Source of the DNA: Burkholderiales bacterium | GTDB lineage: Bacteria; Pseudomonadota; Gammaproteobacteria; Burkholderiales; Burkholderiaceae_C | DNA length: 64,000 nucleotides | Assembly (NCBI GenBank): GCA_013044035.1 | Contig: JABEVE010000004.1 | Span: forward strand, 133,588 to 197,587 | Reading direction: 5' to 3' | Part shown: positions 1 through 64,000 of the stretch, piece by piece | Numbering within the stretch: the stretch's first letter is position 1 | Layout of the letters: each line of letters begins with the position of its first letter | Notes under the pieces: model-generated | The model's database searches: none | Told to the model about the DNA's origin: nothing | What the model saw: only the letters and a program-made list of their open reading frames with translations | Program-made: the position numbers and the translations under genes

Positions 1-1751
<1,751 letters not shown>

Positions 1752-1813
1752 GGTAAGCGGTGCATGCCGCAAACGTGGAGGCCCGATGCGTGCGCCGGCT
1801 GAAGCCGCAAACG

Positions 1814-3163
1814 TCACGAGGGCTTGCGTGCCGTACGCCACAACAGCCAGGCAAAGCTGCCTGCCGCCAAAGCCAGCCCGGTCGTGTTCCCCATCCAGAA
1901 ACCGGCTGCGCCTTGCAATGCAAGCGGGCTGAACCCCAGGGTGTTGAACGCCAGGACATAACCTCCGCCCAGACCCACCCCCCATAACGACAGGGCATAG
2001 AGCGCGCTGGGCAGCACCGCGATGTGGTAGGAGCGCAGTACGAAGGCGCTACACGCCTGTACCGCGTCGAACAACTGGTAGGTGGCAATGAAAAGAAAGA
2101 GGTGATCAGCCACGGCCCGTACCGCCTCATCCCGGGTGTACCAGGCCACGATGCTCGCGCGCCCGAACCAGACCACTGCCCCCAGGCTCATCGACAGCAG
2201 GGCCGCCAGCCCCACGCCACCCCAGGCCGCGCGCCGCGCCGCAGCCCCATGTCCGGCCCCGAGTTGCTGTGCCACCAGGGAGCCGGCGGCGATGGAGACC
2301 GACAGCGGCAACATGTAGAGCACGGTGGCGAAGTTGGCCGCAATCTGATGCCCCGCCAGTTCGGTGTCGCCCATGCGCGCAATGAACAGTGCCATGAATG
2401 TGAAGGCCGAAACTTCCACCAGCAGGCTCAGCCCTATCGGGCCACCCAGGCGCAATAGCGGCCCCTGTTGCGTCCAGGAGGGCCATTCCCAATGTCGTAA
2501 GGCCTCGAACGGCCGCAATGCGCGGCTGTGGCGATGTTGCAGCAGCGCAATCCCGAGCAGCGCCCATTGGGTGATGACGGTCGCTAAAGCGCAACCACTT
2601 GCGCCGAGCGAGGTGAGGGCGTGCAGCCCCAAGCTGGCGGGCACGAGGAAGATGGCGTTGAGAGCCAGTTTCAGCAGCAGTCCTGCGAGTTGCAGCAGGG
2701 TGACGAGCATGGGCCGGGAAATCGCCTGGCTGAGGGCGGTGTGGATGCGAAACATCAAAGCTGCGGGCAGGCCAAGTGCCAGGATTTGCAGATAGCGATC
2801 GACTTCGGGATCATGCGACTGCCCGGTCAACGACAGCAGCGGGCCTGGCCACAACAGCACCATCATGCCCACGAGGCACAGTCCGGCAGCCAGCCACAGC
2901 CCCTGACGAAAGGCTGAACCGACCTGCCGCGGTGATCCCGCGCCATACGCTCGGCCCAGCGCCGGCAGCAAAGCCTGGGTGACGCCGGCAAGCGCGACAT
3001 ACAGGGTGATGTAGATGGCTTGCCCGAGCGACAAGGTCGCCACATTGGCGGTGTTGGCATACCGGCCGAGCATGACCGTATCGGCCACGCCGAAACCGAT
3101 GATGGCGAGCTGACCCATCAGCACGCCCGCTGTCAGGTGCAGCAGTGACACGACCGCCTTCAT
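1814..3163 (-). CDS. MATE family multidrug/cation efflux transporter
   Basis: A 449-residue hydrophobic protein with about 12 predicted membrane segments in two similar halves, as in MATE exporters (NorM class), which expel cationic drugs in exchange for Na+ or H+. The N-terminal part has the family pattern around FGVADTVMLGRYAN and GVTQALLPALGRAYGAG, and the second half repeats it around ARMGDTELAGHQIAAN and SIAAGSLVAQQLGAGHG. The start codon overlaps the stop of the upstream membrane protein gene by 4 bp (ATGA), so the two are probably co-translated. It converges on yheS with a 60 bp gap. Family assignment is firm; the substrate cannot be told from sequence. Confidence 0.9.
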   Translation of the reverse strand: MKAVVSLLHLTAGVLMGQLAIIGFGVADTVMLGRYANTANVATLSLGQAIYITLYVALAGVTQALLPALGRAYGAGSPRQVGSAFRQGLWLAAGLCLVGMMVLLWPGPLLSLTGQSHDPEVDRYLQILALGLPAALMFRIHTALSQAISRPMLVTLLQLAGLLLKLALNAIFLVPASLGLHALTSLGASGCALATVITQWALLGIALLQHRHSRALRPFEALRHWEWPSWTQQGPLLRLGGPIGLSLLVEVSAFTFMALFIARMGDTELAGHQIAANFATVLYMLPLSVSIAAGSLVAQQLGAGHGAAARRAAWGGVGLAALLSMSLGAVVWFGRASIVAWYTRDEAVRAVADHLFLFIATYQLFDAVQACSAFVLRSYHIAVLPSALYALSLWGVGLGGGYVLAFNTLGFSPLALQGAAGFWMGNTTGLALAAGSFAWLLWRTARKPS

Positions 3164-4989
3164 CTTCCGTTCGATCGGCGGTGGTACAGGCGCAAGTGCT
3201 CGTCAGGTTCACCAGGGCGGTGCCCACTCCATACCAGCACACCCTGTTCGGCTCGTCGCAGTGTTTGCTGCGCAACCTGCGCGCTGATCGCCGCGGGAGA
3301 TGTGTCCGAGACTGAACTATTGTGCATGGGCGGTGCAATGAGGACGTAGGCACAGCGATCACCGCGCGAACCGGGAACGAGGGGTGCGTGGCTGAAATAG
3401 CCCATCAGCGCTTGCTGCGGCAAACTCAACCCGAGGGTTTGCACACAGGATGCAGGCAAGTCCGGCTGGTGTTCGGCGTGTAACCGGCTTGCCAGTTGTT
3501 GGCCGAGTTGGCGGTAGGTGCTGGCGTAGTTCAGCACCGGCAGCCAAAGCAGTCCCACCAAGACCCACACCAGGGTCACGCCACCGGCGGACAGCACCAT
3601 GCCTTTCCAAAGCGGATGGCGGTGCCGCCCGGCGCGCCAAGCCACCACTGCAGTCCAGCCCGTCGTCGCGAGGAGGGCCAACAGGGTGGGAAACCACGAA
3701 AAATGGGCGATGAAGCCTGGTGCAAGGCGAGCGATATTGGCAGCCGGCTTGGCGGGAAATCCAGTGAGCATGGCCAGCCATAAGACCCAGACCACCAGGG
3801 CGAGCAGGCTGAAAAACATGAGCGAGAACCAGTCCAGCGCGGCCATGCTGCCACGACGCATCACTGGAAGCGCAAGAGACGCCAACATTGCCGCCGGGGG
3901 CAGAACCAGCACCAGCGTTGCCGCATTGCCGGGGGCCAGCAACGCCGCCAGCGTGGCCAGAGCCAGCAGTGCAAGTGGTGCGAGCACATGCCATTCCCCG
4001 AGCGACTCGCGCCAACGCCACACCGCCCATGCAGCCAGCGGCCACGCCGGCCAGACGAACCACGCGAAGGTGCCGAGAAAATGTTGAAAAGCTTCCATGC
4101 CGGGCCAACGCGCCACGGCTTGTCCATGCAACAACGCCAGAACACCGAACGAGAGAATCGCACTGCAGGCCAGCGCAATGCTGGGGATCGACCACTGTCT
4201 GCAACCACGTCCAGGTGCTCGCTGCGCAGAGCCTGCAACGGGGTTGCGATGAATCGCTAGGTCGACCTGGCGTGATGCCAGCTTCAACAAGAGCACGGTG
4301 ATGGTCAGCGTCGTGAGCAGGGCGAGCCAGGGCGCCCCGCTTGCCGCTAGCGAGAGCAAGCCGAGGAGCAGTGCCACCGAAGCCCAAACCACCCGAGTGG
4401 GCAAGAGTGAAAGACCTAATACCACCGCGGTGAAGCCAGTGAGCTGCACCAGTTCGGGGATGGTTTCGTGTCCCCGGGCCAGAAGACCCAGGCAGGCCAC
4501 GAGGCTGAGTAAGGCACCGTCCGCCATGGCGCGGGCGTAGCCACTTCTGGAAATGGACGCCGCAAAGGCTGGCTGGACCGGCTGGGCCGCTTCGCGCTGC
4601 GCGAAATGGTAGGCGGCGTACCAGGTTTGCACCAGAACGAGGCCGAGAAGGATCATGAAAGGCAGTCTGCTGGAAGCAATGGTGCCGATCCATGATCCGA
4701 GGCCGCGAATACTGGCTGCCCCCAGCCAGTACGGGAGCCAGCCGCCGCCGACTGGCTGACCATACAGACTGGGCACCAACCAACTCGATTGGCCCTGGGC
4801 GATTTGCCACATAACGCCAAAGCTCAGGCCGTCACCTTTCCAGGGATCGCGCCCGATGAAACCCGGCAGCACATAGGCCACGCACAACAGCCACAGTGGC
4901 CAGCGCGGCAGTCTGGCGACGGCTTCGGCCGAGACCACGGGACGTGCCGGTGACTTCCCCTGGCCTGGAGTGGTGTTGGGGAAGCTCAT
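3160..4989 (-). CDS. Multi-pass membrane protein, PMT/ArnT-like glycosyltransferase
   Basis: A 609-residue protein with a short polar N-terminus, roughly a dozen hydrophobic segments and a C-terminal soluble tail. The first external loop carries FIGRDPWKGDG (residues 44-54), in the position where PMT/ArnT-type GT-C glycosyltransferases hold their catalytic acidic residues. That family moves sugars from polyprenyl-phosphate donors to lipid A or proteins on the periplasmic face. The tail (about residues 500-609) includes QQALMGYFSHAPLVPGSRGDRC and a conserved-looking end. It overlaps the downstream MATE gene by 4 bp. The glycosyltransferase role is an inference from topology and the loop motif, so call it a membrane protein first. 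Nothing in the neighbourhood fixes the sugar or acceptor. Confidence 0.6.
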   Translation of the reverse strand: MSFPNTTPGQGKSPARPVVSAEAVARLPRWPLWLLCVAYVLPGFIGRDPWKGDGLSFGVMWQIAQGQSSWLVPSLYGQPVGGGWLPYWLGAASIRGLGSWIGTIASSRLPFMILLGLVLVQTWYAAYHFAQREAAQPVQPAFAASISRSGYARAMADGALLSLVACLGLLARGHETIPELVQLTGFTAVVLGLSLLPTRVVWASVALLLGLLSLAASGAPWLALLTTLTITVLLLKLASRQVDLAIHRNPVAGSAQRAPGRGCRQWSIPSIALACSAILSFGVLALLHGQAVARWPGMEAFQHFLGTFAWFVWPAWPLAAWAVWRWRESLGEWHVLAPLALLALATLAALLAPGNAATLVLVLPPAAMLASLALPVMRRGSMAALDWFSLMFFSLLALVVWVLWLAMLTGFPAKPAANIARLAPGFIAHFSWFPTLLALLATTGWTAVVAWRAGRHRHPLWKGMVLSAGGVTLVWVLVGLLWLPVLNYASTYRQLGQQLASRLHAEHQPDLPASCVQTLGLSLPQQALMGYFSHAPLVPGSRGDRCAYVLIAPPMHNSSVSDTSPAAISAQVAQQTLRRAEQGVLVWSGHRPGEPDEHLRLYHRRSNGR

Positions 4990-5030
4990 GATTCTGGCCA
5001 GGAAAGGCGTTCTGGACGATGGTGGTCAAC

Positions 5031-5057
5031 AAAAACGGGCAGCCAGGCCGCCCGTTT
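5031..5057 (-). terminator. Rho-independent terminator after rpmE2
   Basis: On the minus strand a GC-rich stem (AACGGGC pairing with GCCCGTT, loop of about 9 nt) is followed directly by a run of T. It lies about 50 bp downstream of the rpmE2 stop and upstream of the membrane glycosyltransferase gene, so it should separate these two units. Confidence 0.75.
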
Positions 5058-5108
5058 CATGGATGCGCAACGCGTCGCCACGCGACCCGTCAGCAGAGTG
5101 CCGACGAT

Positions 5109-5375
5109 TTACTTTTTCGTGACGGCTGCAGCGCGCGCGAATTTTTGGCGGAACTTGTCCACGCGGCCACCCAGGGCGTCCACGCTCTTTTGTGTGCCGG
5201 TGTAGAAAGGGTGCGATTCGGATGAGGTGTCGAGCTTGAACAGGGGCAACTCACGGCCGTCATCCATTTTCACCGTTTCGCGAGTTTGCGCGGTGGAAGG
5301 TATGACGAACTTGCTGCCGTTCGATAGGTCGACAAAGCAAACGTCACGGTATGCGGGGTGGATTCCAGGTTTCAT
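5109..5375 (-). CDS. rpmE2: 50S ribosomal protein L31 type B
   Basis: 88 residues starting MKPGIHPAYRDVCFVD, with the HPFYTG motif at about residue 55 and a basic C-terminus. It lacks the zinc-binding cysteine set of ordinary L31, so this is the C-minus, type B form, which in many bacteria replaces zinc-containing L31 under zinc limitation. The open frame extends 37 codons further upstream, but the family start is the internal ATG chosen here. Eight consecutive C residues sit immediately before this ATG, with GGAA just upstream as a weak ribosome site. The gene follows rho on the same strand and is followed by its own terminator. No Zur box was recognised. Confidence 0.93.
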   Translation of the reverse strand: MKPGIHPAYRDVCFVDLSNGSKFVIPSTAQTRETVKMDDGRELPLFKLDTSSESHPFYTGTQKSVDALGGRVDKFRQKFARAAAVTKK

Positions 5376-5470
5376 GGGGGGGGTTCCGAAAATGAGGTCA
5401 GCCGCAGCGCAGACAGCCGGTGTGGACGCATGCCCACTGCACTTAACCGAGTAGATGATTATTTCATGAA

Positions 5471-5487
5471 TTTGGCTTCTTGCCAAA
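5471..5487 (-). other. Small hairpin downstream of rho
   Basis: A perfect 6 bp inverted repeat (TTTGGC / GCCAAA, 5 nt loop) lies about 50 bp past the rho stop, ahead of rpmE2. There is no T-run, so it is not a classical intrinsic terminator. It may mark the rho 3' end or protect the transcript. Confidence 0.35.
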
Positions 5488-5537
5488 GCCGATGTTTGCC
5501 GCAGACACGAGTCGGTTTGAAACCGGCGGGGAAAACT

Positions 5538-6800
5538 TCAGCCGCCCCGGCGCATCATGTCGAAGAACTCGGCGTTGTTCTTGGTCTGCTTCATCTTTTC
5601 GAGCAGGAATTCCATCGCCTCGATCTCGTCCATCGGGTAGAGCAGCTTGCGCAGGATCCAGGCCTTTTGCAGGATGTCCGACTTCAGCAGCAGTTCTTCC
5701 CGGCGCGTCCCCGAACGGTTGAGCAGGATGGCGGGGTAGACCCGTTTCTCGGCCAGGCGGCGTTCGAGGTGGATTTCCATGTTGCCGGTGCCCTTAAACT
5801 CTTCGTAGATCACCTCGTCCATGCGGCTGCCGGTGTCGGTCAGCGCCGTGCCGATGATGGTCAGCGAGCCGCCCTCCTCGATGTTGCGCGCGGCGCCGAA
5901 GAAGCGCTTGGGGCGTTGCAGTGCGTTGGCGTCGACGCCACCGGTGAGCACCTTGCCAGAGGCAGGGACCACGGTGTTGTAGGCCCGCGCCAAACGGGTG
6001 ATGGAGTCGAGCAGGATGACCACATCCTTTTTCAGTTCCACTAAGCGCTTGGCTTTCTCGATCACCATCTCGGCCACCTGAACGTGGCGCAACGCTGGTT
6101 CGTCGAAGGTGGAACTGATGACCTCGCCCTTGACCGAGCGCTGCATTTCGGTCACCTCTTCGGGGCGCTCGTCGATCAGCAGCACGATGAGCACGGCTTC
6201 GGGATGGTTGGCCGTGATGGCGTGGGCGATGGATTGCAGCATCACAGTCTTGCCGCTCTTGGGCGGCGCCACCAGCAGTCCGCGCTGGCCTTTGCCGATG
6301 GGGGCGATGATGTCGATGACGCGGCCGATGATGTTCTCCTCGGCCTTGATGTCGCGCTCGAGCTTGAGGTGTTCCGTCGGGAACAGCGGCGTCAAGTTCT
6401 CGAACATGATCTTGTTCTTGTTCTCCTCCGGGGTCACGCCGTTGACGCGGTCGACCTTCACCAGGGCAAAATAGCGCTCGCCGTCTTTGGGCACCCGCAC
6501 CTCGCCCTCGATGGAGTCGCCGGTGTGTAGGTTGAAGCGTCGGATCTGACTCGGCGAGATGTAGATGTCGTCAGGGGAGCCGAGATAGTTCGACTCCGGG
6601 GCGCGCAAAAAACCGAAGCCGTCCGGCAGAACCTCCATCACCCCGTCGCCGAAAATTTGTTCGCCCGTGCGCGCACGGCGCTTGAGGATGGCGAACATCA
6701 GCTCCTGCTTGCGCAGTCGGCTGGCGTTCTCGATCTCCAGGCCGGTTGCCATTTCGAGCAACTGGGAGACGTGCATCGCTTTGAGGTCGGACAGGTGCAT
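5538..6800 (-). CDS. rho: Transcription termination factor Rho
   Basis: A 420-residue RNA-dependent ATPase/helicase that ends untranslated transcripts as a hexamer. The N-terminal Rho domain ([18 protein letters not shown]) is followed by the cold-shock-like RNA-binding fold ([14 protein letters not shown], about 60-72), the Walker A motif APPKSGKT at 178-185, the Walker B region ([16 protein letters not shown]) and the Q/R-loop region around [22 protein letters not shown]. Length and motif spacing are those of E. coli Rho, without the insertions found in actinobacteria. It lies downstream of trxA in the same direction, the conserved trxA-rho order. The 250 bp leader between them (6801-7050) could hold the autoregulatory attenuator known for rho in other bacteria, but I see no specific signal there. 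Confidence 0.97.
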
Positions 6801-7014
6801 GGCAGGGGGCGAGGCAAGATGGGGTCAATGGTCTGCGCCGGACCAGACTGTGCAGCAGGGCCGTGACAACCGGATTCCGATCATCGGTCCTGTGCAGGCG
6901 CTTGTGGCAACACTAGAAAAAATGGGAAGATGCAGCACGGAAAACGGCGCATCTGGCGCATTTAGCGCCGGAACAACCCAACGGATGCGGGTCGCTCGGG
7001 TCTTGCAAAGACAC

Positions 7015-7034
7015 GGGGCAGAAGTTCTTGCCCC
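7015..7034 (-). other. Hairpin just after trxA
   Basis: A 6 bp inverted repeat (GGGGCA / TGCCCC, 8 nt loop) starts about 16 bp after the trxA stop on the minus strand. It lacks a proper T-run, so it could only be a weak terminator or a 3'-end stabiliser in the trxA-rho interval. Confidence 0.35.
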
Positions 7035-7050
7035 ACATCTTGGGATGCGA

Positions 7051-7377
7051 TTATATGTTCGCGTCCAGAAAGGTCGTCAGTTGCGACTTCGACAGGGCCC
7101 CAACCTTCGTCGCGGCCACTTCGCCATTCTTGAACAGCATCAAGGTTGGAATGCCGCGAATCCCATATTTCGCCGGGATGCTACGGTTCTCGTCGACATT
7201 CACTTTCATGATGTTGAGGCGGCCCTGATACTCACCGGCGATTTCATCAAGAATGGGCGCCACCATGCGGCAGGGGCCGCACCATTCGGCCCAGTAATCG
7301 ATCAGCACGGGGGTCGTGGATTTGAGGACGTCGGTGTCGAATGACGCGTCGGTTGTTTGTTTGATGAGATCGCTCAT
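7051..7377 (-). CDS. trxA: Thioredoxin
   Basis: A 108-residue classical thioredoxin, the cytoplasmic disulfide reductant for ribonucleotide reductase, PAPS reductase and others. The active site WCGPC has its cysteines at 33 and 36, followed by the cis-proline region GIPTLMLF. There is no signal peptide. It sits upstream of rho on the same strand. Its ATG abuts the ATG of the divergent AddB-like gene (sequence CATATG across the junction), so its promoter must lie inside the first part of that gene. The ribosome site is weak (GGA at the right distance). Confidence 0.97.
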
Positions 7378-10300
7378 ATGAATTCCAGATCAGAAGGCGC
7401 CGGCACGGACAGCGAGGCGCAGCCATTGCACAGGTGGATTGACGGGTCAAAGCCGGCCAACGACCTCTATTTAACCCCGAATTCACATTTTTGGCAGGGC
7501 GCGGTCAGCCAAATTCGGGTCTGGTTGCGACAGATCAGCATTTCATCGACTGATTTGACCGTGATACTTCCTCAGGCAATGCACCAGGGACTGTACCGCT
7601 CGGCCTGGCTCAGCCCGGCTCCCGCGGCATGCGTCTTGCCCCAGTTGTTGACCTTGGGCCAGATATTGATGCTCCAGCGCCTGCAGCAGGCAAGTCCGTG
7701 CGCGAGCCGACCAGACAGCCTCGAGCTGCAAGCTCTTGCGCTGGCTCAGCGCTGGCAGGCCGAGGGTGATTTGCCCATGGACTATCGGGCAGCGACGCAG
7801 ATCGGTAGCCGCCTGGCCCTGGCGTGCGACGTCTTGCAATTGCGCGAACAATGCGCACCACTCGCGCAGACAGCGTCCGCCTTGGCAGATGCATCGACAG
7901 CAACACGCATGGCAGGCCATGATGGCGCGCTCGCCGAGACGATATCCAGCACGGATGACGGCGGGTGGATGCTGCGCATGGCCTTGCAGGAGATGTCGGC
8001 TGCCAACTGGTGGAACGATATTGCGCAACTCGACGCCTGGTGCATGACCCAGCGCGGTGCTCTGGCGCTGGTGCTGGTGGATGAGCCCGAACCGCGTCTG
8101 CGTCGGCTGATGCAGATGGCGCAGGTACGCGGATTGCCGCTACTGTGTCTGCAGGCCGGTTTCGGCCGGGGATTTGGCCCGGCGCTGGCGCGCGCCAGTG
8201 GTTGCATGGCCATGCACCACGCGAACATGTTGCGTGGTGCGGGTTCGAACGATGCGCCGTGGCAGGGCGCTGGGCACGACCGGCAGAGCACCGCTGCGCA
8301 CAACGTCGCAAGCGCTGTCTTGCCGCAGCGCATGGCGCGCGTGCTGGCGCAGCGCTTGCTTTGGGGGCGGGGCGGCGACCTTGAAAACCAGGCACAGGCC
8401 ATCGTTGGGTTGGTCCTGCGTCAACGGGCAGCACGACCGCAGTCGCGTATCGCCTTGATCGCACTCGACCGGCGCCTCGCGCGCCGCGTCAATGCCTTGC
8501 TCGCCCGCTTGGGTTTGCCGGTGCGCGACGAAGCTGGCTGGCTGCTCTCCACCACGCGCGCAGCCGCCAGCCTGCAAGCCGTCTTCGAAGTGCTCGATGC
8601 GAAGGCCGGCAGCGATGCCTTGCTCGACTTGCTCAAGCAGCCCTGCGTCGCCGCTGCCGCAGGCCTGGATGCGCAACAACTGGAGACGATGGAGGTGGAT
8701 GTGCGCGCCGCACGCCTGCTCGACGTACGCGCCTGGCGCGCCTGGGCCGCAGCGCAGCAAAGCCCTGTGGCTGGACGGCACCGACATGTGCTCGACTGGC
8801 TCGCGGAATGCCTGCGTGGCATGCGCAAACCGGGCAAGCAGCCTGTCGCAGGTTGGGCCAATGCCTTGTTGCAAACTTTGCGCGGCCTGGGTTTGGCGCA
8901 GGCCTGGAGCCAGGACTCTGCGGGAGTCCAAATCCTGGATCTGCTGCAGGCGCAGGATCGTGGCGCTGCCCATACCGTCGAGCTGGAGCGCAGCGACTAT
9001 CTCGCCTGGCTGCGCCTGACGCTGGAAGCCGCCGTGTTTCGTCCAGAGCCCGATGCGGCCGAGAACGGGCCGTCCGTCCATGTGCTGGCCTTGCGCGACG
9101 CCTTGCTGCGCCCCTGGGATCTGTGCATCCTGGCCGGCGCCGACGCTGGCAATCTGCCTGCGTGGCCCGAGGCGCCGGGTAGTCTCGGCGACCAGGCCTG
9201 CATCCGGTTGGGCCTGCCGACACACGAGGAGCGGCGCACCCAGGCCGTTCAACTGGTTGTCAAACTCGTGCTCGGTTGCCACCGCCTGGTCGTGTTCGAA
9301 GCAGCGCCACGTCCCGACCATCCCGGCCCCAGCCCCTTGCTGCAATTGTGGCGCTGGGCCATGGGCGGTTACAGCCAGGGGCATGCCCTGTCAGCCGAAC
9401 CTGGCCTCTGCACGGCCGATTTGCAAACGCTGGGGATCAAGCCACCGCACGTTCCCGCCGAGTCGATCGCTCCCCAGGCTCGGCCGGCGGCTCCAGACGA
9501 CATTCCTTCCCGTTGGTCGCCCAGTGCCTATGCAGATTTGCGCGCCTGTCCATACCGGTTTTTTGCCCGCAGGGTGTTGCGCCTAGCTGAGGACGACGAC
9601 CTGTTGCCCGACTTCTCCAAGCGCGACTTCGGCAACACCTTGCATCGCATCCTGGAGCAATTTCACCAGCAGAAGCCGGATCCGGATGGGCCGGCCAATC
9701 GCGACTTGCTCGATCGCATCGCGGCCGAGGCCTGGAGCAGCGCCGGCGCGCTGGCCGAGCCGTTTGCCGCGGCCTGGCCCGCCGTGCGCGACAACTATCT
9801 CGATTGGCTGCAAGCCTGGCGAGCACAGGGTTGGGAGACGCAGAGCGAAGAGCAGAGCCTGCGGCGCGTGATCGATCGCGACGCCGATCCGGCTGACGAG
9901 GCCGACGGCGACACGCTACGGCTCGAAGGCCGGATCGACCGGATCGACCGGCGAGGCGCCGAGCGTTACGCTCTGGACTACAAGACCGGCGACCCACAGG
10001 CGCTGAGATTGCGCATGAGGCGTTACGCCGAAGATACCCAGTTGCTGTGCTACGCGCTGTTGCTGGGAGCTGACGCGCCGGATGCCAATGCCAGCCCGGC
10101 GTCTGTCGCTGCCGGCTATCTGGTGGTCTCGGAGCGACGCGATCCCGAGCACACCGACACCGCAACTGAACTGTCCTGGGCGCCCGACGACTTGCGCGAG
10201 CAATCGGCGCAACTGCTGGCGCAGATGCGTCGCGACTGGCGTGCCCTGCGCACAGGCCAGGCCATGCCCGCACTCGGCGAGCCCCCCTTATGCGATCACT

Positions 10301-10392
10301 GTGAAGCACGCGGCCTGTGTCGGCGTGACCATCGACCGTCGCCACGATCGGCGAGCGTGCAGTCCGGCCACACTCGGGCTGAATCGGCATGA
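7378..10392 (+). CDS. AddB-like PD-(D/E)XK nuclease with Fe-S cysteines
   Basis: About 1004 residues. The N-terminal half resembles an inactivated helicase fold ([10 protein letters not shown] region, no intact Walker A). The C-terminal part has [11 protein letters not shown] at about residue 723, the nuclease motif GRIDRID...ALDYKTG at about 850-870, and the cluster [10 protein letters not shown] at about 972-981. One early and three late cysteines around a RecB-type nuclease is the 4Fe-4S arrangement of AddB and Cas4. It would act with the next gene in double-strand-break end resection. The ATG at 7378 directly touches the divergent trxA ATG. The frame is open a few codons further upstream inside trxA, which I reject. 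The downstream gene overlaps by 4 bp (ATGA), so the two are translationally coupled. Confidence 0.85.
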
Positions 10393-13300
10393 GCACCCCT
10401 GCCTACGCCGCACAGCTCCCAGGCCAGGACCAGGCCGCGCCGGTCACGCCTGAAACCTATGTCAGCTTGGCGTGCGACCCTGCCGCCTGCGTCGTGGTCA
10501 GCGCTTGCGCTGGTGCCGGCAAGACCTGGCTGCTGGTCGCGCGGTTGGCCCGCTGCCTGCTGGATGGCTGCGCCCCACAAGACGTGCTGGCCATCACCTT
10601 CACCCGCAAGGCGGCGGCTGAAATGCAACAGCGACTGCTGGAGTTGCTGCAAGGATGGAGCCAGCTCGACGATGCGGCGCTGGCCGCCGAGTTGGCGCAT
10701 CGCGGCCTGCCGCATGCCGACGCCGTCATGCTGCAGCGGGCACGAGCGCTCTATCCCACGGTGCTCGCTGGCGGCACACAGACAACGATTTCGACGTTTC
10801 ACGGCTGGTTTGCGCAACTGTTGCGCGCCGCGCCTTTGCGCTTCGGCATTCCCCTGCATTTCGAGTTGATCGAGAACGAGCAGCCCTGGGTGCAGCAAGC
10901 CTGGCGCATGCTGTTCGACAAGCTGCAAGCCGAGCCGGAGCTGCGTGCCGACTACCGCGCCCTGGTGGCCCGAACCGGACGCAGCACGGCGGCTCAACTC
11001 ATGGAACTGGTGGTGCAGCGACGCGGCGAATTCATGCTCGCAGCCCAGGCTGGCACCCTGGCCCGAGGGCTGGACGCGGCCGAGCCCGAAAGCTGGCCGG
11101 CCTGGCGCACACGCAACATGATCGAATTGCGGCTGTGGGCGCAAGCCTGGGGTGTTTGCGGTGGCGCGCATGCGCGCGAGGCACTGCTCCATTTGCAGGC
11201 TGCGCTCGACGCCAGTGACGCGCAAGCTGTCGGAGCGTTGTTGCGCAAAGTCATGCTCACGGCTCAGGGGGGGGCGCGTTCGGCACGCAATCTGGTGACC
11301 AAGGCGGTGCAGCATGAAATGCTCAGGCTTGGCCTGCAAGACGACCCCGTGGGCCGCTGGGACACGCTGGCGAGCGACTACCTGAGCGTGGTGCAGGCGC
11401 ACGACGCGCTCGACATCGAGACCATCCACGCCTGGGCCTTGCGCCTGGGGGCCCAATTGCTGGGCTGCTACGAACAATTGAAGGCCGAGGGTGGCCTGCT
11501 CGACTTCAGCGACCTTGAGTTGCACGCCCGCACACTGCTGGCTGATGCCGATGTCTCGGCCTGGGTGCAGACCCGACTCGATCGACGCTATCGCCAGGTG
11601 CTGATCGACGAGTTCCAGGACACCAACCCGGTGCAGTGGCAGGCCCTGCAGGCTTGGCTCTCGGCCTACGCCGGCGACGCACAGCGCCCCTCGGTGTTCA
11701 TCGTCGGCGACGACAAACAGTCGATCTACCGCTTCCGCCGCGCCGACCCGCAGGTGTTCGAGGCCGCGGCCAGCTTTCTACGTCAGGGCTTCGGTGCCGT
11801 GCTGCTGTCGGCGCAACACACCCGCAGGCTGTCGCTCGCCGTGATGGATTGGGTCAATGCCGTGTTCGCCCAGGCCCCCGCCATGGCGTTCATCGCGCAC
11901 ACGACCGAGAGCCGGGTGCGGGGCCTGACCGCTTTGCTGCCTGCGCTCGCCACGGACACCGACGTCGAGGCGATGGCCGCCACGTCGGCGCGGATCGTGG
12001 AAACCACCCTGCGCGTGCGTGACAGCCTGACCGAGCCCGACGTGGATGCCGAAATCGGCAAGATCGAACACGACGCCCAGCGTGTGGCCGCACTGCTGCG
12101 CGAGCTGATGCAGCGTCCATGCGTGGAAGACACCGACGGCTGCTTGCGACCGGCCAGGCCAGGCGATGTGTTGCTGCTGCTGCGCAAGCGCAAGGACCGC
12201 ATGGACCTGTATCTGCGGGCCTTGCTCGCAGCCGGCATTCCGGCCGCCGCGGGCGATAGCCAGGCCAGTCTGCTCGACACCATCGAAGCCCGGGATTTGC
12301 TGGCTTTGCTCGGCGTGCTGGTATCGCCTGGCGCCAACCTGGATCTGGCGCAAGTGCTCAAGTCGCCCATCGGCGGACTGGCGGATGACGACTTGCTCAC
12401 GCTGGCCCGCTGCGCCCGAGAAACCCGCCAAAGCTGGTGGCAGGCGGCGCAAACCCTGGCGGCACGCGATCCGACCCACTTTGCGTTGCGCCGATTCATG
12501 ACCCTGGCCGAGGGTTGGGTGGCTTTGCTGGACAAGCTGCCTCCGCATGACCTGCTCGACCGCATCGTCGCCGAGGGTCAATTGCACCAACGCTATGCCC
12601 AGTCCGTGCCGGAAACCATGCGGGCACAGAGCCTGGCACAGATCGATGCTTTTGTGCATCTCGCGCTGGACATGGGCGGCGGCCGCTTTCTCACCCCCTA
12701 CGCCTTCGTGCGTCAGCTCAAACGCGGCCTGGCCCGGGCGCCCGTGCCCGAACTGCACGCTGGGGAGAGCTTGCAGGACTATGCCGGGCAGCCGCAGCTT
12801 CGTGAGGGCGTGGTCCGCTTGTCCACCATTCACGGCGCAAAAGGCTTGGAGGCGAATATCGTCATCCTGGCCGATGCCGATTCGCGACCTGCTGCCAGTG
12901 GCCCGTCGGTACTGCTGGATTGGCCGGCTGGGCAGACCCATCCTTTGCATTTTTCCTTGCAGCTTGCGTCCAGGCGTCTGCACCCGGCCCAGCAGCAGTT
13001 GGTGCAGGCCGAGTCGGAAGCCGCCGAACGTGAAGACTGGAACCTGCTGTACGTGGCCATGACTCGCGCTCGACAGCAACTCTGGGTCACCAGCCTGCCG
13101 ATGCGCGGCCAGGCCCCGTGGAGCCAGCGCCTGGCCGCACCGGCGAGTACGGCTTCTGCCAGCTTGGCCGATGCGTTGTCTTCCCTGCGGCAGGACGCGG
13201 CGCCGGGCTCCACGGACTCCGTCGAGACGCGAGCCCCGGCCACATTGCCGGCGACACCCATCGAGATCCCCTGGTTGTGGCGTACGCAGGCCAAGCCGGC

Positions 13301-13844
13301 GCAAAGCCCGGTCCAGGGGCCCCAGGCCGACACGCGCGCCACGCGCATCGGCATTGCCCTGCATGCCTTGCTGCAGTCCGCCAGCGCCACGGTCCGGCCC
13401 GAAGCCGTGATCGAGGCCTTGGATGCGTCAGGCGTTGCCCTGCAACTCGGGCTCGATGCTGGCGAGGCACAGGCCGCGATGCACGCGGCCCTGCGCATCC
13501 TGCGCTCGCCACAGGCCAGCATGTATTTTGATGCGGCGCGCATCCGCTGGGTACGCAACGAGGTGGAGGTTGCGTGGAATGCGCAGGCCGCAGACGAGCC
13601 GGGGTGGGGGCGGATCGACCGCCTGGTCGAACTCGATGATGCCGTCTGGGTGCTGGACTACAAGCTCGCTGCCAGCACGTTGCAAACCGAGCACTACGCT
13701 CCCATCCTCGCCCGCTATGCCCAGGCCTGTGCCGGCCTGCGCCCCGGCAAGCGGGTGCGCGTGGCCCTGATTGCGGGCGACGGCTCGGTGCTGGAGTGGC
13801 CGGTGCCTGAGGCCGTCAACCCGCCGGGGCCTGAGCTGGCGTAG
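10389..13844 (+). CDS. AddA-like UvrD-family helicase-nuclease
   Basis: 1151 residues. A superfamily 1 helicase has Walker A ACAGAGKT (40-46), motif Ia AITFTRKAAAEM, Walker B DEFQDTNPVQW (about 407), VGDDKQSIYRFR, and late motifs STIHGAKGLE and LLYVAMTRAR. The C-terminus carries a PD-(D/E)XK nuclease (RIDRLV...WVLDYKL, about residue 1089). This is the AddA/RecB plan: a processive motor and nuclease that resects breaks to load RecA. Coupled to the AddB-like gene, it makes a complete AddAB-type complex. An uninterrupted run of eight G (11267-11274) lies in the coding sequence. The 3' end overlaps the convergent SRPBCC gene by 29 bp. The exact subclass (AddA against other UvrD-nucleases) is inferred. 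Confidence 0.88.
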   Translation: MSTPAYAAQLPGQDQAAPVTPETYVSLACDPAACVVVSACAGAGKTWLLVARLARCLLDGCAPQDVLAITFTRKAAAEMQQRLLELLQGWSQLDDAALAAELAHRGLPHADAVMLQRARALYPTVLAGGTQTTISTFHGWFAQLLRAAPLRFGIPLHFELIENEQPWVQQAWRMLFDKLQAEPELRADYRALVARTGRSTAAQLMELVVQRRGEFMLAAQAGTLARGLDAAEPESWPAWRTRNMIELRLWAQAWGVCGGAHAREALLHLQAALDASDAQAVGALLRKVMLTAQGGARSARNLVTKAVQHEMLRLGLQDDPVGRWDTLASDYLSVVQAHDALDIETIHAWALRLGAQLLGCYEQLKAEGGLLDFSDLELHARTLLADADVSAWVQTRLDRRYRQVLIDEFQDTNPVQWQALQAWLSAYAGDAQRPSVFIVGDDKQSIYRFRRADPQVFEAAASFLRQGFGAVLLSAQHTRRLSLAVMDWVNAVFAQAPAMAFIAHTTESRVRGLTALLPALATDTDVEAMAATSARIVETTLRVRDSLTEPDVDAEIGKIEHDAQRVAALLRELMQRPCVEDTDGCLRPARPGDVLLLLRKRKDRMDLYLRALLAAGIPAAAGDSQASLLDTIEARDLLALLGVLVSPGANLDLAQVLKSPIGGLADDDLLTLARCARETRQSWWQAAQTLAARDPTHFALRRFMTLAEGWVALLDKLPPHDLLDRIVAEGQLHQRYAQSVPETMRAQSLAQIDAFVHLALDMGGGRFLTPYAFVRQLKRGLARAPVPELHAGESLQDYAGQPQLREGVVRLSTIHGAKGLEANIVILADADSRPAASGPSVLLDWPAGQTHPLHFSLQLASRRLHPAQQQLVQAESEAAEREDWNLLYVAMTRARQQLWVTSLPMRGQAPWSQRLAAPASTASASLADALSSLRQDAAPGSTDSVETRAPATLPATPIEIPWLWRTQAKPAQSPVQGPQADTRATRIGIALHALLQSASATVRPEAVIEALDASGVALQLGLDAGEAQAAMHAALRILRSPQASMYFDAARIRWVRNEVEVAWNAQAADEPGWGRIDRLVELDDAVWVLDYKLAASTLQTEHYAPILARYAQACAGLRPGKRVRVALIAGDGSVLEWPVPEAVNPPGPELA

Positions 13845-14649
13845 GGCGCATAGGGGTCGTGGTGGCGGAAACGCCAGCCTTGCCGGCATCCGCTGCGCCC
13901 AGCAGCGCGCACATGTGCGCGCGCAGTGCCGTCATCTGCTGCTGCAACTGCTTGCGCATGAACCATGGCCCCAACAATGGCGGCAGCCAGATGCGCGGGT
14001 GCAGTTGCGCGGCATAATGCACCGCGCTGCCGCCAGTCTGCGCCTGGACCTCGGCGCGGCCCTGAGAATCCAGATTGCCGTGCGTCGTGAACCATGTCGC
14101 GACATGTCCGTGCAAGGTGATCTCCAGCGTGCTGTGCAGCGTCACCCGAAAGGGCATGATGCCGCCGCGTCCCGCCTGCAGCACCTGCAGGCTGTCGCCA
14201 TCGGTCGCGAGCACTTCACTGCGTTCCATGCCCGGCATGTAGCTGGCCATTGCGTTGTAGTCGGTCATCGCTTCCCAAGCGAGCGACACCGGCACGGGCG
14301 CAAAAAAACCCACGTCCATCTCGAAGTATCTGGGCCGTGCAGCCGGCTCGAGCCGCAGTTGCAAGGGATACTGTCGAAGAACGGCGCGGCAACGCGCGAT
14401 GGCAGCTGAGGCGGTTGTCGAGGCGCGACCGGGGTCTGACGCGGGCGCCTGAAGCAGCATAGATCCGTCGTCGCTTCGGGGCGGCGCCCGCGGCCCGGCG
14501 GGGTTGGAAGCCGAAGGCATTGCGGGGGGCCTTGCCGCATCAGCCGGCAAACAGGTCGATGCAAGGCAGCAAAGAACAGCGGCCAAGGTCCTTGACAAGC
14601 GCAGTGGTGCCGCATCAGGCCGACTGTGAAGGCATTGCATCCACCACAT
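13816..14649 (-). CDS. Secreted/periplasmic SRPBCC (polyketide cyclase-like) protein
   Basis: 277 residues from an ATG preceded by GAAGGA at 9 nt spacing. An ATG three codons later is possible. The N-terminus looks like a signal peptide (arginines, then LAAVLCCLASTCLPADA). After a low-complexity linker, the C-terminal part (about 100-250) fits the START/SRPBCC fold: YFEMDVGFFAPVPVSLAWEAM, then SYMPGM, typical of polyketide cyclase/dehydrase-type proteins that bind lipids or other hydrophobic ligands. The ligand is unknown. The open frame continues far upstream to 16218 antisense to dnaX; that extension is a shadow. The SRP RNA gene lies upstream on the same strand. The 3' end overlaps the AddA-like gene tail-to-tail. 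Confidence 0.7.
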   Translation of the reverse strand: MWWMQCLHSRPDAAPLRLSRTLAAVLCCLASTCLPADAARPPAMPSASNPAGPRAPPRSDDGSMLLQAPASDPGRASTTASAAIARCRAVLRQYPLQLRLEPAARPRYFEMDVGFFAPVPVSLAWEAMTDYNAMASYMPGMERSEVLATDGDSLQVLQAGRGGIMPFRVTLHSTLEITLHGHVATWFTTHGNLDSQGRAEVQAQTGGSAVHYAAQLHPRIWLPPLLGPWFMRKQLQQQMTALRAHMCALLGAADAGKAGVSATTTPMRPTPAQAPAG

Positions 14650-14732
14650 TGTGCGCGGTCCTTCGCACAGATCAACACGAAGGCGGGCGACGGCACTCGG
14701 GTGCAGCGTCTTGGCCAAGGTGAAGGGGGAAG

Positions 14733-14832
14733 TTGACGAGCCGTTCCCCCGGCACTTGCAGTAAACGGCTGTGGCTGCTCCGTTCCCGGCCTGACCAGGT
14801 TCACCGCGCCGCAATGCGGGGCGGCCCGTCAG
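14733..14832 (-). ncRNA. ffs: 4.5S signal recognition particle RNA (small bacterial SRP RNA)
   Basis: Read on the minus strand, the conserved Ffh-binding core is visible: GGTGAACCTGGTCAGGCC, then GGAGCAGCCACAGCC. The ends pair: GACGGGCCG at the 5' end with CGGCTCGTC at the 3' end, followed by CCCC against GGGG, giving the long hairpin of about 100 nt expected for 4.5S RNA. A -10-like TACAAT (14843-14838, minus strand) ends about 7 nt before the predicted 5' end. The position next to dnaX is common for ffs in proteobacteria, although here it is divergent from dnaX. Ends are accurate to about 5 nt. Confidence 0.87.
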
Positions 14833-14897
14833 GAAGCATTGTAGGCGGGCCGGCCAAAGGACGGCCATTGTGTCTGTCCGCATGGGTTTGCGCCCTC

Positions 14898-14903
14898 TAC
14901 AAT
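14898..14903 (+). promoter_or_regulatory. Putative -10 element for dnaX, consistent with a leaderless transcript
   Basis: TACAAT ends 7 bp before the dnaX ATG, so transcription would begin at or one base before the start codon. No Shine-Dalgarno sequence precedes the ATG. No good -35 element is visible at 16-18 bp. Confidence 0.4.
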
Positions 14904-14910
14904 CCGCTCC

Positions 14911-16713
14911 ATGTCCAGTACCGTGCTGGCGCGGAAATGGCGCCCTAAAACCTTCTCCACCCTGATTGGCCAGGACCATGTGGTTCGTGCCTTGACCCAT
15001 GCGCTGGAGCAACGCAGGCTGCATCACGCCTACCTCTTCACCGGCACGCGTGGCGTGGGTAAAACCACGATCGCCCGCATTCTGGCGAAGTCGCTCAACT
15101 GCACCGGTGCAGACGGGCAGGGTGGTATCACGGCCGAGCCCTGCGGCATCTGCCAGGCCTGCACCGAGATCGACGCCGGCCGCTTTGTCGATTACATCGA
15201 ACTCGACGCCGCCTCGAACCGCGGCGTGGATGACATGACCCGGCTGCTGGAACAGGCGGTCTACAAACCCACCTCGGGACGCTTCAAGGTCTACATGATC
15301 GACGAAGTGCACATGCTCTCCAACCACGCATTCAATGCCATGTTGAAAACGCTGGAAGAGCCGCCCGAGTCGGTGAAGTTCGTGCTGGCCACCACCGATC
15401 CGCAAAAAGTGCCAGTCACGGTGCTCAGCCGTTGCCTGCAGTTCAGCCTCAAGTCCATGCCGCCAGCAGCGATTGCCGGGCATCTGCAGCAGGTGCTGCA
15501 GGCCGAAGGCGTCACCAGCGAGCCAAAGGCTCTGCAGGCCATCGGTCGCGCCGCGCATGGCTCGATGCGTGACGCCCTGTCGCTCACCGACCAGGCCATC
15601 GCCTACAGCGCCGGCAGCATCACCTCCGAAGCGGTACGCCAAATGCTGGGCGCGGTGGACGCCGGATACCTGTTCGAACTGCTGCGCGCCCTGGCTACCG
15701 CTGACGGTGCTGCCTTGCTGCAACTGGCTGATGGCATGGATGCGCGCGGCTTGTCTTTCCCCGCCGCGCTGGAGGAACTGGCGTCGCTGTTGCAGCGCAT
15801 CGCCGTGGTGCAAGTGGTGCCGCAAGCGCTGGATGCTTCCGACCCTGATGGTGCCGCGCTGCGCGAATTGGCCATGACCCTGAGTCCGGAACTCGTGCAA
15901 CTGGCTTACAGCATGGTGCTGCATGGCCGGGGCGAACTGGCGTTGGCGCCGGACGAGCATGCCGGTTTTTGCATGGTGCTGCTGCGCCTGCTGGCCTTCG
16001 CGCCGGTGGGAACCCAGGGCGCCGATCCTGCCCCTGCGCAGGGCGGCCAGAGGCGCTCGGATGCATCGGTAACGCCCTCGCACCCAGCAGCGGCGGCCAC
16101 GCCGGTTGCCTCGGTGGCTCATCGCCCCAAGCCTGTGCAAGCCATGGATCTCGGCGTGATTGCCGCCGTCACGTCCCCCGAGGCCCATGTCTTGGCCGAC
16201 ACGACCGACGCCGTTCAAGCTGTCGCCCGGACGCAGGCGCAGTCCATGCCGGTTGCAAGTTCCGCGCTGCCAGATGCTGCGCCGCCGTCAAGCTCCGCCC
16301 CGGTGCTTGACGAAAGCTGCAGCCGGCCGTTCCCGGGCCCCGAGGCTGATTGGCCTAGCCTGGCCCAGCGCCTGGAGGTTGTCGCCCTGGCGCGCAGCCT
16401 GGCACTGCAAAGCCAGTGGATGGGTGCCGAGGGCGATTGCTGGAGCCTGCGCGTGCCCAGCGAACAATTCACGCGTGCCGGCGCGCTGGACAAGCTGCAG
16501 GCCGTGTTGAGCACGACTGCGGGCCGGCCCATCAGCCTGCGCATCGAGGTGGGTCCTGTGCGCGACAGCGCCAGCTTGCGTGCCGCTGCCGCGCGGGCGC
16601 AGCGTCAGCAAGAGGCCGAATCCACCATTGCCGCGGATCCGCTGGTGCGCCAGTTGATGCAAGATCTGGGTGCACAGATCGTGCCTGGCTCGGTGCGCCC
16701 GCTCGACGCCTGA
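14911..16713 (+). CDS. dnaX: DNA polymerase III subunit gamma/tau
   Basis: A 600-residue clamp-loader ATPase. The N-terminus MSSTVLARKWRPKTF fixes the start. Walker A is GTRGVGKT (45-52), the zinc-binding cysteines are at about 64, 78, 81 and 84 (CGICQAC), Walker B is DEVHML (131-136), and the sensor region is TTDPQKVP. The clamp-loader collar extends to about residue 370, followed by an Ala/Pro-rich linker and a C-terminal tau domain (VVALARSLALQSQWMG onward) that binds the polymerase and DnaB. I saw no obvious A-rich slippery heptamer for gamma production, but I did not search every frame. Downstream lie ybaB and recR in the classic dnaX-ybaB-recR order, probably one operon. Confidence 0.96.
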   Translation: MSSTVLARKWRPKTFSTLIGQDHVVRALTHALEQRRLHHAYLFTGTRGVGKTTIARILAKSLNCTGADGQGGITAEPCGICQACTEIDAGRFVDYIELDAASNRGVDDMTRLLEQAVYKPTSGRFKVYMIDEVHMLSNHAFNAMLKTLEEPPESVKFVLATTDPQKVPVTVLSRCLQFSLKSMPPAAIAGHLQQVLQAEGVTSEPKALQAIGRAAHGSMRDALSLTDQAIAYSAGSITSEAVRQMLGAVDAGYLFELLRALATADGAALLQLADGMDARGLSFPAALEELASLLQRIAVVQVVPQALDASDPDGAALRELAMTLSPELVQLAYSMVLHGRGELALAPDEHAGFCMVLLRLLAFAPVGTQGADPAPAQGGQRRSDASVTPSHPAAAATPVASVAHRPKPVQAMDLGVIAAVTSPEAHVLADTTDAVQAVARTQAQSMPVASSALPDAAPPSSSAPVLDESCSRPFPGPEADWPSLAQRLEVVALARSLALQSQWMGAEGDCWSLRVPSEQFTRAGALDKLQAVLSTTAGRPISLRIEVGPVRDSASLRAAAARAQRQQEAESTIAADPLVRQLMQDLGAQIVPGSVRPLDA

Positions 16714-16778
16714 GTCGGTCGTGACTGCTGTTCCGTCGCTCCATTCCATCGCTCAAAACCCCAACGAGGACTCGACCC

Positions 16779-17108
16779 ATGTTCAACAAAGGACAACTCT
16801 CCGGCTTGATGAAACAGGCCCAGCAGATGCAGGACAACATGAAGCGCGTGCAGGACGAGCTCGGCGCCATCGAAGTCGAGGGCCAGTCCGGCGCTGGGCT
16901 GGTGAAAGTGCTCATGACCTGCAAATACAACGTGCGCCGCGTTGCCATCGATGCCAGCCTGGTGGGTGACGACCGCGACATGCTCGAGGATCTGGTGACC
17001 GCGGCCTTCAACGACGCCGTGCGCAAGGCCGAGACCACATCCCAGGAAAAAATGGCAGCCGTCACCGCCGGCATGCCCCTTCCTCCCGGCATGAAGCTGC
17101 CATTCTGA
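16779..17108 (+). CDS. ybaB: YbaB/EbfC family nucleoid-associated protein
   Basis: A 109-residue small DNA-binding protein starting [21 protein letters not shown], with the family's amphipathic N-terminal helix, the central [19 protein letters not shown] strand region and the C-terminal [11 protein letters not shown] tail. YbaB forms dimers that bind DNA and affect nucleoid structure. A ribosome site GAGGA precedes the ATG. It is sandwiched between dnaX and recR, the conserved arrangement that links it to replication and recombination repair. Confidence 0.94.
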
Positions 17109-17187
17109 AGTCGCACGCAGTGTCAGCCCCCGGCGACCACGCTGGTCTGTTCGTCGCGCCATCGAACCACTGCATGACGGCACCGCG

Positions 17188-17799
17188 ATGAGCCCCTCCC
17201 AACTCACCCAGGTCGCCACCCTCGACGCCTTGATCGACGCCCTGCGCAGTCTGCCCGGAATCGGCCCCAAATCGGCCGCACGCATGGCCTTTCATTTGCT
17301 GCAGCACGACCGCGGCGCGGCCTCGCGCCTCGCCGACGCTTTGACCCAGGCCTTGGGCAGCGTCCGGCGTTGCAGCCGCTGCAACACCTACACCGAACAA
17401 GAGGTCTGCACCACCTGTGCCGACTCCAGGCGCGACCGGCGCCTGCTGTGTATCGTGGAAAGCCCGGCCGACCAGGCCGCGGTGGAACAAACCCTCACCT
17501 ACCGCGGGCTGTATTTCGTGCTCATGGGCCATTTGAGCCCGCTCGATGGCGTCGGCCCCAAGGACATCGGCCTGGATCTGCTGGTGCAGCGTCTGAAGAG
17601 CGGCGAGGTGGAGGAAATCATTCTCGCCACCAACTTCACCAATGAGGGCGAGGCCACCGCCCATGTGATTGCCGAAACCCTGAGGCCGCTCGACTTGCGC
17701 ATCACGCGCCTGGCTCGCGGCGTGCCGGCCGGCGCCGAGTTGGAGTATGTCGACCTCGGCACCATCGCCCGCGCATTACTGGACCGGCGCGGCGCTTGA
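17188..17799 (+). CDS. recR: Recombination mediator protein RecR
   Basis: 203 residues. It has the N-terminal helix-hairpin-helix ([20 protein letters not shown]), a four-cysteine zinc finger (C62, C65, C74, C77), a TOPRIM domain starting [17 protein letters not shown], and a C-terminal Walker-like segment ([15 protein letters not shown]). RecR works with RecO (and RecF) to load RecA on SSB-coated gaps. It is third in the dnaX-ybaB-recR operon, with an 80 bp gap after ybaB. Length is normal for the family. Confidence 0.96.
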
Positions 17800-17927
17800 C
17801 GGCAGGGGCAGGCCTCGCCGCCGCGTCTCTTCGGTGAAGCTGCAATCCCGGCCGAGCGACGAGCGACGGCTGCGGGTTGCCGTTAGCATCGGTTCCCGTT
17901 CTCCTTACTCCCACCGGTGTCGCCGTC

Positions 17928-19025
17928 ATGCCTATCTCCCGCCGCCAGAGTCTTCAGTGGGCCTCGAGCCTGTTGCTGGGGGTTAGCCCTCTTGCCAGCA
18001 GGGCCGCAACTGCATCGGTCGAAGCGTCCGGCACAGGCCAACTCAGCCTGTTTGCCGGACAGATTCAACTCCATGGACATACCGACGGCCCCGTGGGCAA
18101 AGCCAGCTTCTTCGATCCGCGTGGCCTGGCCGTGGATCCGCGCAACGGTGACATCATCCTCGCCGACGCCGCCAATGCCCTGATTCGCCGCATCACCCGG
18201 GCTGGCGACGTCAGCACCTTGGCGGGGGGCGCCGAAGACCGCGTCAGCAAGGACGGCCCGGCGCTGCAAGCGCGTTTCGTCGGCCCTGACGCCTTGGCCG
18301 TGGCGCACGACGGCACCGTTTACATCGCCGACTCCTATGCCAACACCATTCGCGTGCTGCGCCACGGCGAAGTGACCACACTGGCCGGGCAGGTCGGGCA
18401 CCAGGGGTATCGGGACGGGCAGGGAACGGCGGCGCAGTTCAACCATCCGGTGGGCATCGCGGTGGACCCACGCACCGGCGATGTGCTGGTGGCCGACGCC
18501 TACAACAACACCCTGCGGCGCATCAGCCCGAAGGGACGGGTGCGCACCATCGGTGGGCAGCCGGGCGTGAACGACCATCGTGACGGCTTGCTCAAGCAAG
18601 CGCTGTTCAACACGCCCGTGGGCATCGCCGTGGCGCCTGACGGCACCATCTACGTCAGCGAATTCTTCAATCAGGATGTGCGCAAGATCAGCCCGCAGGG
18701 CCTGGTCAGCACCCTGGCAGGCAACCCGACCAAGCGCGGTGACACGGATGGGAGGGGCTCTGCCGCGCTATTTCGCAAGCCCCAGCAACTCTGTCTTGAC
18801 GAGCAGGGCAACATCATTCTGGCTGACGGCGGCAACCACAAGGTGCGCCGCGTCACACCTGCCGGCGAGGTCACGACCCTCGCTGGCCAAGGCCAGCTCG
18901 ACAAGGTGGAACTCGGCCCATTGCCGGGTGCGCTCATCACGCCTTATGGCGTGGCGCCGGGGCCGCAAGGCAGCGTGCTGGTCAGCAGCGGCGAGGCCGT
19001 GTTGCGCATCACCCAGCCAGCCTGA
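17928..19025 (+). CDS. Exported NHL-repeat beta-propeller protein
   Basis: 365 residues from the ATG at 17928; the frame is open upstream only from TTG codons. The N-terminus SRRQSLQWASSLLLG then ASRAA reads as a Tat-type signal peptide. The rest is built of repeats with the NHL pattern: FFDPRGLAVDPRNGDIILADAAN, FVGPDALAVAHDGTVYIADSYAN, FNHPVGIAVDPRTGDVLVADAYN, FNTPVGIAVAPDGTIYVSEFFN and FRKPQQLCLDEQGNIILADGGN, each followed by an xxVRRIxPxGxVxTLAG strand. This predicts a five- to six-blade propeller in the periplasm. No catalytic residues or partner can be named. It is separated from recR by about 130 bp and converges on queF. Confidence 0.8.
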   Translation: MPISRRQSLQWASSLLLGVSPLASRAATASVEASGTGQLSLFAGQIQLHGHTDGPVGKASFFDPRGLAVDPRNGDIILADAANALIRRITRAGDVSTLAGGAEDRVSKDGPALQARFVGPDALAVAHDGTVYIADSYANTIRVLRHGEVTTLAGQVGHQGYRDGQGTAAQFNHPVGIAVDPRTGDVLVADAYNNTLRRISPKGRVRTIGGQPGVNDHRDGLLKQALFNTPVGIAVAPDGTIYVSEFFNQDVRKISPQGLVSTLAGNPTKRGDTDGRGSAALFRKPQQLCLDEQGNIILADGGNHKVRRVTPAGEVTTLAGQGQLDKVELGPLPGALITPYGVAPGPQGSVLVSSGEAVLRITQPA

Positions 19026-19045
19026 GGCTACGCGCGACCACGATC

Positions 19046-19471
19046 TCAGCCGCCGGCCACGGCAGGTTGCGCGGGCTCGAACCGGCTCAGGTCGACGCGG
19101 GGCTTGGGTTTCCAGCCGCGCTTGTGATGCTCCACCACCACATTGGTGTAGATGCCGCCGCGCACGTACCACTGGGCCGTGACGCGCAGGAAGCGCGGGG
19201 CGATGGCCTTGACCAGATCATCCAGAATGGTGTTGGTGACCTTTTCATGGAATGCCCCCTCGTTGCGGTAGCTCCACATGTAGAGCTTGAGGCTCTTGAG
19301 CTCGACGCATCGCTTGTCGGGGATGATGTCGAGCTGGATACGGGCGAAATCTGGCTGGCCGGTGAGCGGACACAGGCAGGTGAACTCGGGCACCTGCATA
19401 TGGATGTGATAGTCACGCCCGGCGGCCGGGTTGGGAAAAGTTTGCAGAGTCTTGCTGGGTTGGCTGCTCAT
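19046..19471 (-). CDS. queF: NADPH-dependent 7-cyano-7-deazaguanine reductase
   Basis: A 141-residue, single-domain QueF that reduces preQ0 to preQ1 in queuosine tRNA synthesis. The catalytic cysteine lies in [15 protein letters not shown], the substrate-binding Glu/His in [14 protein letters not shown], and the NADPH/ligand strand in [14 protein letters not shown]. The length fits the short (Bacillus-type) form, not the 280-residue E. coli form. The ATG at [12 protein letters not shown] was chosen because the long upstream extension lacks family similarity and the family begins here. No preQ1 riboswitch was seen upstream, and no Shine-Dalgarno. Confidence 0.94.
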
Positions 19472-19651
19472 GGGTTGGAAGGTGGGAGAAAGCAAGTCGG
19501 TGATTGGCCGGACGAGACATCGCGCATGGCAGCTCAACGTGGCGCCATGGCAGGCCGCAGGCCGGGGGGCGACACGGTGCAAACCCGGATTATCCGGGGC
19601 CTCGGTGCCAGCCGCTGCGCCGCTGCCCGTGCGGGAAGAGCGCCGGGCGGA

Positions 19652-19660
19652 TGCTATCAT
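19652..19660 (+). promoter_or_regulatory. Putative extended -10 promoter for smc
   Basis: TGCTATCAT (extended -10, TGN-TATCAT) lies in an abrupt AT-rich stretch about 55 bp upstream of the smc GTG. The leader then contains a small hairpin, CCTCA-AA-TGAGG (19671-19682). No clear -35, which extended -10 promoters can lack. Confidence 0.4.
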
Positions 19661-19715
19661 CTTAAAAAGACCTCAAATGAGGCTATTTTACTTTTTAAAT
19701 CAATAACTTACTCAC

Positions 19716-22700
19716 GTGCGCCTGTCCTGGATCAAGCTCGCCGGATTCAAGTCCTTTGCCGACCCTGTGGCCTTTCAGATGCCCGGGCAGCGCATCGGCG
19801 TGGTCGGGCCGAACGGCTGCGGCAAATCCAACATCATCGATGCGGTGCGCTGGGTTCTGGGCGAGTCCAAGGCCTCGGAGTTGCGTGGCGAATCCATGCA
19901 GGACGTGATCTTCAGCGGCAGCAGTTCGCGCAAGCCGGCTGGACGCTGCAGCGTGGAACTGGTCTTTGACAACAGCGCGCACCGCATCACTGGACACTGG
20001 GGCCAGTTCACCGAAATCGCCGTCAAACGCGTCCTCACCCGCGACGGCACGTCCAGTTATTTCATCAACAACCAAGTTGTGCGCCGGCGCGACGTGCAGG
20101 ACATTTTCCTCGGCACCGGGCTGGGACCACGCGCCTACGCCATCATCGGTCAGGGCACCATCACGCGCATTCTCGAATCTCGCCCGGAAGAGTTGCGGGT
20201 GATGCTGGAGGAGGCAGCCGGTGTCTCGAAATACAAAGAACGCCGGCGCGAAACCGAGAATCGCCTGCATGGAACCCGTGAAAACCTGCTGCGCGTGCAC
20301 GACATCCTGCGCGAGTTGAATGCGCAGCTCGACAAGCTGGAGCAACAGGCCGCTGTGGCGCAGCAGTACCAGCAGCTCCAGCAGCAACTCGAGACCAGCC
20401 AGCATGGCTTGTGGCTGCTGCGCTGGCAGGAAGCCCAGGCACGGCAGACCCGTATCGCCGCCGAGACGGGTCACGCGGTCAACGCCCTGGAGGCGCAAAA
20501 CGCGCTGATGCGAGCCGCCGAGGCCGATCTGGAAACGTTGCGCCAGGCGCAATACGCCGCCAGTGACGCACTCAATGCCGCACAAGCCGAGCTGTACGCG
20601 GCACAGGCGCAAGTGGCAAGGCTGGAGACGGAAATCCGCTATGTCGTCGAAGCGCGCGAGCGCGCCCTGCGCAGCCAGATCGAGCTGGCCACCGAGCAGT
20701 CGCAGTGGCGAGCACGGCAGCAGGCGTCGCAGCAGGACGCGGCGTCCGCCGCCATGGAGATGACCGAAGCCGAACTGCTGCAGGCCGAGGCCGAGGCCCG
20801 GGTGGTGGAGCAGGGCGAGCAAGTTCCCGCTCTGGAGGTGCGGCTGAGCGATGCCCAGATGCGGGCCGCCGAGCAGCGTGCCCAGGCGGCGGCGGCACAG
20901 CAGCGCTTGCAAGCCGAGGCCGAGCGCCAGCGCACCCTCAGCCAGCAAGTCCAGCAGGTCGAGCAGCGCCTGCAGCGCCTGCAGGCCGAACGCCGCGCCG
21001 TGCAGCACCCCGACAGCCGGCGCCTGGGGGATTTGAACGTGCAGCAAGGCCACCTTGGCGACGAACGTGACGAGACGCAAGCACGGCTGCAGGCTTTGCA
21101 AGAGCAACTGCCCGGCTTGCAGGATGTGCGCCAACAGCAGCAGGCGGCAGCGCAGCAGGCGGCCGCCGAGCTCGGCGTCAGCAGCGCGCGCCTGCATGCG
21201 CTCAAGGCCTTGCAGGACAAGGTGATGACCGAGGGTCGCATTCAGCCCTGGCTGGCACGGCATGGTCTCGACACCCTGGCCGGGTTGTGGACCCGGATCC
21301 ACATCGAGCCCGGTTGGGAGACGGCGCTCGAAGCCGCCTTGCGCGAGCGCCTGGCCGCGCTGGAAGTGCGCGGGCTCGACGCCATGGCTGGCTTCGCCGC
21401 CGACCCGCCTCCGGCGAAGCTGGTGTTTTTCGCCGCACCGCAGGCCGCCGCGCCCATGCCCGCGATGACCGGCCTGCAGCCCCTGGCCGCATTGCTGCGC
21501 CACGTCGACCCGGGTCTGCGCGCTGTCCTGGGCGACTGGCTGGCCGGTGTCTTCATCGCCGACTCCATGCAGCAAGCCATGCAACGCCGTGGCGACTTGC
21601 CTCCGGGCGCCATGCTGGTGACGCGCGATGGCCATGCCACCACGCGCCACAGCGTGAGCCTGTATGCCGCTGACAGCGAACAGGCAGGCATGCTGGCGCG
21701 TGCCCAGGAAATCGAAAACCTGGAACGTCAGACCAAGGCGCAGCAACTCATGGCCGACGGTTCCCGCAGCGCCGCGCTGCAGGCCGAGGCCGTCTGGACC
21801 CAGGCGCAGGAGCAAGCCGCCGCCGAGGGGCGTCGACTGCAGGCGCTGACCCAGCAACACCACGCCGTGCAGGTGGAATGGCTCAAGCTGCAGCAGCAGG
21901 AGCAGGAGTCAGTCGCACGCGCCGAACGGCTCGACACCGATCTCGCAGAACTGGCCGCGCAGCGTGACGAACTCGCCGCCGCACAGGCCGAGAGCGAAGC
22001 GCGCTTCGAGCAACTCGACGCCGAACTTGGGCAGCGCCAGCAGGATCAGGCCGATCTCGACGTCGAGGCCCAGCGCGAGCAGACCGCACTCAACGAAGCT
22101 CGCGCCATGCTGCGCTCCCTGGAGCAGCAGCAGGCTGAGGCCGGCTACGCCATTCGCAGCTTGCAACAGCGCCAGACCGATGCCCAGCGCATGGCGGCCA
22201 CCGCACAGCAGCATTTGGGCGAAGTGGCCGCGCGGCTGCTGGGCATCGAAGCCGAACTGGCGCGTCTGAGTGACCAGAGCGCCAACGCCGGGTTGCAGGA
22301 TGCACTCGCCGTGCAACAGGCACGCCTGGAGCAACTCGCGCTGCGTCGGGCAGAGCATGACGACCTTGCCGCACGCTTGCGCGCCATGGAGGAAAACCGC
22401 CTGCGCCTGGAGCGCGACGCCGAACCGCTGCGCGCGGCCATCAATGCCCGTCAACTCGACGAGCAGGAAGCCCGGCTGCAAGGCGAGCAGTTCCAGCAGT
22501 TGTTGGCCGACGCTCAGGTGGACCTGCAGCAACTGGCCGCAAGCCTGCCGCAAGGCGTGCAACCCGAGCAACTCGGACGCGACACGCAACGTCTGCAACG
22601 CGACATGGCCGCCCTAGGCGCAGTGAACCTGGCGGCACTCGACGAGTTGGGCCAGGCACGCGAACGCAGGCAATTTCTCGACGCCCAAGTGGCCGACCTG

Positions 22701-23234
22701 GAGCAGGCCTCCGGGACGCTGGAAGACGCCATCCGCAAGATCGACAGCGAAACGCGCGAGCAACTGCGTCTGACCTTCGATGCCGTGAACGAGCATTTCG
22801 GTCGTCTGTTCCCGCAGTTGTTCGGCGGTGGCGCGGCCAGACTGGTCATGACCGGCGAGGAAATTCTGGACGCTGGCGTACAAGTCATGGCCCAACCGCC
22901 AGGCAAGCGCAACAGCTCCATCCACATGCTCTCAGGCGGCGAGAAGGCGCTCACGGCCATTGCCTTGGTGTTTGGGATCTTTCATCTCAATCCCGCGCCG
23001 TTCTGCATTCTTGACGAGGTCGACGCGCCACTGGACGATTCCAACACCGAGCGTTTTGCCCAGCTCGTCCGTTCCATGTCCGATGGGATTCAATTCCTGT
23101 TCATTTCGCACAATAAGATTGCCATGGAGATGGCCGAGCAGCTGGTGGGAGTGACCATGCAAGAGCAGGGCGTGTCGCGCATCGTTGCGGTCGACATGGA
23201 CACCGCCGCGCACATCGCCGAAGCCGTGGCTTGA
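19716..23234 (+). CDS. smc: Chromosome segregation protein SMC
   Basis: 1172 residues. The N-terminal half-ATPase starts MRLSWIKLAGFKSFADP and has Walker A GPNGCGKSN (31-39). Two long coiled coils rich in Gln, Ala and Glu flank a hinge near residues 490-650 (IQPWLARHGLDTLAGLW...). The C-terminal half has the signature LSGGEKALTAIALV (about 1071) and Walker B FCILDEVDAPLDD. SMC dimers organise and condense the chromosome, with ScpAB. The start codon is GTG with no Shine-Dalgarno, preceded by an AT-rich leader. The smc-zipA-ligA order is conserved in many beta- and gammaproteobacteria. Confidence 0.96.
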   Translation: MRLSWIKLAGFKSFADPVAFQMPGQRIGVVGPNGCGKSNIIDAVRWVLGESKASELRGESMQDVIFSGSSSRKPAGRCSVELVFDNSAHRITGHWGQFTEIAVKRVLTRDGTSSYFINNQVVRRRDVQDIFLGTGLGPRAYAIIGQGTITRILESRPEELRVMLEEAAGVSKYKERRRETENRLHGTRENLLRVHDILRELNAQLDKLEQQAAVAQQYQQLQQQLETSQHGLWLLRWQEAQARQTRIAAETGHAVNALEAQNALMRAAEADLETLRQAQYAASDALNAAQAELYAAQAQVARLETEIRYVVEARERALRSQIELATEQSQWRARQQASQQDAASAAMEMTEAELLQAEAEARVVEQGEQVPALEVRLSDAQMRAAEQRAQAAAAQQRLQAEAERQRTLSQQVQQVEQRLQRLQAERRAVQHPDSRRLGDLNVQQGHLGDERDETQARLQALQEQLPGLQDVRQQQQAAAQQAAAELGVSSARLHALKALQDKVMTEGRIQPWLARHGLDTLAGLWTRIHIEPGWETALEAALRERLAALEVRGLDAMAGFAADPPPAKLVFFAAPQAAAPMPAMTGLQPLAALLRHVDPGLRAVLGDWLAGVFIADSMQQAMQRRGDLPPGAMLVTRDGHATTRHSVSLYAADSEQAGMLARAQEIENLERQTKAQQLMADGSRSAALQAEAVWTQAQEQAAAEGRRLQALTQQHHAVQVEWLKLQQQEQESVARAERLDTDLAELAAQRDELAAAQAESEARFEQLDAELGQRQQDQADLDVEAQREQTALNEARAMLRSLEQQQAEAGYAIRSLQQRQTDAQRMAATAQQHLGEVAARLLGIEAELARLSDQSANAGLQDALAVQQARLEQLALRRAEHDDLAARLRAMEENRLRLERDAEPLRAAINARQLDEQEARLQGEQFQQLLADAQVDLQQLAASLPQGVQPEQLGRDTQRLQRDMAALGAVNLAALDELGQARERRQFLDAQVADLEQASGTLEDAIRKIDSETREQLRLTFDAVNEHFGRLFPQLFGGGAARLVMTGEEILDAGVQVMAQPPGKRNSSIHMLSGGEKALTAIALVFGIFHLNPAPFCILDEVDAPLDDSNTERFAQLVRSMSDGIQFLFISHNKIAMEMAEQLVGVTMQEQGVSRIVAVDMDTAAHIAEAVA

Positions 23235-23396
23235 TGGTGGTTGGAATGATGGCCTGAATGGGGTGCTCAGCGCAGCGGACATGGCTTCTGGGTCGAGGCG
23301 GCGCGACGCGTCAGTCGTGTTGTGACCCCGGCATCAAGCCTGTCCGCATGATCTGAGCCTCCAGCACCAACGCAGACGAACGAGGACGAACACGAC

Positions 23397-24515
23397 ATGG
23401 GTCAATTGCAGCAGGCCTTGCTGATGGTGGGGGCGCTGATCATCGCCGCCGTGGTGGCGCTCAACCTTTGGCAATCCTGGCAGTTGCGACGCCGCCGGGT
23501 CAGGCCGGATGCCAGTTCGACCTCGGCCAAACCAACGTCGGGTCGTGAGCCTGACGCCCTCGAACACCGTCAGCACGAACCCGAGCTGGATGACCAGCCC
23601 GAACGCGTCGAACCTGAACTGGCGCCGGTCGAGCCGAGCCGGACGCGGGTCCCCGCGCTGCATATCGACCCTCTGATCGACGCCATCGTCAGCTTCCTGT
23701 TCGAGTTGCCCGTGCCCGGAGAGGCGTTGCAGCAGCGCTTGCCGCGCAGCTCTCGTGCCGGGACCAAGCCCATGCTGTTCGAGGGGCGCAACGCGCAATC
23801 GGGCTTGTGGGAGACCCTCCAACCCGGTGCGCGCTACGCCGAACTGCAGGCGGCCGTGCAACTGGCCAGCCGCAGCGGGCCGCTCAACGCCATCGAGTAC
23901 TCCGAGTTCGTCACCAAATGCCATGCCCTCGGCGAGGCCCTGGGCGCCGCGCCCGATTTGCCCGATATGGCGGAGGTGTTGGAGCAGGCGCGCGATCTCG
24001 ACAACTTCGCCGCAGCGAACGACGCGCAGCTTTCCATCAATCTACAGGCGCAGGGCGTCGCCTGGGGTGTGGCCTATCTGCGCCAGCAGGCTCAGGCAGC
24101 GGGCTTCACCACGGCACTCTCGGCCGGTCGACTCGCGCTGGTGGATGTCACACCCGCATCGATCGTACCCGGTGACACCGACATGCCCGAACCCGGCCGG
24201 CCCGTCTCCATGGTCCAACTCCAGTTCGACGCCCAGGCTGATCTGGCCGAGAATCCGGAAATGCCGGTGAGCCGCGCCACCCTCCTGCTCGACGTGCCCC
24301 AAGTGCCGCAAGCCTTACGACCCTTTGCACGCATGCGCGAGGCCGCACGGCGACTGGGCCAGGCCCTGGATGCGAAGCAAGTGGACGACAATGGCGCGCC
24401 GCTCTCGCACGCTTCGCTCGACCAGATCGAGCAGCAATTGCAACGACTCTACGCAGCACTCGAAGCCCGCAGCCTGCCGGCCGGAACCGCGACCACACAA
24501 CGATTGTTCAGCTAG
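23397..24515 (+). CDS. zipA: Cell division protein ZipA (FtsZ anchor)
   Basis: 372 residues. A single N-terminal membrane segment (about 7-25) is followed by a basic stop-transfer (WQLRRRRVR), an acidic/Pro-rich linker, and a C-terminal domain (about 140-360) ending in conserved-looking MVQLQFDAQADLAENPEMP and FARMREAARRLGQALDAKQVDD, matching the ZipA C-terminal FtsZ-binding fold. It tethers FtsZ to the inner membrane at the division site. A GAGGA ribosome site precedes the ATG. Position between smc and ligA supports the call. ZipA sequences diverge greatly, so the assignment rests on topology, context and the C-terminal pattern. Confidence 0.85.
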   Translation: MGQLQQALLMVGALIIAAVVALNLWQSWQLRRRRVRPDASSTSAKPTSGREPDALEHRQHEPELDDQPERVEPELAPVEPSRTRVPALHIDPLIDAIVSFLFELPVPGEALQQRLPRSSRAGTKPMLFEGRNAQSGLWETLQPGARYAELQAAVQLASRSGPLNAIEYSEFVTKCHALGEALGAAPDLPDMAEVLEQARDLDNFAAANDAQLSINLQAQGVAWGVAYLRQQAQAAGFTTALSAGRLALVDVTPASIVPGDTDMPEPGRPVSMVQLQFDAQADLAENPEMPVSRATLLLDVPQVPQALRPFARMREAARRLGQALDAKQVDDNGAPLSHASLDQIEQQLQRLYAALEARSLPAGTATTQRLFS

Positions 24516-24547
24516 CGCCCCGTATCTGCCCTGCGTCACACGAGTAG

Positions 24548-26695
<2,148 letters not shown>

Positions 26696-27099
26696 ACCTG
26701 CTCCGCAGCGCTCTGTCGGGCCGGACTGCGCGCAAAGCCAGCGCTTGCAATATCCATGAACCATCATGCAGCCGCCGCTTGGAGCGGAAACCCTGTGATG
26801 CCCGACTATCCCGAATGCAGTCGTCGCAAGGCGACGGCCTTCTGTGACCGCAGGCTCAACCCGGGCGAGCCTCGGGAAGGTGTTGAGCCGTATCTCGGTG
26901 CCTGTTGCACGCAGCGCGATTGGCTCAGCCCGCGCCATCGGCACAACCAGCACGATCGTCATGCTGCGCATGGCAAGGCTCGCTTCATCGGCAACGTTCA
27001 TCGCATGACGCGGGAGAATCCAGATGAGCGGGCCAAGCTCAAACAGCCTGTGGCCGACCGCGATCACGTCGCCCATACACATCCCAGCCCTCTGGCAAC
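26696..27099 (+). other. About 400 bp gap without a recognisable gene
   Basis: Open frames exist on both strands here (for example minus strand about 26700-27080, plus strand 26756-27103), but neither resembles a known family, and their residue composition looks like chance translation of GC-rich DNA. No tRNA, repeat array or clear promoter was seen. A decayed gene is possible. Confidence 0.5.
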
Positions 27100-28056
27100 A
27101 TGACGACGCCAAACAACGGCATGCAGGCGGATCCCCATCTTGGGGTCGACCTTGGTGGCACCAAGATTGAAGTCGCTGCGCTCGATGCGCAGGGTCGATT
27201 TCTGCTGCGCGAACGACGAAGCACACCGCAAGGCGACTATGCCGGCACGCTGCGGGTGATGGCGGAACTGGTGGCCGTGGCGGATGCACGGCTTGGACGG
27301 ACCGGAACGAATGCTCTGCCTGTGGGCGTGGCCATTCCAGGGTCGCTGTCGCCGACGAGCGGGTTGATTCGCAATGCCAACTCCACCGCGCTCAATGGCC
27401 GACCGCTGCTGCATGACCTGGAACAGGCGCTGGCGCGGCCGGTCCGGGTGCGTAACGACGCCAACTGCCTGGCCGTGAGCGAGGCCGTGGACGGTGCGGG
27501 GCAGGGCGCGCGCGTGGTGTTTGGAGTGATCCTGGGTACCGGCGTGGGTGCTGGCATCGCCATCGACAGCGTCGATTGGCTGGGCGCGAACGCCATTGGC
27601 GGGGAGTGGAGCCACAACGCCTTGCCGTGGCCGCGTTCGCACATGGCGTGGCGTGAATGGCCCGGTCCGCCTTGCTGGTGCGGTAAGTCAGGTTGCATCG
27701 AGACCTGGTTGTGCGGGCCGGGTTTCGCCGCCGACCATGCAGCGCACAGCGGGCAGATTTTGACTGCGCCTGCCATCATCGCCGCCATGCGAGCGGGGGA
27801 TGCGGCGGCGCGGGCAAGTTTCATCCGCTACTGCGACCGACTGGCGCGAGGGCTCGCCGTCATCATCAACATCCTCGATCCGGACGTGATCGTGCTCGGC
27901 GGCGGCATGAGCAATGTGGAGGAGTTGTACGCCGAGGTGCCGCTGCGCTGGCGGGCCTGGGTGTTCTCGGATGCCGTGCGCACCCAGTTGCGGCCCGCAC
28001 TGCATGGTGACTCGTCCGGCGTGCGCGGTGCGGCGTGGCTGTGGAGCCAGCGTTGA
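27100..28056 (+). CDS. ROK family sugar kinase, fructokinase-like
   Basis: 318 residues. The ATP-binding loop is GVDLGGTKIE (15-24), the catalytic aspartate lies in RNDANC (118-123), the second phosphate region is GVILGTGVGAG (142-152), the sugar-contacting segment is GGEWSHN (167-173), and the zinc site is CWCGKSGCIE (192-201). The CxCGxxGCxE zinc motif is diagnostic of ROK kinases and repressors. The absence of an N-terminal helix-turn-helix makes this a kinase, most like the Mak fructokinase/NagK type. The substrate is inferred. It begins at ATG 27100, with an in-frame ATG seven codons later. Its stop abuts the stop of the convergent ComEA-like gene. Confidence 0.87.
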   Translation: MTTPNNGMQADPHLGVDLGGTKIEVAALDAQGRFLLRERRSTPQGDYAGTLRVMAELVAVADARLGRTGTNALPVGVAIPGSLSPTSGLIRNANSTALNGRPLLHDLEQALARPVRVRNDANCLAVSEAVDGAGQGARVVFGVILGTGVGAGIAIDSVDWLGANAIGGEWSHNALPWPRSHMAWREWPGPPCWCGKSGCIETWLCGPGFAADHAAHSGQILTAPAIIAAMRAGDAAARASFIRYCDRLARGLAVIINILDPDVIVLGGGMSNVEELYAEVPLRWRAWVFSDAVRTQLRPALHGDSSGVRGAAWLWSQR

Positions 28057-28353
28057 TCAGTCGCGGAGCGACGGTGCCGCTGTCTGGCCGTTGATGCTCA
28101 GGCCGTTTTCTTGCAGTTGCCGCACCGACTTGCGGCCCAGGCCAGGGATGCGCCGCGCCAGATCGGCGGCGTCGGTATAAGCACCGTTGTGCTCGCGCTC
28201 CGCGAGAATCTGCTCCACCCGCGTGACGCCCAAACCGCGGATGCTCTCGAGTTCCGACTGGGTTGCTGTATTGACCTCGGTGACCGCATGCGCGGTTGCA
28301 GCCAGCATGAGCAGGGAACCTGCCAGTAGCGTGCGGGACAAGAGGGTTCTCAT
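28057..28353 (-). CDS. ComEA-like helix-hairpin-helix DNA-binding protein
   Basis: A 98-residue exported protein: signal peptide MRTLLSRTLLAGSLLMLAATAHA, then one pair of helix-hairpin-helix motifs (VNTATQSELESIRGLGVTRVEQIL and DLARRIPGLGRKSVRQL). This is the short proteobacterial ComEA form that binds incoming double-stranded DNA in the periplasm during natural transformation. Other competence genes are not visible here, so a role in uptake is inferred from the family. Its stop codon directly abuts that of the ROK kinase (no base between them). Confidence 0.85.
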   Translation of the reverse strand: MRTLLSRTLLAGSLLMLAATAHAVTEVNTATQSELESIRGLGVTRVEQILAEREHNGAYTDAADLARRIPGLGRKSVRQLQENGLSINGQTAAPSLRD

Positions 28354-28410
28354 GGCGTCGATCCTGTGATCTCTTCGGCCTGGATGCGGTTGGAGAGAGG
28401 CGCCCGTGCG

Positions 28411-29415
28411 TCAATGCAGCTGTTGCTGCAGCAGGTGTCGCACATAACGGCCCACGCCCGTGGCCACGTCGGTGAAGGTGTGGTGGCATCCGGTGCTACG
28501 CAGGTTTTGGAGGTCGGCCTCGGTATGGCATTGGTATTTGCCGACCAGGGCAGCGGGGAAGTCGATGTACTCCACCAGCTTGTCCCCCACCATCTCCAGC
28601 AGGCTCAGCGCCTGCAGATCGTGCGCTGCGCGCATGCTGTTGATGACGGCATGGGCCACGTCGTTGAAAGGCTGGGCACGACCGCTGCCGAGGTTGAAGA
28701 CGCCGCTGTGTTGCGGGTTGTCGAAAAACCAGAGGTTCACCGCGACGACGTCGTCGATGTAGACGAAGTCGCGCATTTGAGCGCCGGGGCCGTAGCCGCC
28801 ATAGCTGCCGAACAACTTCACCTTGCCGTCGCTGCGGTACTGGTTGACATGGTGAAACGCCACGGAGGCCATGCGGCCCTTGTGCTGCTCGCCCGGACCA
28901 TAGACGTTGAAGTAGCGAAACCCGGCAATCTGGCTGCGTGCAGCAGGCAGGGCGCGTCGCACCACTTGGTCGAACAGCAGCTTGGAATAGCCGTAGACGT
29001 TGAGCGGGCGCTCGAACCGGGGTTGCTCGACGAAGCTCGCGGAGCCGCCATAGATGGCGGCGCTGGAGGCATAGAGCAGGCGGATGCCCTGCGCCAGGCA
29101 GGTGTCGAGCAGGCGTTTGCTGGCGGCGTAGTTGTTGTCGAGCATGTAGCGGCCGTCGTGCTCCATGGTGTCGGAGCAGGCGCCTTCGTGGAACACGGCG
29201 TCGACATGGCCGAACCGGCCCTGGGCGAAGGCGTCGTAGAACGCGGTCTTGTCGATGTAGTCGCTGATGCGCAGGTCCACCAGGTTGTGGAATTTGTCGG
29301 CCTGGGTGAGGTTGTCGACCGCGATGATGTCGGTGATGCCGCGAGCATTCAGCCCGCGCACGATGTTGCTGCCGATGAAACCGGCGGCGCCGGTGACGAT
29401 GATGTGCTGGGTCAT
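28411..29415 (-). CDS. hldD: ADP-L-glycero-D-manno-heptose 6-epimerase
   Basis: A 334-residue short-chain dehydrogenase-type epimerase. The NAD(P)-binding loop [10 protein letters not shown] lies at the N-terminus, the catalytic Ser/Tyr/Lys set is in [10 protein letters not shown] and [10 protein letters not shown], and the [10 protein letters not shown] and DFVYIDDVV segments are specific to HldD. It makes the final ADP-heptose precursor for the LPS inner core. The ATG at [12 protein letters not shown] was chosen; an 18-codon upstream extension is not family-like. It is last in the lapA-lapB-rfaE1-hldD run. No Shine-Dalgarno is visible. Confidence 0.96.
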
Positions 29416-29501
29416 GGTGGAGCGTGTGCGTGCGCTTGTGGATGCGCCGCTGCGAGCGCACTCAGACATGTGTATGGTGTATGGGATTCAGCGGGGCATG
29501 T

Positions 29502-30431
29502 TCAGGGTTGCGGCCAGAGTTCGGCGGGTGTGACGCTGGCAGTCCCCAGCTTGCCGACGACGATGCCGGCGGCGCGGTTGGCGGTGCGCACCGCGTCTTC
29601 CATGCTGCTCCCGGCGCCGAGCATCACGGCCAGGGTCGCAATGACGGTGTCGCCTGCGCCCGAGACATCGAACACCTCCTTGGCCGCAGCCTGTACGTGC
29701 AGGTGGCCGGCGTCGGTGAACAAGCTCATCCCGTCCTCGGCTCGCGTGACGAGCACGGCCTGCAACCCGAGCGCAGAGCGCAACTGGTCCGCACGCTGTT
29801 GCAGTTCATCCTCGCTTTGCCAGTCGCCGGTGGCTAGGGCGAATTCGGCGCGATTGGGGGTGATGAGCATGGCGCCCCTGTAGCGTGAGTAGTCGCGTCC
29901 CTTCGGATCGACCAGCACCGGCTTGCCGCGCAGCCGTGCCATCTCGAGCATGCGCACCACATGGGTGAGCCCGCCCTTGCCGTAGTCGGACAACAGCACC
30001 ACGTCGTGAAGGTCGAGCTCTTGCTCGTAGCGATCCATCAGGTCGAGCAGCACCTCGTGGTCGGGCTTGGACTCGAAATCCATGCGGATGAGTTGCTGCT
30101 GGCGCGAGACCACGCGCAGTTTCATCGTGGTCCTGAGCCCCAGGACTTGGCGCATGGCGCTGCGGATGGGGGAGTCGGTGACGAGATGGGCCAGACGTCG
30201 GCCGGCGTCGTCCGAGCCCACCACCGACAGCAGCGTGGTCTGGGCTCCGAGACTGGCGGCATTGAGCGCCACGTTGGCGGCACCGCCCATGCGGTCTTCC
30301 TCGCGTTGCACCAGCGCGACCGGGACGGGGGCCTCTGGGGAGATGCGCTCCACCGCACTGAACCAGTAGCGGTCGAGCATGACGTCGCCGACGACGAGCA
30401 CCCGAGCCTTGGCGAGTTGATCAGCGTTCAT
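29502..30431 (-). CDS. rfaE1: D-glycero-beta-D-manno-heptose-7-phosphate kinase
   Basis: A 309-residue PfkB-family (ribokinase-like) kinase: N-terminal VVGDVMLDRYWFSAVERISPEAPVP, GGAANVALNAASLG, and the C-terminal catalytic motif DVSGAGDTV. It equals the kinase half of E. coli HldE. The nucleotidyltransferase half is absent, so the ADP-transferase (RfaE2/HldC type) must be encoded elsewhere. It makes heptose-1,7-bisphosphate for LPS. The start ATG overlaps the lapB stop by 4 bp, giving translational coupling. hldD follows 86 bp downstream. Confidence 0.94.
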   Translation of the reverse strand: MNADQLAKARVLVVGDVMLDRYWFSAVERISPEAPVPVALVQREEDRMGGAANVALNAASLGAQTTLLSVVGSDDAGRRLAHLVTDSPIRSAMRQVLGLRTTMKLRVVSRQQQLIRMDFESKPDHEVLLDLMDRYEQELDLHDVVLLSDYGKGGLTHVVRMLEMARLRGKPVLVDPKGRDYSRYRGAMLITPNRAEFALATGDWQSEDELQQRADQLRSALGLQAVLVTRAEDGMSLFTDAGHLHVQAAAKEVFDVSGAGDTVIATLAVMLGAGSSMEDAVRTANRAAGIVVGKLGTASVTPAELWPQP

Positions 30432-31600
30432 GGCGTGATGAGTTGGAGTTCTTCCGTACGGCGCGGCGGATACGTTTCCCAGCCTTGGCAGGCCGGGCAA
30501 TGCCAGGTGTAATTGCGCGCCTCAAAGCCGCAGGCGGCACAACGGTAGCGCTGCCGGGTTTTGAGCGCCCCTTCCACCGCCTGCGCCAGCGCCAGCCGTG
30601 CCGGTTCGGGCGACAAGGCCGTGTTGGACTGTTCGAGCACGCGGCGCGCAGCCAGCAGGCTTTTGTGAGTCTGCAAATACGCAAGCGCCAGGTGATAGCG
30701 TTCGCTGGCATCCGCTTCGAGCAAAAGTACGGCATCCAGCACGTCGATGGCGGGATAGTCCTGCAATTGGGCCAGTAACCAGGTGCGACCGGCATCGGCC
30801 TGGCCCAGTTGCAGGAACAAACGCGCCGCGTCGAGAGCAACGAGGGCGGTGAACTCGGGCTGCATTTGCGCAATGTGGCGCAAATGCTCGAGCGCCTGCG
30901 CAGGTTGATCTTGTTGCAGAGCGGTGGCGGCCCGCAATTGCCAAGGCCGCACCGCCTGAGGCTGCGCCAGCACCGCCTGCTCAAGCGCCTCCCGCATGCC
31001 CTCGAGGTCACCCGACTGCTGGCGTTGCAGGCCGAGCTCGCAGCAGTAATGCGCAATCTGCCGACCATAACTGCCAGCGCCCAGGCGTTCGAGTTGACCG
31101 GCGATATCGATGGCACGCGGCCATTCCTTGGTGCGTTCGTGAATTTGCAGCAAAGCCGCCAGTGCCTCCGACTTGTAGGGCGACGCGGCTAGCGTGGTGT
31201 AGACAGCCTCGGCACGGTCGAGCAGGCCTGCCTTGAAAAAATCCTGCGCAAGCGCGACCTGGGCGCGCTGCCGTTCGGCAGCAGGAAGGTCGTTGCGCGA
31301 CAGCAGATTCTGGTGCACGCGCACGGCGCGTTCATACTCACCGCGCCGGCGGAACAGGTTGCCGAGCGCGAAGTGCAAATCCACCGTGTTCGGGTCGGCG
31401 GTGACGGCCTCGATGAAGGCGTCGATCGCTTTGTCCTGCTGCTCGGTGAGGAGGAAATTCAAGCCGCGGAAATAGGACAGGGGGGCATCGCGCCTGAGTT
31501 CGCTCTCGCGTTTCCACTGGCGCAGATCCAGCCTGGAACCCAACCAGCCCAAGCCGAAGGTGATGGGCAGCGCGAGCAGCCACCAGAGCTCAAACTCCAT
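30428..31600 (-). CDS. lapB: Lipopolysaccharide assembly protein LapB (YciM)
   Basis: 390 residues. An N-terminal membrane anchor (FELWWLLALPITFGLGWLG), seven to nine TPR-like helical repeats through about residue 340, and a C-terminal rubredoxin-type metal site (CAACGF...CPACQGW) match LapB. In E. coli it recruits LpxC to FtsH and so limits LPS synthesis. The ATG at MEFELWW was chosen; the upstream frame is not family-like. The lapA gene overlaps its start by 11 bp and rfaE1 overlaps its stop by 4 bp, tying LPS control to heptose synthesis in one operon. Confidence 0.94.
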   Translation of the reverse strand: MEFELWWLLALPITFGLGWLGSRLDLRQWKRESELRRDAPLSYFRGLNFLLTEQQDKAIDAFIEAVTADPNTVDLHFALGNLFRRRGEYERAVRVHQNLLSRNDLPAAERQRAQVALAQDFFKAGLLDRAEAVYTTLAASPYKSEALAALLQIHERTKEWPRAIDIAGQLERLGAGSYGRQIAHYCCELGLQRQQSGDLEGMREALEQAVLAQPQAVRPWQLRAATALQQDQPAQALEHLRHIAQMQPEFTALVALDAARLFLQLGQADAGRTWLLAQLQDYPAIDVLDAVLLLEADASERYHLALAYLQTHKSLLAARRVLEQSNTALSPEPARLALAQAVEGALKTRQRYRCAACGFEARNYTWHCPACQGWETYPPRRTEELQLITP

Positions 31601-31910
31601 CAGGCGTGCTTCCGTCGATGGCGGTGGGCACAGACCGGATGGGTGCTTGCTCCTGGGTCTGCGGCGCCGGCATGGTGCCGCCAGGCGTTCGGGCAACCTG
31701 GGCGCGACGCGCGCGCATCCATCCCGGCAGCATGGCCAGGGCTCCGAGCACAGCTCCCAATGTGAACGCTGCCAGCAACAACACGAACAGCGGAGCGGTC
31801 CATTGCGTGCCGAACAGCAAGTGCAGAACCGTGGGCTCCAAGTTATTCAGTGCCAGGCCGAACAGCAGCAGGAACAGAATCAGTCGGACGAACCAGTTGA
31901 GGGCGCGCAT
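31590..31910 (-). CDS. lapA: LapA family membrane protein (DUF1049)
   Basis: About 106 residues from ATG MRALNWFVRLILF. Two membrane segments (about 6-24 and 40-62) are joined by a short loop holding LNNLEPTVLHLLFGTQW, followed by a cytoplasmic tail that is Pro/Ala-rich. This is the DUF1049/LapA layout, the usual partner of LapB. A TTG ten codons upstream is rejected. The bases just before the ATG read CTCCTT, not a Shine-Dalgarno. A -10-like TAAAAT (minus strand, 31961-31956) lies about 45 bp upstream. Confidence 0.88.
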   Translation of the reverse strand: MRALNWFVRLILFLLLFGLALNNLEPTVLHLLFGTQWTAPLFVLLLAAFTLGAVLGALAMLPGWMRARRAQVARTPGGTMPAPQTQEQAPIRSVPTAIDGSTPDGV

Positions 31911-32101
31911 GGGAAGGAGTTCGAAAAACTGCGCGTGCAATGCGCAACTGCGCGCATTTTAGGCGGCGTGCACGGAGCGTGTGGTGGTGACGACGGACCG
32001 CGAGGAGCATTGCGTTGTGCCGCCGCGATCATTGGTTGCTGGGCTTGATCTGCCCCTGCAGGCGTGGCGTGAACCGGCTGCACGCTGCCTCATGCGTTCG
32101 G

Positions 32102-32416
32102 TTAGAGGCTGGTGGTAGGCGTCGAGGCTGCGGCCTCGGGCTGGTCGACCAGCATGCGTAACGACTTGCCGGGTTTGAAATGGGGCATGCGTTTTTCCGG
32201 TACGACGACTTGTTCGCCTGAGCGCGGGTTGCGGCCGATGCGCGCGGGGCGATGGCTGACGGAAAAACTGCCGAAGCCGCGGATCTCGACACGGTGGCTA
32301 TTTTCCAGCGCATCCGATAGCGCGTCGAGGATTGTCTTCACGGCGAGCTCGGCGTCGCGATGGGTCAGTTGAGCAAAGCGCTCGGCAAGTAAGTCCACCA
32401 AATCGGAGCGAGTCAT
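32102..32416 (-). CDS. ihfB: Integration host factor subunit beta
   Basis: A 104-residue HU/IHF-family DNA-bending protein starting [14 protein letters not shown], with the beta-ribbon arm around [22 protein letters not shown] containing the DNA-intercalating proline region RNPRSGE, and [20 protein letters not shown] bends DNA in replication, recombination and promoter control. It lies downstream of rpsA, the conserved rpsA-ihfB order, but a strong terminator separates the two, so ihfB is partly independent or reached by read-through. The open frame upstream of this ATG is not family-like. Confidence 0.96.
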
Positions 32417-32501
32417 GGCGCGAGTTGAAGTTAGAGCAGATGAATGGAAAGAGTCGATGTCGGCAGGCATTCTTGAATGCGTCACTTCAACAGTCCACTT
32501 A

Positions 32502-32539
32502 AAAAAAGCGCCCGCCTGGCTTGCTGCCGGCGGGCGCTA
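32502..32539 (-). terminator. Strong rho-independent terminator between rpsA and ihfB
   Basis: On the minus strand AGCGCCCGCC pairs perfectly with GGCGGGCGCT (10 bp stem, loop about 13 nt), followed by a run of seven T. It lies about 15 bp after the rpsA stop. Confidence 0.92.
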
Positions 32540-32552
32540 TTTCCAAGCCCAT

Positions 32553-34265
32553 TTACTCTTGTTGCTGATTGTCGAGCTTCGCGCGCAGCAGGGCGCCCAG
32601 ATTGGTCGTGCCCGTGGCTTCGCGCTGTTCGCTGGCCAGACGGCTCATGACCTCTTGTTGGTCGACGCTGTCTTTGGCTTTGACCGAGAGCTGGATGCTG
32701 CGGTTTTTGCGGTCGATGTTGATGACCAAGGCTGAAACCTGGTCGCCTTCCTTCAGCAAGTTTCGAGCATCTTCGACGCGGTCGCGGGAGATTTCGGATG
32801 CGCGCAGATAGCCTTCGATGTCGTCACCGAGATCGATGGTGGCACCCTTCGCATCGACGGATTTGACTGTGCCTTCAACGACCTTGCCCTTGTCGTTCAT
32901 GGCAGCGAAGTTCATGAAGGGGTCACCTTCCATCTGCTTGATACCGAGAGAAATGCGCTCGCGCTCGATGTCGATGCCCAGCACCAAGGCCTCGACTTCC
33001 TGGCCCTTCTTGTAATTGCGCACGGCGGCTTCGCCGGTTTCGTTCCAGGACAGGTCGGACATGTGCACCAGACCGTCAATGCCACCGGGCAGGCCGATGA
33101 ACACGCCGAAGTCAGTGATGGACTTGACCGGGCCTGTGACCTTGTCGCCGCGCTTGTGGTTGGCGGCGAACTCGTCCCAGGGATTGGCGCGGCATTGCTT
33201 CATGCCCAGGCTGATGCGGCGGCGGTCTTCGTCGATTTCCAGCACTTGCACTTCCACTTCGTCGCCGAGCTGGACGATCTTGCTGGGGGCCACGTTCTTG
33301 TTGGTCCAGTCCATTTCGGAGACGTGCACCAGACCTTCGATGCCGGGTTCGATCTCGACAAAGGCGCCATAGTCGGTGAGGTTGGTGATCTTGCCGAACA
33401 GGCGGGTGCTGGCCGGGTAGCGGCGCGCCACGCCGACCCAGGGGTCGTCGCCCATCTGCTTGAGGCCGAGCGACACGCGGTTCTTCTCCACGTCGTACTT
33501 GAGCACCTTGGCCGTGACTTCCTGGCCGGGGGTGACCACTTCGCTGGGGTGGCGCACGCGGCGCCAGGCCAGGTCGGTGATATGCAGCAGGCCGTCGATG
33601 CCGCCGAGGTCGACGAACGCGCCGTAGTCGGTGATGTTCTTGACCACGCCGGTGACGATCTGGCCTTCCTTGAGGTTTTCCAGCAGCTTGGCGCGCTCTT
33701 CGCCTTGGCTTGCCTCGACCACGGCGCGGCGCGACAGCACGACGTTGTTGCGCTTGCGGTCGAGCTTGATGACCTTGAACTCCATGGTCTTGCCTTCATA
33801 CGGCGTCGTGTCCTTCACCGGGCGGGTGTCGAGCAGGGAGCCGGGAAGGAAGGCGCGGATGCCGTTGATCATCACGGTCAGGCCGCCCTTGACCTTGCCG
33901 GTCACGGTGCCTTCGGCGAACACGCCGGATTCGAGTGCTTTCTCGAGCGACATCCAGGAGGCCAGGCGCTTGGCCTTGTCGCGCGACAGCATGGTGTCGC
34001 CGTAGCCGTTTTCGAGCGCATCGATGGCAACCGAGACGAAGTCGCCGATCTTGACTTCGACGTCGCCATGATCGTTCTTGAATTCTTCGAGGGGGATATA
34101 GGCATCGGACTTCAGACCGGCGTTGACGATCACGAAGTTGGGATCGACGCCGACCACTTCCGCGGTGATGACTTCACCAGTGCGCATGTCGCGCGTCTTG
34201 AGCGACTCTTCGAACAGGGCGGCGAAGGATTCGCCAGGGGTGCTGGCGCTAGGGTTGACTGACAT
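32553..34265 (-). CDS. rpsA: 30S ribosomal protein S1
   Basis: 570 residues from [12 protein letters not shown], with six S1/OB-fold repeats. Repeats 3-6 show the typical [26 protein letters not shown] and [25 protein letters not shown] patterns. S1 binds mRNA leaders and supports initiation at weak ribosome sites. The leader just before the ATG lacks a good Shine-Dalgarno, common for rpsA, whose translation is self-regulated. A 16-codon upstream extension is rejected. It follows the aroA-cmk fusion by about 70 bp, the conserved cmk-rpsA order, and ends at a strong terminator. Confidence 0.97.
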
Positions 34266-34337
34266 GGACAGACTCGCAAATCCGCAGGTGGCCCCGCGGG
34301 GTTGGTTGCACAACCCGAGTACGGCTGCTGCGCGAAC

Positions 34338-36314
34338 TCAGGAACGTTGGCGCCACCACTGCAACACCTGCTGCACGGTCTGATCGACGTCGAGCTCGGA
34401 GGTGTTCAGAGGCAGGGCATCCTGCGCAGGCTTGAGGGCGGCGACGCTGCGCTGGGTGTCGCGCGCGTCGCGTTGTTCGAGCTCTTGCAAAACATTGGGA
34501 ATTGTAGTTGAAATCCCTTTAGAAATCAATTGCTTATGCCGCCGTTGCGCACGTGCGGCAGAGCTGGCGGTGAGAAACACCTTGAGGCGCGCGTCCGGGA
34601 AGACCACGGTGCCCATGTCGCGGCCGTCGGCGACCAGTCCGGGAGAACGCCGCAGGCTGTGCTGCAACTGCAGCAAGGCCCGCCGCACGGCGGGCAGGGC
34701 GGAGAGTGTGGAGGCGGCTTGCCCCACGGACTCGGTGCGGATGGCTTCACTGGCGTTTTCCGGTCCCAGCCACACGGCGCTACCTTCGCAGCGGATGGGC
34801 AGATGCCGGGCGAGTTCGGCCAGCGCGGCTTCGTCCTCGAGCGCCACCCCTTGGCGCTGGGCCAGCAGCGCCAAGGAGCGGTAGAGCGCACCCGAGTCGA
34901 GGTAATGAAACCCCAGGATTTGCGCCAAATGCGAGGCCACGGTGCCCTTGCCTGATGCGGTCGGTCCGTCGATGGTGATGACTGGAACGGGGCGGGAGAT
35001 CGTCGCGAAGGCTTTGAAATAGCCGGGAAAGGTCTTGGAAACGCAGCCGGGGTCGAGAATGCGGATGTCGGCCGGGCCGAAGCTGGCAAGCGCGAAGCAC
35101 ATCGCCATGCGGTGGTCGTCGTAGGTGGCGATGCTGGCGTTGCGCCAGTGGGCTTCAGCCAGGGGATGGATGCGCAGCCAGTCGTCGCCATGCTCGACCT
35201 GAGCACCGATTTGGGTCAATTCGGTGACCATGGCACTGATGCGATCGGTTTCTTTCACACGCCAGCTACCGATGCCTGTGAGCAGTGTTGGCTCCTGGGC
35301 AAACAGGGCGGTGACAGCCAGGGTCATGGCGGCGTCGGGGATGGCCAGGCAGTCAATGCTGCCGCCGGCGAGCTTGCGAAGCCCGGCCTGCAGCCCGTAC
35401 GCGGTGATGCGGCCCTCACCCCAGGTGACGTTTGCCCCCAGGCGTTCGAGCACGCGGGCGAATTCGATATCCCCTTGAATGCTCTTGGCGTCGACACCTT
35501 CGACGCCCACCGGAGCACCTTGACCATGCAAATTGCCCAGCACTCCTGCGGCGAGGAAATACGACGCCGATGACGCGTCGCCCTCGATGGCGATGCGCCC
35601 AGGGCTGATGTAACGGCTGCCCGCGGGAATGATGAAGCGCTGCCAGTTCTGATGCTCGATGTGCACGCCGAAGCGCGCCAGCAGCTTGAGCGTGATGTCC
35701 ACATAGGGCCGTGAAATCAGCGTACCGATGACGTCGATGGTGATGTCCCGCGCGGCTGCCACAAGTGGCAGCGCCAGCAGCAGAGCGGTGAGGAACTGGC
35801 TGGAGACATCGCCTCGCACCCGGATGGGAGCGGCGATGTCGACCAGACCCACGCCGATGTGCAACGGCGGATAGCCAGACTTTGCGGCATAGCCGATGTC
35901 ACAGCCGATGGCGCGTAGCGCGTCGACCAGGTCGCCGATGGGGCGTTCGTGCATGCGCGGCACGCCACGCAGGCTGTAGTCGCCGCCGAGCAGCGCCAGA
36001 GCTGCGGTGAGCGGACGGATCGCGGTGCCAGCGTTACCCAGGAACAGATCGGCCTTGCCCGTTGCAAAGCGACCGCCACAACCCTGCACCAGCGTGGCGG
36101 CCTCGTCCTGCCTGCATTGCACGCCCAGAGCATGCAACGCGGCGAGCATCACCCGGGTGTCGTCCGAGTCGAGAAGGCCGGTGATCTGCGTCGGCCCGCT
36201 TGCCAAAGCGGCGAGCAAAAGCACGCGGTTTGAAATGCTCTTGGAGCCCGGCAGACGAACGCTGCCGCCAGCGCCGATCAGGGGGGGCAGGTCGAGCGAT
36301 TCAGGCGATGTCAT
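34338..36314 (-). CDS. aroA-cmk: Fused EPSP synthase / cytidylate kinase
   Basis: 658 residues with two enzymes. Residues 1 to about 435 are 3-phosphoshikimate 1-carboxyvinyltransferase: [42 protein letters not shown] and YDDHRMAM are all present. From about 440 comes cytidylate kinase: [27 protein letters not shown] and [13 protein letters not shown]. The first acts in chorismate synthesis, the second phosphorylates CMP/dCMP. The fusion is an established feature of Burkholderiales genomes. No internal stop or obvious second start was seen at the junction. The start overlaps tyrA's end by 14 bp and rpsA follows. Confidence 0.95.
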
Positions 36315-37230
36315 CGGCGGGAGAAGGCGAGGCCCAGTCCTTGCGTGACTGGCTGGCTTGTCGGATGAGGGACTCCATCACACTCCAGTTGCCCTGGCGC
36401 ATCTGCGCCTCGAAGCCGGCGATGGCCTGCTTGAACAACTGCAATTGCTGCAGGATTTCGGTGTTGTTGGCGCTGAACACATCGCGCCACAGGGTGGGGT
36501 CGCTGGCCGCGATGCGGGTGAAGTCGCGAAAGCCAGGGCCGGCGAGTTGCAAGTAGCTGCCTCCCTTGGGCTGGCGGGCCATGGCGTAGACGTAGGCGAA
36601 CGCCACCAGGTGGGGAAGATGGCTGACGGCCGCGAAAGCGGCATCGTGCTCGGATGCATCCATGATGGACACCACGCCACCGACCGCCTCCCAGATTTGC
36701 GAAGCCACCTCGACGAAACGGTCGGGGTTGTTGATCATCGGTGTGATGACGACGCGGCGACCGTCGAACAGCGCCGAGCGCGCATGCTGTACCCCGCTGT
36801 GTTCACCCCCGGCGATGGGATGGCAAGGAACGAATTGGCGGCTGGCCATGTCGCCCAGAGCCTCTTGCGCGGCCGCAACCACATTGCCCTTGGTGCTGCC
36901 GACATCCATCACCAGGGCGTGGGGTGACAGGCCGATACGGATCTGCTTGAGCAAGGGGCCGATGGCCGAGACCGGAACAGCCAGCAGAATCAAGTCGGCA
37001 TCGGTGGCGGCATGCAGCGCCGAGTCGGCGCCATGGTCGATGACCTTGGCTGCCCTTGCTGCCTTGATGGTGGAGGGCGACTTGCTGTAACCCACGATTT
37101 CCTGAGCAAGGCCGGCATGCTTGGCCGCCAAGGCGAACGAGCCGCCCAGCAAACCCACGCCCAGTACCGCCAGGCGTTTGAACTGGGGCTTTGCGGGAGT
37201 GTCGGCGTACGTACCGATCAAGGTGTCCAT
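36301..37230 (-). CDS. tyrA: Prephenate dehydrogenase (TyrA family)
   Basis: 309 residues. The Rossmann loop [10 protein letters not shown] starts at about residue 24, the catalytic region reads [21 protein letters not shown], and helices typical of prephenate/arogenate dehydrogenases follow ([21 protein letters not shown]). It oxidises prephenate to 4-hydroxyphenylpyruvate for tyrosine. There is no chorismate mutase or ACT domain, which fits the separate PheA. The [15 protein letters not shown] was chosen; an upstream frame is not family-like. It lies 4 bp after the hisC stop and overlaps the aroA-cmk start by 14 bp. Confidence 0.94.
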
Positions 37231-37234
37231 GGAT

Positions 37235-38362
37235 TCAGTGCGCCCCCAAGGCGTTGCGCAACGCCTCGATGCAGCGCGCATTCTCGGCCTCCAGCCCCAC
37301 CGAGATGCGCAACCATGGGCCCAGGCCGTAATTCCCCACGGGTCTGGCGATCACGCCCTGCTTGAGCAGGGCCGCGTTGAAATGGGCACCGGCTTGGTCG
37401 TCTTCTCCCATGCGCACCAGCACGAAGTTGCCGTGCGAGGGCAGGTGGCGCAAGCCGAGTTCGTCAAAAGCTGCCGTCAGTTGGGCCATGCCGGTGCGGT
37501 TGACCTCCACTGCCCGTTGCAGGAAATCGGTGTCGGCGAGGGCGGCAAGGGCGGCGGCTTGTGCCACCGTGCTGGTGTTAAAAGCCGAGCGCACGCGGTT
37601 AAGCACGTCGGCCAATGCTGGATGAGCGGCGGCGTAACCAATGCGCAAGCCCGCAAGGCCATAGGCCTTGGAAAAGGTGCGGGAGACGACCAGATTCGGA
37701 TGCTTGCGCAGCAGTGCGATGCTGTCGGTGCGCAGTGCCGGGTCGAGGTATTCGACATAGGCTTCATCCAGCACCACGACCACGTTCGGCGGCACGCGTT
37801 GCAGGAAGGCGGCGACGGTCTCGGCCGAGGCTAGGGTGCCGGTTGGGTTGTTGGGGTTTGCCACAAACACCAGCCGGGTGGACGGTTCGATGGCGGCAGC
37901 CATGGCCGGCAGGTCGTGGCCGTAATGGCGGGCCGGCACGACGATGTGCTGCGCTCCAGCCTGTTGCACCGCCAGTGGATAGACGATGAAGCCGTATTGC
38001 GAATAAACGCAGGAATCACCCTCGCTCAACAAGGCGCGTGCGGCCATTTCCAGGATGTCGCTGGAGCCGTGGCCGAGCACGATCCAGTCGGCCGGCAGAC
38101 CCAGGTGCTCGGCCAGCGCCTGGCGCAGGGCATGGCTGTCGTTGTCAGGGTAGCGGGGCGATTCGGCCAGCGCATCGACGATGGCCTGGCGCGCAGCTGC
38201 CGACATGCCGAGCGGGTTTTCGTTCGATGCAAGTTTGACAATGTGGGTCGCGTCCATGCCGATTTCGCGGGCAACTTCCGCTATCGGCCGGCCACCCACG
38301 TAGGGCGAGATGGTGCGGACGTAATCGGTGCCCCATTGCGGAGGGCTGGACGATGTGGACAT
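37235..38362 (-). CDS. hisC: Histidinol-phosphate / aromatic aminotransferase
   Basis: A 375-residue class II PLP aminotransferase. Substrate and cofactor regions are ASNENPLGMS, GHGSSDILEMAARALL, NPNNPTGT and LDEAYVEYL, with the PLP lysine in SRTFSKAYGLAGLRIGY. HisC proteins convert imidazoleacetol phosphate in histidine synthesis. The position between pheA and tyrA strongly suggests this copy also, or mainly, transaminates phenylpyruvate, 4-hydroxyphenylpyruvate or prephenate. The start at MSTSSSPPQWG was chosen over an upstream extension. Confidence 0.92.
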   Translation of the reverse strand: MSTSSSPPQWGTDYVRTISPYVGGRPIAEVAREIGMDATHIVKLASNENPLGMSAAARQAIVDALAESPRYPDNDSHALRQALAEHLGLPADWIVLGHGSSDILEMAARALLSEGDSCVYSQYGFIVYPLAVQQAGAQHIVVPARHYGHDLPAMAAAIEPSTRLVFVANPNNPTGTLASAETVAAFLQRVPPNVVVVLDEAYVEYLDPALRTDSIALLRKHPNLVVSRTFSKAYGLAGLRIGYAAAHPALADVLNRVRSAFNTSTVAQAAALAALADTDFLQRAVEVNRTGMAQLTAAFDELGLRHLPSHGNFVLVRMGEDDQAGAHFNAALLKQGVIARPVGNYGLGPWLRISVGLEAENARCIEALRNALGAH

Positions 38363-38424
38363 GGTGATGGGCGGTTCAAATGGGTGGCTGCTGACGATTC
38401 TGCACAAGGTGCCTGCAATCAGTC

Positions 38425-39492
38425 CTACCCGATGGGGTAGGAACCGAGGTTTTTGAAGAACGCACAGGATTGGCGCAGGGCCTTGAGCGCATGCGCGACG
38501 CGGTCGTCGTCCTGATGGCCTTCGATGTCGACGTAGAAAAAATACTCCCAGGAGCCGGAACGAGCCGGGCGCGATTCGAAGCGGCTCATGCTCACGCCAT
38601 GATCTGCCAGCGGCTTGAGCATGCCGAAGACAGCACCGGCGCGATTCGGCACGGCGAGGATGAGACTGGTGCGGTCATGGCCGCTGGGCTGTGTGGGAGG
38701 TCCGCCGAGCACGACGAAGCGGGTGCGGTTCTGTGCTTCGTCCTGAATGCGCGGCGCGGCAATCTCCAAGGCGTATTGACTCGCGGCCTGCTCGCCCGCG
38801 ATCGCGGCCAGGCTTGTGTCGTGTGCGGCAAGGCGGGCTCCTTCGGCGTTGCTGGAGACTGCGCGGCGCTCGAGGCCGGGCAGGTGCTTGTCCAACCATT
38901 GCCGACACTGCGCCAGGGCCTGAGGATGGGCCAGTATCGCGACAATGCCGTCAAGCCCGTTCTTTCGGCGCAACAGGTTGTGGTGAATGGCGAGACTGAT
39001 TTCGCCGCAAATCCTCACGGGATGCGCCAGCAGCAAGTCGAGCGTGCGGGCGATCGCGCCTTCGGTGGAGTTTTCAATCGCCACCACAGCGAAGGCGCTG
39101 CTGCCGCTGAGCTGACAGCGAAACACGTCATCCAGGTCGGTGCAGGCAAGGAAGTCGCAACTGGAGCCGAAAAATTGGCGCGCCGCCTGTTCACTGTAGG
39201 TGCCCTCGGGGCCAAGAAAGGCCACCTGCTGGCGTGCTTCCAGCGCGCGGCAAGCCGACATGATTTCCCGCCAGATGGCCGACACCCCGTCGTTCAGCAA
39301 AGGGCCGGCATTGGCTTGCTGCACTTTGGTGATGACTTCGCGTTCACGCTCGGGCCGAAACACGGGCAACCCGGCAAGATGTTTGTGCTGACCGATGCGC
39401 TGGGCGCACTGGGCACGTCGGTTCAACAGCGCGAGCAATTCGCGGTCGATGGCGTCGATCTGGTCGCGCAAGGGGGTGATGTCAGCGTTCAT
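38425..39492 (-). CDS. pheA: Bifunctional chorismate mutase / prephenate dehydratase
   Basis: A 355-residue P-protein: an N-terminal AroQ-type chorismate mutase (about 1-88, LRDQIDAIDRELLALLNRRAQ), prephenate dehydratase (about 90-270, FLGPEGTYSEQAA, ENSTEGAI, and TRFVVLGG), and a C-terminal ACT regulatory domain (about 275-355, TSLILAVPNRAGAVFGML and SRFESRPARSGSWEYFFYVD). It commits chorismate to phenylalanine and is expected to be feedback-inhibited by phenylalanine through the ACT domain. It lies between serC and hisC on the same strand with short gaps. Confidence 0.96.
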   Translation of the reverse strand: MNADITPLRDQIDAIDRELLALLNRRAQCAQRIGQHKHLAGLPVFRPEREREVITKVQQANAGPLLNDGVSAIWREIMSACRALEARQQVAFLGPEGTYSEQAARQFFGSSCDFLACTDLDDVFRCQLSGSSAFAVVAIENSTEGAIARTLDLLLAHPVRICGEISLAIHHNLLRRKNGLDGIVAILAHPQALAQCRQWLDKHLPGLERRAVSSNAEGARLAAHDTSLAAIAGEQAASQYALEIAAPRIQDEAQNRTRFVVLGGPPTQPSGHDRTSLILAVPNRAGAVFGMLKPLADHGVSMSRFESRPARSGSWEYFFYVDIEGHQDDDRVAHALKALRQSCAFFKNLGSYPIG

Positions 39493-39504
39493 CGGGAGAC
39501 GGTT

Positions 39505-40602
39505 TCAATGCAGGCGCTCGAATTCCCGCATGTAGTCGACCAAGGCCTCGACGCCTGCACACGGCATGGCGTTGTAGATGCTGGCGCGCATGCCGCCCAC
39601 GGATTTGTGGCCTTTGAGTTGCAGCAGTTGACGCTGCTGCGCACCTTGCAGGAACGCGTCGTTCAGTGTTTCGTCGCGAAGGAAAAACGGCACGTTCATG
39701 CGCGAACGGCAGTCATGCGCAACACGGTTGATATACAGCGCGGAGCTATCGATGCAGGTGTAAAGCAGGTCGGCCTTTTTGCGATTGCGCGCTGCCAGGG
39801 CCAGGATGCCCTGCAGCCCGTCCTCGGTCTGGCGCTTGATCCACTGAAACACCAGTCCCGCCATGTAGATGGCATAGGTGGGAGGGGTGTTGTACATGGA
39901 GCCGTTCTGGGCAACCACGCCGTAATTGAACGCACTGGGGCAGGAGGGCAGGGCGTGATTCAGCATGTCGCGATGGATGATGACCAGCGTGAGGCCTGCA
40001 GGTCCAATGTTCTTTTGCGCACCGGCATAGATGCAGGCGTGCGCAGTGACATCGACTGAACGCGAGAGGATCGTGGACGACATGTCGGCCACCAGCGGCA
40101 GATCGCACTGTGCGGGCACGAAGTGGAACTCGACGCCGTCGATGGTTTCGTTGGCGCAGTAATGCAGATACTGCGCGTCTCGCCGCGGCTTCCACATGTT
40201 CAGCGGCGGAATCGAGCCGTAGCCAGTGGCGTCCCGGGCGCTGGCTGCCAGGTGCACGTCGCAGAATTTGCGCGCCTCCAATTGGCTTTTCTGCGACCAC
40301 GACCCGGTGACGACGTAATCAGCCTTGGCCCCGTGCGACAGATTCAGCGGCACGATGGCGTTTTCGGCCAGCGCCCCGCCTTGCATGAAAAGAACGTGAT
40401 AGTCCGCTGGAACCGCGAGCAGTTCCCGCAGATCGGCCTCGGCCTGGGCCAGGATCTGGCCGAATTGCGGGCCGCGATGGCTCATTTCCATGACGCTCAT
40501 GCCGCTGCCATGCCAGTCCAACATCTCGGCAGCTGCCTGCAGCAAGACTTCGTCCGGCATGGCGGCTGGTCCGGCGGAAAAGTTGTAGGGGCGCTGCGGC
40601 AT
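39505..40602 (-). CDS. serC: Phosphoserine aminotransferase
   Basis: A 365-residue class V PLP aminotransferase, converting 3-phosphohydroxypyruvate to phosphoserine (and acting in pyridoxal phosphate synthesis). It shows [19 protein letters not shown] at the start, [17 protein letters not shown], the PLP lysine in [13 protein letters not shown], and [17 protein letters not shown]. The track-long start at 40614 is a TTG, so the ATG at 40602 was chosen. It follows gyrA by about 16 bp and precedes pheA by 12 bp, suggesting co-transcription from gyrA or an internal promoter. Confidence 0.96.
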
Positions 40603-40618
40603 GGTGAATGGCAACTGC

Positions 40619-43231
40619 TCAGGCTTCGTCGCTGGAATCCTGCCGCGGCTCGGCGTCAGACTCCAAACCGGGTTCGACCTCGATCACCTGGGCGTCCGAC
40701 TCCGCCACGCGTTGCACGCCGATGAGTTGTGCCTTGTCGTCTAGGGCGATGAGGGTAACGCCCTGGGTGGCACGGCCAAGCTCGCGGATCTCGGCCACGC
40801 GGGTGCGCACCAGAACACCGGTGTCGGTGATGAGCATGATCTCGTCTTCCGCGCGCACCAGGCAGGCTGCGACGACCTTACCGTTGCGCTCGCTGGTCTG
40901 GATGGCAATCATGCCCTTGGTGCCGCGACCGTGGCGGGTGTACTCGACGATGGATGTGCGCTTGCCAAAGCCGTTTTCCGTGGCCGTCAGCACGCTTTGA
41001 CTCTCATCTTCGGCCACGAGCATGGCGATGACGCTCTGGTTGTCTTCGAGGCTCATCCCACGCACGCCGCGGGCTTCGCGGCCCATGGGGCGAACGTCAT
41101 TTTCGTCGAAGCGCACGGCCTTGCCGGAGTCGGAAAACAGCATCACGTCGTGCTGGCCGTCGGTGATGGCCACGCCCACGAGGTAGTCGTCATCGTCCAA
41201 CCCGCAGGCAATGATGCCAGCGGTACGGCGGTTGGCGAAAGCTGACAGCGGGGTCTTCTTGACCGTGCCGCGCGCCGTTGCCATGAAGACGAAATGATCC
41301 TCGTCGAACGCCTTCACTGGCAGCACGGCCGTGATTTTTTCGCCCTCCGCCAGCGGGAATAAGTTCACCAGCGGCCTGCCGCGCGAGCCGCGACCGCCCT
41401 GGGGTGCTTCATACACCTTCATCCAATACACCCGGCCACGATTCGAGAAGCACAACAACATGGCATGGGTGTTGGCGACGAAGAGCTGATCGATCCAGTC
41501 ATCCTCCTTCGTACCGCTGGCCAACTTGCCCCGGCCGCCGCGCCGCTGCGCGCGGTATTCGTCCATGGGTTGGCTCTTGATATAACCGACATGGGAGATG
41601 GTCACCACCATGTCTTGCGGCGTGATCAGGTCTTCGATATCGAGTTCTGTCGCGTTCGGCTCGATGGTCGAGCGGCGGGCATCGTTGAACTCGGCTCTGA
41701 GAGCCGCCAGTTCGTCGGCGATGATCACGGTGATGCGTTCGGGCTTGGCGAGGATGTCCAGCAGGTCTGCGATCTGCGCCATGACACCCTTGTACTCCTG
41801 CACGATCTTGTCCTGCTCCAGACCCGTCAGGCGCTGCAGCCGCATCTGCAGAATTTCCTGCGCCTGCAAGTCTGACAGGCGGTAGCCGACGGGCTTGAGC
41901 CCGTAATGTGGATCGAGATCATCCGGGCGGAAATCATCCGGATTGCCCTCGACCCGTGCGAGCATGGCGCGCGCCTCACCAGGCTCCCACACCTCGGCAA
42001 GGAGACCTTCCTTGGCGATGGGCGGCGTCGGTGCGGCCTTGATCAACTCGATCATGCGGTCGAGGTTGGCCAGGGCAACGGCCAGGCCTTCCAGAACATG
42101 GCCACGTTCGCGCGCGCGACGCAACTCGAACACACTGCGCCGGGTGATCACCTCGCGCCGGTGCTGCAGGAATGCAGCCAGCATTTGCTTGAGGTTGAGC
42201 AGTCTCGGCTGGCCGTCGACCAGGCAGACCATGTTGACGCCGAATGTGTCCTGCAACTGCGTCTGCTTGTACAGCTTGTTGAGCACAACCTCCGCCAGCT
42301 CACCGCGCTTGAGTTCAATCACCACGCGCATGCCGGACTTATCCGATTCGTCCTGGATGTGGCTGATACCCTCCAACTTTTTTTCCTGCACCAACTCGGC
42401 AATGCGCTCGAGCAGGGTGCGCTTGTTCACCTGATAGGGGAGTTCATCGACGATGATGGCCTGGCGCAGGTTGCGGTCGATGTCTTCGACATGGCAGCGT
42501 GCGCGCATCACCACCCGGCCGCGCCCACTGCGGTAGGCGTCGCGCACGCCAGTCAGGCCATAGATGATGCCGGCAGTCGGGAAATCCGGTGCCGGAATGT
42601 GCTGCATGAGTGCTTCCACATCGGCTTGCGGGTGCCGAAGCAGATGCAGGCAGCCGTCGATCAACTCACCCAGGTTATGCGGCGGAATATTGGTGGCCAT
42701 GCCGACCGCAATACCGGCCGAGCCATTGAGCAGCAGATTGGGGATACGTGCCGGCAGGACCAGCGGCTCCTGTTCCGAGCCGTCGTAGTTGGGGCCGAAA
42801 TTGACCGTTTCTTTGTCGATATCGGCCAGCATCTCGTGCGCGATCTTGGCCAGGCGGATTTCGGTATAGCGCATCGCGGCGGCGTTGTCACCGTCCACGG
42901 AGCCGAAGTTGCCCTGGCCGTCGACAAGCATGTAGCGCAGGGAAAAATCCTGCGCCATGCGCACGATGGTGTCGTAGACCGATTGGTCGCCATGCGGGTG
43001 GTATTTACCGATCACGTCGCCGACGATACGGGCCGATTTTTTATAAGGCCGGTTCCAAGAGTTGCTGAGTTCGTGCATGGCAAACAGCACCCGGCGATGC
43101 ACCGGCTTCAGGCCATCACGCACATCCGGGAGGGCGCGCCCGACAATTACGCTCATTGCGTAATCCAGGTAAGAACGGCGCATTTCTTCTTCCAGACTGA
43201 CCGGAAGGGTTTCTTTGGCGTAGGCGGACAT
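40619..43231 (-). CDS. gyrA: DNA gyrase subunit A
   Basis: 870 residues. The breakage-reunion domain has the catalytic tyrosine Y122 (AMRYTEIRL) and the quinolone-resistance region [12 protein letters not shown], where position 83 (E. coli numbering, unshifted) is Gln instead of the usual Ser or Thr; Asp87 is kept. The C-terminal beta-pinwheel holds the GyrA box ([10 protein letters not shown]) and repeats such as [16 protein letters not shown]. Gyrase introduces negative supercoils with GyrB. The [15 protein letters not shown] was chosen over an 18-codon extension. It is first in the long minus-strand run, with an extended -10-like TGCTACCAT (43306-43298, minus) about 70 bp upstream. Confidence 0.97.
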
Positions 43232-43533
43232 TCGGGACCCAGTGCGGGGCACTGCTGCGGGTTTGCATGAGCAGTGCGATCTCAAATCAAGCCTTCAATG
43301 GTAGCAGCGCGGTTTAAAGCTGAATCAGCAACAGCGCACTCTCGAATCCTGCCGCTGGCGGCTAGGGCATCGCACAGGTGATGTCCACAATTGTCATCGC
43401 GCTCATGGGGCCATGTGGCAGAATTGACACGGCTGATGACTGATCCCGGCGCGGGTCTGTAACTCAAAGGCTTGACGCTCTATGATGTCTGTATAACATT
43501 GATTGCGGTCCTTACTTTTGAGAGGAAAGAACG
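43232..43533. other. Divergent intergenic region between gyrA and the ompA-like gene
   Basis: About 300 bp holding both promoters. For gyrA (minus) the best candidate is the extended -10 TGCTACCAT at 43306-43298. For the OmpA gene see the separate entry. No gene, tRNA or clear operator was seen in between. Confidence 0.5.
43472..43499 (+). promoter_or_regulatory. Putative sigma70 promoter of the OmpA-family gene
   Basis: TTGACG at 43472-43477 and TAACAT at 43494-43499 are spaced by 16 bp; the overlapping TATAAC would give a 14 bp spacer. A strong ribosome site (GAGAGGAAAG) precedes the ATG at 43534. Confidence 0.5.
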
Positions 43534-44226
43534 ATGATTAAAGCCAACAAATTCGCAAAACTCCTGGTCGTGACGGCGCTTGCCGCCACAGCGAGCACGG
43601 TTGCCTTCGCTCAAGACGCCAAAACCATCAACAACTGGCAGGATCCGTTTGGCCTGGTCTGGAAAAATGGGGATAACACCCTGTGCTGGCGTGACAATTT
43701 CTGGACTCCGGCAACTGCTGCCGTGGGCTGCGATGGCGCCATTGTTGCCAAGGCTGTTGAACCTCCGCCTGCGCCCGCTCCGGCCCCTGCCCCGGCTCCA
43801 GCGCCGGCACCTGTGCCCGTTCCGGTTCCTGTGCCCGTGAGCGAGAAAGTCACCTATTCAGCTGACGCCTTCTTCCAGTTCAACAAGGCAGTCTTGCAGC
43901 CTGCTGGTCAACAATCGCTCGACGATCTGGCTGAGAAGATCAAGGCCATCAACCTGGAAACCGTCATCTCCACGGGTTACACCGACAGTTTCGGCAGTGT
44001 TGCCTACAACCAGAAGCTGTCGCTGCGTCGTGCCGAGGCCGTCAAGGCGTATCTGGTGAGCAAGGGCATTCCCGCTGACAAGATCTACATCGAAGGTAAA
44101 GGGAAGACAGACTTCCGTGTCGACCCCAAGAGCTGCAAGGGAACCTTTAAGAAACAGGTCGAGTGTCAGGCGCCCAACCGCCGCGCTGTGGTCGAGATTG
44201 TTGGTTCACGCACCGTGACCAAGTAA
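43534..44226 (+). CDS. OmpA family outer-membrane/peptidoglycan-binding protein
   Basis: 230 residues. A signal peptide (MIKANKFAKLLVVTALAATASTVAFA) is followed by a short domain with WRDNFWTPATAAVGCDGA, a Pro-Ala/Pro-Val linker (about residues 76-102), and an OmpA C-terminal domain (about 110-228) with FFQFNKAVLQPAGQQSLDDL, the peptidoglycan-binding TGYTDSFGSVAYNQKLSLRRAEAV and NRRAVVEI. It lacks the eight-stranded barrel of E. coli OmpA, so it is anchored or periplasmic. A strong ribosome site and promoter suggest high expression. Such genes between gyrA and ubiG are typical of Burkholderiales. A clear terminator follows. Confidence 0.9.
   Translation: MIKANKFAKLLVVTALAATASTVAFAQDAKTINNWQDPFGLVWKNGDNTLCWRDNFWTPATAAVGCDGAIVAKAVEPPPAPAPAPAPAPAPAPVPVPVPVPVSEKVTYSADAFFQFNKAVLQPAGQQSLDDLAEKIKAINLETVISTGYTDSFGSVAYNQKLSLRRAEAVKAYLVSKGIPADKIYIEGKGKTDFRVDPKSCKGTFKKQVECQAPNRRAVVEIVGSRTVTK
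43763..43840 (+). repeat. Proline-rich low-complexity tract in the OmpA-like gene
   Basis: Imperfect 6 bp repeats of the kind GCNCCN/GTNCCN encode alternating Pro-Ala then Pro-Val residues. They form the flexible linker before the peptidoglycan-binding domain and could change length by slippage. Confidence 0.75.
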
Positions 44227-44251
44227 GCCAGGCCCATTTCGGTTCAAAATA

Positions 44252-44275
44252 CCCCGCTTCGGCGGGGTTTTTTTT
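44252..44275 (+). terminator. Rho-independent terminator after the OmpA-family gene
   Basis: CCCCGC-TTCG-GCGGGG: a perfect 6 bp stem with a UUCG tetraloop, followed by eight T, 25 bp after the stop codon. Confidence 0.95.
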
Positions 44276-44338
44276 GGGCTGTGCGCCTAGCATAGGGCGC
44301 TAACGGCCGTTGTTGGGCATGGTCAGAGGACATCAAAC

Positions 44339-45034
44339 ATGAATGCTGAAGCTGCGGAACTGAAAAAATTCGGAGATGCGGCGCATCGCTGGTGGGATTC
44401 GAGTGGCGAGTTCAAGCCGTTGCATGACATCAACCCGGTGCGGCTGGCATGGATGCGGGGTCATGCCAGTTTGTCTGGCCAACGCGTGCTGGATATTGGC
44501 TGTGGCGGCGGCATACTCAGCGAGTCGATGGCCATGGCCGGAGCGCTGGTCACCGGGATCGATCTGGCGGAGAAGGCGCTCAAGGTGGCGGGTCTTCACG
44601 CGCTGCAATCCGGCCTGTCCGTGGATTACAGGTTGATCTCCGCCGAGCAACTCGCGTCAGAGCTAAAAGGAGCATTGGACGTGGTCTGCTGCATGGAAAT
44701 GCTGGAGCACGTCCCGAATCCAGCCTCGGTCGTACAAGCCGCAGCAACGCTGGTGCGTCCAGGTGGCTGGGTCTTTTTCTCGACCATCAATCGCAATGCC
44801 AAGGCTTTCGTCATGGCCATTCTGGGTGCTGAATATCTTTTACACCTGCTCCCCAGAGGCACCCATTCCTATGCCAAATTCATCCGGCCCAGCGAGCTTG
44901 CGAGCTGGGCTCGGAACTCGGGCCTGGAGCCCGTTGAATTCAAGGGATTGGAATTCAACTTGCTAGACCGGACGTTTCGCCTCGGCACGGATGTCGATGT
45001 GAATTATTTTTTTGCGTGCCGGCGCCCGATATGA
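44339..45034 (+). CDS. ubiG: Ubiquinone biosynthesis O-methyltransferase UbiG
   Basis: A 231-residue class I SAM-dependent methyltransferase. It has the UbiG-specific start ([26 protein letters not shown]), the SAM loop [16 protein letters not shown], the acidic end of strand 2 ([14 protein letters not shown]), [12 protein letters not shown], and [12 protein letters not shown]. It methylates the two hydroxyls made during ubiquinone synthesis. It overlaps gph by 4 bp (ATGA), as in many betaproteobacteria. Confidence 0.96.
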
Positions 45035-45690
45035 CGCCGACATTCCAAGCCGTTTTATTCGATTTGGACGGAACCCTGGCCGATACGGCACCGGACTTAG
45101 CTGCCGCACTCAACCGCATGCGCCGGGATCGAGGCATGGAGGCGTTGCCATTGGCGTCGTTGCGCCCCATGGCTTCCCATGGTGCGCGGGGCCTGATTCA
45201 GATCGGGTTCGCGTTAGGGCCGGATCATGCTGACTATCAATCGTTACGCGAAGAGTTTTTGCGCAATTACGCGCATGACATCTGTATTCATACCCGCCTG
45301 TTCCCCGGTGTTGAATGGGTTCTGCGGCAACTGGTGGATCGGGCTATCCCGTGGGGCATCGTCACCAACAAGGTCGCCACGCTGACGCAACAGCTGTTGG
45401 CCTGCATGTTGCTGCCGTTCCCGCCGGGCTGCGTCGTGAGTGGTGACACGACAGCCAAACCCAAACCTGCACCCGATCCGCTTCTGCATGCATCGGCTCT
45501 GCTCGGCGTGCCAGCCCATCGGTGTCTTTATGTTGGAGATGATGTGCGTGACATACAGGCCGCACATGCAGCCGGCATGGGATCTGTGGCGGCTGCTTAT
45601 GGCTATTGCGGTCACCAGGAACCACACCATTGGGGCGCGCAATTCATTCTGGAAGAGCCCACGCAGCTACTCCAGCTTGGTGTGATCTGA
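45031..45690 (+). CDS. gph: Phosphoglycolate phosphatase (HAD superfamily)
   Basis: 219 residues. HAD motif [11 protein letters not shown] holds the nucleophile and acid/base aspartates, followed by motif II around GIVTNK, the lysine in [10 protein letters not shown], and the metal-binding acidic pair in [18 protein letters not shown] helical cap is inserted after motif I. It removes phosphate from 2-phosphoglycolate, a DNA-repair and oxygenation by-product. Position behind ubiG fits Gph; the related MupP function cannot be excluded. The start ATG overlaps the ubiG stop; an upstream GTG within ubiG is rejected. Confidence 0.88.
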
Positions 45691-45693
45691 TCG

Positions 45694-45717
45694 TCCCGAT
45701 GGGCTCGGGAAGTTTTT
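45694..45717 (+). terminator. Likely rho-independent terminator after gph
   Basis: TCCCGA pairs with TCGGGA across a 5 nt loop, followed by AG and five T, starting 4 bp after the gph stop. Confidence 0.65.
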
Positions 45718-45739
45718 GGCATGGCCCGCTCGCCATTCG

Positions 45740-46126
45740 TCAGTCCGTGACGGGAACAATCTGTTTGCCGTAGGGGAACAATGAAAGTTCGGCAAGCTTG
45801 ATGTGTTGAAGCGCAAAGGGTATGCCGATGATGGTGATGGCACAGAGTACGGCCGAGACCAGGTGCCCCAGCGCCAGCCACCATCCGAAGATAATGGCCC
45901 AGATCAGATTGCCCACGGTGGACAAGCCCAAGGCAACGGCACCCTCTGGCTTGTCGATGACGCGCTGGCCGAACGGCCAGAAACTGAACATGCCAATGCG
46001 GCATGCCGCGACTGCCCAGGGAATACCGACGATGGTGATGGCGCAGAGTAGGGCAGCCAACCACCAGGCCAGGCCCATGAAGAAGCCGCCCAGAATCAGC
46101 CAGATGATGTTGCCGATGAGTCGCAT
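45740..46126 (-). CDS. yccF: YccF family inner-membrane protein (DUF307)
   Basis: 128 residues with two copies of a repeated membrane module: GNIIWLILGGFFMGLAWWLAALLCAITIVGIPWAVAACRI and GNLIWAIIFGWWLALGHLVSAVLCAITIIGIPFALQHIKL. The repeated NxIWxIxxGWWLAL...ITIIGIPxAxQ pattern is diagnostic for YccF. Function is unknown. The family start MRLIGNIIWLILGG was chosen; a long upstream frame overlapping modC is a shadow. It reads away from the mod genes and converges on gph. Confidence 0.92.
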   Translation of the reverse strand: MRLIGNIIWLILGGFFMGLAWWLAALLCAITIVGIPWAVAACRIGMFSFWPFGQRVIDKPEGAVALGLSTVGNLIWAIIFGWWLALGHLVSAVLCAITIIGIPFALQHIKLAELSLFPYGKQIVPVTD

Positions 46127-46185
46127 GGTTGGGTTAGGAGTGTGGCGCGCGAGAACCGTACGCTGCAGTCTACCCACCTGATGCA

Positions 46186-47334
46186 TCAGGCTTGCAGCAC
46201 ATGCACGGCTTGTGCCGCAAGGTGCAAGCGAAGCACGTGGCCAGGCGCCAACGGCCACCCCCGCAATTGCCAGGGCAGAGCATAGGCTAGGACATCGAGG
46301 TTGTCGCGCAAGCGACAGCGCAGTTGCACGACCGAAGCCAAGTCGGTGCGATCGACAAGTCGCACCTCGAGTTGGTTCGGACTGTCCGGTGCTGGTTGGC
46401 CTGGAGCGATGAGTTGCAGATCGGCAGCGCGCACGCACAGGCTCACGCGGTCCCCTATTTGCAGAGCGTCGTGCGTATCATCACACAGGGTTTCGATCCA
46501 ACAAGCCTCGGATTCCAATCCAAGGCGTATTCGCACCTTGTCGTCGCCCGGCAAAGACGCAACGACACCCTGCCAGATGTTTTCAACACCCAACAGTTGG
46601 GCCGATCGTAGACCGGCTGGGCGTGAGAACATGGCTGACGCCGGGCCGATTTGCAGCAGTTCGCCCGCATCCATCACCCCCACCAGTTGCCCAAGGGCCA
46701 GGGCCTCGCCCGGATCGTGTGTCACGACGATGGAGGGGGCGGGACAAGCGAGTAAGTGGCGCGCGAGCTCGTCGCGCATGGCTGGCCGCGTTGCTGGGTC
46801 AATGGCCGAGAGTGGCTCATCCAGCAGGACCGCATTCGGGTCGCCAGCCAGGGTTCTCGCCAAGGCCACGCGCTGACGCTCACCGCCGCTCAATTGCCCA
46901 GGACGGCGCGCTGCCAGGTCGCGGAGCTCGAAGCGGTCGAGCAGGGTGTCGAGGTTCTCGCTGGCAAGTCGCCCGAATTGCAGGTTTTGGCCGACTGTCA
47001 AATGCGGAAACAAGGCGTCTGTCTGAAAGAGATAGCCAATGCACCGGGCTTCGGGCGGTGCGCTGGAGCAATCCCGTCCTGCCAACAGAACCTTGCCCGC
47101 CAGCGGTTTCAGGAAGCCGGCAATGGTTTCGAGCAGCGTGGTTTTGCCTGCGCCATTGCCGCCTAGCAGTGCCAAGGTCTGCCCAGGCTCCAGGCGAATG
47201 CTGATGGGCTGGCTGCGGTAGCTGCCCACGGCTGTAACCAGAGCAGCCAACTCGAGTGTCTGCTGTAGGCGTGAGGGCTTTGTCAATTCATCGTGCCGCG
47301 GCAGGTTCGACGCGGCGGTCTGAATGGCGCCCAT
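46186..47334 (-). CDS. ABC transporter ATPase, tungstate/molybdate (ModC/WtpC-like)
   Basis: About 382 residues. Walker A GGNGAGKTT, Q-loop YLFQTDALFPHLTVGQN, signature LSGGERQRVALARTLA, Walker B AVLLDEPLSAID and the H-loop VVTHDPGEAL form a normal importer ATPase. A C-terminal TOBE/OB-like region (LCVRAADLQLIAPGQP, VRLVDRTDLASVVQLRC) follows. It powers the adjacent permease and binding protein. The start is uncertain: ATG 47334 overlaps the permease gene by 47 bp, while TTG 47286 begins 1 bp after its stop. Neither has a Shine-Dalgarno. Metal specificity comes from the neighbouring WtpA-like protein. Confidence 0.8.
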   Translation of the reverse strand: MGAIQTAASNLPRHDELTKPSRLQQTLELAALVTAVGSYRSQPISIRLEPGQTLALLGGNGAGKTTLLETIAGFLKPLAGKVLLAGRDCSSAPPEARCIGYLFQTDALFPHLTVGQNLQFGRLASENLDTLLDRFELRDLAARRPGQLSGGERQRVALARTLAGDPNAVLLDEPLSAIDPATRPAMRDELARHLLACPAPSIVVTHDPGEALALGQLVGVMDAGELLQIGPASAMFSRPAGLRSAQLLGVENIWQGVVASLPGDDKVRIRLGLESEACWIETLCDDTHDALQIGDRVSLCVRAADLQLIAPGQPAPDSPNQLEVRLVDRTDLASVVQLRCRLRDNLDVLAYALPWQLRGWPLAPGHVLRLHLAAQAVHVLQA

Positions 47335-48100
47335 AGGCCAGCAGCCGCAGAGCCCAGAAGAGGCCAAGCACGATGACGAGGAACAGGACCGAGGCTGCCA
47401 CCGATTCGTTCAGGCCGACCTGCAGGAACAGATCATAAATTTTTACGGGTGCTGTCATCGGGTAGTAGGCGAGCAGAACCACGGCAGCGAACTCGCCAAT
47501 CGCACGTGCAAAGCAAAGCGTCAGCCCCGTCATCACACCCCGCCAGGCCAGAGGCATGCTGACACGGCAGAACGTGGTCCAAGGTCCCGCCCCCAAGCTG
47601 CGCGCAGCCTTTTCGATATGCGGGTCGATCGCTTCGAAGCCGACGCGCGCGGCATTCACTGCATAGGGCAGGCCGACATAAGCCATGGCCAACACCACAC
47701 CGGCAAACGTGCCCCAAAACGTCAAGCCGATGCTGGCAGCCATGGGACCCAACCAACCGTTGCGCGAAAACACCAGGAGCAGGGCGATTCCGGCAATGGT
47801 GTGGGGAATGGTGAGCGGCAAATCAACCATGGCTTCGACCACCGCTTTACCGCGAAAGCGCTGGCGAGCCAGCACATAGGCAAGTGGCAAACCGAACAGC
47901 ATGGACAAGAATGTTGCCAGCGCGGCGCCTTCCAGACTCAGCAGAAATGAATTGCGAATGCCGGCGTGCATGGCAGCGTCGCGAAGTTGCCCCAGCGTTG
48001 GCCGCAGGAGCAGTGCCAGCAGTGGCAACGAGATGAAGCCCAGGACCAGGCAACCCGAGAGCCAGAACATCCAGAACATCAAGCCGCGCCGCGATGTCAT
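47288..48100 (-). CDS. ABC transporter permease, tungstate/molybdate (ModB/WtpB-like)
   Basis: 270 residues with about six membrane segments and the permease EAA-like loop GFEAIDPHIEKAARSLGAGPWTTFCRVSMP, the contact to the ATPase. VVEAMVDLPLTIPHTIAGIALLLVF and ARAIGEFAAVVLLAYYP are typical of ModB/CysT-class permeases. It lies between the binding protein gene (68 bp after it) and the ATPase gene. The binding protein identifies the likely cargo as tungstate or molybdate. Confidence 0.88.
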   Translation of the reverse strand: MTSRRGLMFWMFWLSGCLVLGFISLPLLALLLRPTLGQLRDAAMHAGIRNSFLLSLEGAALATFLSMLFGLPLAYVLARQRFRGKAVVEAMVDLPLTIPHTIAGIALLLVFSRNGWLGPMAASIGLTFWGTFAGVVLAMAYVGLPYAVNAARVGFEAIDPHIEKAARSLGAGPWTTFCRVSMPLAWRGVMTGLTLCFARAIGEFAAVVLLAYYPMTAPVKIYDLFLQVGLNESVAASVLFLVIVLGLFWALRLLAYGRHSDRRVEPAAAR

Positions 48101-48168
48101 GAGGGCCTCGATGTTGGCGCCTTACTCCGGAGTTTCGGCCTGGGTGGTGCAAGCGATGACGTCGCTGC

Positions 48169-49140
48169 TCACTGCCCTGGCCATGCAACCGTCATGCTGC
48201 GCAAGGAGGCCGGCATGTGGGCGGCGTTTTGCGCATAGGCCGGGTGCACCGGTGTGAAGCCGTTTTGCGCGATCAACTTCTGGCCTTGAGGGCCGAGCAA
48301 ATAGGCAATGAACGCGGCGGCCAGTTTGGGATGAGGGGCGCTCTTGGGAATCGTCAGTGCATAGACAATGGGCCTTCCAGGCAGTGCGCCGTTGGCCGTT
48401 TCGGCTGTGCTCTTGGCGTAGTCCGCGGCATACTTCGGATCGCTCAGGTTGATCTGCGCCGGCAAGCGCAGTGACTCCAGGTGATGTTGCAGCGCGTCCG
48501 ACTGGTAAATCGCGAGATAGTCGATCTGGCCGAGTTGCAAGGCGGCGATCAGGTCGGTCTCGGTATCGCGCATATTGCTCGTCGGCGCGTTCGCCAATAC
48601 CTTCTGCTCGAGTTGCGGATCATGGTAGTAGCTCGAAGCCAAGTCGAGCATTTGCAGAGTCTGGTAGCCGGAGGGATCGGTATTCGGGTTGGAGCGACCG
48701 ATCTGGACTCCGGGCTGGCTCAAGATTTGATACCAATTGTTGGCGTTGATCGTGCCGGCGTCCTTGCTTTTCGGCGTGTAGACAAAGGTGATGGCATTGC
48801 GCAGAAAGCCGATCGACCAGTCAGCGGTCGCTGTCTGGTCGCCCTTGGCATACATGTATTTGGGGATGACCGAGTAGTCGGCTACCGCCACGACATCCGC
48901 CGGGATGTGCAACTGGGTCACCATTTTGACCATCTTCACGCTGCCGCCGAATTGAGGCTCCACGGTCACGCCGGGGTGCTGCTGCTCGAAGCCTTTTGCC
49001 GCTTCTCTGAAGGTCTTTCCGAGGGTTCCGGCTGCAAGAACACTGAGCGTGGTCGCGCTGGCTTGGGCTGCAGTTCCAAGCGCCAAGGCGCCGAGTAAAG
49101 TGGCGATGATGGTTGTGTGGATCGGCTTGAATTGGTGCAT
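48169..49140 (-). CDS. WtpA-like tungstate/molybdate-binding periplasmic protein
   Basis: 323 residues. A signal peptide (MHQFKPIHTTIIATLLGALALGTAAQASA) precedes a type II binding protein with LSVLAAGTLGKTFREAAKGFEQQHPGV, GSVKMVKMVTQLHIPADVVAVADYSVIPKYM, and GRSNPNTDPSGYQTLQM. These segments resemble the WtpA/archaeal ModA branch more than E. coli ModA (comparison from memory). It captures the oxyanion for the adjacent permease and ATPase. A good ribosome site (GGAG, 7 nt spacing) marks the ATG. Next to mog, a molybdopterin-pathway gene. Confidence 0.87.
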   Translation of the reverse strand: MHQFKPIHTTIIATLLGALALGTAAQASATTLSVLAAGTLGKTFREAAKGFEQQHPGVTVEPQFGGSVKMVKMVTQLHIPADVVAVADYSVIPKYMYAKGDQTATADWSIGFLRNAITFVYTPKSKDAGTINANNWYQILSQPGVQIGRSNPNTDPSGYQTLQMLDLASSYYHDPQLEQKVLANAPTSNMRDTETDLIAALQLGQIDYLAIYQSDALQHHLESLRLPAQINLSDPKYAADYAKSTAETANGALPGRPIVYALTIPKSAPHPKLAAAFIAYLLGPQGQKLIAQNGFTPVHPAYAQNAAHMPASLRSMTVAWPGQ

Positions 49141-49208
49141 GTCGGTCTCCGCGTTTCAGGGGGTTGGTCAACGGCTCAAGCTGGGACTGCGGCCCGCGTT
49201 GTTGCCGG

Positions 49209-49231
49209 CGATAAACATTTTGAGCATATCG
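49209..49231. promoter_or_regulatory. Weak inverted repeat upstream of wtpA-like gene (possible ModE-type operator)
   Basis: CGATA...TATCG half-sites 13 bp apart lie about 70 bp upstream of the binding-protein ATG, in an AT-rich dip. The ModE operator in E. coli is also an AT-rich inverted repeat, but this one has only 5 bp arms, so regulation by ModE is speculative. Confidence 0.25.
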
Positions 49232-49301
49232 TAGTCGCCATTCAGCCCGGTTGCCATGCAAGGTTTTGCGCCGTGAATGCGATCCAAAGGGCGCTATGTG
49301 T

Positions 49302-49922
49302 TTAGCTTTTCGGCCGCTGGGCGGATTTCGGGCGAAAGGCGTCGCATACGGCAGGATCGCATTCCAGATACGGCCCACCGATGAGGTCGACACAATAGGG
49401 CACTGCCGCAAAGACGCCGCGTACCGTCACGGCCTCTTCGGCATTGCGCACGCCCTCGAGCGTCTCGCGGATCGACTTCGGCTGGCCGGGAAGGTTGAGA
49501 ATCAGGCTGGCGTTGCGAATGACCGCGACCTGGCGTGACAAGATCGCCGTGGGAACGAAGTTCAGGCTGATGCGCCGCATTTCCTCGCCGAAACCAGGCA
49601 TGAGTCTGTCGGCGACATCCATCGTGGCCTCCGGTGTGACGTCGCGCACAGCCGGGCCTGTGCCACCCGTGGTCAGCACCAGATGGCAGCCAAGGTCGTC
49701 CACCAGTTCGCGCAAGGTCTGGGAAATTTCCTCGCGCTCGTCGGGAATCAGCCGCTGGGTGAAGCGCAGCGGGTTTCGCAAGGCGCGGCTCAGCCATTCG
49801 CGCAGGGCCGGCAATCCCTGGTCGGCGTAAACACCGCTGGAGGCACGGTCGCTGACCGAAACCAGGCCGATGTGCAGGGCGTCGAAGGCGGCGGTCTGGG
49901 TTTCAGAAGTCGTGGGATTCAT
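49302..49922 (-). CDS. mog: Molybdopterin adenylyltransferase (MogA/MoaB family)
   Basis: 206 residues. The signature TTGGTGPAVRDVTPEAT with the preceding ISQTLRELVDDLGCHLVL, and LNLPGQPKSIRETLEGV, define the MogA/MoaB fold that adenylylates molybdopterin before metal insertion. The N-terminus LHIGLVSVSDRASSGVYADQG fits MogA. The ATG MNPTTSETQ was chosen; a long upstream frame overlapping darP is rejected. It overlaps the darP stop by 20 bp and is followed by the tungstate/molybdate transporter, linking metal uptake to cofactor synthesis. Confidence 0.93.
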   Translation of the reverse strand: MNPTTSETQTAAFDALHIGLVSVSDRASSGVYADQGLPALREWLSRALRNPLRFTQRLIPDEREEISQTLRELVDDLGCHLVLTTGGTGPAVRDVTPEATMDVADRLMPGFGEEMRRISLNFVPTAILSRQVAVIRNASLILNLPGQPKSIRETLEGVRNAEEAVTVRGVFAAVPYCVDLIGGPYLECDPAVCDAFRPKSAQRPKS

Positions 49923-50463
49923 CGTCTTGCGGCTCGAGCAGGTTTTTGATGGTTTGGTAGAGCGCCCGGTACTGGCGCGGCGGTTTGCCAGCGGCTTGTT
50001 CCGCGCGCGTCGCACGTACCAACTGACGCAGCGCCTGGGCGTCGGCGTGCGGGTGCCCCTGCAAGAAGGCGGTGAGCGCATCATCACCCTGCAGCAAACG
50101 TGTGCGCCAGTCTTCGAGCAAATGCATGCGAGCCACGGCTTCGCGATTCTCGCCTGTCGCCTCCAGCAGCGCCTGGCGCAGAGGTTCCGGATCGACCCTG
50201 CGCATCAGTTTGCCGATGTATTGGGCATGACGTCGGCGACCTTCGTGGGCATGAATACGCGTCAGTTCGCGCAGTGCGTCGCGCAGCACCGCGGGTACGT
50301 CGAGCAAGTCGATACGGTGATGGGGAAGGGCGGCCAGACGCTCCCCCAAGTCTTGCAGGGCCTGCATCTCACGCTTGAGCTGGCTTTTGCTGGGGCCGGC
50401 GTAGTCCGCCGATGAAGCGTCAGCGGCGTGCAGGGTGGTGTGATGGGAAGTCCGGGATTTCAT
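49903..50463 (-). CDS. darP: Ribosome-associated protein DarP/YjgA (DUF615)
   Basis: A 186-residue basic helical protein with SKSQLKREMQALQDLGERLAALP, RIHAHEGRRRHAQYIGKLMRRVD and a C-terminal RQYRALYQTIKNLLE. This is the DUF615/YjgA family, recently named DarP for 50S ribosome assembly. Divergent pairing with pmbA is conserved in proteobacteria. It overlaps mog by 20 bp at its 3' end. Confidence 0.94.
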   Translation of the reverse strand: MKSRTSHHTTLHAADASSADYAGPSKSQLKREMQALQDLGERLAALPHHRIDLLDVPAVLRDALRELTRIHAHEGRRRHAQYIGKLMRRVDPEPLRQALLEATGENREAVARMHLLEDWRTRLLQGDDALTAFLQGHPHADAQALRQLVRATRAEQAAGKPPRQYRALYQTIKNLLEPQDDESHDF

Positions 50464-50577
50464 CGGCTCGTATTATCGTTCGCCGTGGTGTTGCATTGCA
50501 TCGTTGCTCTGGGGTTCAAACGGGCAAGGCTTGCGTCAACTCGAAACGTTCCGTTTGATACATAGCAAAGGTTCAAT

Positions 50578-51924
50578 GTGGGCCAATTCTCTTTTTCCAA
50601 ATCTGAATTGCAAAACCTCGCGGCTCTGGGCTTGGATGAGGCACGTCGTGCCGGTGCCAGTGACGCCGCGGTCGAAGTGTCCGAGGGTCAGGGTTTGAGT
50701 GTGAATGTGCGCCGTGGCAAGGTGGAGCAGGTCGAGCACAACACCGACAAGGGGCTCGACATCACGGTTTACGCCGGTCAGCGCAAGGGTCATGCGAGCA
50801 CCTCGGACTTTTCTCCTGCAGCGATACGCCGCACGGCACTGGCCGCTTTTGATATCGCGCGTTACACCGCTGAAGACGATTGCGCCGGCTTGCCAGAGCC
50901 CGAATTGCTGGCCAAGGCGGTTCGCGACCCGCAGCTCTACCACCCTTGGGATATCTCCGTGGAAGACGCTGCCGAACTGGCGCGCCGCTCCGAGGACGCG
51001 GCATTCGCCACCGATGTCCGCATCCGCAACAGCGAAGGGGCCAGTGTCTCGGCCCAGCATATGCACTTCGTGCTTGCCAACTCGCGCGGCTTCTCCAATG
51101 GCTATGCCACTACGCGCCACAGCCTGTCCTGTGTGCCCATCGCCGGGCGGGGCAACGACATGCAGCGCGACTACTGGTACAGCAGCAAGCGCCGGGCTTC
51201 AGAGTTGGCCTCGCCTGAAGTGGTGGGTCGTTACGCTGCCGAGCGCGCGCTGTCACGCCTGCGCGCGCGCAAACTGCCGACCGGGCAATATCCGGTGTTG
51301 TTCGAGTCGCCCGTCGCGGCAGGGCTGATCGGCTCTCTGGTGCATGCCGCGAGCGGCGGCACGCTCTATCGCAAAGCCTCATTCCTGGTCGACCATCTCG
51401 GCAAGTCGGTGATGGCCGAGCACCTCGATCTGGCTGAGGATCCCAAGGCCGCGAATGGCATGGGCACCGCGCCATTCGACGACGAGGGCGTCCGCACAAG
51501 TGCCCGCCGCGTCGTGAAAGCCGGGCGACTGGAGGGCTACTTTCTGTCCACGTACTCCGCCCGCAAACTCGGCATGCGGACCACCGGCAATGCTGGCGGG
51601 CCGCATAACCTGACGCTCACCAGCAGGTTGACCCTGCCGAGTGACGATCTGGCGGCCATGTTGCGCAAGATGCATCGCGGCCTGCTGGTCATTGAACTCA
51701 TGGGGCATGGCGTGAATTACGTGACCGGCGACTATTCCCGCGGTGTCATGGGTTTCTGGGTGGACGGCGGCATCATTCAACATCCCGTGCAGGAAATCAC
51801 CATCGCCGGCAACTTGCGCGAGATGCTTCTGGGTATCGCGGCCGTCGGAGCCGACACCTACCAAAGTGGCAGCAGATCGACGGGCTCTGTTCTTGTCGAT
51901 GCCATGACGGTCGCCGGCAGCTAA
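50578..51924 (+). CDS. pmbA: Metalloprotease PmbA (TldE)
   Basis: 448 residues, the TldD/PmbA partner that with TldD trims and degrades unfolded peptides (also CcdA antidote and microcin maturation in E. coli). Recognisable segments are VEVSEGQGLSVNVRRGKVEQVE near the start, YARHS-like YATTRHSLSCVPIAG, MRTTGNAGGPHNLTL, and a C-terminal end GADTYQSGSRSTGSVLVD. The start is GTG at 50578, an overlapping out-of-frame ATG precedes it by 2 bp, and no Shine-Dalgarno is visible. It is divergent from darP. The TldD gene is not in the window. Confidence 0.94.
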   Translation: MGQFSFSKSELQNLAALGLDEARRAGASDAAVEVSEGQGLSVNVRRGKVEQVEHNTDKGLDITVYAGQRKGHASTSDFSPAAIRRTALAAFDIARYTAEDDCAGLPEPELLAKAVRDPQLYHPWDISVEDAAELARRSEDAAFATDVRIRNSEGASVSAQHMHFVLANSRGFSNGYATTRHSLSCVPIAGRGNDMQRDYWYSSKRRASELASPEVVGRYAAERALSRLRARKLPTGQYPVLFESPVAAGLIGSLVHAASGGTLYRKASFLVDHLGKSVMAEHLDLAEDPKAANGMGTAPFDDEGVRTSARRVVKAGRLEGYFLSTYSARKLGMRTTGNAGGPHNLTLTSRLTLPSDDLAAMLRKMHRGLLVIELMGHGVNYVTGDYSRGVMGFWVDGGIIQHPVQEITIAGNLREMLLGIAAVGADTYQSGSRSTGSVLVDAMTVAGS

Positions 51925-51930
51925 CGACCC

Positions 51931-51949
51931 CGCCCGGTCTTGCCGGGCG
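51931..51949 (+). other. GC-rich hairpin after pmbA
   Basis: CGCCCGG pairs with CCGGGCG across a 5 nt loop just after the pmbA stop. It has no T-run, so it is at best a weak or Rho-assisted terminator. Confidence 0.4.
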
Positions 51950-52010
51950 ACATGCAACACCCCAGCATCTTTGTCTTCCCGGACTGATCTTCGGGTAAGC
52001 CACAAGATGG

Positions 52011-52026
52011 TTTTGTTGTAACAAAA
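52011..52026. promoter_or_regulatory. Perfect inverted repeat in the dctP promoter region
   Basis: TTTTGTT-GT-AACAAAA: 7 bp perfect arms around a 2 bp centre, ending 3 bp before a -10-like TACAAT (52030-52035). It overlaps where RNA polymerase would contact the spacer/-35 region, so it is a good operator candidate. The cognate regulator is unknown. Confidence 0.5.
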
Positions 52027-52029
52027 AAA

Positions 52030-52035
52030 TACAAT
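52030..52035 (+). promoter_or_regulatory. Putative -10 element of the dctP-type gene
   Basis: TACAAT about 63 bp upstream of the ATG, just after the inverted repeat. No convincing -35 was seen, which would fit an activator-dependent promoter. Confidence 0.45.
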
Positions 52036-52098
52036 ACGCGTCAGTCTGTACAAGGCAAGTACTGAGACTGCCCACTTCACAACTTTGAGGGAGACTCA

Positions 52099-53184
52099 AT
52101 GATGGAACGCCGTTCATTCGTCAAACATGCTGGTCTGGCGGGCATTCTTGCCGCTGGCGCAGCCCCGGCCGCTGCGATGGCACAACAAACCGTGCGCTGG
52201 CGCCTGGCTTCAAGCTTTCCTAATTCGCTCGACACGATTTTCGGTTCCGCCCATATCTTTTCCCAGAAGGTGAAGGAGGCCACCGATGGCAAGTTCGAAA
52301 TATCGGTGCATGCCGGCGGTGAACTCGTACCACCCTTTGGCGTGGTTGATGCCGTACAACAGGGCACAGTCGAATGCTGTCACACCGCGCCGTATTACTT
52401 TTTCGGCAAAGACCCGACCTTCGCGCTGGGCTGTGCCGTGCCTTTCGGGATGAACTCGCGTCAGATGACGGCTTGGATGTATCAGGGCAACGGCCTGAAG
52501 CTCATGCGCGAGTTCTACGCTGGTTACAACATCATCAATTTCCCGATGGGCAACACCGGCTCGCAAATGGGCGGTTGGTTCCGCAAGCCAATCAAGAGCC
52601 TGGCTGACATGAAGGGCTTGAAAATGCGCATCGGCGGCTTTGCCGGCAAGGTGATGGAGCGCATCGGCGTGATCCCGCAGAACATTCCCGGAGGTGATAT
52701 CTATCCCTCGCTGGAGAAGGGGACCATCGATGCCGCGGAATGGATCGGACCTTATGACGACTTGAAACTCGGCTTCTACAAGGTCGCGAAGAACTACCTG
52801 TATCCCGGTTGGTGGGAAGGCGGTCCTGAATTGGATCTGTTCGTCAACTCCAAGGCCTGGAATGCGCTGCCCAACGACTACAAGAGTGCCGTCGAACTGG
52901 CGGCCTCCCATGCGCATGTCAACATGCAAGCCATGTATGACGCACGCAACCCCAATGCGCTGCGTGAACTGGTGGGGAAGGGGGCCAAACTGCAACCTTT
53001 CCCGAAGGACGTGATGGAGAGCGCCTACAAGGCGGCCAATGAGTTGTATGCCGAGTTGTCGAGCAGCAATGCGAACTGGAAGAAGGTCTACACCGACTGG
53101 GCCAAGTTTCGCAACGATGACATCCTCTGGTTCCGTGTTGCAGAGAATGAGTTCGACCGCTTCATGATGACGCGCAAGCTGTAA
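52099..53184 (+). CDS. TRAP transporter substrate-binding protein, DctP family
   Basis: 361 residues. The N-terminus MMERRSFVKHAGLAG then AAPAAAMAQ is a Tat-like signal peptide. The mature protein has the DctP pattern WRLASSFPNSLDTIFGSAHIFSQKV, MKGLKMRIGGFAGKVMERIGVIPQNIPGGDIYPSLEKGTIDAAEWIGPYDD (the family's ligand-binding strand and loop) and WWEGGPELDLFVN, resembling the mannitol/chloroaromatic or 2-oxo-acid-type subfamily. It would bind an organic acid or similar in the periplasm. No DctQ/DctM membrane partners are adjacent, so it is an orphan. A ribosome site GGGAG precedes the ATG, with an in-frame ATG right after. Confidence 0.92.
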   Translation: MMERRSFVKHAGLAGILAAGAAPAAAMAQQTVRWRLASSFPNSLDTIFGSAHIFSQKVKEATDGKFEISVHAGGELVPPFGVVDAVQQGTVECCHTAPYYFFGKDPTFALGCAVPFGMNSRQMTAWMYQGNGLKLMREFYAGYNIINFPMGNTGSQMGGWFRKPIKSLADMKGLKMRIGGFAGKVMERIGVIPQNIPGGDIYPSLEKGTIDAAEWIGPYDDLKLGFYKVAKNYLYPGWWEGGPELDLFVNSKAWNALPNDYKSAVELAASHAHVNMQAMYDARNPNALRELVGKGAKLQPFPKDVMESAYKAANELYAELSSSNANWKKVYTDWAKFRNDDILWFRVAENEFDRFMMTRKL

Positions 53185-53209
53185 AGCCGCATCGCTTGGC
53201 ATGCACACC

Positions 53210-53236
53210 AAGCCGCTCCAATGGGCGGCTTTTTTG
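53210..53236 (+). terminator. Rho-independent terminator after the dctP-type gene
   Basis: AGCCGC and GCGGCT form the stem around an 8 nt loop, followed by six T, about 25 bp after the stop codon. It also marks the end of the core-genome block. Confidence 0.9.
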
Positions 53237-53443
53237 TGATTTAGGGGGTTTTACTACGCAGCTGACCCAATATTGGTATTTTTTCCAATAGTGACAAGAA
53301 CTTACGAGGGTGAGGGTCAAAAATCTCCGTGCTCCCAAACTTTTACATTTTTGGCTCAGCCGCGAGACGCGGCTGGTAACGCAATGCCTTCGCATCTAGG
53401 CCGAAAAGTCTGGTTTCCATCGAAAAGCCCTGCCCATCAGGGG
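53237..53443. other. Gene-free junction between core genome and defence operon
   Basis: Roughly 200 bp with lower GC, containing a palindrome CCAATATTGG (53267-53276) and a perfect hairpin AGCCGCG-AGA-CGCGGCT (53358-53374). A TTG-started frame across 53273-53464 has no recognisable similarity. No integrase, tRNA or target duplication is visible. A classical terminator for the minus-strand operon was not found here. Confidence 0.5.
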
Positions 53444-56176
53444 CTACCAACCTTCGCTGAGTAGCTCCAGCAGCTCCGTCCTGGCCAGTACCTTCGAACA
53501 CAGCTCCCACCGCTCCTTGCCCGGGTCTACGCTTTCACGCGTCTGGTACCGAATTTCAAAAGCATTCTTTGCGGCCTGTCGACGCTCGATGTACTTGTCG
53601 AGTTCAACTTCCATTCGCTCCTGGTCGTCAATCCACTCGTCGTCCAGTGTGTCGGGCAGTGACCCGAAGATGTCGAACTTATCCTTCAGCCGGCGCGACA
53701 GCACGCTGTAGACTTTCTCATCGCGGGTCTGGGCGTAGACCAGGTTAAGCATGTCAACTGTGCGCCGCATCTGCCCAAAACGCTTTATGCGGCCCAGCCG
53801 CTGTTCAAGTTTGCTGGGGTTCCAAGGCAGGTCAACGTTGATGAGGGTGCCCAAGGCCTGCAGATTCAGCCCCTCGCAGGCCGCGTCTGTGGCAACCACG
53901 AGCTTGACTTCATGTCGTTTGACCGCGCTCTTGATGTACTCGCGTTCCACCGTGGAGAACTCTTCCCCTTTGAAAAGACCACTTTTTCCGGCGCCAGCGT
54001 ACACGGCCACAACCTGGTCGGGGTGTGCCTTGGCAATCTCGGATGCCACCCACTTAGCGGTGTCGAAGTACTGGCTGAAAATTATGCAGCCGTGCTCGGC
54101 CCAGGTCTTGTTGTCCGGCGCCTGGCCGGTTCGGTAATCGTCCAGGAAATAGTTGACCGCGGCCAGCTTTGGGTCACGAGCTTCCAGTCGCCCCAGTTCG
54201 GCCACGATTTGTTTCAAGCAATCCGCTTCCTTTTCAGTCAGGGAATCCAGCGCATTCTCTAAGCCTTCCAGCTCGTCCTCGTCCTCAATGGGGCGCTTGT
54301 CCAGCATCCTCTGCGCTGTGGAACGACCTGCAGCAAAGCTGGAACAGATGCGTTGAAGCAGCAGATTCTTCATGAATCCAGCTGCCTTGGTGCGCTGCCC
54401 CAATAGGGCGGTGAATTCCTCCGCGGCCTGGTAGGCCAGGTTAAACGGGAGGTTCGTCATCAATCCGATACCGTCCAAAGTCAGGCCCGGGTAGGAGCCC
54501 AGCGGGGCTTTGGGGTCGGGATGCACATCCACTTCGACCCGTTCCAACAACCCCATCTCTTCGAGCACATCGCGCCTGCGCAGGACCGTGTGACGCAAGA
54601 TGGGATTGTTGTTCTTGAAAAAATCTTTGTCGCTGGCGATTTCCTCTAGCGTCATTTGGGAGGCGAAGTCCAGGTCTTGGTACGTTCGGTCGCTGAAATG
54701 CTGGGAATCGTCCAGGCCCAGGGTCATGCGCAGACTTTTCAACCGAGGGTCACTCTCGGTGCTCGGCGGCAGAGGCGTCCTGAGCAGGTCCCACACATCC
54801 GCAGGATTGGAGAACGTGACATCACCCTTGACGATAGGTAAGGCCTCGTCACAGTTGCGCCATTTGCTTGTGTACGGAAGCCCCATGACAAAGTCGGCGC
54901 CCTCGTTGAGCAAATTCAGCAAGTCCCAAAGCTCGACTATCTCCGTCTGGATAGGCGTGGCGGTGCCAATCACCAGATTCCTGGTCCGCTTAGCCAGCCG
55001 GGTCATGAAGGAGAGCAGGTTGTTGGGCTTGTACTCTTTTTTGCTGATACCGCGACTCACGCGGGCCTTGTGGCCTTCGTCCAGCACGACGGTACCGAAG
55101 GACATGCTCAGCAGTTCTTCGCATTCATCGGCCTTTTGGACCATGAGGCCATGCGACACGATGGCAATCGCGCTCGGACAGCGCTTGATGGCCGCGGCCC
55201 CTTGGGTGTTCTTGATAATGTGGCCATGTTCGTCCTGCCAGCACTTACGGGCCGACAACCACACCGCACTGGGAATGCCCAGCTTGTCCGTGAGCTCGGT
55301 CTGCCACTGAAAAGTCAGGGTGGATGGACACAAGATGAGTACCTTGCCATCACCTAGGAGGGCCGAAACCAAAGCAGCACCCGCCATGGATAGGGTCTTT
55401 CCGACGCCCACCTCGTCGGCCAGGAGGAGGCGGACCTTGCCGTACGTCTCGCGGTGCTGAAGAAAGATGGACACAAACGCCCGCTGCCAAGGCTGCAGCA
55501 TTTCACCCCCTCGGTACAGCGGGCTCTCCGCCATTACTGCACCGGGCACCTCTTCCGTCTTGAGGTCTTCGAAGCGCACTTCATGGCGCTTGGCCACCCG
55601 CTCGACCTCTTCGATGATGGCATCTGGTAAGGGGTAGCTGTCGGCCCATAGCGCATCGAACTCTTCGTCCACCCAATCCACGGCCTCTGGTGAGGGGTCC
55701 TCCCAAAGGATTTCGTAGTTGTCTGCAAAAGCGCTCTTGGACTCATTGATGGAGCCCATGAAACTGGTTTTGCGACCATCGGAAGCCTCGATGACACCAG
55801 CCTTCCCGTGCAAAAAGACCTTGTCTTTAGGCACCACACGGACCTGGACGTTACCCTTGCGCAGCAGCTCGTAGAGCTTGCGGTACTTGTCGCGGTACAA
55901 CAGCGCCTCGGCTGCTGGCGACACCTCATTCCAGGTCTCTTTCAGAGCAGCTTCACGCGCCGCCTGGGATACCCGGATGTCAGCGACGTCTAGCTCGCTA
56001 TTGCAAACGATGCGGACGTCTGGGATGTCGCCGATTTCTTCCCCGACCAACTCGAAAATAGAGCTGCGGAAATACCCGGCGATGCGTCGGTAGGAGACCG
56101 CGCCTTGCAGCCGCTTGGCCAGGAATTCCTTGTCAAGCCGTTGTCGGCGAGAGCTGAATCGTTGGATACCGCTCAC
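53444..56176 (-). CDS. PLD-domain SNF2-like helicase, anti-phage associated
   Basis: 910 residues. An N-terminal phospholipase D-like module carries one HxK motif (LHGKAGV, about 122-128, with GSINES after it). A superfamily 2 helicase follows: Walker A DEVGVGKT (254-261), DEGH box (366-369), GTATPIQ (motif III), TDAACEGLNLQ (763) and motif VI QRLGRIKRFGQ (792-802). Such PLD-helicases occur in defence islands. The start GTG 56176 overlaps the GIY-YIG stop by 4 bp (GTGA) and agrees with the family N-terminus (FSSRRQRLDKEFL); an ATG 21 codons earlier lies inside that gene and was rejected. A single HKD motif could give a PLD dimer site or serve DNA binding. Confidence 0.86.
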   Translation of the reverse strand: MSGIQRFSSRRQRLDKEFLAKRLQGAVSYRRIAGYFRSSIFELVGEEIGDIPDVRIVCNSELDVADIRVSQAAREAALKETWNEVSPAAEALLYRDKYRKLYELLRKGNVQVRVVPKDKVFLHGKAGVIEASDGRKTSFMGSINESKSAFADNYEILWEDPSPEAVDWVDEEFDALWADSYPLPDAIIEEVERVAKRHEVRFEDLKTEEVPGAVMAESPLYRGGEMLQPWQRAFVSIFLQHRETYGKVRLLLADEVGVGKTLSMAGAALVSALLGDGKVLILCPSTLTFQWQTELTDKLGIPSAVWLSARKCWQDEHGHIIKNTQGAAAIKRCPSAIAIVSHGLMVQKADECEELLSMSFGTVVLDEGHKARVSRGISKKEYKPNNLLSFMTRLAKRTRNLVIGTATPIQTEIVELWDLLNLLNEGADFVMGLPYTSKWRNCDEALPIVKGDVTFSNPADVWDLLRTPLPPSTESDPRLKSLRMTLGLDDSQHFSDRTYQDLDFASQMTLEEIASDKDFFKNNNPILRHTVLRRRDVLEEMGLLERVEVDVHPDPKAPLGSYPGLTLDGIGLMTNLPFNLAYQAAEEFTALLGQRTKAAGFMKNLLLQRICSSFAAGRSTAQRMLDKRPIEDEDELEGLENALDSLTEKEADCLKQIVAELGRLEARDPKLAAVNYFLDDYRTGQAPDNKTWAEHGCIIFSQYFDTAKWVASEIAKAHPDQVVAVYAGAGKSGLFKGEEFSTVEREYIKSAVKRHEVKLVVATDAACEGLNLQALGTLINVDLPWNPSKLEQRLGRIKRFGQMRRTVDMLNLVYAQTRDEKVYSVLSRRLKDKFDIFGSLPDTLDDEWIDDQERMEVELDKYIERRQAAKNAFEIRYQTRESVDPGKERWELCSKVLARTELLELLSEGW

Positions 56177-57105
56177 GCCTTGGCCTTCGCTTCGCGAATG
56201 TAGTCGCCCAAGGACTTGCCTTGGTTTCCCTTCCACCAATCGGCGTTGCTGATAGAGCCACGAGCAACCGCAGCTGCTGCTGAGCCAGAGGAAAAGAATT
56301 GGTCTATGGTGAACGCCCAGCCTTTGGCCGTCTGTGCAATGACGCCAGACTCTTGCAGCTGCCTGCGCAGTGCGGCGTAGCTGGGCGCGTCTACCTCAAA
56401 TCGGTCGGTCACGGGGTCCGCTACACGGCTGCCAGCCTTGATGACCACGCCTCCTTCTGCCACTTCCAAGGTGGCGTCGGCGTTGCGGGCAGATAATTTG
56501 AACTGCAGCCCCTGCGGAATGCTGGAATAAAGTGCGGCACGTTTGCCGGTGCTGATGGAAGCCGTTTCATCGGCTGTGGCTGCGGCGTCGGGGTCGTCTT
56601 TGGGGTCATCGGCGTCCTCTTCATCCACCGAGAACTGCCAAAAGCCAAGCAAAGGCAACATCAGCAGAATTTCATGGAGGAAGTTCTCGGTAAACGCGTG
56701 GTCCTCCTCCGACAGCGCTGGCACCGTGGGTTGGTTGGCGTTGTCCAACGGCACACGGTTGGCATGTTTGGCCAATGCAATCAGTCGTGACTCCAAGTGC
56801 TGCACATGCGCCTTGTTTAGGCGCCCGCCCTCGGCGGTGAAGAAGACACCCTTTTTCCAGAAGTCCTTGTGCCTGACGTGCGAGTCAATGCGGTCGCCCA
56901 CTGGGTCGCCTTCACCAATGTACATACGCTTGCCGCTTACCAGGACGTAGATGCCGGGCTGTTGGTACTCCTTGCGGCCTTTGACCTCTCCGGCCAGCGC
57001 GCGGGGAAAGATGACTGCGCGCCCCGGCCAATCATCACGGGACGCCACCAGGATGCCATCGGGTGCACCCGATGGCGAAAACAACCGAATGGAAAACGGC
57101 CTCAT
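56173..57105 (-). CDS. GIY-YIG nuclease with DUF4357-like C-terminal domain
   Basis: 310 residues. GIY at 51-53 and YIG at 62-64, the conserved arginine R72 (DRIDSH) and glutamate E105 (HLESRLI) are all present, so the nuclease should be active. A variable Asp/Ala-rich linker (about 160-185) follows. The C-terminus (about 249-292, ESGVIAQTAKGWAFTIDQFFSSGSAAAAV) resembles DUF4357, a module often attached to such nucleases. A ribosome site AAGGGGG precedes the ATG. It lies 20 bp after the methylase gene and overlaps the helicase start by 4 bp. Its role, as phage-DNA cutter, is inferred from context. Confidence 0.85.
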   Translation of the reverse strand: MRPFSIRLFSPSGAPDGILVASRDDWPGRAVIFPRALAGEVKGRKEYQQPGIYVLVSGKRMYIGEGDPVGDRIDSHVRHKDFWKKGVFFTAEGGRLNKAHVQHLESRLIALAKHANRVPLDNANQPTVPALSEEDHAFTENFLHEILLMLPLLGFWQFSVDEEDADDPKDDPDAAATADETASISTGKRAALYSSIPQGLQFKLSARNADATLEVAEGGVVIKAGSRVADPVTDRFEVDAPSYAALRRQLQESGVIAQTAKGWAFTIDQFFSSGSAAAAVARGSISNADWWKGNQGKSLGDYIREAKAKA

Positions 57106-57125
57106 AGAGCCCCCTTGCCGTGCGC

Positions 57126-60100
57126 TTAGAGGCGCTGGTTTTCGATTCCGTCAGCTAGCACACGGGCTGCGGAAGCCTCTCCCGGGCGCATGGCGTCGAC
57201 CTTCTTGGCAATGAACCGCGCAATGGTGACCAACATATTTCGCGACGAGTAGAACGCACCCACCTTCAAGTTCTGCTCCAGCCCTTTGAGCACCACGTCC
57301 AGGTCCTTGTCGGCCTGCAAGTCCATGAGCGCATACAGCACCGCGCGTGTTGGCGTTTGGTGCAGCTCCGACGACTGGTTCATCTCTGCCCGCCCGAAGT
57401 CCTTGGCTGACTTCAAAGCAGCCTTGTTGGCGCTCTCGCTGGCCATGAGGGCGCTGAAATCACGGACCGCAAAGGCTTTAGCGAAATTCTGATAGTTGTC
57501 CAGCTTGTTGAGGCCATGGGACTCTTGCTCGAGCATTTTCATGTAGAAGCGCTCAGCTGGCTCCAAGTCTTGCCAAACAGACTCCTCTAGGCCTAACGGA
57601 ACGAGCATCCTGTTGGCAGTATCGGTCGCAAATTCAATGAGGGTCTCTACCAAAGTGTTTTGCCCCTTTACGCGCGGGCGCAGAGCTTCCTGTGCCATGT
57701 CTTTGCCATCAATGATGCTGTACTTGGTCAGTACCTTCAGCGCTGCTGCGTAGCCTGCCATCTGCAGGTCAGCGTCTTCGAACAGGTTGCCGTCCTTGGC
57801 CCGCTTACTATCGGCAGCCATGGAGTCATTCATGCCGGTCAGACGCTTGATTTGGTCTGCCACCTCGTCCTCGAGTTCGTACGCCAAGTCGGTCTGGTTG
57901 GTGCGCTTGGCACCAAGCCGCTTGCGCAAGACCAGCAAGATGGTGCCTTTGACATAGGAGCCTTCACGCAGTGCGGAATCGGTTTCTGTCACCAGGTACC
58001 AAGCTGCAGTCACTCGCAGGCCGCTGGCCCAAACAATGTTGGCCATGTCCGCCCAGATGCTGCCGTCCTGGTGGGTGAACATCAGGATTTGCAGACCGTT
58101 GTCGGGCATGCACTCGGTCATACGCTTGTAGGCGGCGACCATGCCCAAGCGAAAGTCATGGTCCTCACCCTTCACCGCCAGTTCACGACGCGAGTCCCAG
58201 GTCCAGTTGGAAAACTCTGCTGGCGGGTTCTTGCGCAACCAGGCGATGAAGTACTCAAGGATTTCCTCGTATTTGACTGCATCGCCATACGGTGGGTCAG
58301 ATACAAATAAATCAGCTCGTAAGTTGAACTCGTGCGCTGGTCCCGAAAGAACTTGACCGACGCCACTGACTGGCCGAAAGGTCTTTAGGGACTGGGTCAG
58401 TTCCACCGTGTGATAGCCTGACTTACATCCGTAGGCGAAAAGCGTGTTCAAGGCTTGATTGGTAAACGTGCTCATCGCCTGAGCGCTCGACCCGGGGTGG
58501 CCTGAATCCCACCTGCAGAGCCGTGACGCGTAATCAAACGACCTTGTTGAGAAGATGCACGAGGACGCATTCAGAGAATGTTTGCGGATGAGCGAGTTTA
58601 CGAGCAGCTGCCTTGGGTTGAACAACTGGTGCCAATACGTCCAGCCGCGCTCTCGGTAAAGGCGCTCTGTTTCATCCCCCGGCTCAATCCGCGTATCCGG
58701 CACCCAGCCCTTGTCCTGCCACTCGGCCAGGTGCTCTTGGACGTAGCGTGTCACTTTCTCTTCACGGGCCAGGTCCGCCTTGGTCACGGTGCGGAATTGC
58801 GTGGGTGCCCGGCTTGAATCGCCCTCAGGCATCTCCTTAATCCACTGAACTGCATACAACCGTTCGTTGAAGATGTCGCCATCCCGGAAGACCACGTCGC
58901 TCTGGCCCCACAGTCGCAGGCGGTTCTTCTTAACCTTCCTGCCATCATCCGTGTCCGTGTAATCACCCCGGATGCTCGCAATGCTGTTGACGTGCTCCAC
59001 ACCGTTGACCGCGTGCACAACATTACCTGTACGGTAAGTGCCTTGTTCGGCGGCCTTCATCTCGGCAGCAGAGGCCTCGCAAACCAGCTCAATGTCATAG
59101 CGCTTCTCGGCCGCCACAGGCACCAGCTTTGCATAGACCGACTTGCCCTTACTGACCACCAACGTGGGCAATACTGGAACCTTCCAACCAGAAGACGGAC
59201 AAGTCACTTCAAGGCAGTACAGGTACACTTTGCCACGCCAGCCATTGCCGTCGCTTTCAATCCCCAGCTTATCGATTTCGGCCTTGACGTTAGCGACCAG
59301 TTCCGCCTGCTCGGTTTCGATTTCTTTACGTTTCTCAGCGCTGGCTCCGACAATGTTGAATGCGCCCCATGTCAACATGCAAGCCACGGGGTTGAGGTCG
59401 GATGCGTAGACGTCGCACCCCAGTTGCGCGGCTGCAAATGGAATCTGACCAGAGCCTGAAAAGGTGTCCGCCACCGTTGGTCGATGCCCAAAGCGCATGA
59501 CCCCCAGCTGCTCCACCAGCTCCGGAAATGAAGTGGCCTTTGTGCCTAAATGAGCATTAACCCTCCGCCAGATATGAGTACTCACCTTGTCAGCGATTTC
59601 TTCGGCACGCAAAGTGCCCCTGGCGCCGGCGAGCTCCTTGTAGGACTGAGAGTCAAATAGCTTTGCCGCCAACTCGTGCTTTTGGTCTTCAGATACGCCC
59701 TCCTGCCAAGATAGCCGGGGCACACGCTCAACTCCGTTTTTCAGATAGGTGTAGTCGTTGATATCAAAGGGTCCCTGCATCGGCAGAACGTCTGCCTGTT
59801 CGGGGGGGTCTACCTTGAAGAAGGCTCCGATGTCGTGAACAGGTACATGCCTGACGATTTCAACGGGTTTGGCCAATCCAATACGTTTCGACATCGAAAC
59901 GTCGTCCATGCCCATCAACAGCTCAAACACCTCCAAGTCCTTGATAGGGTCATCGGTGGCCGGCAACAGGGAGGCCAATACGCATGCGCGATTGAGCACG
60001 AGGGGTTTACGGCCTTTCCAGTAACTACCTAACGCGGTCAGCGTCTGCCCTGAGCCGGCCATACGTTCTTTGTAAACGTCGATGGACAGTTTCTGAACAG

Positions 60101-60218
60101 GCAGCAGCGACTCAATCAGCGCTGGGGCATCTTTGAGGCTCAGTGCTTGAACGCCAGAAGGATGTGGTGTGGTGGTGTAGTCCACCTTGGGAGAGGCTGT
60201 GACAGCGGTAGGGGTCAT
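57126..60218 (-). CDS. DUF1156-type DNA methylase, anti-phage associated
   Basis: 1030 residues. The N-terminal LIESLLPVQKLSIDVYKERM fits DUF1156. The SAM-binding motif is DTFSGSGQIPF (251-261) with DLNPVAC at 274-280, and the catalytic motif is DPPYGDAVKYEEIL (641 onward). DPPY indicates adenine N6 methylation. The roughly 370-residue segment between these motifs would include target recognition and a zinc-like part (YCLEVTCPSSGW). A long helical C-terminus follows to residue 1030. By analogy to similar operons it marks host DNA so the partner nuclease/helicase spares it. Gap of 41 bp after the DUF3780 gene and 20 bp before the GIY-YIG gene. Confidence 0.88.
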   Translation of the reverse strand: MTPTAVTASPKVDYTTTPHPSGVQALSLKDAPALIESLLPVQKLSIDVYKERMAGSGQTLTALGSYWKGRKPLVLNRACVLASLLPATDDPIKDLEVFELLMGMDDVSMSKRIGLAKPVEIVRHVPVHDIGAFFKVDPPEQADVLPMQGPFDINDYTYLKNGVERVPRLSWQEGVSEDQKHELAAKLFDSQSYKELAGARGTLRAEEIADKVSTHIWRRVNAHLGTKATSFPELVEQLGVMRFGHRPTVADTFSGSGQIPFAAAQLGCDVYASDLNPVACMLTWGAFNIVGASAEKRKEIETEQAELVANVKAEIDKLGIESDGNGWRGKVYLYCLEVTCPSSGWKVPVLPTLVVSKGKSVYAKLVPVAAEKRYDIELVCEASAAEMKAAEQGTYRTGNVVHAVNGVEHVNSIASIRGDYTDTDDGRKVKKNRLRLWGQSDVVFRDGDIFNERLYAVQWIKEMPEGDSSRAPTQFRTVTKADLAREEKVTRYVQEHLAEWQDKGWVPDTRIEPGDETERLYRERGWTYWHQLFNPRQLLVNSLIRKHSLNASSCIFSTRSFDYASRLCRWDSGHPGSSAQAMSTFTNQALNTLFAYGCKSGYHTVELTQSLKTFRPVSGVGQVLSGPAHEFNLRADLFVSDPPYGDAVKYEEILEYFIAWLRKNPPAEFSNWTWDSRRELAVKGEDHDFRLGMVAAYKRMTECMPDNGLQILMFTHQDGSIWADMANIVWASGLRVTAAWYLVTETDSALREGSYVKGTILLVLRKRLGAKRTNQTDLAYELEDEVADQIKRLTGMNDSMAADSKRAKDGNLFEDADLQMAGYAAALKVLTKYSIIDGKDMAQEALRPRVKGQNTLVETLIEFATDTANRMLVPLGLEESVWQDLEPAERFYMKMLEQESHGLNKLDNYQNFAKAFAVRDFSALMASESANKAALKSAKDFGRAEMNQSSELHQTPTRAVLYALMDLQADKDLDVVLKGLEQNLKVGAFYSSRNMLVTIARFIAKKVDAMRPGEASAARVLADGIENQRL

Positions 60219-60259
60219 TTTTTCTGGTTATCAGGGTAAAAGTCTGCAGGACAGCAGAT

Positions 60260-60841
60260 TCAGAACAGCTGCAGGCTGGTCGGTGGCTCTTCTTCGGGAC
60301 GGATGGAGCGCTTCTGCCGAGGCTCTGCCTTGCCACTGGACAAGGCGTAGTACAGGGCCTTGCGCCACCCGGCCTCTTTGTCCTCAGGTAATCCAGCCTC
60401 TGCCGCAGTCTGGCTGAAGAGCCACCACCGCTCCTCCGGCTTGAAAGCGGCCCATCTGGCGGCAATGGCTTTGCACTCATCCGCGCTGTTGGCATGCTCA
60501 GCGGCCCAGACCAGCACACATAGTTCCTTGCCCAACATTCGGTCGACCTTGTTGTCGCCAGTTGTCCATCGCGGGCTGGCCAGTTTTTTTGACTTCAGCC
60601 TGGCAGCAAAATCCTTGCGGGCGGTCTCCGCGATGGCTGACCAGAAGCGCCGCGGCAGTACCACGCGGGTCTCGCGCGGCGGCACACCGTTTTCACCGCC
60701 CTTGAGGCCGTAGTCCTCAACGACGGTGATGTCCCCTTTGGCAGAAACCGGAATCTCCACATGGAAGATGTGTGCGCCGAAGGTCGCGGCTCCGAAGCCC
60801 TCGAACTGGTCGGCCGGTTTCACATTTTTGGTCTGGGTCAT
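60260..60841 (-). CDS. DUF3780 family protein, anti-phage associated
   Basis: 193 residues, soluble, with no signal peptide or known catalytic motif. Recognised from its overall pattern: an N-terminal FGAATFGAHIFHVEIP strand region, ETRVVLPRRFWSAIAETARKDF, and a helical core with CVLVWAAEHANSADECKAIAARWAAFKPEERWWLF. DUF3780 proteins occur beside DUF499 ATPases and DUF1156 methylases, so it is probably a structural or adaptor subunit of the complex. It starts 18 bp after the ATPase gene stop, with 41 bp to the methylase. Confidence 0.75.
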   Translation of the reverse strand: MTQTKNVKPADQFEGFGAATFGAHIFHVEIPVSAKGDITVVEDYGLKGGENGVPPRETRVVLPRRFWSAIAETARKDFAARLKSKKLASPRWTTGDNKVDRMLGKELCVLVWAAEHANSADECKAIAARWAAFKPEERWWLFSQTAAEAGLPEDKEAGWRKALYYALSSGKAEPRQKRSIRPEEEPPTSLQLF

Positions 60842-60859
60842 GTATGCGGGACGAATGGG

Positions 60860-63800
60860 TTATTGGGAAAAATCGCTCTCGTTAAGTTCGATGCCAACCT
60901 GTTCCGTGAGGTCTAGCAGGTCTTGCCCGGTCTGGAACTGGAAGCGATGAATCTTCAAACTGATGGAGGAGTCAGCGGGCAGGCACGAACCAATCTGGTT
61001 GAGCACAGACTCTAGGTAGGCCCCGTCGGCTGGGGTGTCCCCCAGGAAGAACTGCACCGCAGCCGGGCTGCTGCCCACGACGGCGGCCACCTTTTCTACG
61101 GTCGCCTGGCGCTCCTTGAGCAGAGAGACCACCTGGTACGCGTCTTGGCGAGAGCCCAGGTTGACCATACGGTTGAGGCGCGCTGGCTTGCTGCGGTCGA
61201 TGACTACCTCGCGCTTGCCACCGCCACCCTCGTCACCCCGGCGGGCACCGACATACTCGAATTTCTCTTTGGCCTCAAGACCGCCGCCCTCCGCGAACGC
61301 CAGAATCTTGGCGGCGTTGTCATCCAGCTGAATCGGGCCGGTGTAGTCCTGGCCATTGCGGGCCTCTGACCCGTCCAATGTGTACTTGAGCGTGGCAGCC
61401 GGCGCCACGCGGAGCTCCACTTGACGTGTGGCGGCATCGAAATTGGCGCGGATGGTCAGCTTGTTGGTCCAGCTGGTGACCTCACCTGTGTCATATTGAC
61501 CGTTAGGGTCCACTGCGAGGAACTGGATGCGGTAGGCCTTGGACCGTAGCGTCTCGTCCTTGAGCACAGGACTGGATGTGCTGACAACGCCGTCTTCCGC
61601 GTAATGGATACGGCCACTGTGGCCTGCATTTAGGGCGTTGATGCGCAGCACGACCTCGCCATCGTCATTCGGGGTGGTATCAGCGACCACCTGAACAGAC
61701 GTTTTCTTTTTTGCTGGGGTGTGCGACACGTGGCCATTGCCCAGGTCTTCCCAGACGCCGCGCTGCACGGCGATGGCCTTGAGCATGTCCAGACCGCGCG
61801 GCGGCATCCACGGCATCTTGGCCCGCTGTTTCTCCCTGGCCACCGCCGTCGCCCAGTCAATCGTGGCAGAGCCATCGTTCCAGAGATTGGTTTCCGCGAA
61901 GTCGCGCAGCGTGTCAAAGTCCGCTTCCACGTCCAAAAACAACTTCTTGGGATGGGCGGTCAACGTTTTCTCAATTTGCTCTTCGCCATCGAACGGCTTG
62001 CTGTTGTCGCGGCGAGTGTCCAGCGGCTTGATTTTGAGCTCAGGTGGCTTCTCGCCAACCTGGGCCGGGTAGATGAGCTTGTCGAACACCCCGAGGATGG
62101 TGCTGTAAAAGTCGTGAGCGGACGACTCCTTCTTGCTCAAAAACTCCTCGTACTGCGCGTGTGACTTAGGAATCTTGACCTCAGCTTTCAAGGTCGCATA
62201 GCTCTTACGGGCAGCCTGTTCAATGCTGGCCATCTGCGTCTTGTCGCCAGTCAATACCAGAAGATTGTTCTTCTCCGGAAGCTCCGCAAAGAAAGCAGAC
62301 AGCTGCTCCGGGGGCATTTTGGTCGCAGGGTCGATGATGAGCAGCACACGGTTGCGCTTCACTTCAGCGATGACCTCGTTGAGCTTGGGCAGGGGAATGA
62401 CCTGGCTGTAGGCCGTCTTGCGCGTGGGCGCAAACATCTCCGTCAGCCGCGCTTTGATGAGCTCGTCAATCTGGGCCTCAGGCGCGGTGGCCGCAATGCC
62501 CTGCAGCATCTTGGTCAGGTTCTCCTGGCGGTCGAAGTAGAGCTTGGCATCTTGGCCTTGATGCATGAACCAGCACTCAGAGAGCATGCCATCGATAGCC
62601 GCGTTGTATTCCACCACCGACTGCATCGGGGTAACCACGCACTCCAACACTTCCTCACGCGTCAGCCCCTTGACTGCATTGACCGCAGTCGACAGGCTGG
62701 CCGTGAAGAGGAGGTTGGCGACCTCCGTGGCGTTCTTGTTGCCGCTCGAGGCGTCGATAGCCTGGGCGTGGGCCGCGAAGTTGACATCCCATAGGTCCTT
62801 GGAAATGACGTCGTTCATTCCCGAGATATCTGCCAGCTTGCTACGGACCGCTGTGATGCTGAGGTCAAAGTGCTGAGCGCCAATCAGGTAAATGTCATCG
62901 GCGTCACGCTCCCATACTGACTTGAGTAGGCGTGACATCAGCTCCATCAGACCGCGGGTCTGCCTGAACTGCTCATTTTCCTTAAAGAGAGCGACAAGTC
63001 CTTTCAGCCGAGGATGGAAGGGATAGGTTTGGACGATTTCGTCGGCCATTGCCTCCGCGCCGCGAGCAATCACTTTGGACTTAGTCGCCTCTTCCAGTGC
63101 CTGGCCATATCGGGCAGCCAGGTCCTGAATTTCGGCAGCGTCAGGCAGCTTGGTGAACAAGCGCTTGCGCAGGATGTCGTATACCTCGTTACCTGCCAGG
63201 TCCACCGGAGTGATGGTCTTTTCCTGACGGCCCAGCTCTTTGCGTGCATCGAATAGCGCACGCTCAATGAGGGCGCCACCCTGAGCGTAGGAGGCGTCCA
63301 GGTCGGAAACCACCACACAGACGTTAGAAAGTTTGCCCGCCGCGCTGAGCAAGTTGGCAAAAGCGCGGGTGGCGATGTCAGCGACCGTGCCAGTGCCCGT
63401 GGCACGCGTGCCCAGGTACTGGAAGTAAGGGGGCAGTTCATCGAGCAGAATGAGGGTCGGCTTGTCCGACCTGAGAAGGGCCGTCCAATCAGTCTCGTCC
63501 GGCGCCTCTGGACCCGAGGCCCAGAACTTCTTGAACTGCTCGCCCATGCCCAGTTGGTGCGCGATTTCACCCCACAGGTAGTGCGGCGGGCTGTTGCGAC
63601 CGTTGAAGGCCACCACACGGGCGGATTCAAAGGCGTCGATGTGCGGCACGTCAGCGCAATACTTGTGGCGCAACTCCCGGTGCTTCGCTGCGAGTCCAGC
63701 GCCCACAATCAGGTGGGTCTTACCGCCGCCCATAGCTTGCTTCAGATGGAAAACAGCATTCGAGGACTTGCCGGCCAGACGCTCGATGGTGCCTCGTAGC

Positions 63801-63955
63801 AAGTCGCGCATACCTGCGGTGATAAAAGTCTTGCTGTAGAAAGCCTCGCCGTTGCCTTCATCCTGAATCAGCTGGTCGAGTTGTTCGATTTGGTCGCTGA
63901 CGTCAATGGACAGCGCGTTGGGTGCCAGTTGGCAGGCTTGCTTGACGGTCTTCAC
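60860..63955 (-). CDS. DUF499-type P-loop ATPase, anti-phage associated
   Basis: 1031 residues. The N-terminal ATPase has Walker A QAMGGGKTH (73-81) and Walker B LILLDELPPYF (168-178). A second alpha/beta part spans about 500-640 (VLLIIDPATKMPPEQLS). The C-terminal third holds two Ig-like beta-sandwich segments (about 765-835 and 845-903), the second with the chitobiase-type pattern LKYTLDGSEARNG...YTGPIQL. A winged-helix-like end follows. DUF499 ATPases are the motor subunits of BREX-related and helicase-methylase defence operons. The start is GTG 63955, with AGGGAA upstream and an in-frame TAA at 63988-63986. It is the first gene of the operon visible in the window. Confidence 0.87.
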   Translation of the reverse strand: MKTVKQACQLAPNALSIDVSDQIEQLDQLIQDEGNGEAFYSKTFITAGMRDLLRGTIERLAGKSSNAVFHLKQAMGGGKTHLIVGAGLAAKHRELRHKYCADVPHIDAFESARVVAFNGRNSPPHYLWGEIAHQLGMGEQFKKFWASGPEAPDETDWTALLRSDKPTLILLDELPPYFQYLGTRATGTGTVADIATRAFANLLSAAGKLSNVCVVVSDLDASYAQGGALIERALFDARKELGRQEKTITPVDLAGNEVYDILRKRLFTKLPDAAEIQDLAARYGQALEEATKSKVIARGAEAMADEIVQTYPFHPRLKGLVALFKENEQFRQTRGLMELMSRLLKSVWERDADDIYLIGAQHFDLSITAVRSKLADISGMNDVISKDLWDVNFAAHAQAIDASSGNKNATEVANLLFTASLSTAVNAVKGLTREEVLECVVTPMQSVVEYNAAIDGMLSECWFMHQGQDAKLYFDRQENLTKMLQGIAATAPEAQIDELIKARLTEMFAPTRKTAYSQVIPLPKLNEVIAEVKRNRVLLIIDPATKMPPEQLSAFFAELPEKNNLLVLTGDKTQMASIEQAARKSYATLKAEVKIPKSHAQYEEFLSKKESSAHDFYSTILGVFDKLIYPAQVGEKPPELKIKPLDTRRDNSKPFDGEEQIEKTLTAHPKKLFLDVEADFDTLRDFAETNLWNDGSATIDWATAVAREKQRAKMPWMPPRGLDMLKAIAVQRGVWEDLGNGHVSHTPAKKKTSVQVVADTTPNDDGEVVLRINALNAGHSGRIHYAEDGVVSTSSPVLKDETLRSKAYRIQFLAVDPNGQYDTGEVTSWTNKLTIRANFDAATRQVELRVAPAATLKYTLDGSEARNGQDYTGPIQLDDNAAKILAFAEGGGLEAKEKFEYVGARRGDEGGGGKREVVIDRSKPARLNRMVNLGSRQDAYQVVSLLKERQATVEKVAAVVGSSPAAVQFFLGDTPADGAYLESVLNQIGSCLPADSSISLKIHRFQFQTGQDLLDLTEQVGIELNESDFSQ

Positions 63956-64000
63956 GGAGTGGTTTTCCCTGTTTTTGTAGGTGGGTTATTGACGACAACG

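Follow-up and report, generated by a model that had tools for sequence, protein, structure and literature searches.

A Type-2 BREX-related operon of a Burkholderiales bacterium with an embedded accessory GIY-YIG gene

Results

Organization of the operon

The window, the 64,000-nucleotide stretch of Burkholderiales DNA analysed here, contains five intact minus-strand genes that fill positions 53444–63955, with no internal stop in any of the open reading frames (ORFs). In the order of transcription, they are:

60860..63955, minus strand: DUF499 AAA+ ATPase of 1031 aa, encoded by the operon's first gene (PADLOC DUF499, NCBIfam NF042962, Pfam)
60260..60841, minus strand: DUF3780 protein of 193 aa, encoded by the Type-2 BR signature gene (NCBIfam NF042961, PADLOC DUF3780)
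57126..60218, minus strand: DUF1156 DNA methyltransferase of the N6-adenine type, 1030 aa (NCBIfam NF042963, PADLOC DUF1156_MTase)
56173..57105, minus strand: GIY-YIG endonuclease-like protein with a DUF4357/RAMA-like C-terminus, 310 aa, PDC-S14 (PADLOC profile)
53444..56176, minus strand: PLD(HKD)-SNF2 helicase, 910 aa from a GTG start, last gene (NCBIfam NF042964, PADLOC PLD_Helicase)

The genes are separated by 18, 41 and 20 bp, followed by a 4-bp overlap between the GIY-YIG and helicase genes. The ORF list thereby confirms the layout described in an earlier note on this DNA, and its proposal of a single co-directional transcription unit is upheld. The gene names given there are likewise correct. 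Each of the five proteins has a match to a PADLOC profile of its own (E values between 1.9e-67 and 0), and four of the five exceed the NCBIfam "anti-phage" equivalog cut-offs; the exception is the GIY-YIG protein, which matched no NCBIfam model. Because of these matches, the five-gene set is not chance ORF content. The stretch is single-copy in its assembly and is located on contig C36, which ends ~4.6 kb past the operon.

The automatically called helicase ORF opens at TTG 56239, within the GIY-YIG gene. We consider GTG 56176 the likely start, since it aligns with the ATG starts in two related operons, L114 and L128; it yields the sequence GTGA, in which the helicase start and the GIY-YIG stop share 4 bp. 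The operon is neighboured by a WYL gene. In the interval that separates the two, the hits of a promoter scan and an inverted repeat are consensus matches only. RptR was dropped as a candidate regulator, DUF6471 not being mentioned in the RptR paper.

The core proteins carry intact motifs

We equate the four-gene core with Gao_RL, the 'restriction-like' system from Gao et al. 2020, which is listed by PADLOC as GAO_29. In a 2026 survey, the DUF499-centred set of DUF499, DUF3780, DUF1156 methylase and HKD helicase is a Type-2 BREX-related (BR) system (PMC12839542); its reference models are NCBIfam NF042961–NF042964 and PADLOC PDLC02189 and PDLC02191–PDLC02193.

The DUF499 ATPase scores 1411.8 bits against NF042962 (cut-off 1200) and 1384 bits against the PADLOC DUF499 model, and the Pfam families DUF499, CHB_HEX_C_1 and Fn3_assoc are all matched above cut-off. 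Residues 843–891 form one CHB_HEX_C/Fn3_assoc (Fn3-like) stretch according to Pfam; the survey reports tandem FnIII-like domains before a C-terminal RRM in 53% of taxa (PMC12839542). Walker A (G76–T80) and D172/E173 are identical in all 84 alignment rows. The methylase reaches 1261.6 bits against NF042963 (cut-off 1000) and 1355 bits against PADLOC DUF1156_MTase; its F-x-G-x-G residues are identical in 104/104 rows, as are D, P and Y of the DPPY motif, the second P being found in 103/104. For the helicase, the scores are 1217.7 bits (NF042964, cut-off 1100) and 1374.7 bits (PADLOC PLD_Helicase). It carries an N-terminal HKD nuclease domain (Pfam PLDc_2 at residues 74–198), and H144, K146, G162, S163, N165 and the Walker A residues are identical in 82/82 rows, where numbering follows the 931-aa ORF.

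DUF3780 scores 223.8 bits against NF042961 (cut-off 200) and 224.6 bits against its PADLOC model. Comparison of its AF2 model (pLDDT 86.1) with the PDB gave no convincing match (Foldseek best E 0.23, VIA best Z 3.5), and matches this weak do not establish a new fold. PDB sequence searches returned RapA and other SNF2 ATPases for the helicase and no convincing relative for DUF499, the methylase or DUF3780.

The fifth gene encodes a PDC-S14 family protein

The GIY-YIG protein matches the PADLOC PDC-S14 model PDLC04922 over its full length (497.1 bits, residues 1–309); all 18 chosen relatives match the model too. No function was reported for this family in the literature searched. Y53, Y62, R72 and E105 are invariant and H76 is invariant or nearly so in alignments of 18 and 20 sequences; N122 is invariant in one of the alignments and outside the conserved list of the other. 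We take two Tyr together with Arg, His, Glu and Asn to be the GIY-YIG active site.

The structural model indicates that a GIY-YIG fold is present: VIA gave Z 6.3 for UvrC (1ycz) and Z 3.9 for R.Eco29kI, the unrelated rows scoring 3.4 or less. Foldseek on the same model returned 347 matches at E<=10, none of them at E<=0.001 (best 0.27). Residues 184–310 align with the RAMA domain of MPND (7ydw) at Z 6.2. In Pfam, the window protein matches neither GIY-YIG nor RAMA, and its DUF4357 match (29.8 bits) falls below the curated cut-off of 38.4; setting the window protein aside, Pfam GIY-YIG is found in 12/18 relatives at E<=1 and RAMA in 7/18 (best E 3.4e-4). A PDB sequence search gave only weak, unrelated rows (E 0.5 and above), and a single-sequence search of viral contigs found no relative. 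An alignment-based search of these contigs retrieved 26 loci, 2 of which adjoin BR genes, both on contigs already known. A 50% identical copy is located on a Paraburkholderia plasmid, outside any BR operon.

The GIY-YIG gene is optional in Type-2 BR operons

For comparison, we collected 111 related loci. Similar gene sets are plentiful in defence contexts, in keeping with the earlier note. The annotated plasmid loci keep the core order DUF499–DUF3780–DUF1156–helicase, with the exception of L068, which is interrupted and lacks the helicase. In each of the four core-gene trees, the window operon groups with those at L114, L128 and L072 in a single clade (support 1.0, 1.0, 1.0 and 0.99), with core proteins 74–90% identical.

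The GIY-YIG gene is present in the methylase–helicase junction of L114 and L073 and absent from L072 and L128; of the four operons in the clade, two (the window operon and L114) carry it and two lack it. The junctions are exact between methylase stop and helicase start, leaving the neighbouring frames undisturbed, and the GIY-YIG stop overlaps the helicase start as GTGA in the window and ATGA in L114. In L128 and L072, which lack the gene, the core has stayed open. The closest carrier, L114, shows two in-frame stops in its DUF499 gene, and its methylase and helicase genes both have frame breaks; in L073, a single stop interrupts DUF499. Because of these lesions, both copies may have decayed, or their sequences may be poor. 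Outside the window, the gene occupies 2/100 methylase–helicase junctions and is therefore not a regular component of the system.

Recurrent filling of the methylase–helicase junction

Among the related loci, gaps of >250 bp occur in 31/100 methylase–helicase and 22/103 DUF3780–methylase junctions, and in just 3/98 DUF499–DUF3780 junctions (Fisher, 8e-8 and 7e-5). Modules found in the gaps include DarTG, Schlafen-like and HEPN/MNT ones. Relatives of PDC-S14 are also found between hsdS and hsdR of type I systems in 3/20 sampled loci (L177, L186 and L192); many other sampled loci adjoin genes that, read by eye, seem unrelated to defence. As a rough enrichment, 3 PDC-S14 relatives were found in 90 cellular and plasmid loci where ~0.04 are expected, an estimate that takes the average genome to be 3.6 Mb, mixes two search methods and counts related loci as independent.

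Discussion

The core four genes probably constitute a complete Type-2 BR system, restriction-modification-like in kind, to which one accessory gene has been added. The observations are the set of genes with their catalytic motifs intact, their close spacing with one overlap, the GIY-YIG gene being carried by some closely related operons and not by others, the repeated filling of its junction by other modules and the recurrence of its family between hsdS and hsdR. The earlier note had assigned the operon to a defence-type set with BREX-like logic, which holds, the core being the NCBIfam anti-phage set and the Type-2 BR of the survey (PMC12839542). The exact composition for which the note saw no established immunity consists of a four-gene core that is already known and named and an embedded accessory gene of PDC-S14, a known candidate family. 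No solved mechanism for the Type-2 BR core was found in the literature searched.

We infer methylation, phage restriction and complex formation by the operon products. In the proposed mechanism, adenines of the host DNA would be marked by the DUF1156 methylase. The DUF499 ATPase, acting together with DUF3780, would survey DNA and load or license the HKD-SNF2 helicase, and the helicase would translocate on and cut unmarked incoming DNA. The GIY-YIG/DUF4357 protein, sited between the marking and cutting genes, would be an optional co-translated nuclease directed against phage DNA, perhaps against DNA that is modified so as to escape the main system. The operon would then resemble a restriction-modification system in which an accessory, possibly modification-dependent nuclease is embedded.

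A further generalization is tentative, and we regard it as possible rather than likely: in Type-2 BR and type I operons, the site that separates the gene for marking from that for the cutting helicase may act as an accessory socket, filled here by a self-contained type IV-like, modification-dependent nuclease cassette of GIY-YIG/DUF4357 type. The main system would destroy unmarked DNA and the plug-in foreign-marked DNA, and one transcript would therefore shut the escape route of modified phages; a modification-dependent plug-in would mean that two opposite self/non-self rules are stacked in one operon. The cassette's reader-like domain would be the domain that is fused to DUF3780 elsewhere. 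Long DUF3780 variants with an extra C-terminal domain do not occur in the loci (none >260 aa among 104 DUF3780 ORFs), and the shared DUF4357-like domain is for this reason drawn solely from the PADLOC profile.

GIY-YIG domains occur in homing endonucleases, and the gene could be a passenger of selfish or homing type, expressed from the operon without a defence benefit. Its patchy distribution over related operons and the plasmid copy outside BR operons would fit such a passenger, which we nevertheless consider unlikely: the insertion is exact with adjoining frames intact, in two different system types the gene recurs between a modification gene and a restriction gene, and the same junction in other loci holds known anti-phage or toxin-antitoxin modules. 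It is improbable that, in this lineage, the protein is instead a fifth subunit integral to the system, with its nuclease as the main cutter and the helicase HKD secondary. Translational coupling to the helicase and conserved active-site residues speak for such a subunit, against which stand HKD and helicase motifs identical in all helicases compared, the window's included, sister operons (L128 and L072) with an open core lacking the gene, and its rarity in the junctions. That the operon is an Hma system, as the earlier note had suggested, or a BREX system can practically be dismissed: the homologous ATPase, methylase and helicase match HmaC, HmaB and HmaA far more weakly (175, 68 and 121 bits) than the dedicated DUF499, DUF1156_MTase and PLD_Helicase models (1384, 1355 and 1375 bits), the Type-2-specific DUF3780 and HKD helicase are both present, no PglZ/BrxZ-like protein was found among the five operon proteins and the scanned flanks up to the nearby contig end, and the genuine Hma operon of the host is a separate locus on contig C30. 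A DISARM label was ruled out by PADLOC scores and missing parts.

For the reading of the GIY-YIG gene as an accessory, the four-operon clade provides a natural experiment, in which the extra nuclease is encoded by two operons and missing from the other two, at exact junctions; the role of the embedded PDC-S14 gene is therefore directly testable.

Compared with known systems, the operon shares with Type-2 BR (i) the four core genes and their order, (ii) HKD at the helicase N-terminus, (iii) an Fn3-like region in DUF499 and (iv) a stand-alone DUF3780; it differs in the GIY-YIG/DUF4357 gene between methylase and helicase, and neither 'GIY-YIG' nor 'DUF4357' appears in the main text of the survey (PMC12839542). 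Hma (Type-1 BR) has a homologous DUF499 ATPase, DUF1156-type methylase and SNF2 helicase, but lacks DUF3780 and has a C-terminal restriction nuclease in place of HKD (PMC12839542). The m6A-dependent wH-GIY-YIG type IV enzymes and the proposed GIY-YIG-RAMA kind likewise combine GIY-YIG with a possible modified-base reader, although modification-dependent cleavage is demonstrated for the winged-helix fusions, the RAMA fusions being only proposed (PMC11037411). DarTG2 in an E. coli type I restriction-modification operon belongs to another host system, is another embedded module and is RptR-regulated, whereas a WYL gene is the neighbour here; as in the present operon, a second co-transcribed module is placed there between specificity and restriction genes (PMC12255303).

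The operon and its core genes

The ORF listing of the window bears out the five-gene operon proposed in the earlier note, with spacings of 18, 41 and 20 bp and a 4-bp overlap between the GIY-YIG stop and the helicase start, which is most likely the GTG at 56176. The homologous start is ATG in both L114 and L128, two related operons.

53444-63955, minus strand: DUF499 ATPase, DUF3780 protein, DUF1156 methylase, GIY-YIG/DUF4357 protein, PLD (HKD)-SNF2 helicase

The window lies at C36:133588-197587 in a draft genome of 3.7 Mb and 108 contigs, and the contig ends at 202162, about 4.6 kb past the operon. All four core proteins exceed the cut-offs of their NCBIfam equivalog models, and their best-fitting PADLOC models are those named DUF499, DUF3780, DUF1156 and PLD helicase.

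Core proteins and NCBIfam equivalog models
DUF499: NF042962, 1411.8 bits (cut-off 1200)
DUF3780: NF042961, 223.8 bits (cut-off 200)
DUF1156: NF042963, 1261.6 bits (cut-off 1000)
PLD helicase: NF042964, 1217.7 bits (cut-off 1100)

The earlier note's defence reading was right in kind, the core being the known Type-2 BR set (a BREX-related four-gene system); its label, Hma, is corrected, since the PADLOC models of Hma, like those of DISARM, score far below the core-named models. Motifs are intact throughout: Walker A and the DE pair of DUF499 in 84/84 aligned rows, DPPY of the methylase (D, P and Y in 104/104, the second P in 103/104), and HKD, G-S-x-N and Walker A of the helicase in 82/82, where rows exclude short ORFs and took in, besides the window, 83 of 99 ATPases, 103 of 111 methylases and 81 of 100 helicases.

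The fifth gene

The profile of PDC-S14, a PADLOC phage-defence candidate family, covers the length of the fifth protein (497 bits), and the gene is a known candidate of putative function. Across 18 aligned relatives, Y53, Y62, G64, R72, E105 and N122 never vary, and G51 and H76 hardly do; Y53, Y62, R72, H76 and E105 are invariant also in a second set of 20, from whose conserved list N122 is absent. We take these residues to be the GIY-YIG active-site positions. The AF2 model (pLDDT 86.1, pTM 0.52) resembles UvrC GIY-YIG domains at residues 34-123 (Z up to 6.3) and the DNA-bound MPND RAMA domain 7ydw at residues 184-310 (Z 6.2, rmsd 3.0 over 81 residues), values of Z below 8 being possible by chance; Foldseek alone gave no match at E<=0.001. 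At E<=1, 14 of these 18 relatives have a Pfam match to DUF4357, 12 to GIY-YIG and 7 to RAMA. The window's own protein has DUF4357 as its sole Pfam match (29.8 bits, under the cut-off of 38.4), with no GIY-YIG and no RAMA match in that scan.

The 361-position PADLOC profile of DUF3780 matches 12 of the 18 relatives (best 1.2e-16). Because the part matched in the proteins of the window and L114 is positions 292-354, the nuclease's C-terminal domain is apparently what other versions of the system carry fused to DUF3780. The available text of PMC12839542 reports fusions of DUF3780 to RAMA or ASCH/PUA readers, and that of PMC11037411 describes wH-GIY-YIG enzymes that cut m6A DNA and names GIY-YIG-RAMA fusions as candidates. 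The RAMA domain of MPND binds DNA without clear m6A preference according to the portion available of PMC9963953, which counts against a simple reader role.

Presence and absence among related operons

We compared 111 related loci, comprising 10 from plasmids (L062-L071), 21 from viral contigs and, from GTDB species genomes, the 80 top-ranking of at least 538 confirmed stretches. Five of them hold a GIY-YIG relative (tblastn, E<=1e-4).

GIY-YIG relatives in related operons
L114, Comamonas jiangduensis: methylase-helicase junction, 85% identical
L073, Limnohabitans sp. DM1: methylase-helicase junction, 57% identical
L155 and L159, viral contigs: directly downstream of the helicase, 42% over residues 1-170, C-terminus differs
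L136, Roseovarius tolerans: opposite strand

Two operons with core proteins 74-90% identical to the window's lack the GIY-YIG gene: L072, from Caldimonas tepidiphila, and L128, a second one in Limnohabitans DM1. Each of the four core genes gives a tree that unites the window, L114, L128 and L072 in one clade (support 1.0, 1.0, 1.0 and 0.99), within which the carrier L114 pairs with the non-carrier L128 (0.94, 0.77, 0.67 and 0.77). The carrier L073 groups with the non-carriers L093, L122 and L095. To judge from this mixing of carriers with non-carriers, the gene has been gained or lost more than once. In L114 the DUF499, methylase and helicase genes are all interrupted, and L073 has a single stop in DUF499.

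In a phylum sample of 398 genomes, PDC-S14 matches occur in 48 (E<=0.001), any DUF499-type match in 21, and the NF042962 cut-off is exceeded in one, the window's own. Among the 20 best non-own PDC-S14 places, fetched from 35 that reach 100 bits, three (L177, L186, L192; Pfam-confirmed) are type I systems in which the gene comes after HsdS and before HsdR; in L177 and L186 there is a 4-bp overlap of its start with the hsdS stop, and in L192 two more ORFs separate it from hsdR. Many of the other places have neighbours that, judged by eye, look unrelated to defence. The family is therefore not tied to BR systems, yet it repeatedly occupies the position that separates marking from cutting genes. 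The 70-kb plasmid pPT70 of Paraburkholderia terrae carries a GIY-YIG/DUF4357 gene of 50% identity outside any BR operon (L061:12001-12915); a serine protease and a site-specific integrase are annotated nearby.

Uneven use of the operon junctions

Counting a tblastn gap of more than 250 bp as open, we found the DUF499-DUF3780 junction open in 3/98 loci, DUF3780-methylase in 22/103 and methylase-helicase in 31/100 (Fisher p 7e-5 and 8e-8, respectively, against the first, with loci that are not independent). The methylase-helicase junction is a socket for various modules beyond the GIY-YIG gene: 16 of its 100 instances hold a module of a known defence or toxin-antitoxin type, and the remaining gaps hold unnamed ORFs, other genes or non-coding sequence.

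Junction contents, named by Pfam or by blastp grouping with a Pfam-named protein (methylase-helicase junction unless stated)
DarTG: L078, L083, L088, L113
Macro half of DarTG: L155, L168, L171 (DUF3780-methylase junction)
Schlafen/DUF4062-HATPase: L070, L079, L086, L092; L110 (other junction)
MNT or MNT-HEPN: L094, L109
GIY-YIG: L073, L114
GmrSD: L091
AAA_21+DUF4276: L097
AbiJ_NTD4: L082
PIN: L064

DarTG-type genes occupy two junctions of Type-2 BR operons, with the macro protein in seven loci and DarT too in five of these. Related small proteins of 122 and 111 aa in the methylase-helicase junction of two Burkholderiales operons (L093:7601-7969 and L122:12865-13200), for which Pfam gave no match, are possibly an unknown accessory. 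In a Methylovulum MAG operon (L141:12563-15999) the same junction holds two ORFs, one of 336 aa and one for a subtilase (Peptidase_S8) of 808 aa.

Neighbourhood and regulation

52099-53184: TRAP-type DctP gene, left of the operon
L002:12015-12878 (locus extending right of the window): WYL-domain gene, divergent from the operon, directly outside the window
L002:12844-13116, opposite strand: gene of a 90-aa DUF6471 protein, overlapping the WYL gene end

The DUF6471 gene, unnamed ORFs and an IS1595-type transposase lie right of the operon. WYL relatives stand immediately upstream of DUF499 in 3/111 loci (L134, L075, L167), and the accessible part of PMC12255303 describes WYL proteins as repressors of BREX and CBASS. 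Between operon and WYL gene, an imperfect 17-nt inverted repeat overlaps with two divergent sigma-70-like sites (L002:11948-12005; consensus match only) and may be an operator. A separate second defence block on contig C30 of the same genome (L219:91-14160) comprises a WYL regulator, a full Hma (HmaA 2060, HmaB 1574, HmaC 1450 bits) and a Gabija pair that follows Hma immediately (GajA 763, GajB 815 bits).

Proposed mechanism and comparison with known systems

From their families, the DUF1156 methylase would mark DNA, DUF499 with DUF3780 would carry out surveillance and the HKD helicase would cut. Most simply, the extra GIY-YIG nuclease would be a second line co-expressed with this core. Its putative reader domain suggests an attack on foreign-modified DNA, which would require sparing the host's own adenine marks.

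The core system is already known: the window's core genes are exactly the set that PMC12839542, in the text available, describes as Type-2 BR in 1120 taxa and interprets as restriction-modification-like. The same text reports, in general terms, effectors embedded in BR systems (PD-(D/E)XK, HNH, OLD/TOPRIM, HEPN, PIN, Schlafen), and the terms 'DarT', 'GIY-YIG' and 'DUF4357' are absent from the available main text; module embedding as a phenomenon is likewise known from the parts available of PMC10855318, PMC12988326 and PMC12255303. New are the clean presence and absence of the GIY-YIG gene within a single clade, the reader-like domain that its protein appears to have in common with DUF3780 fusions, and the unequal occupation of the three operon junctions.
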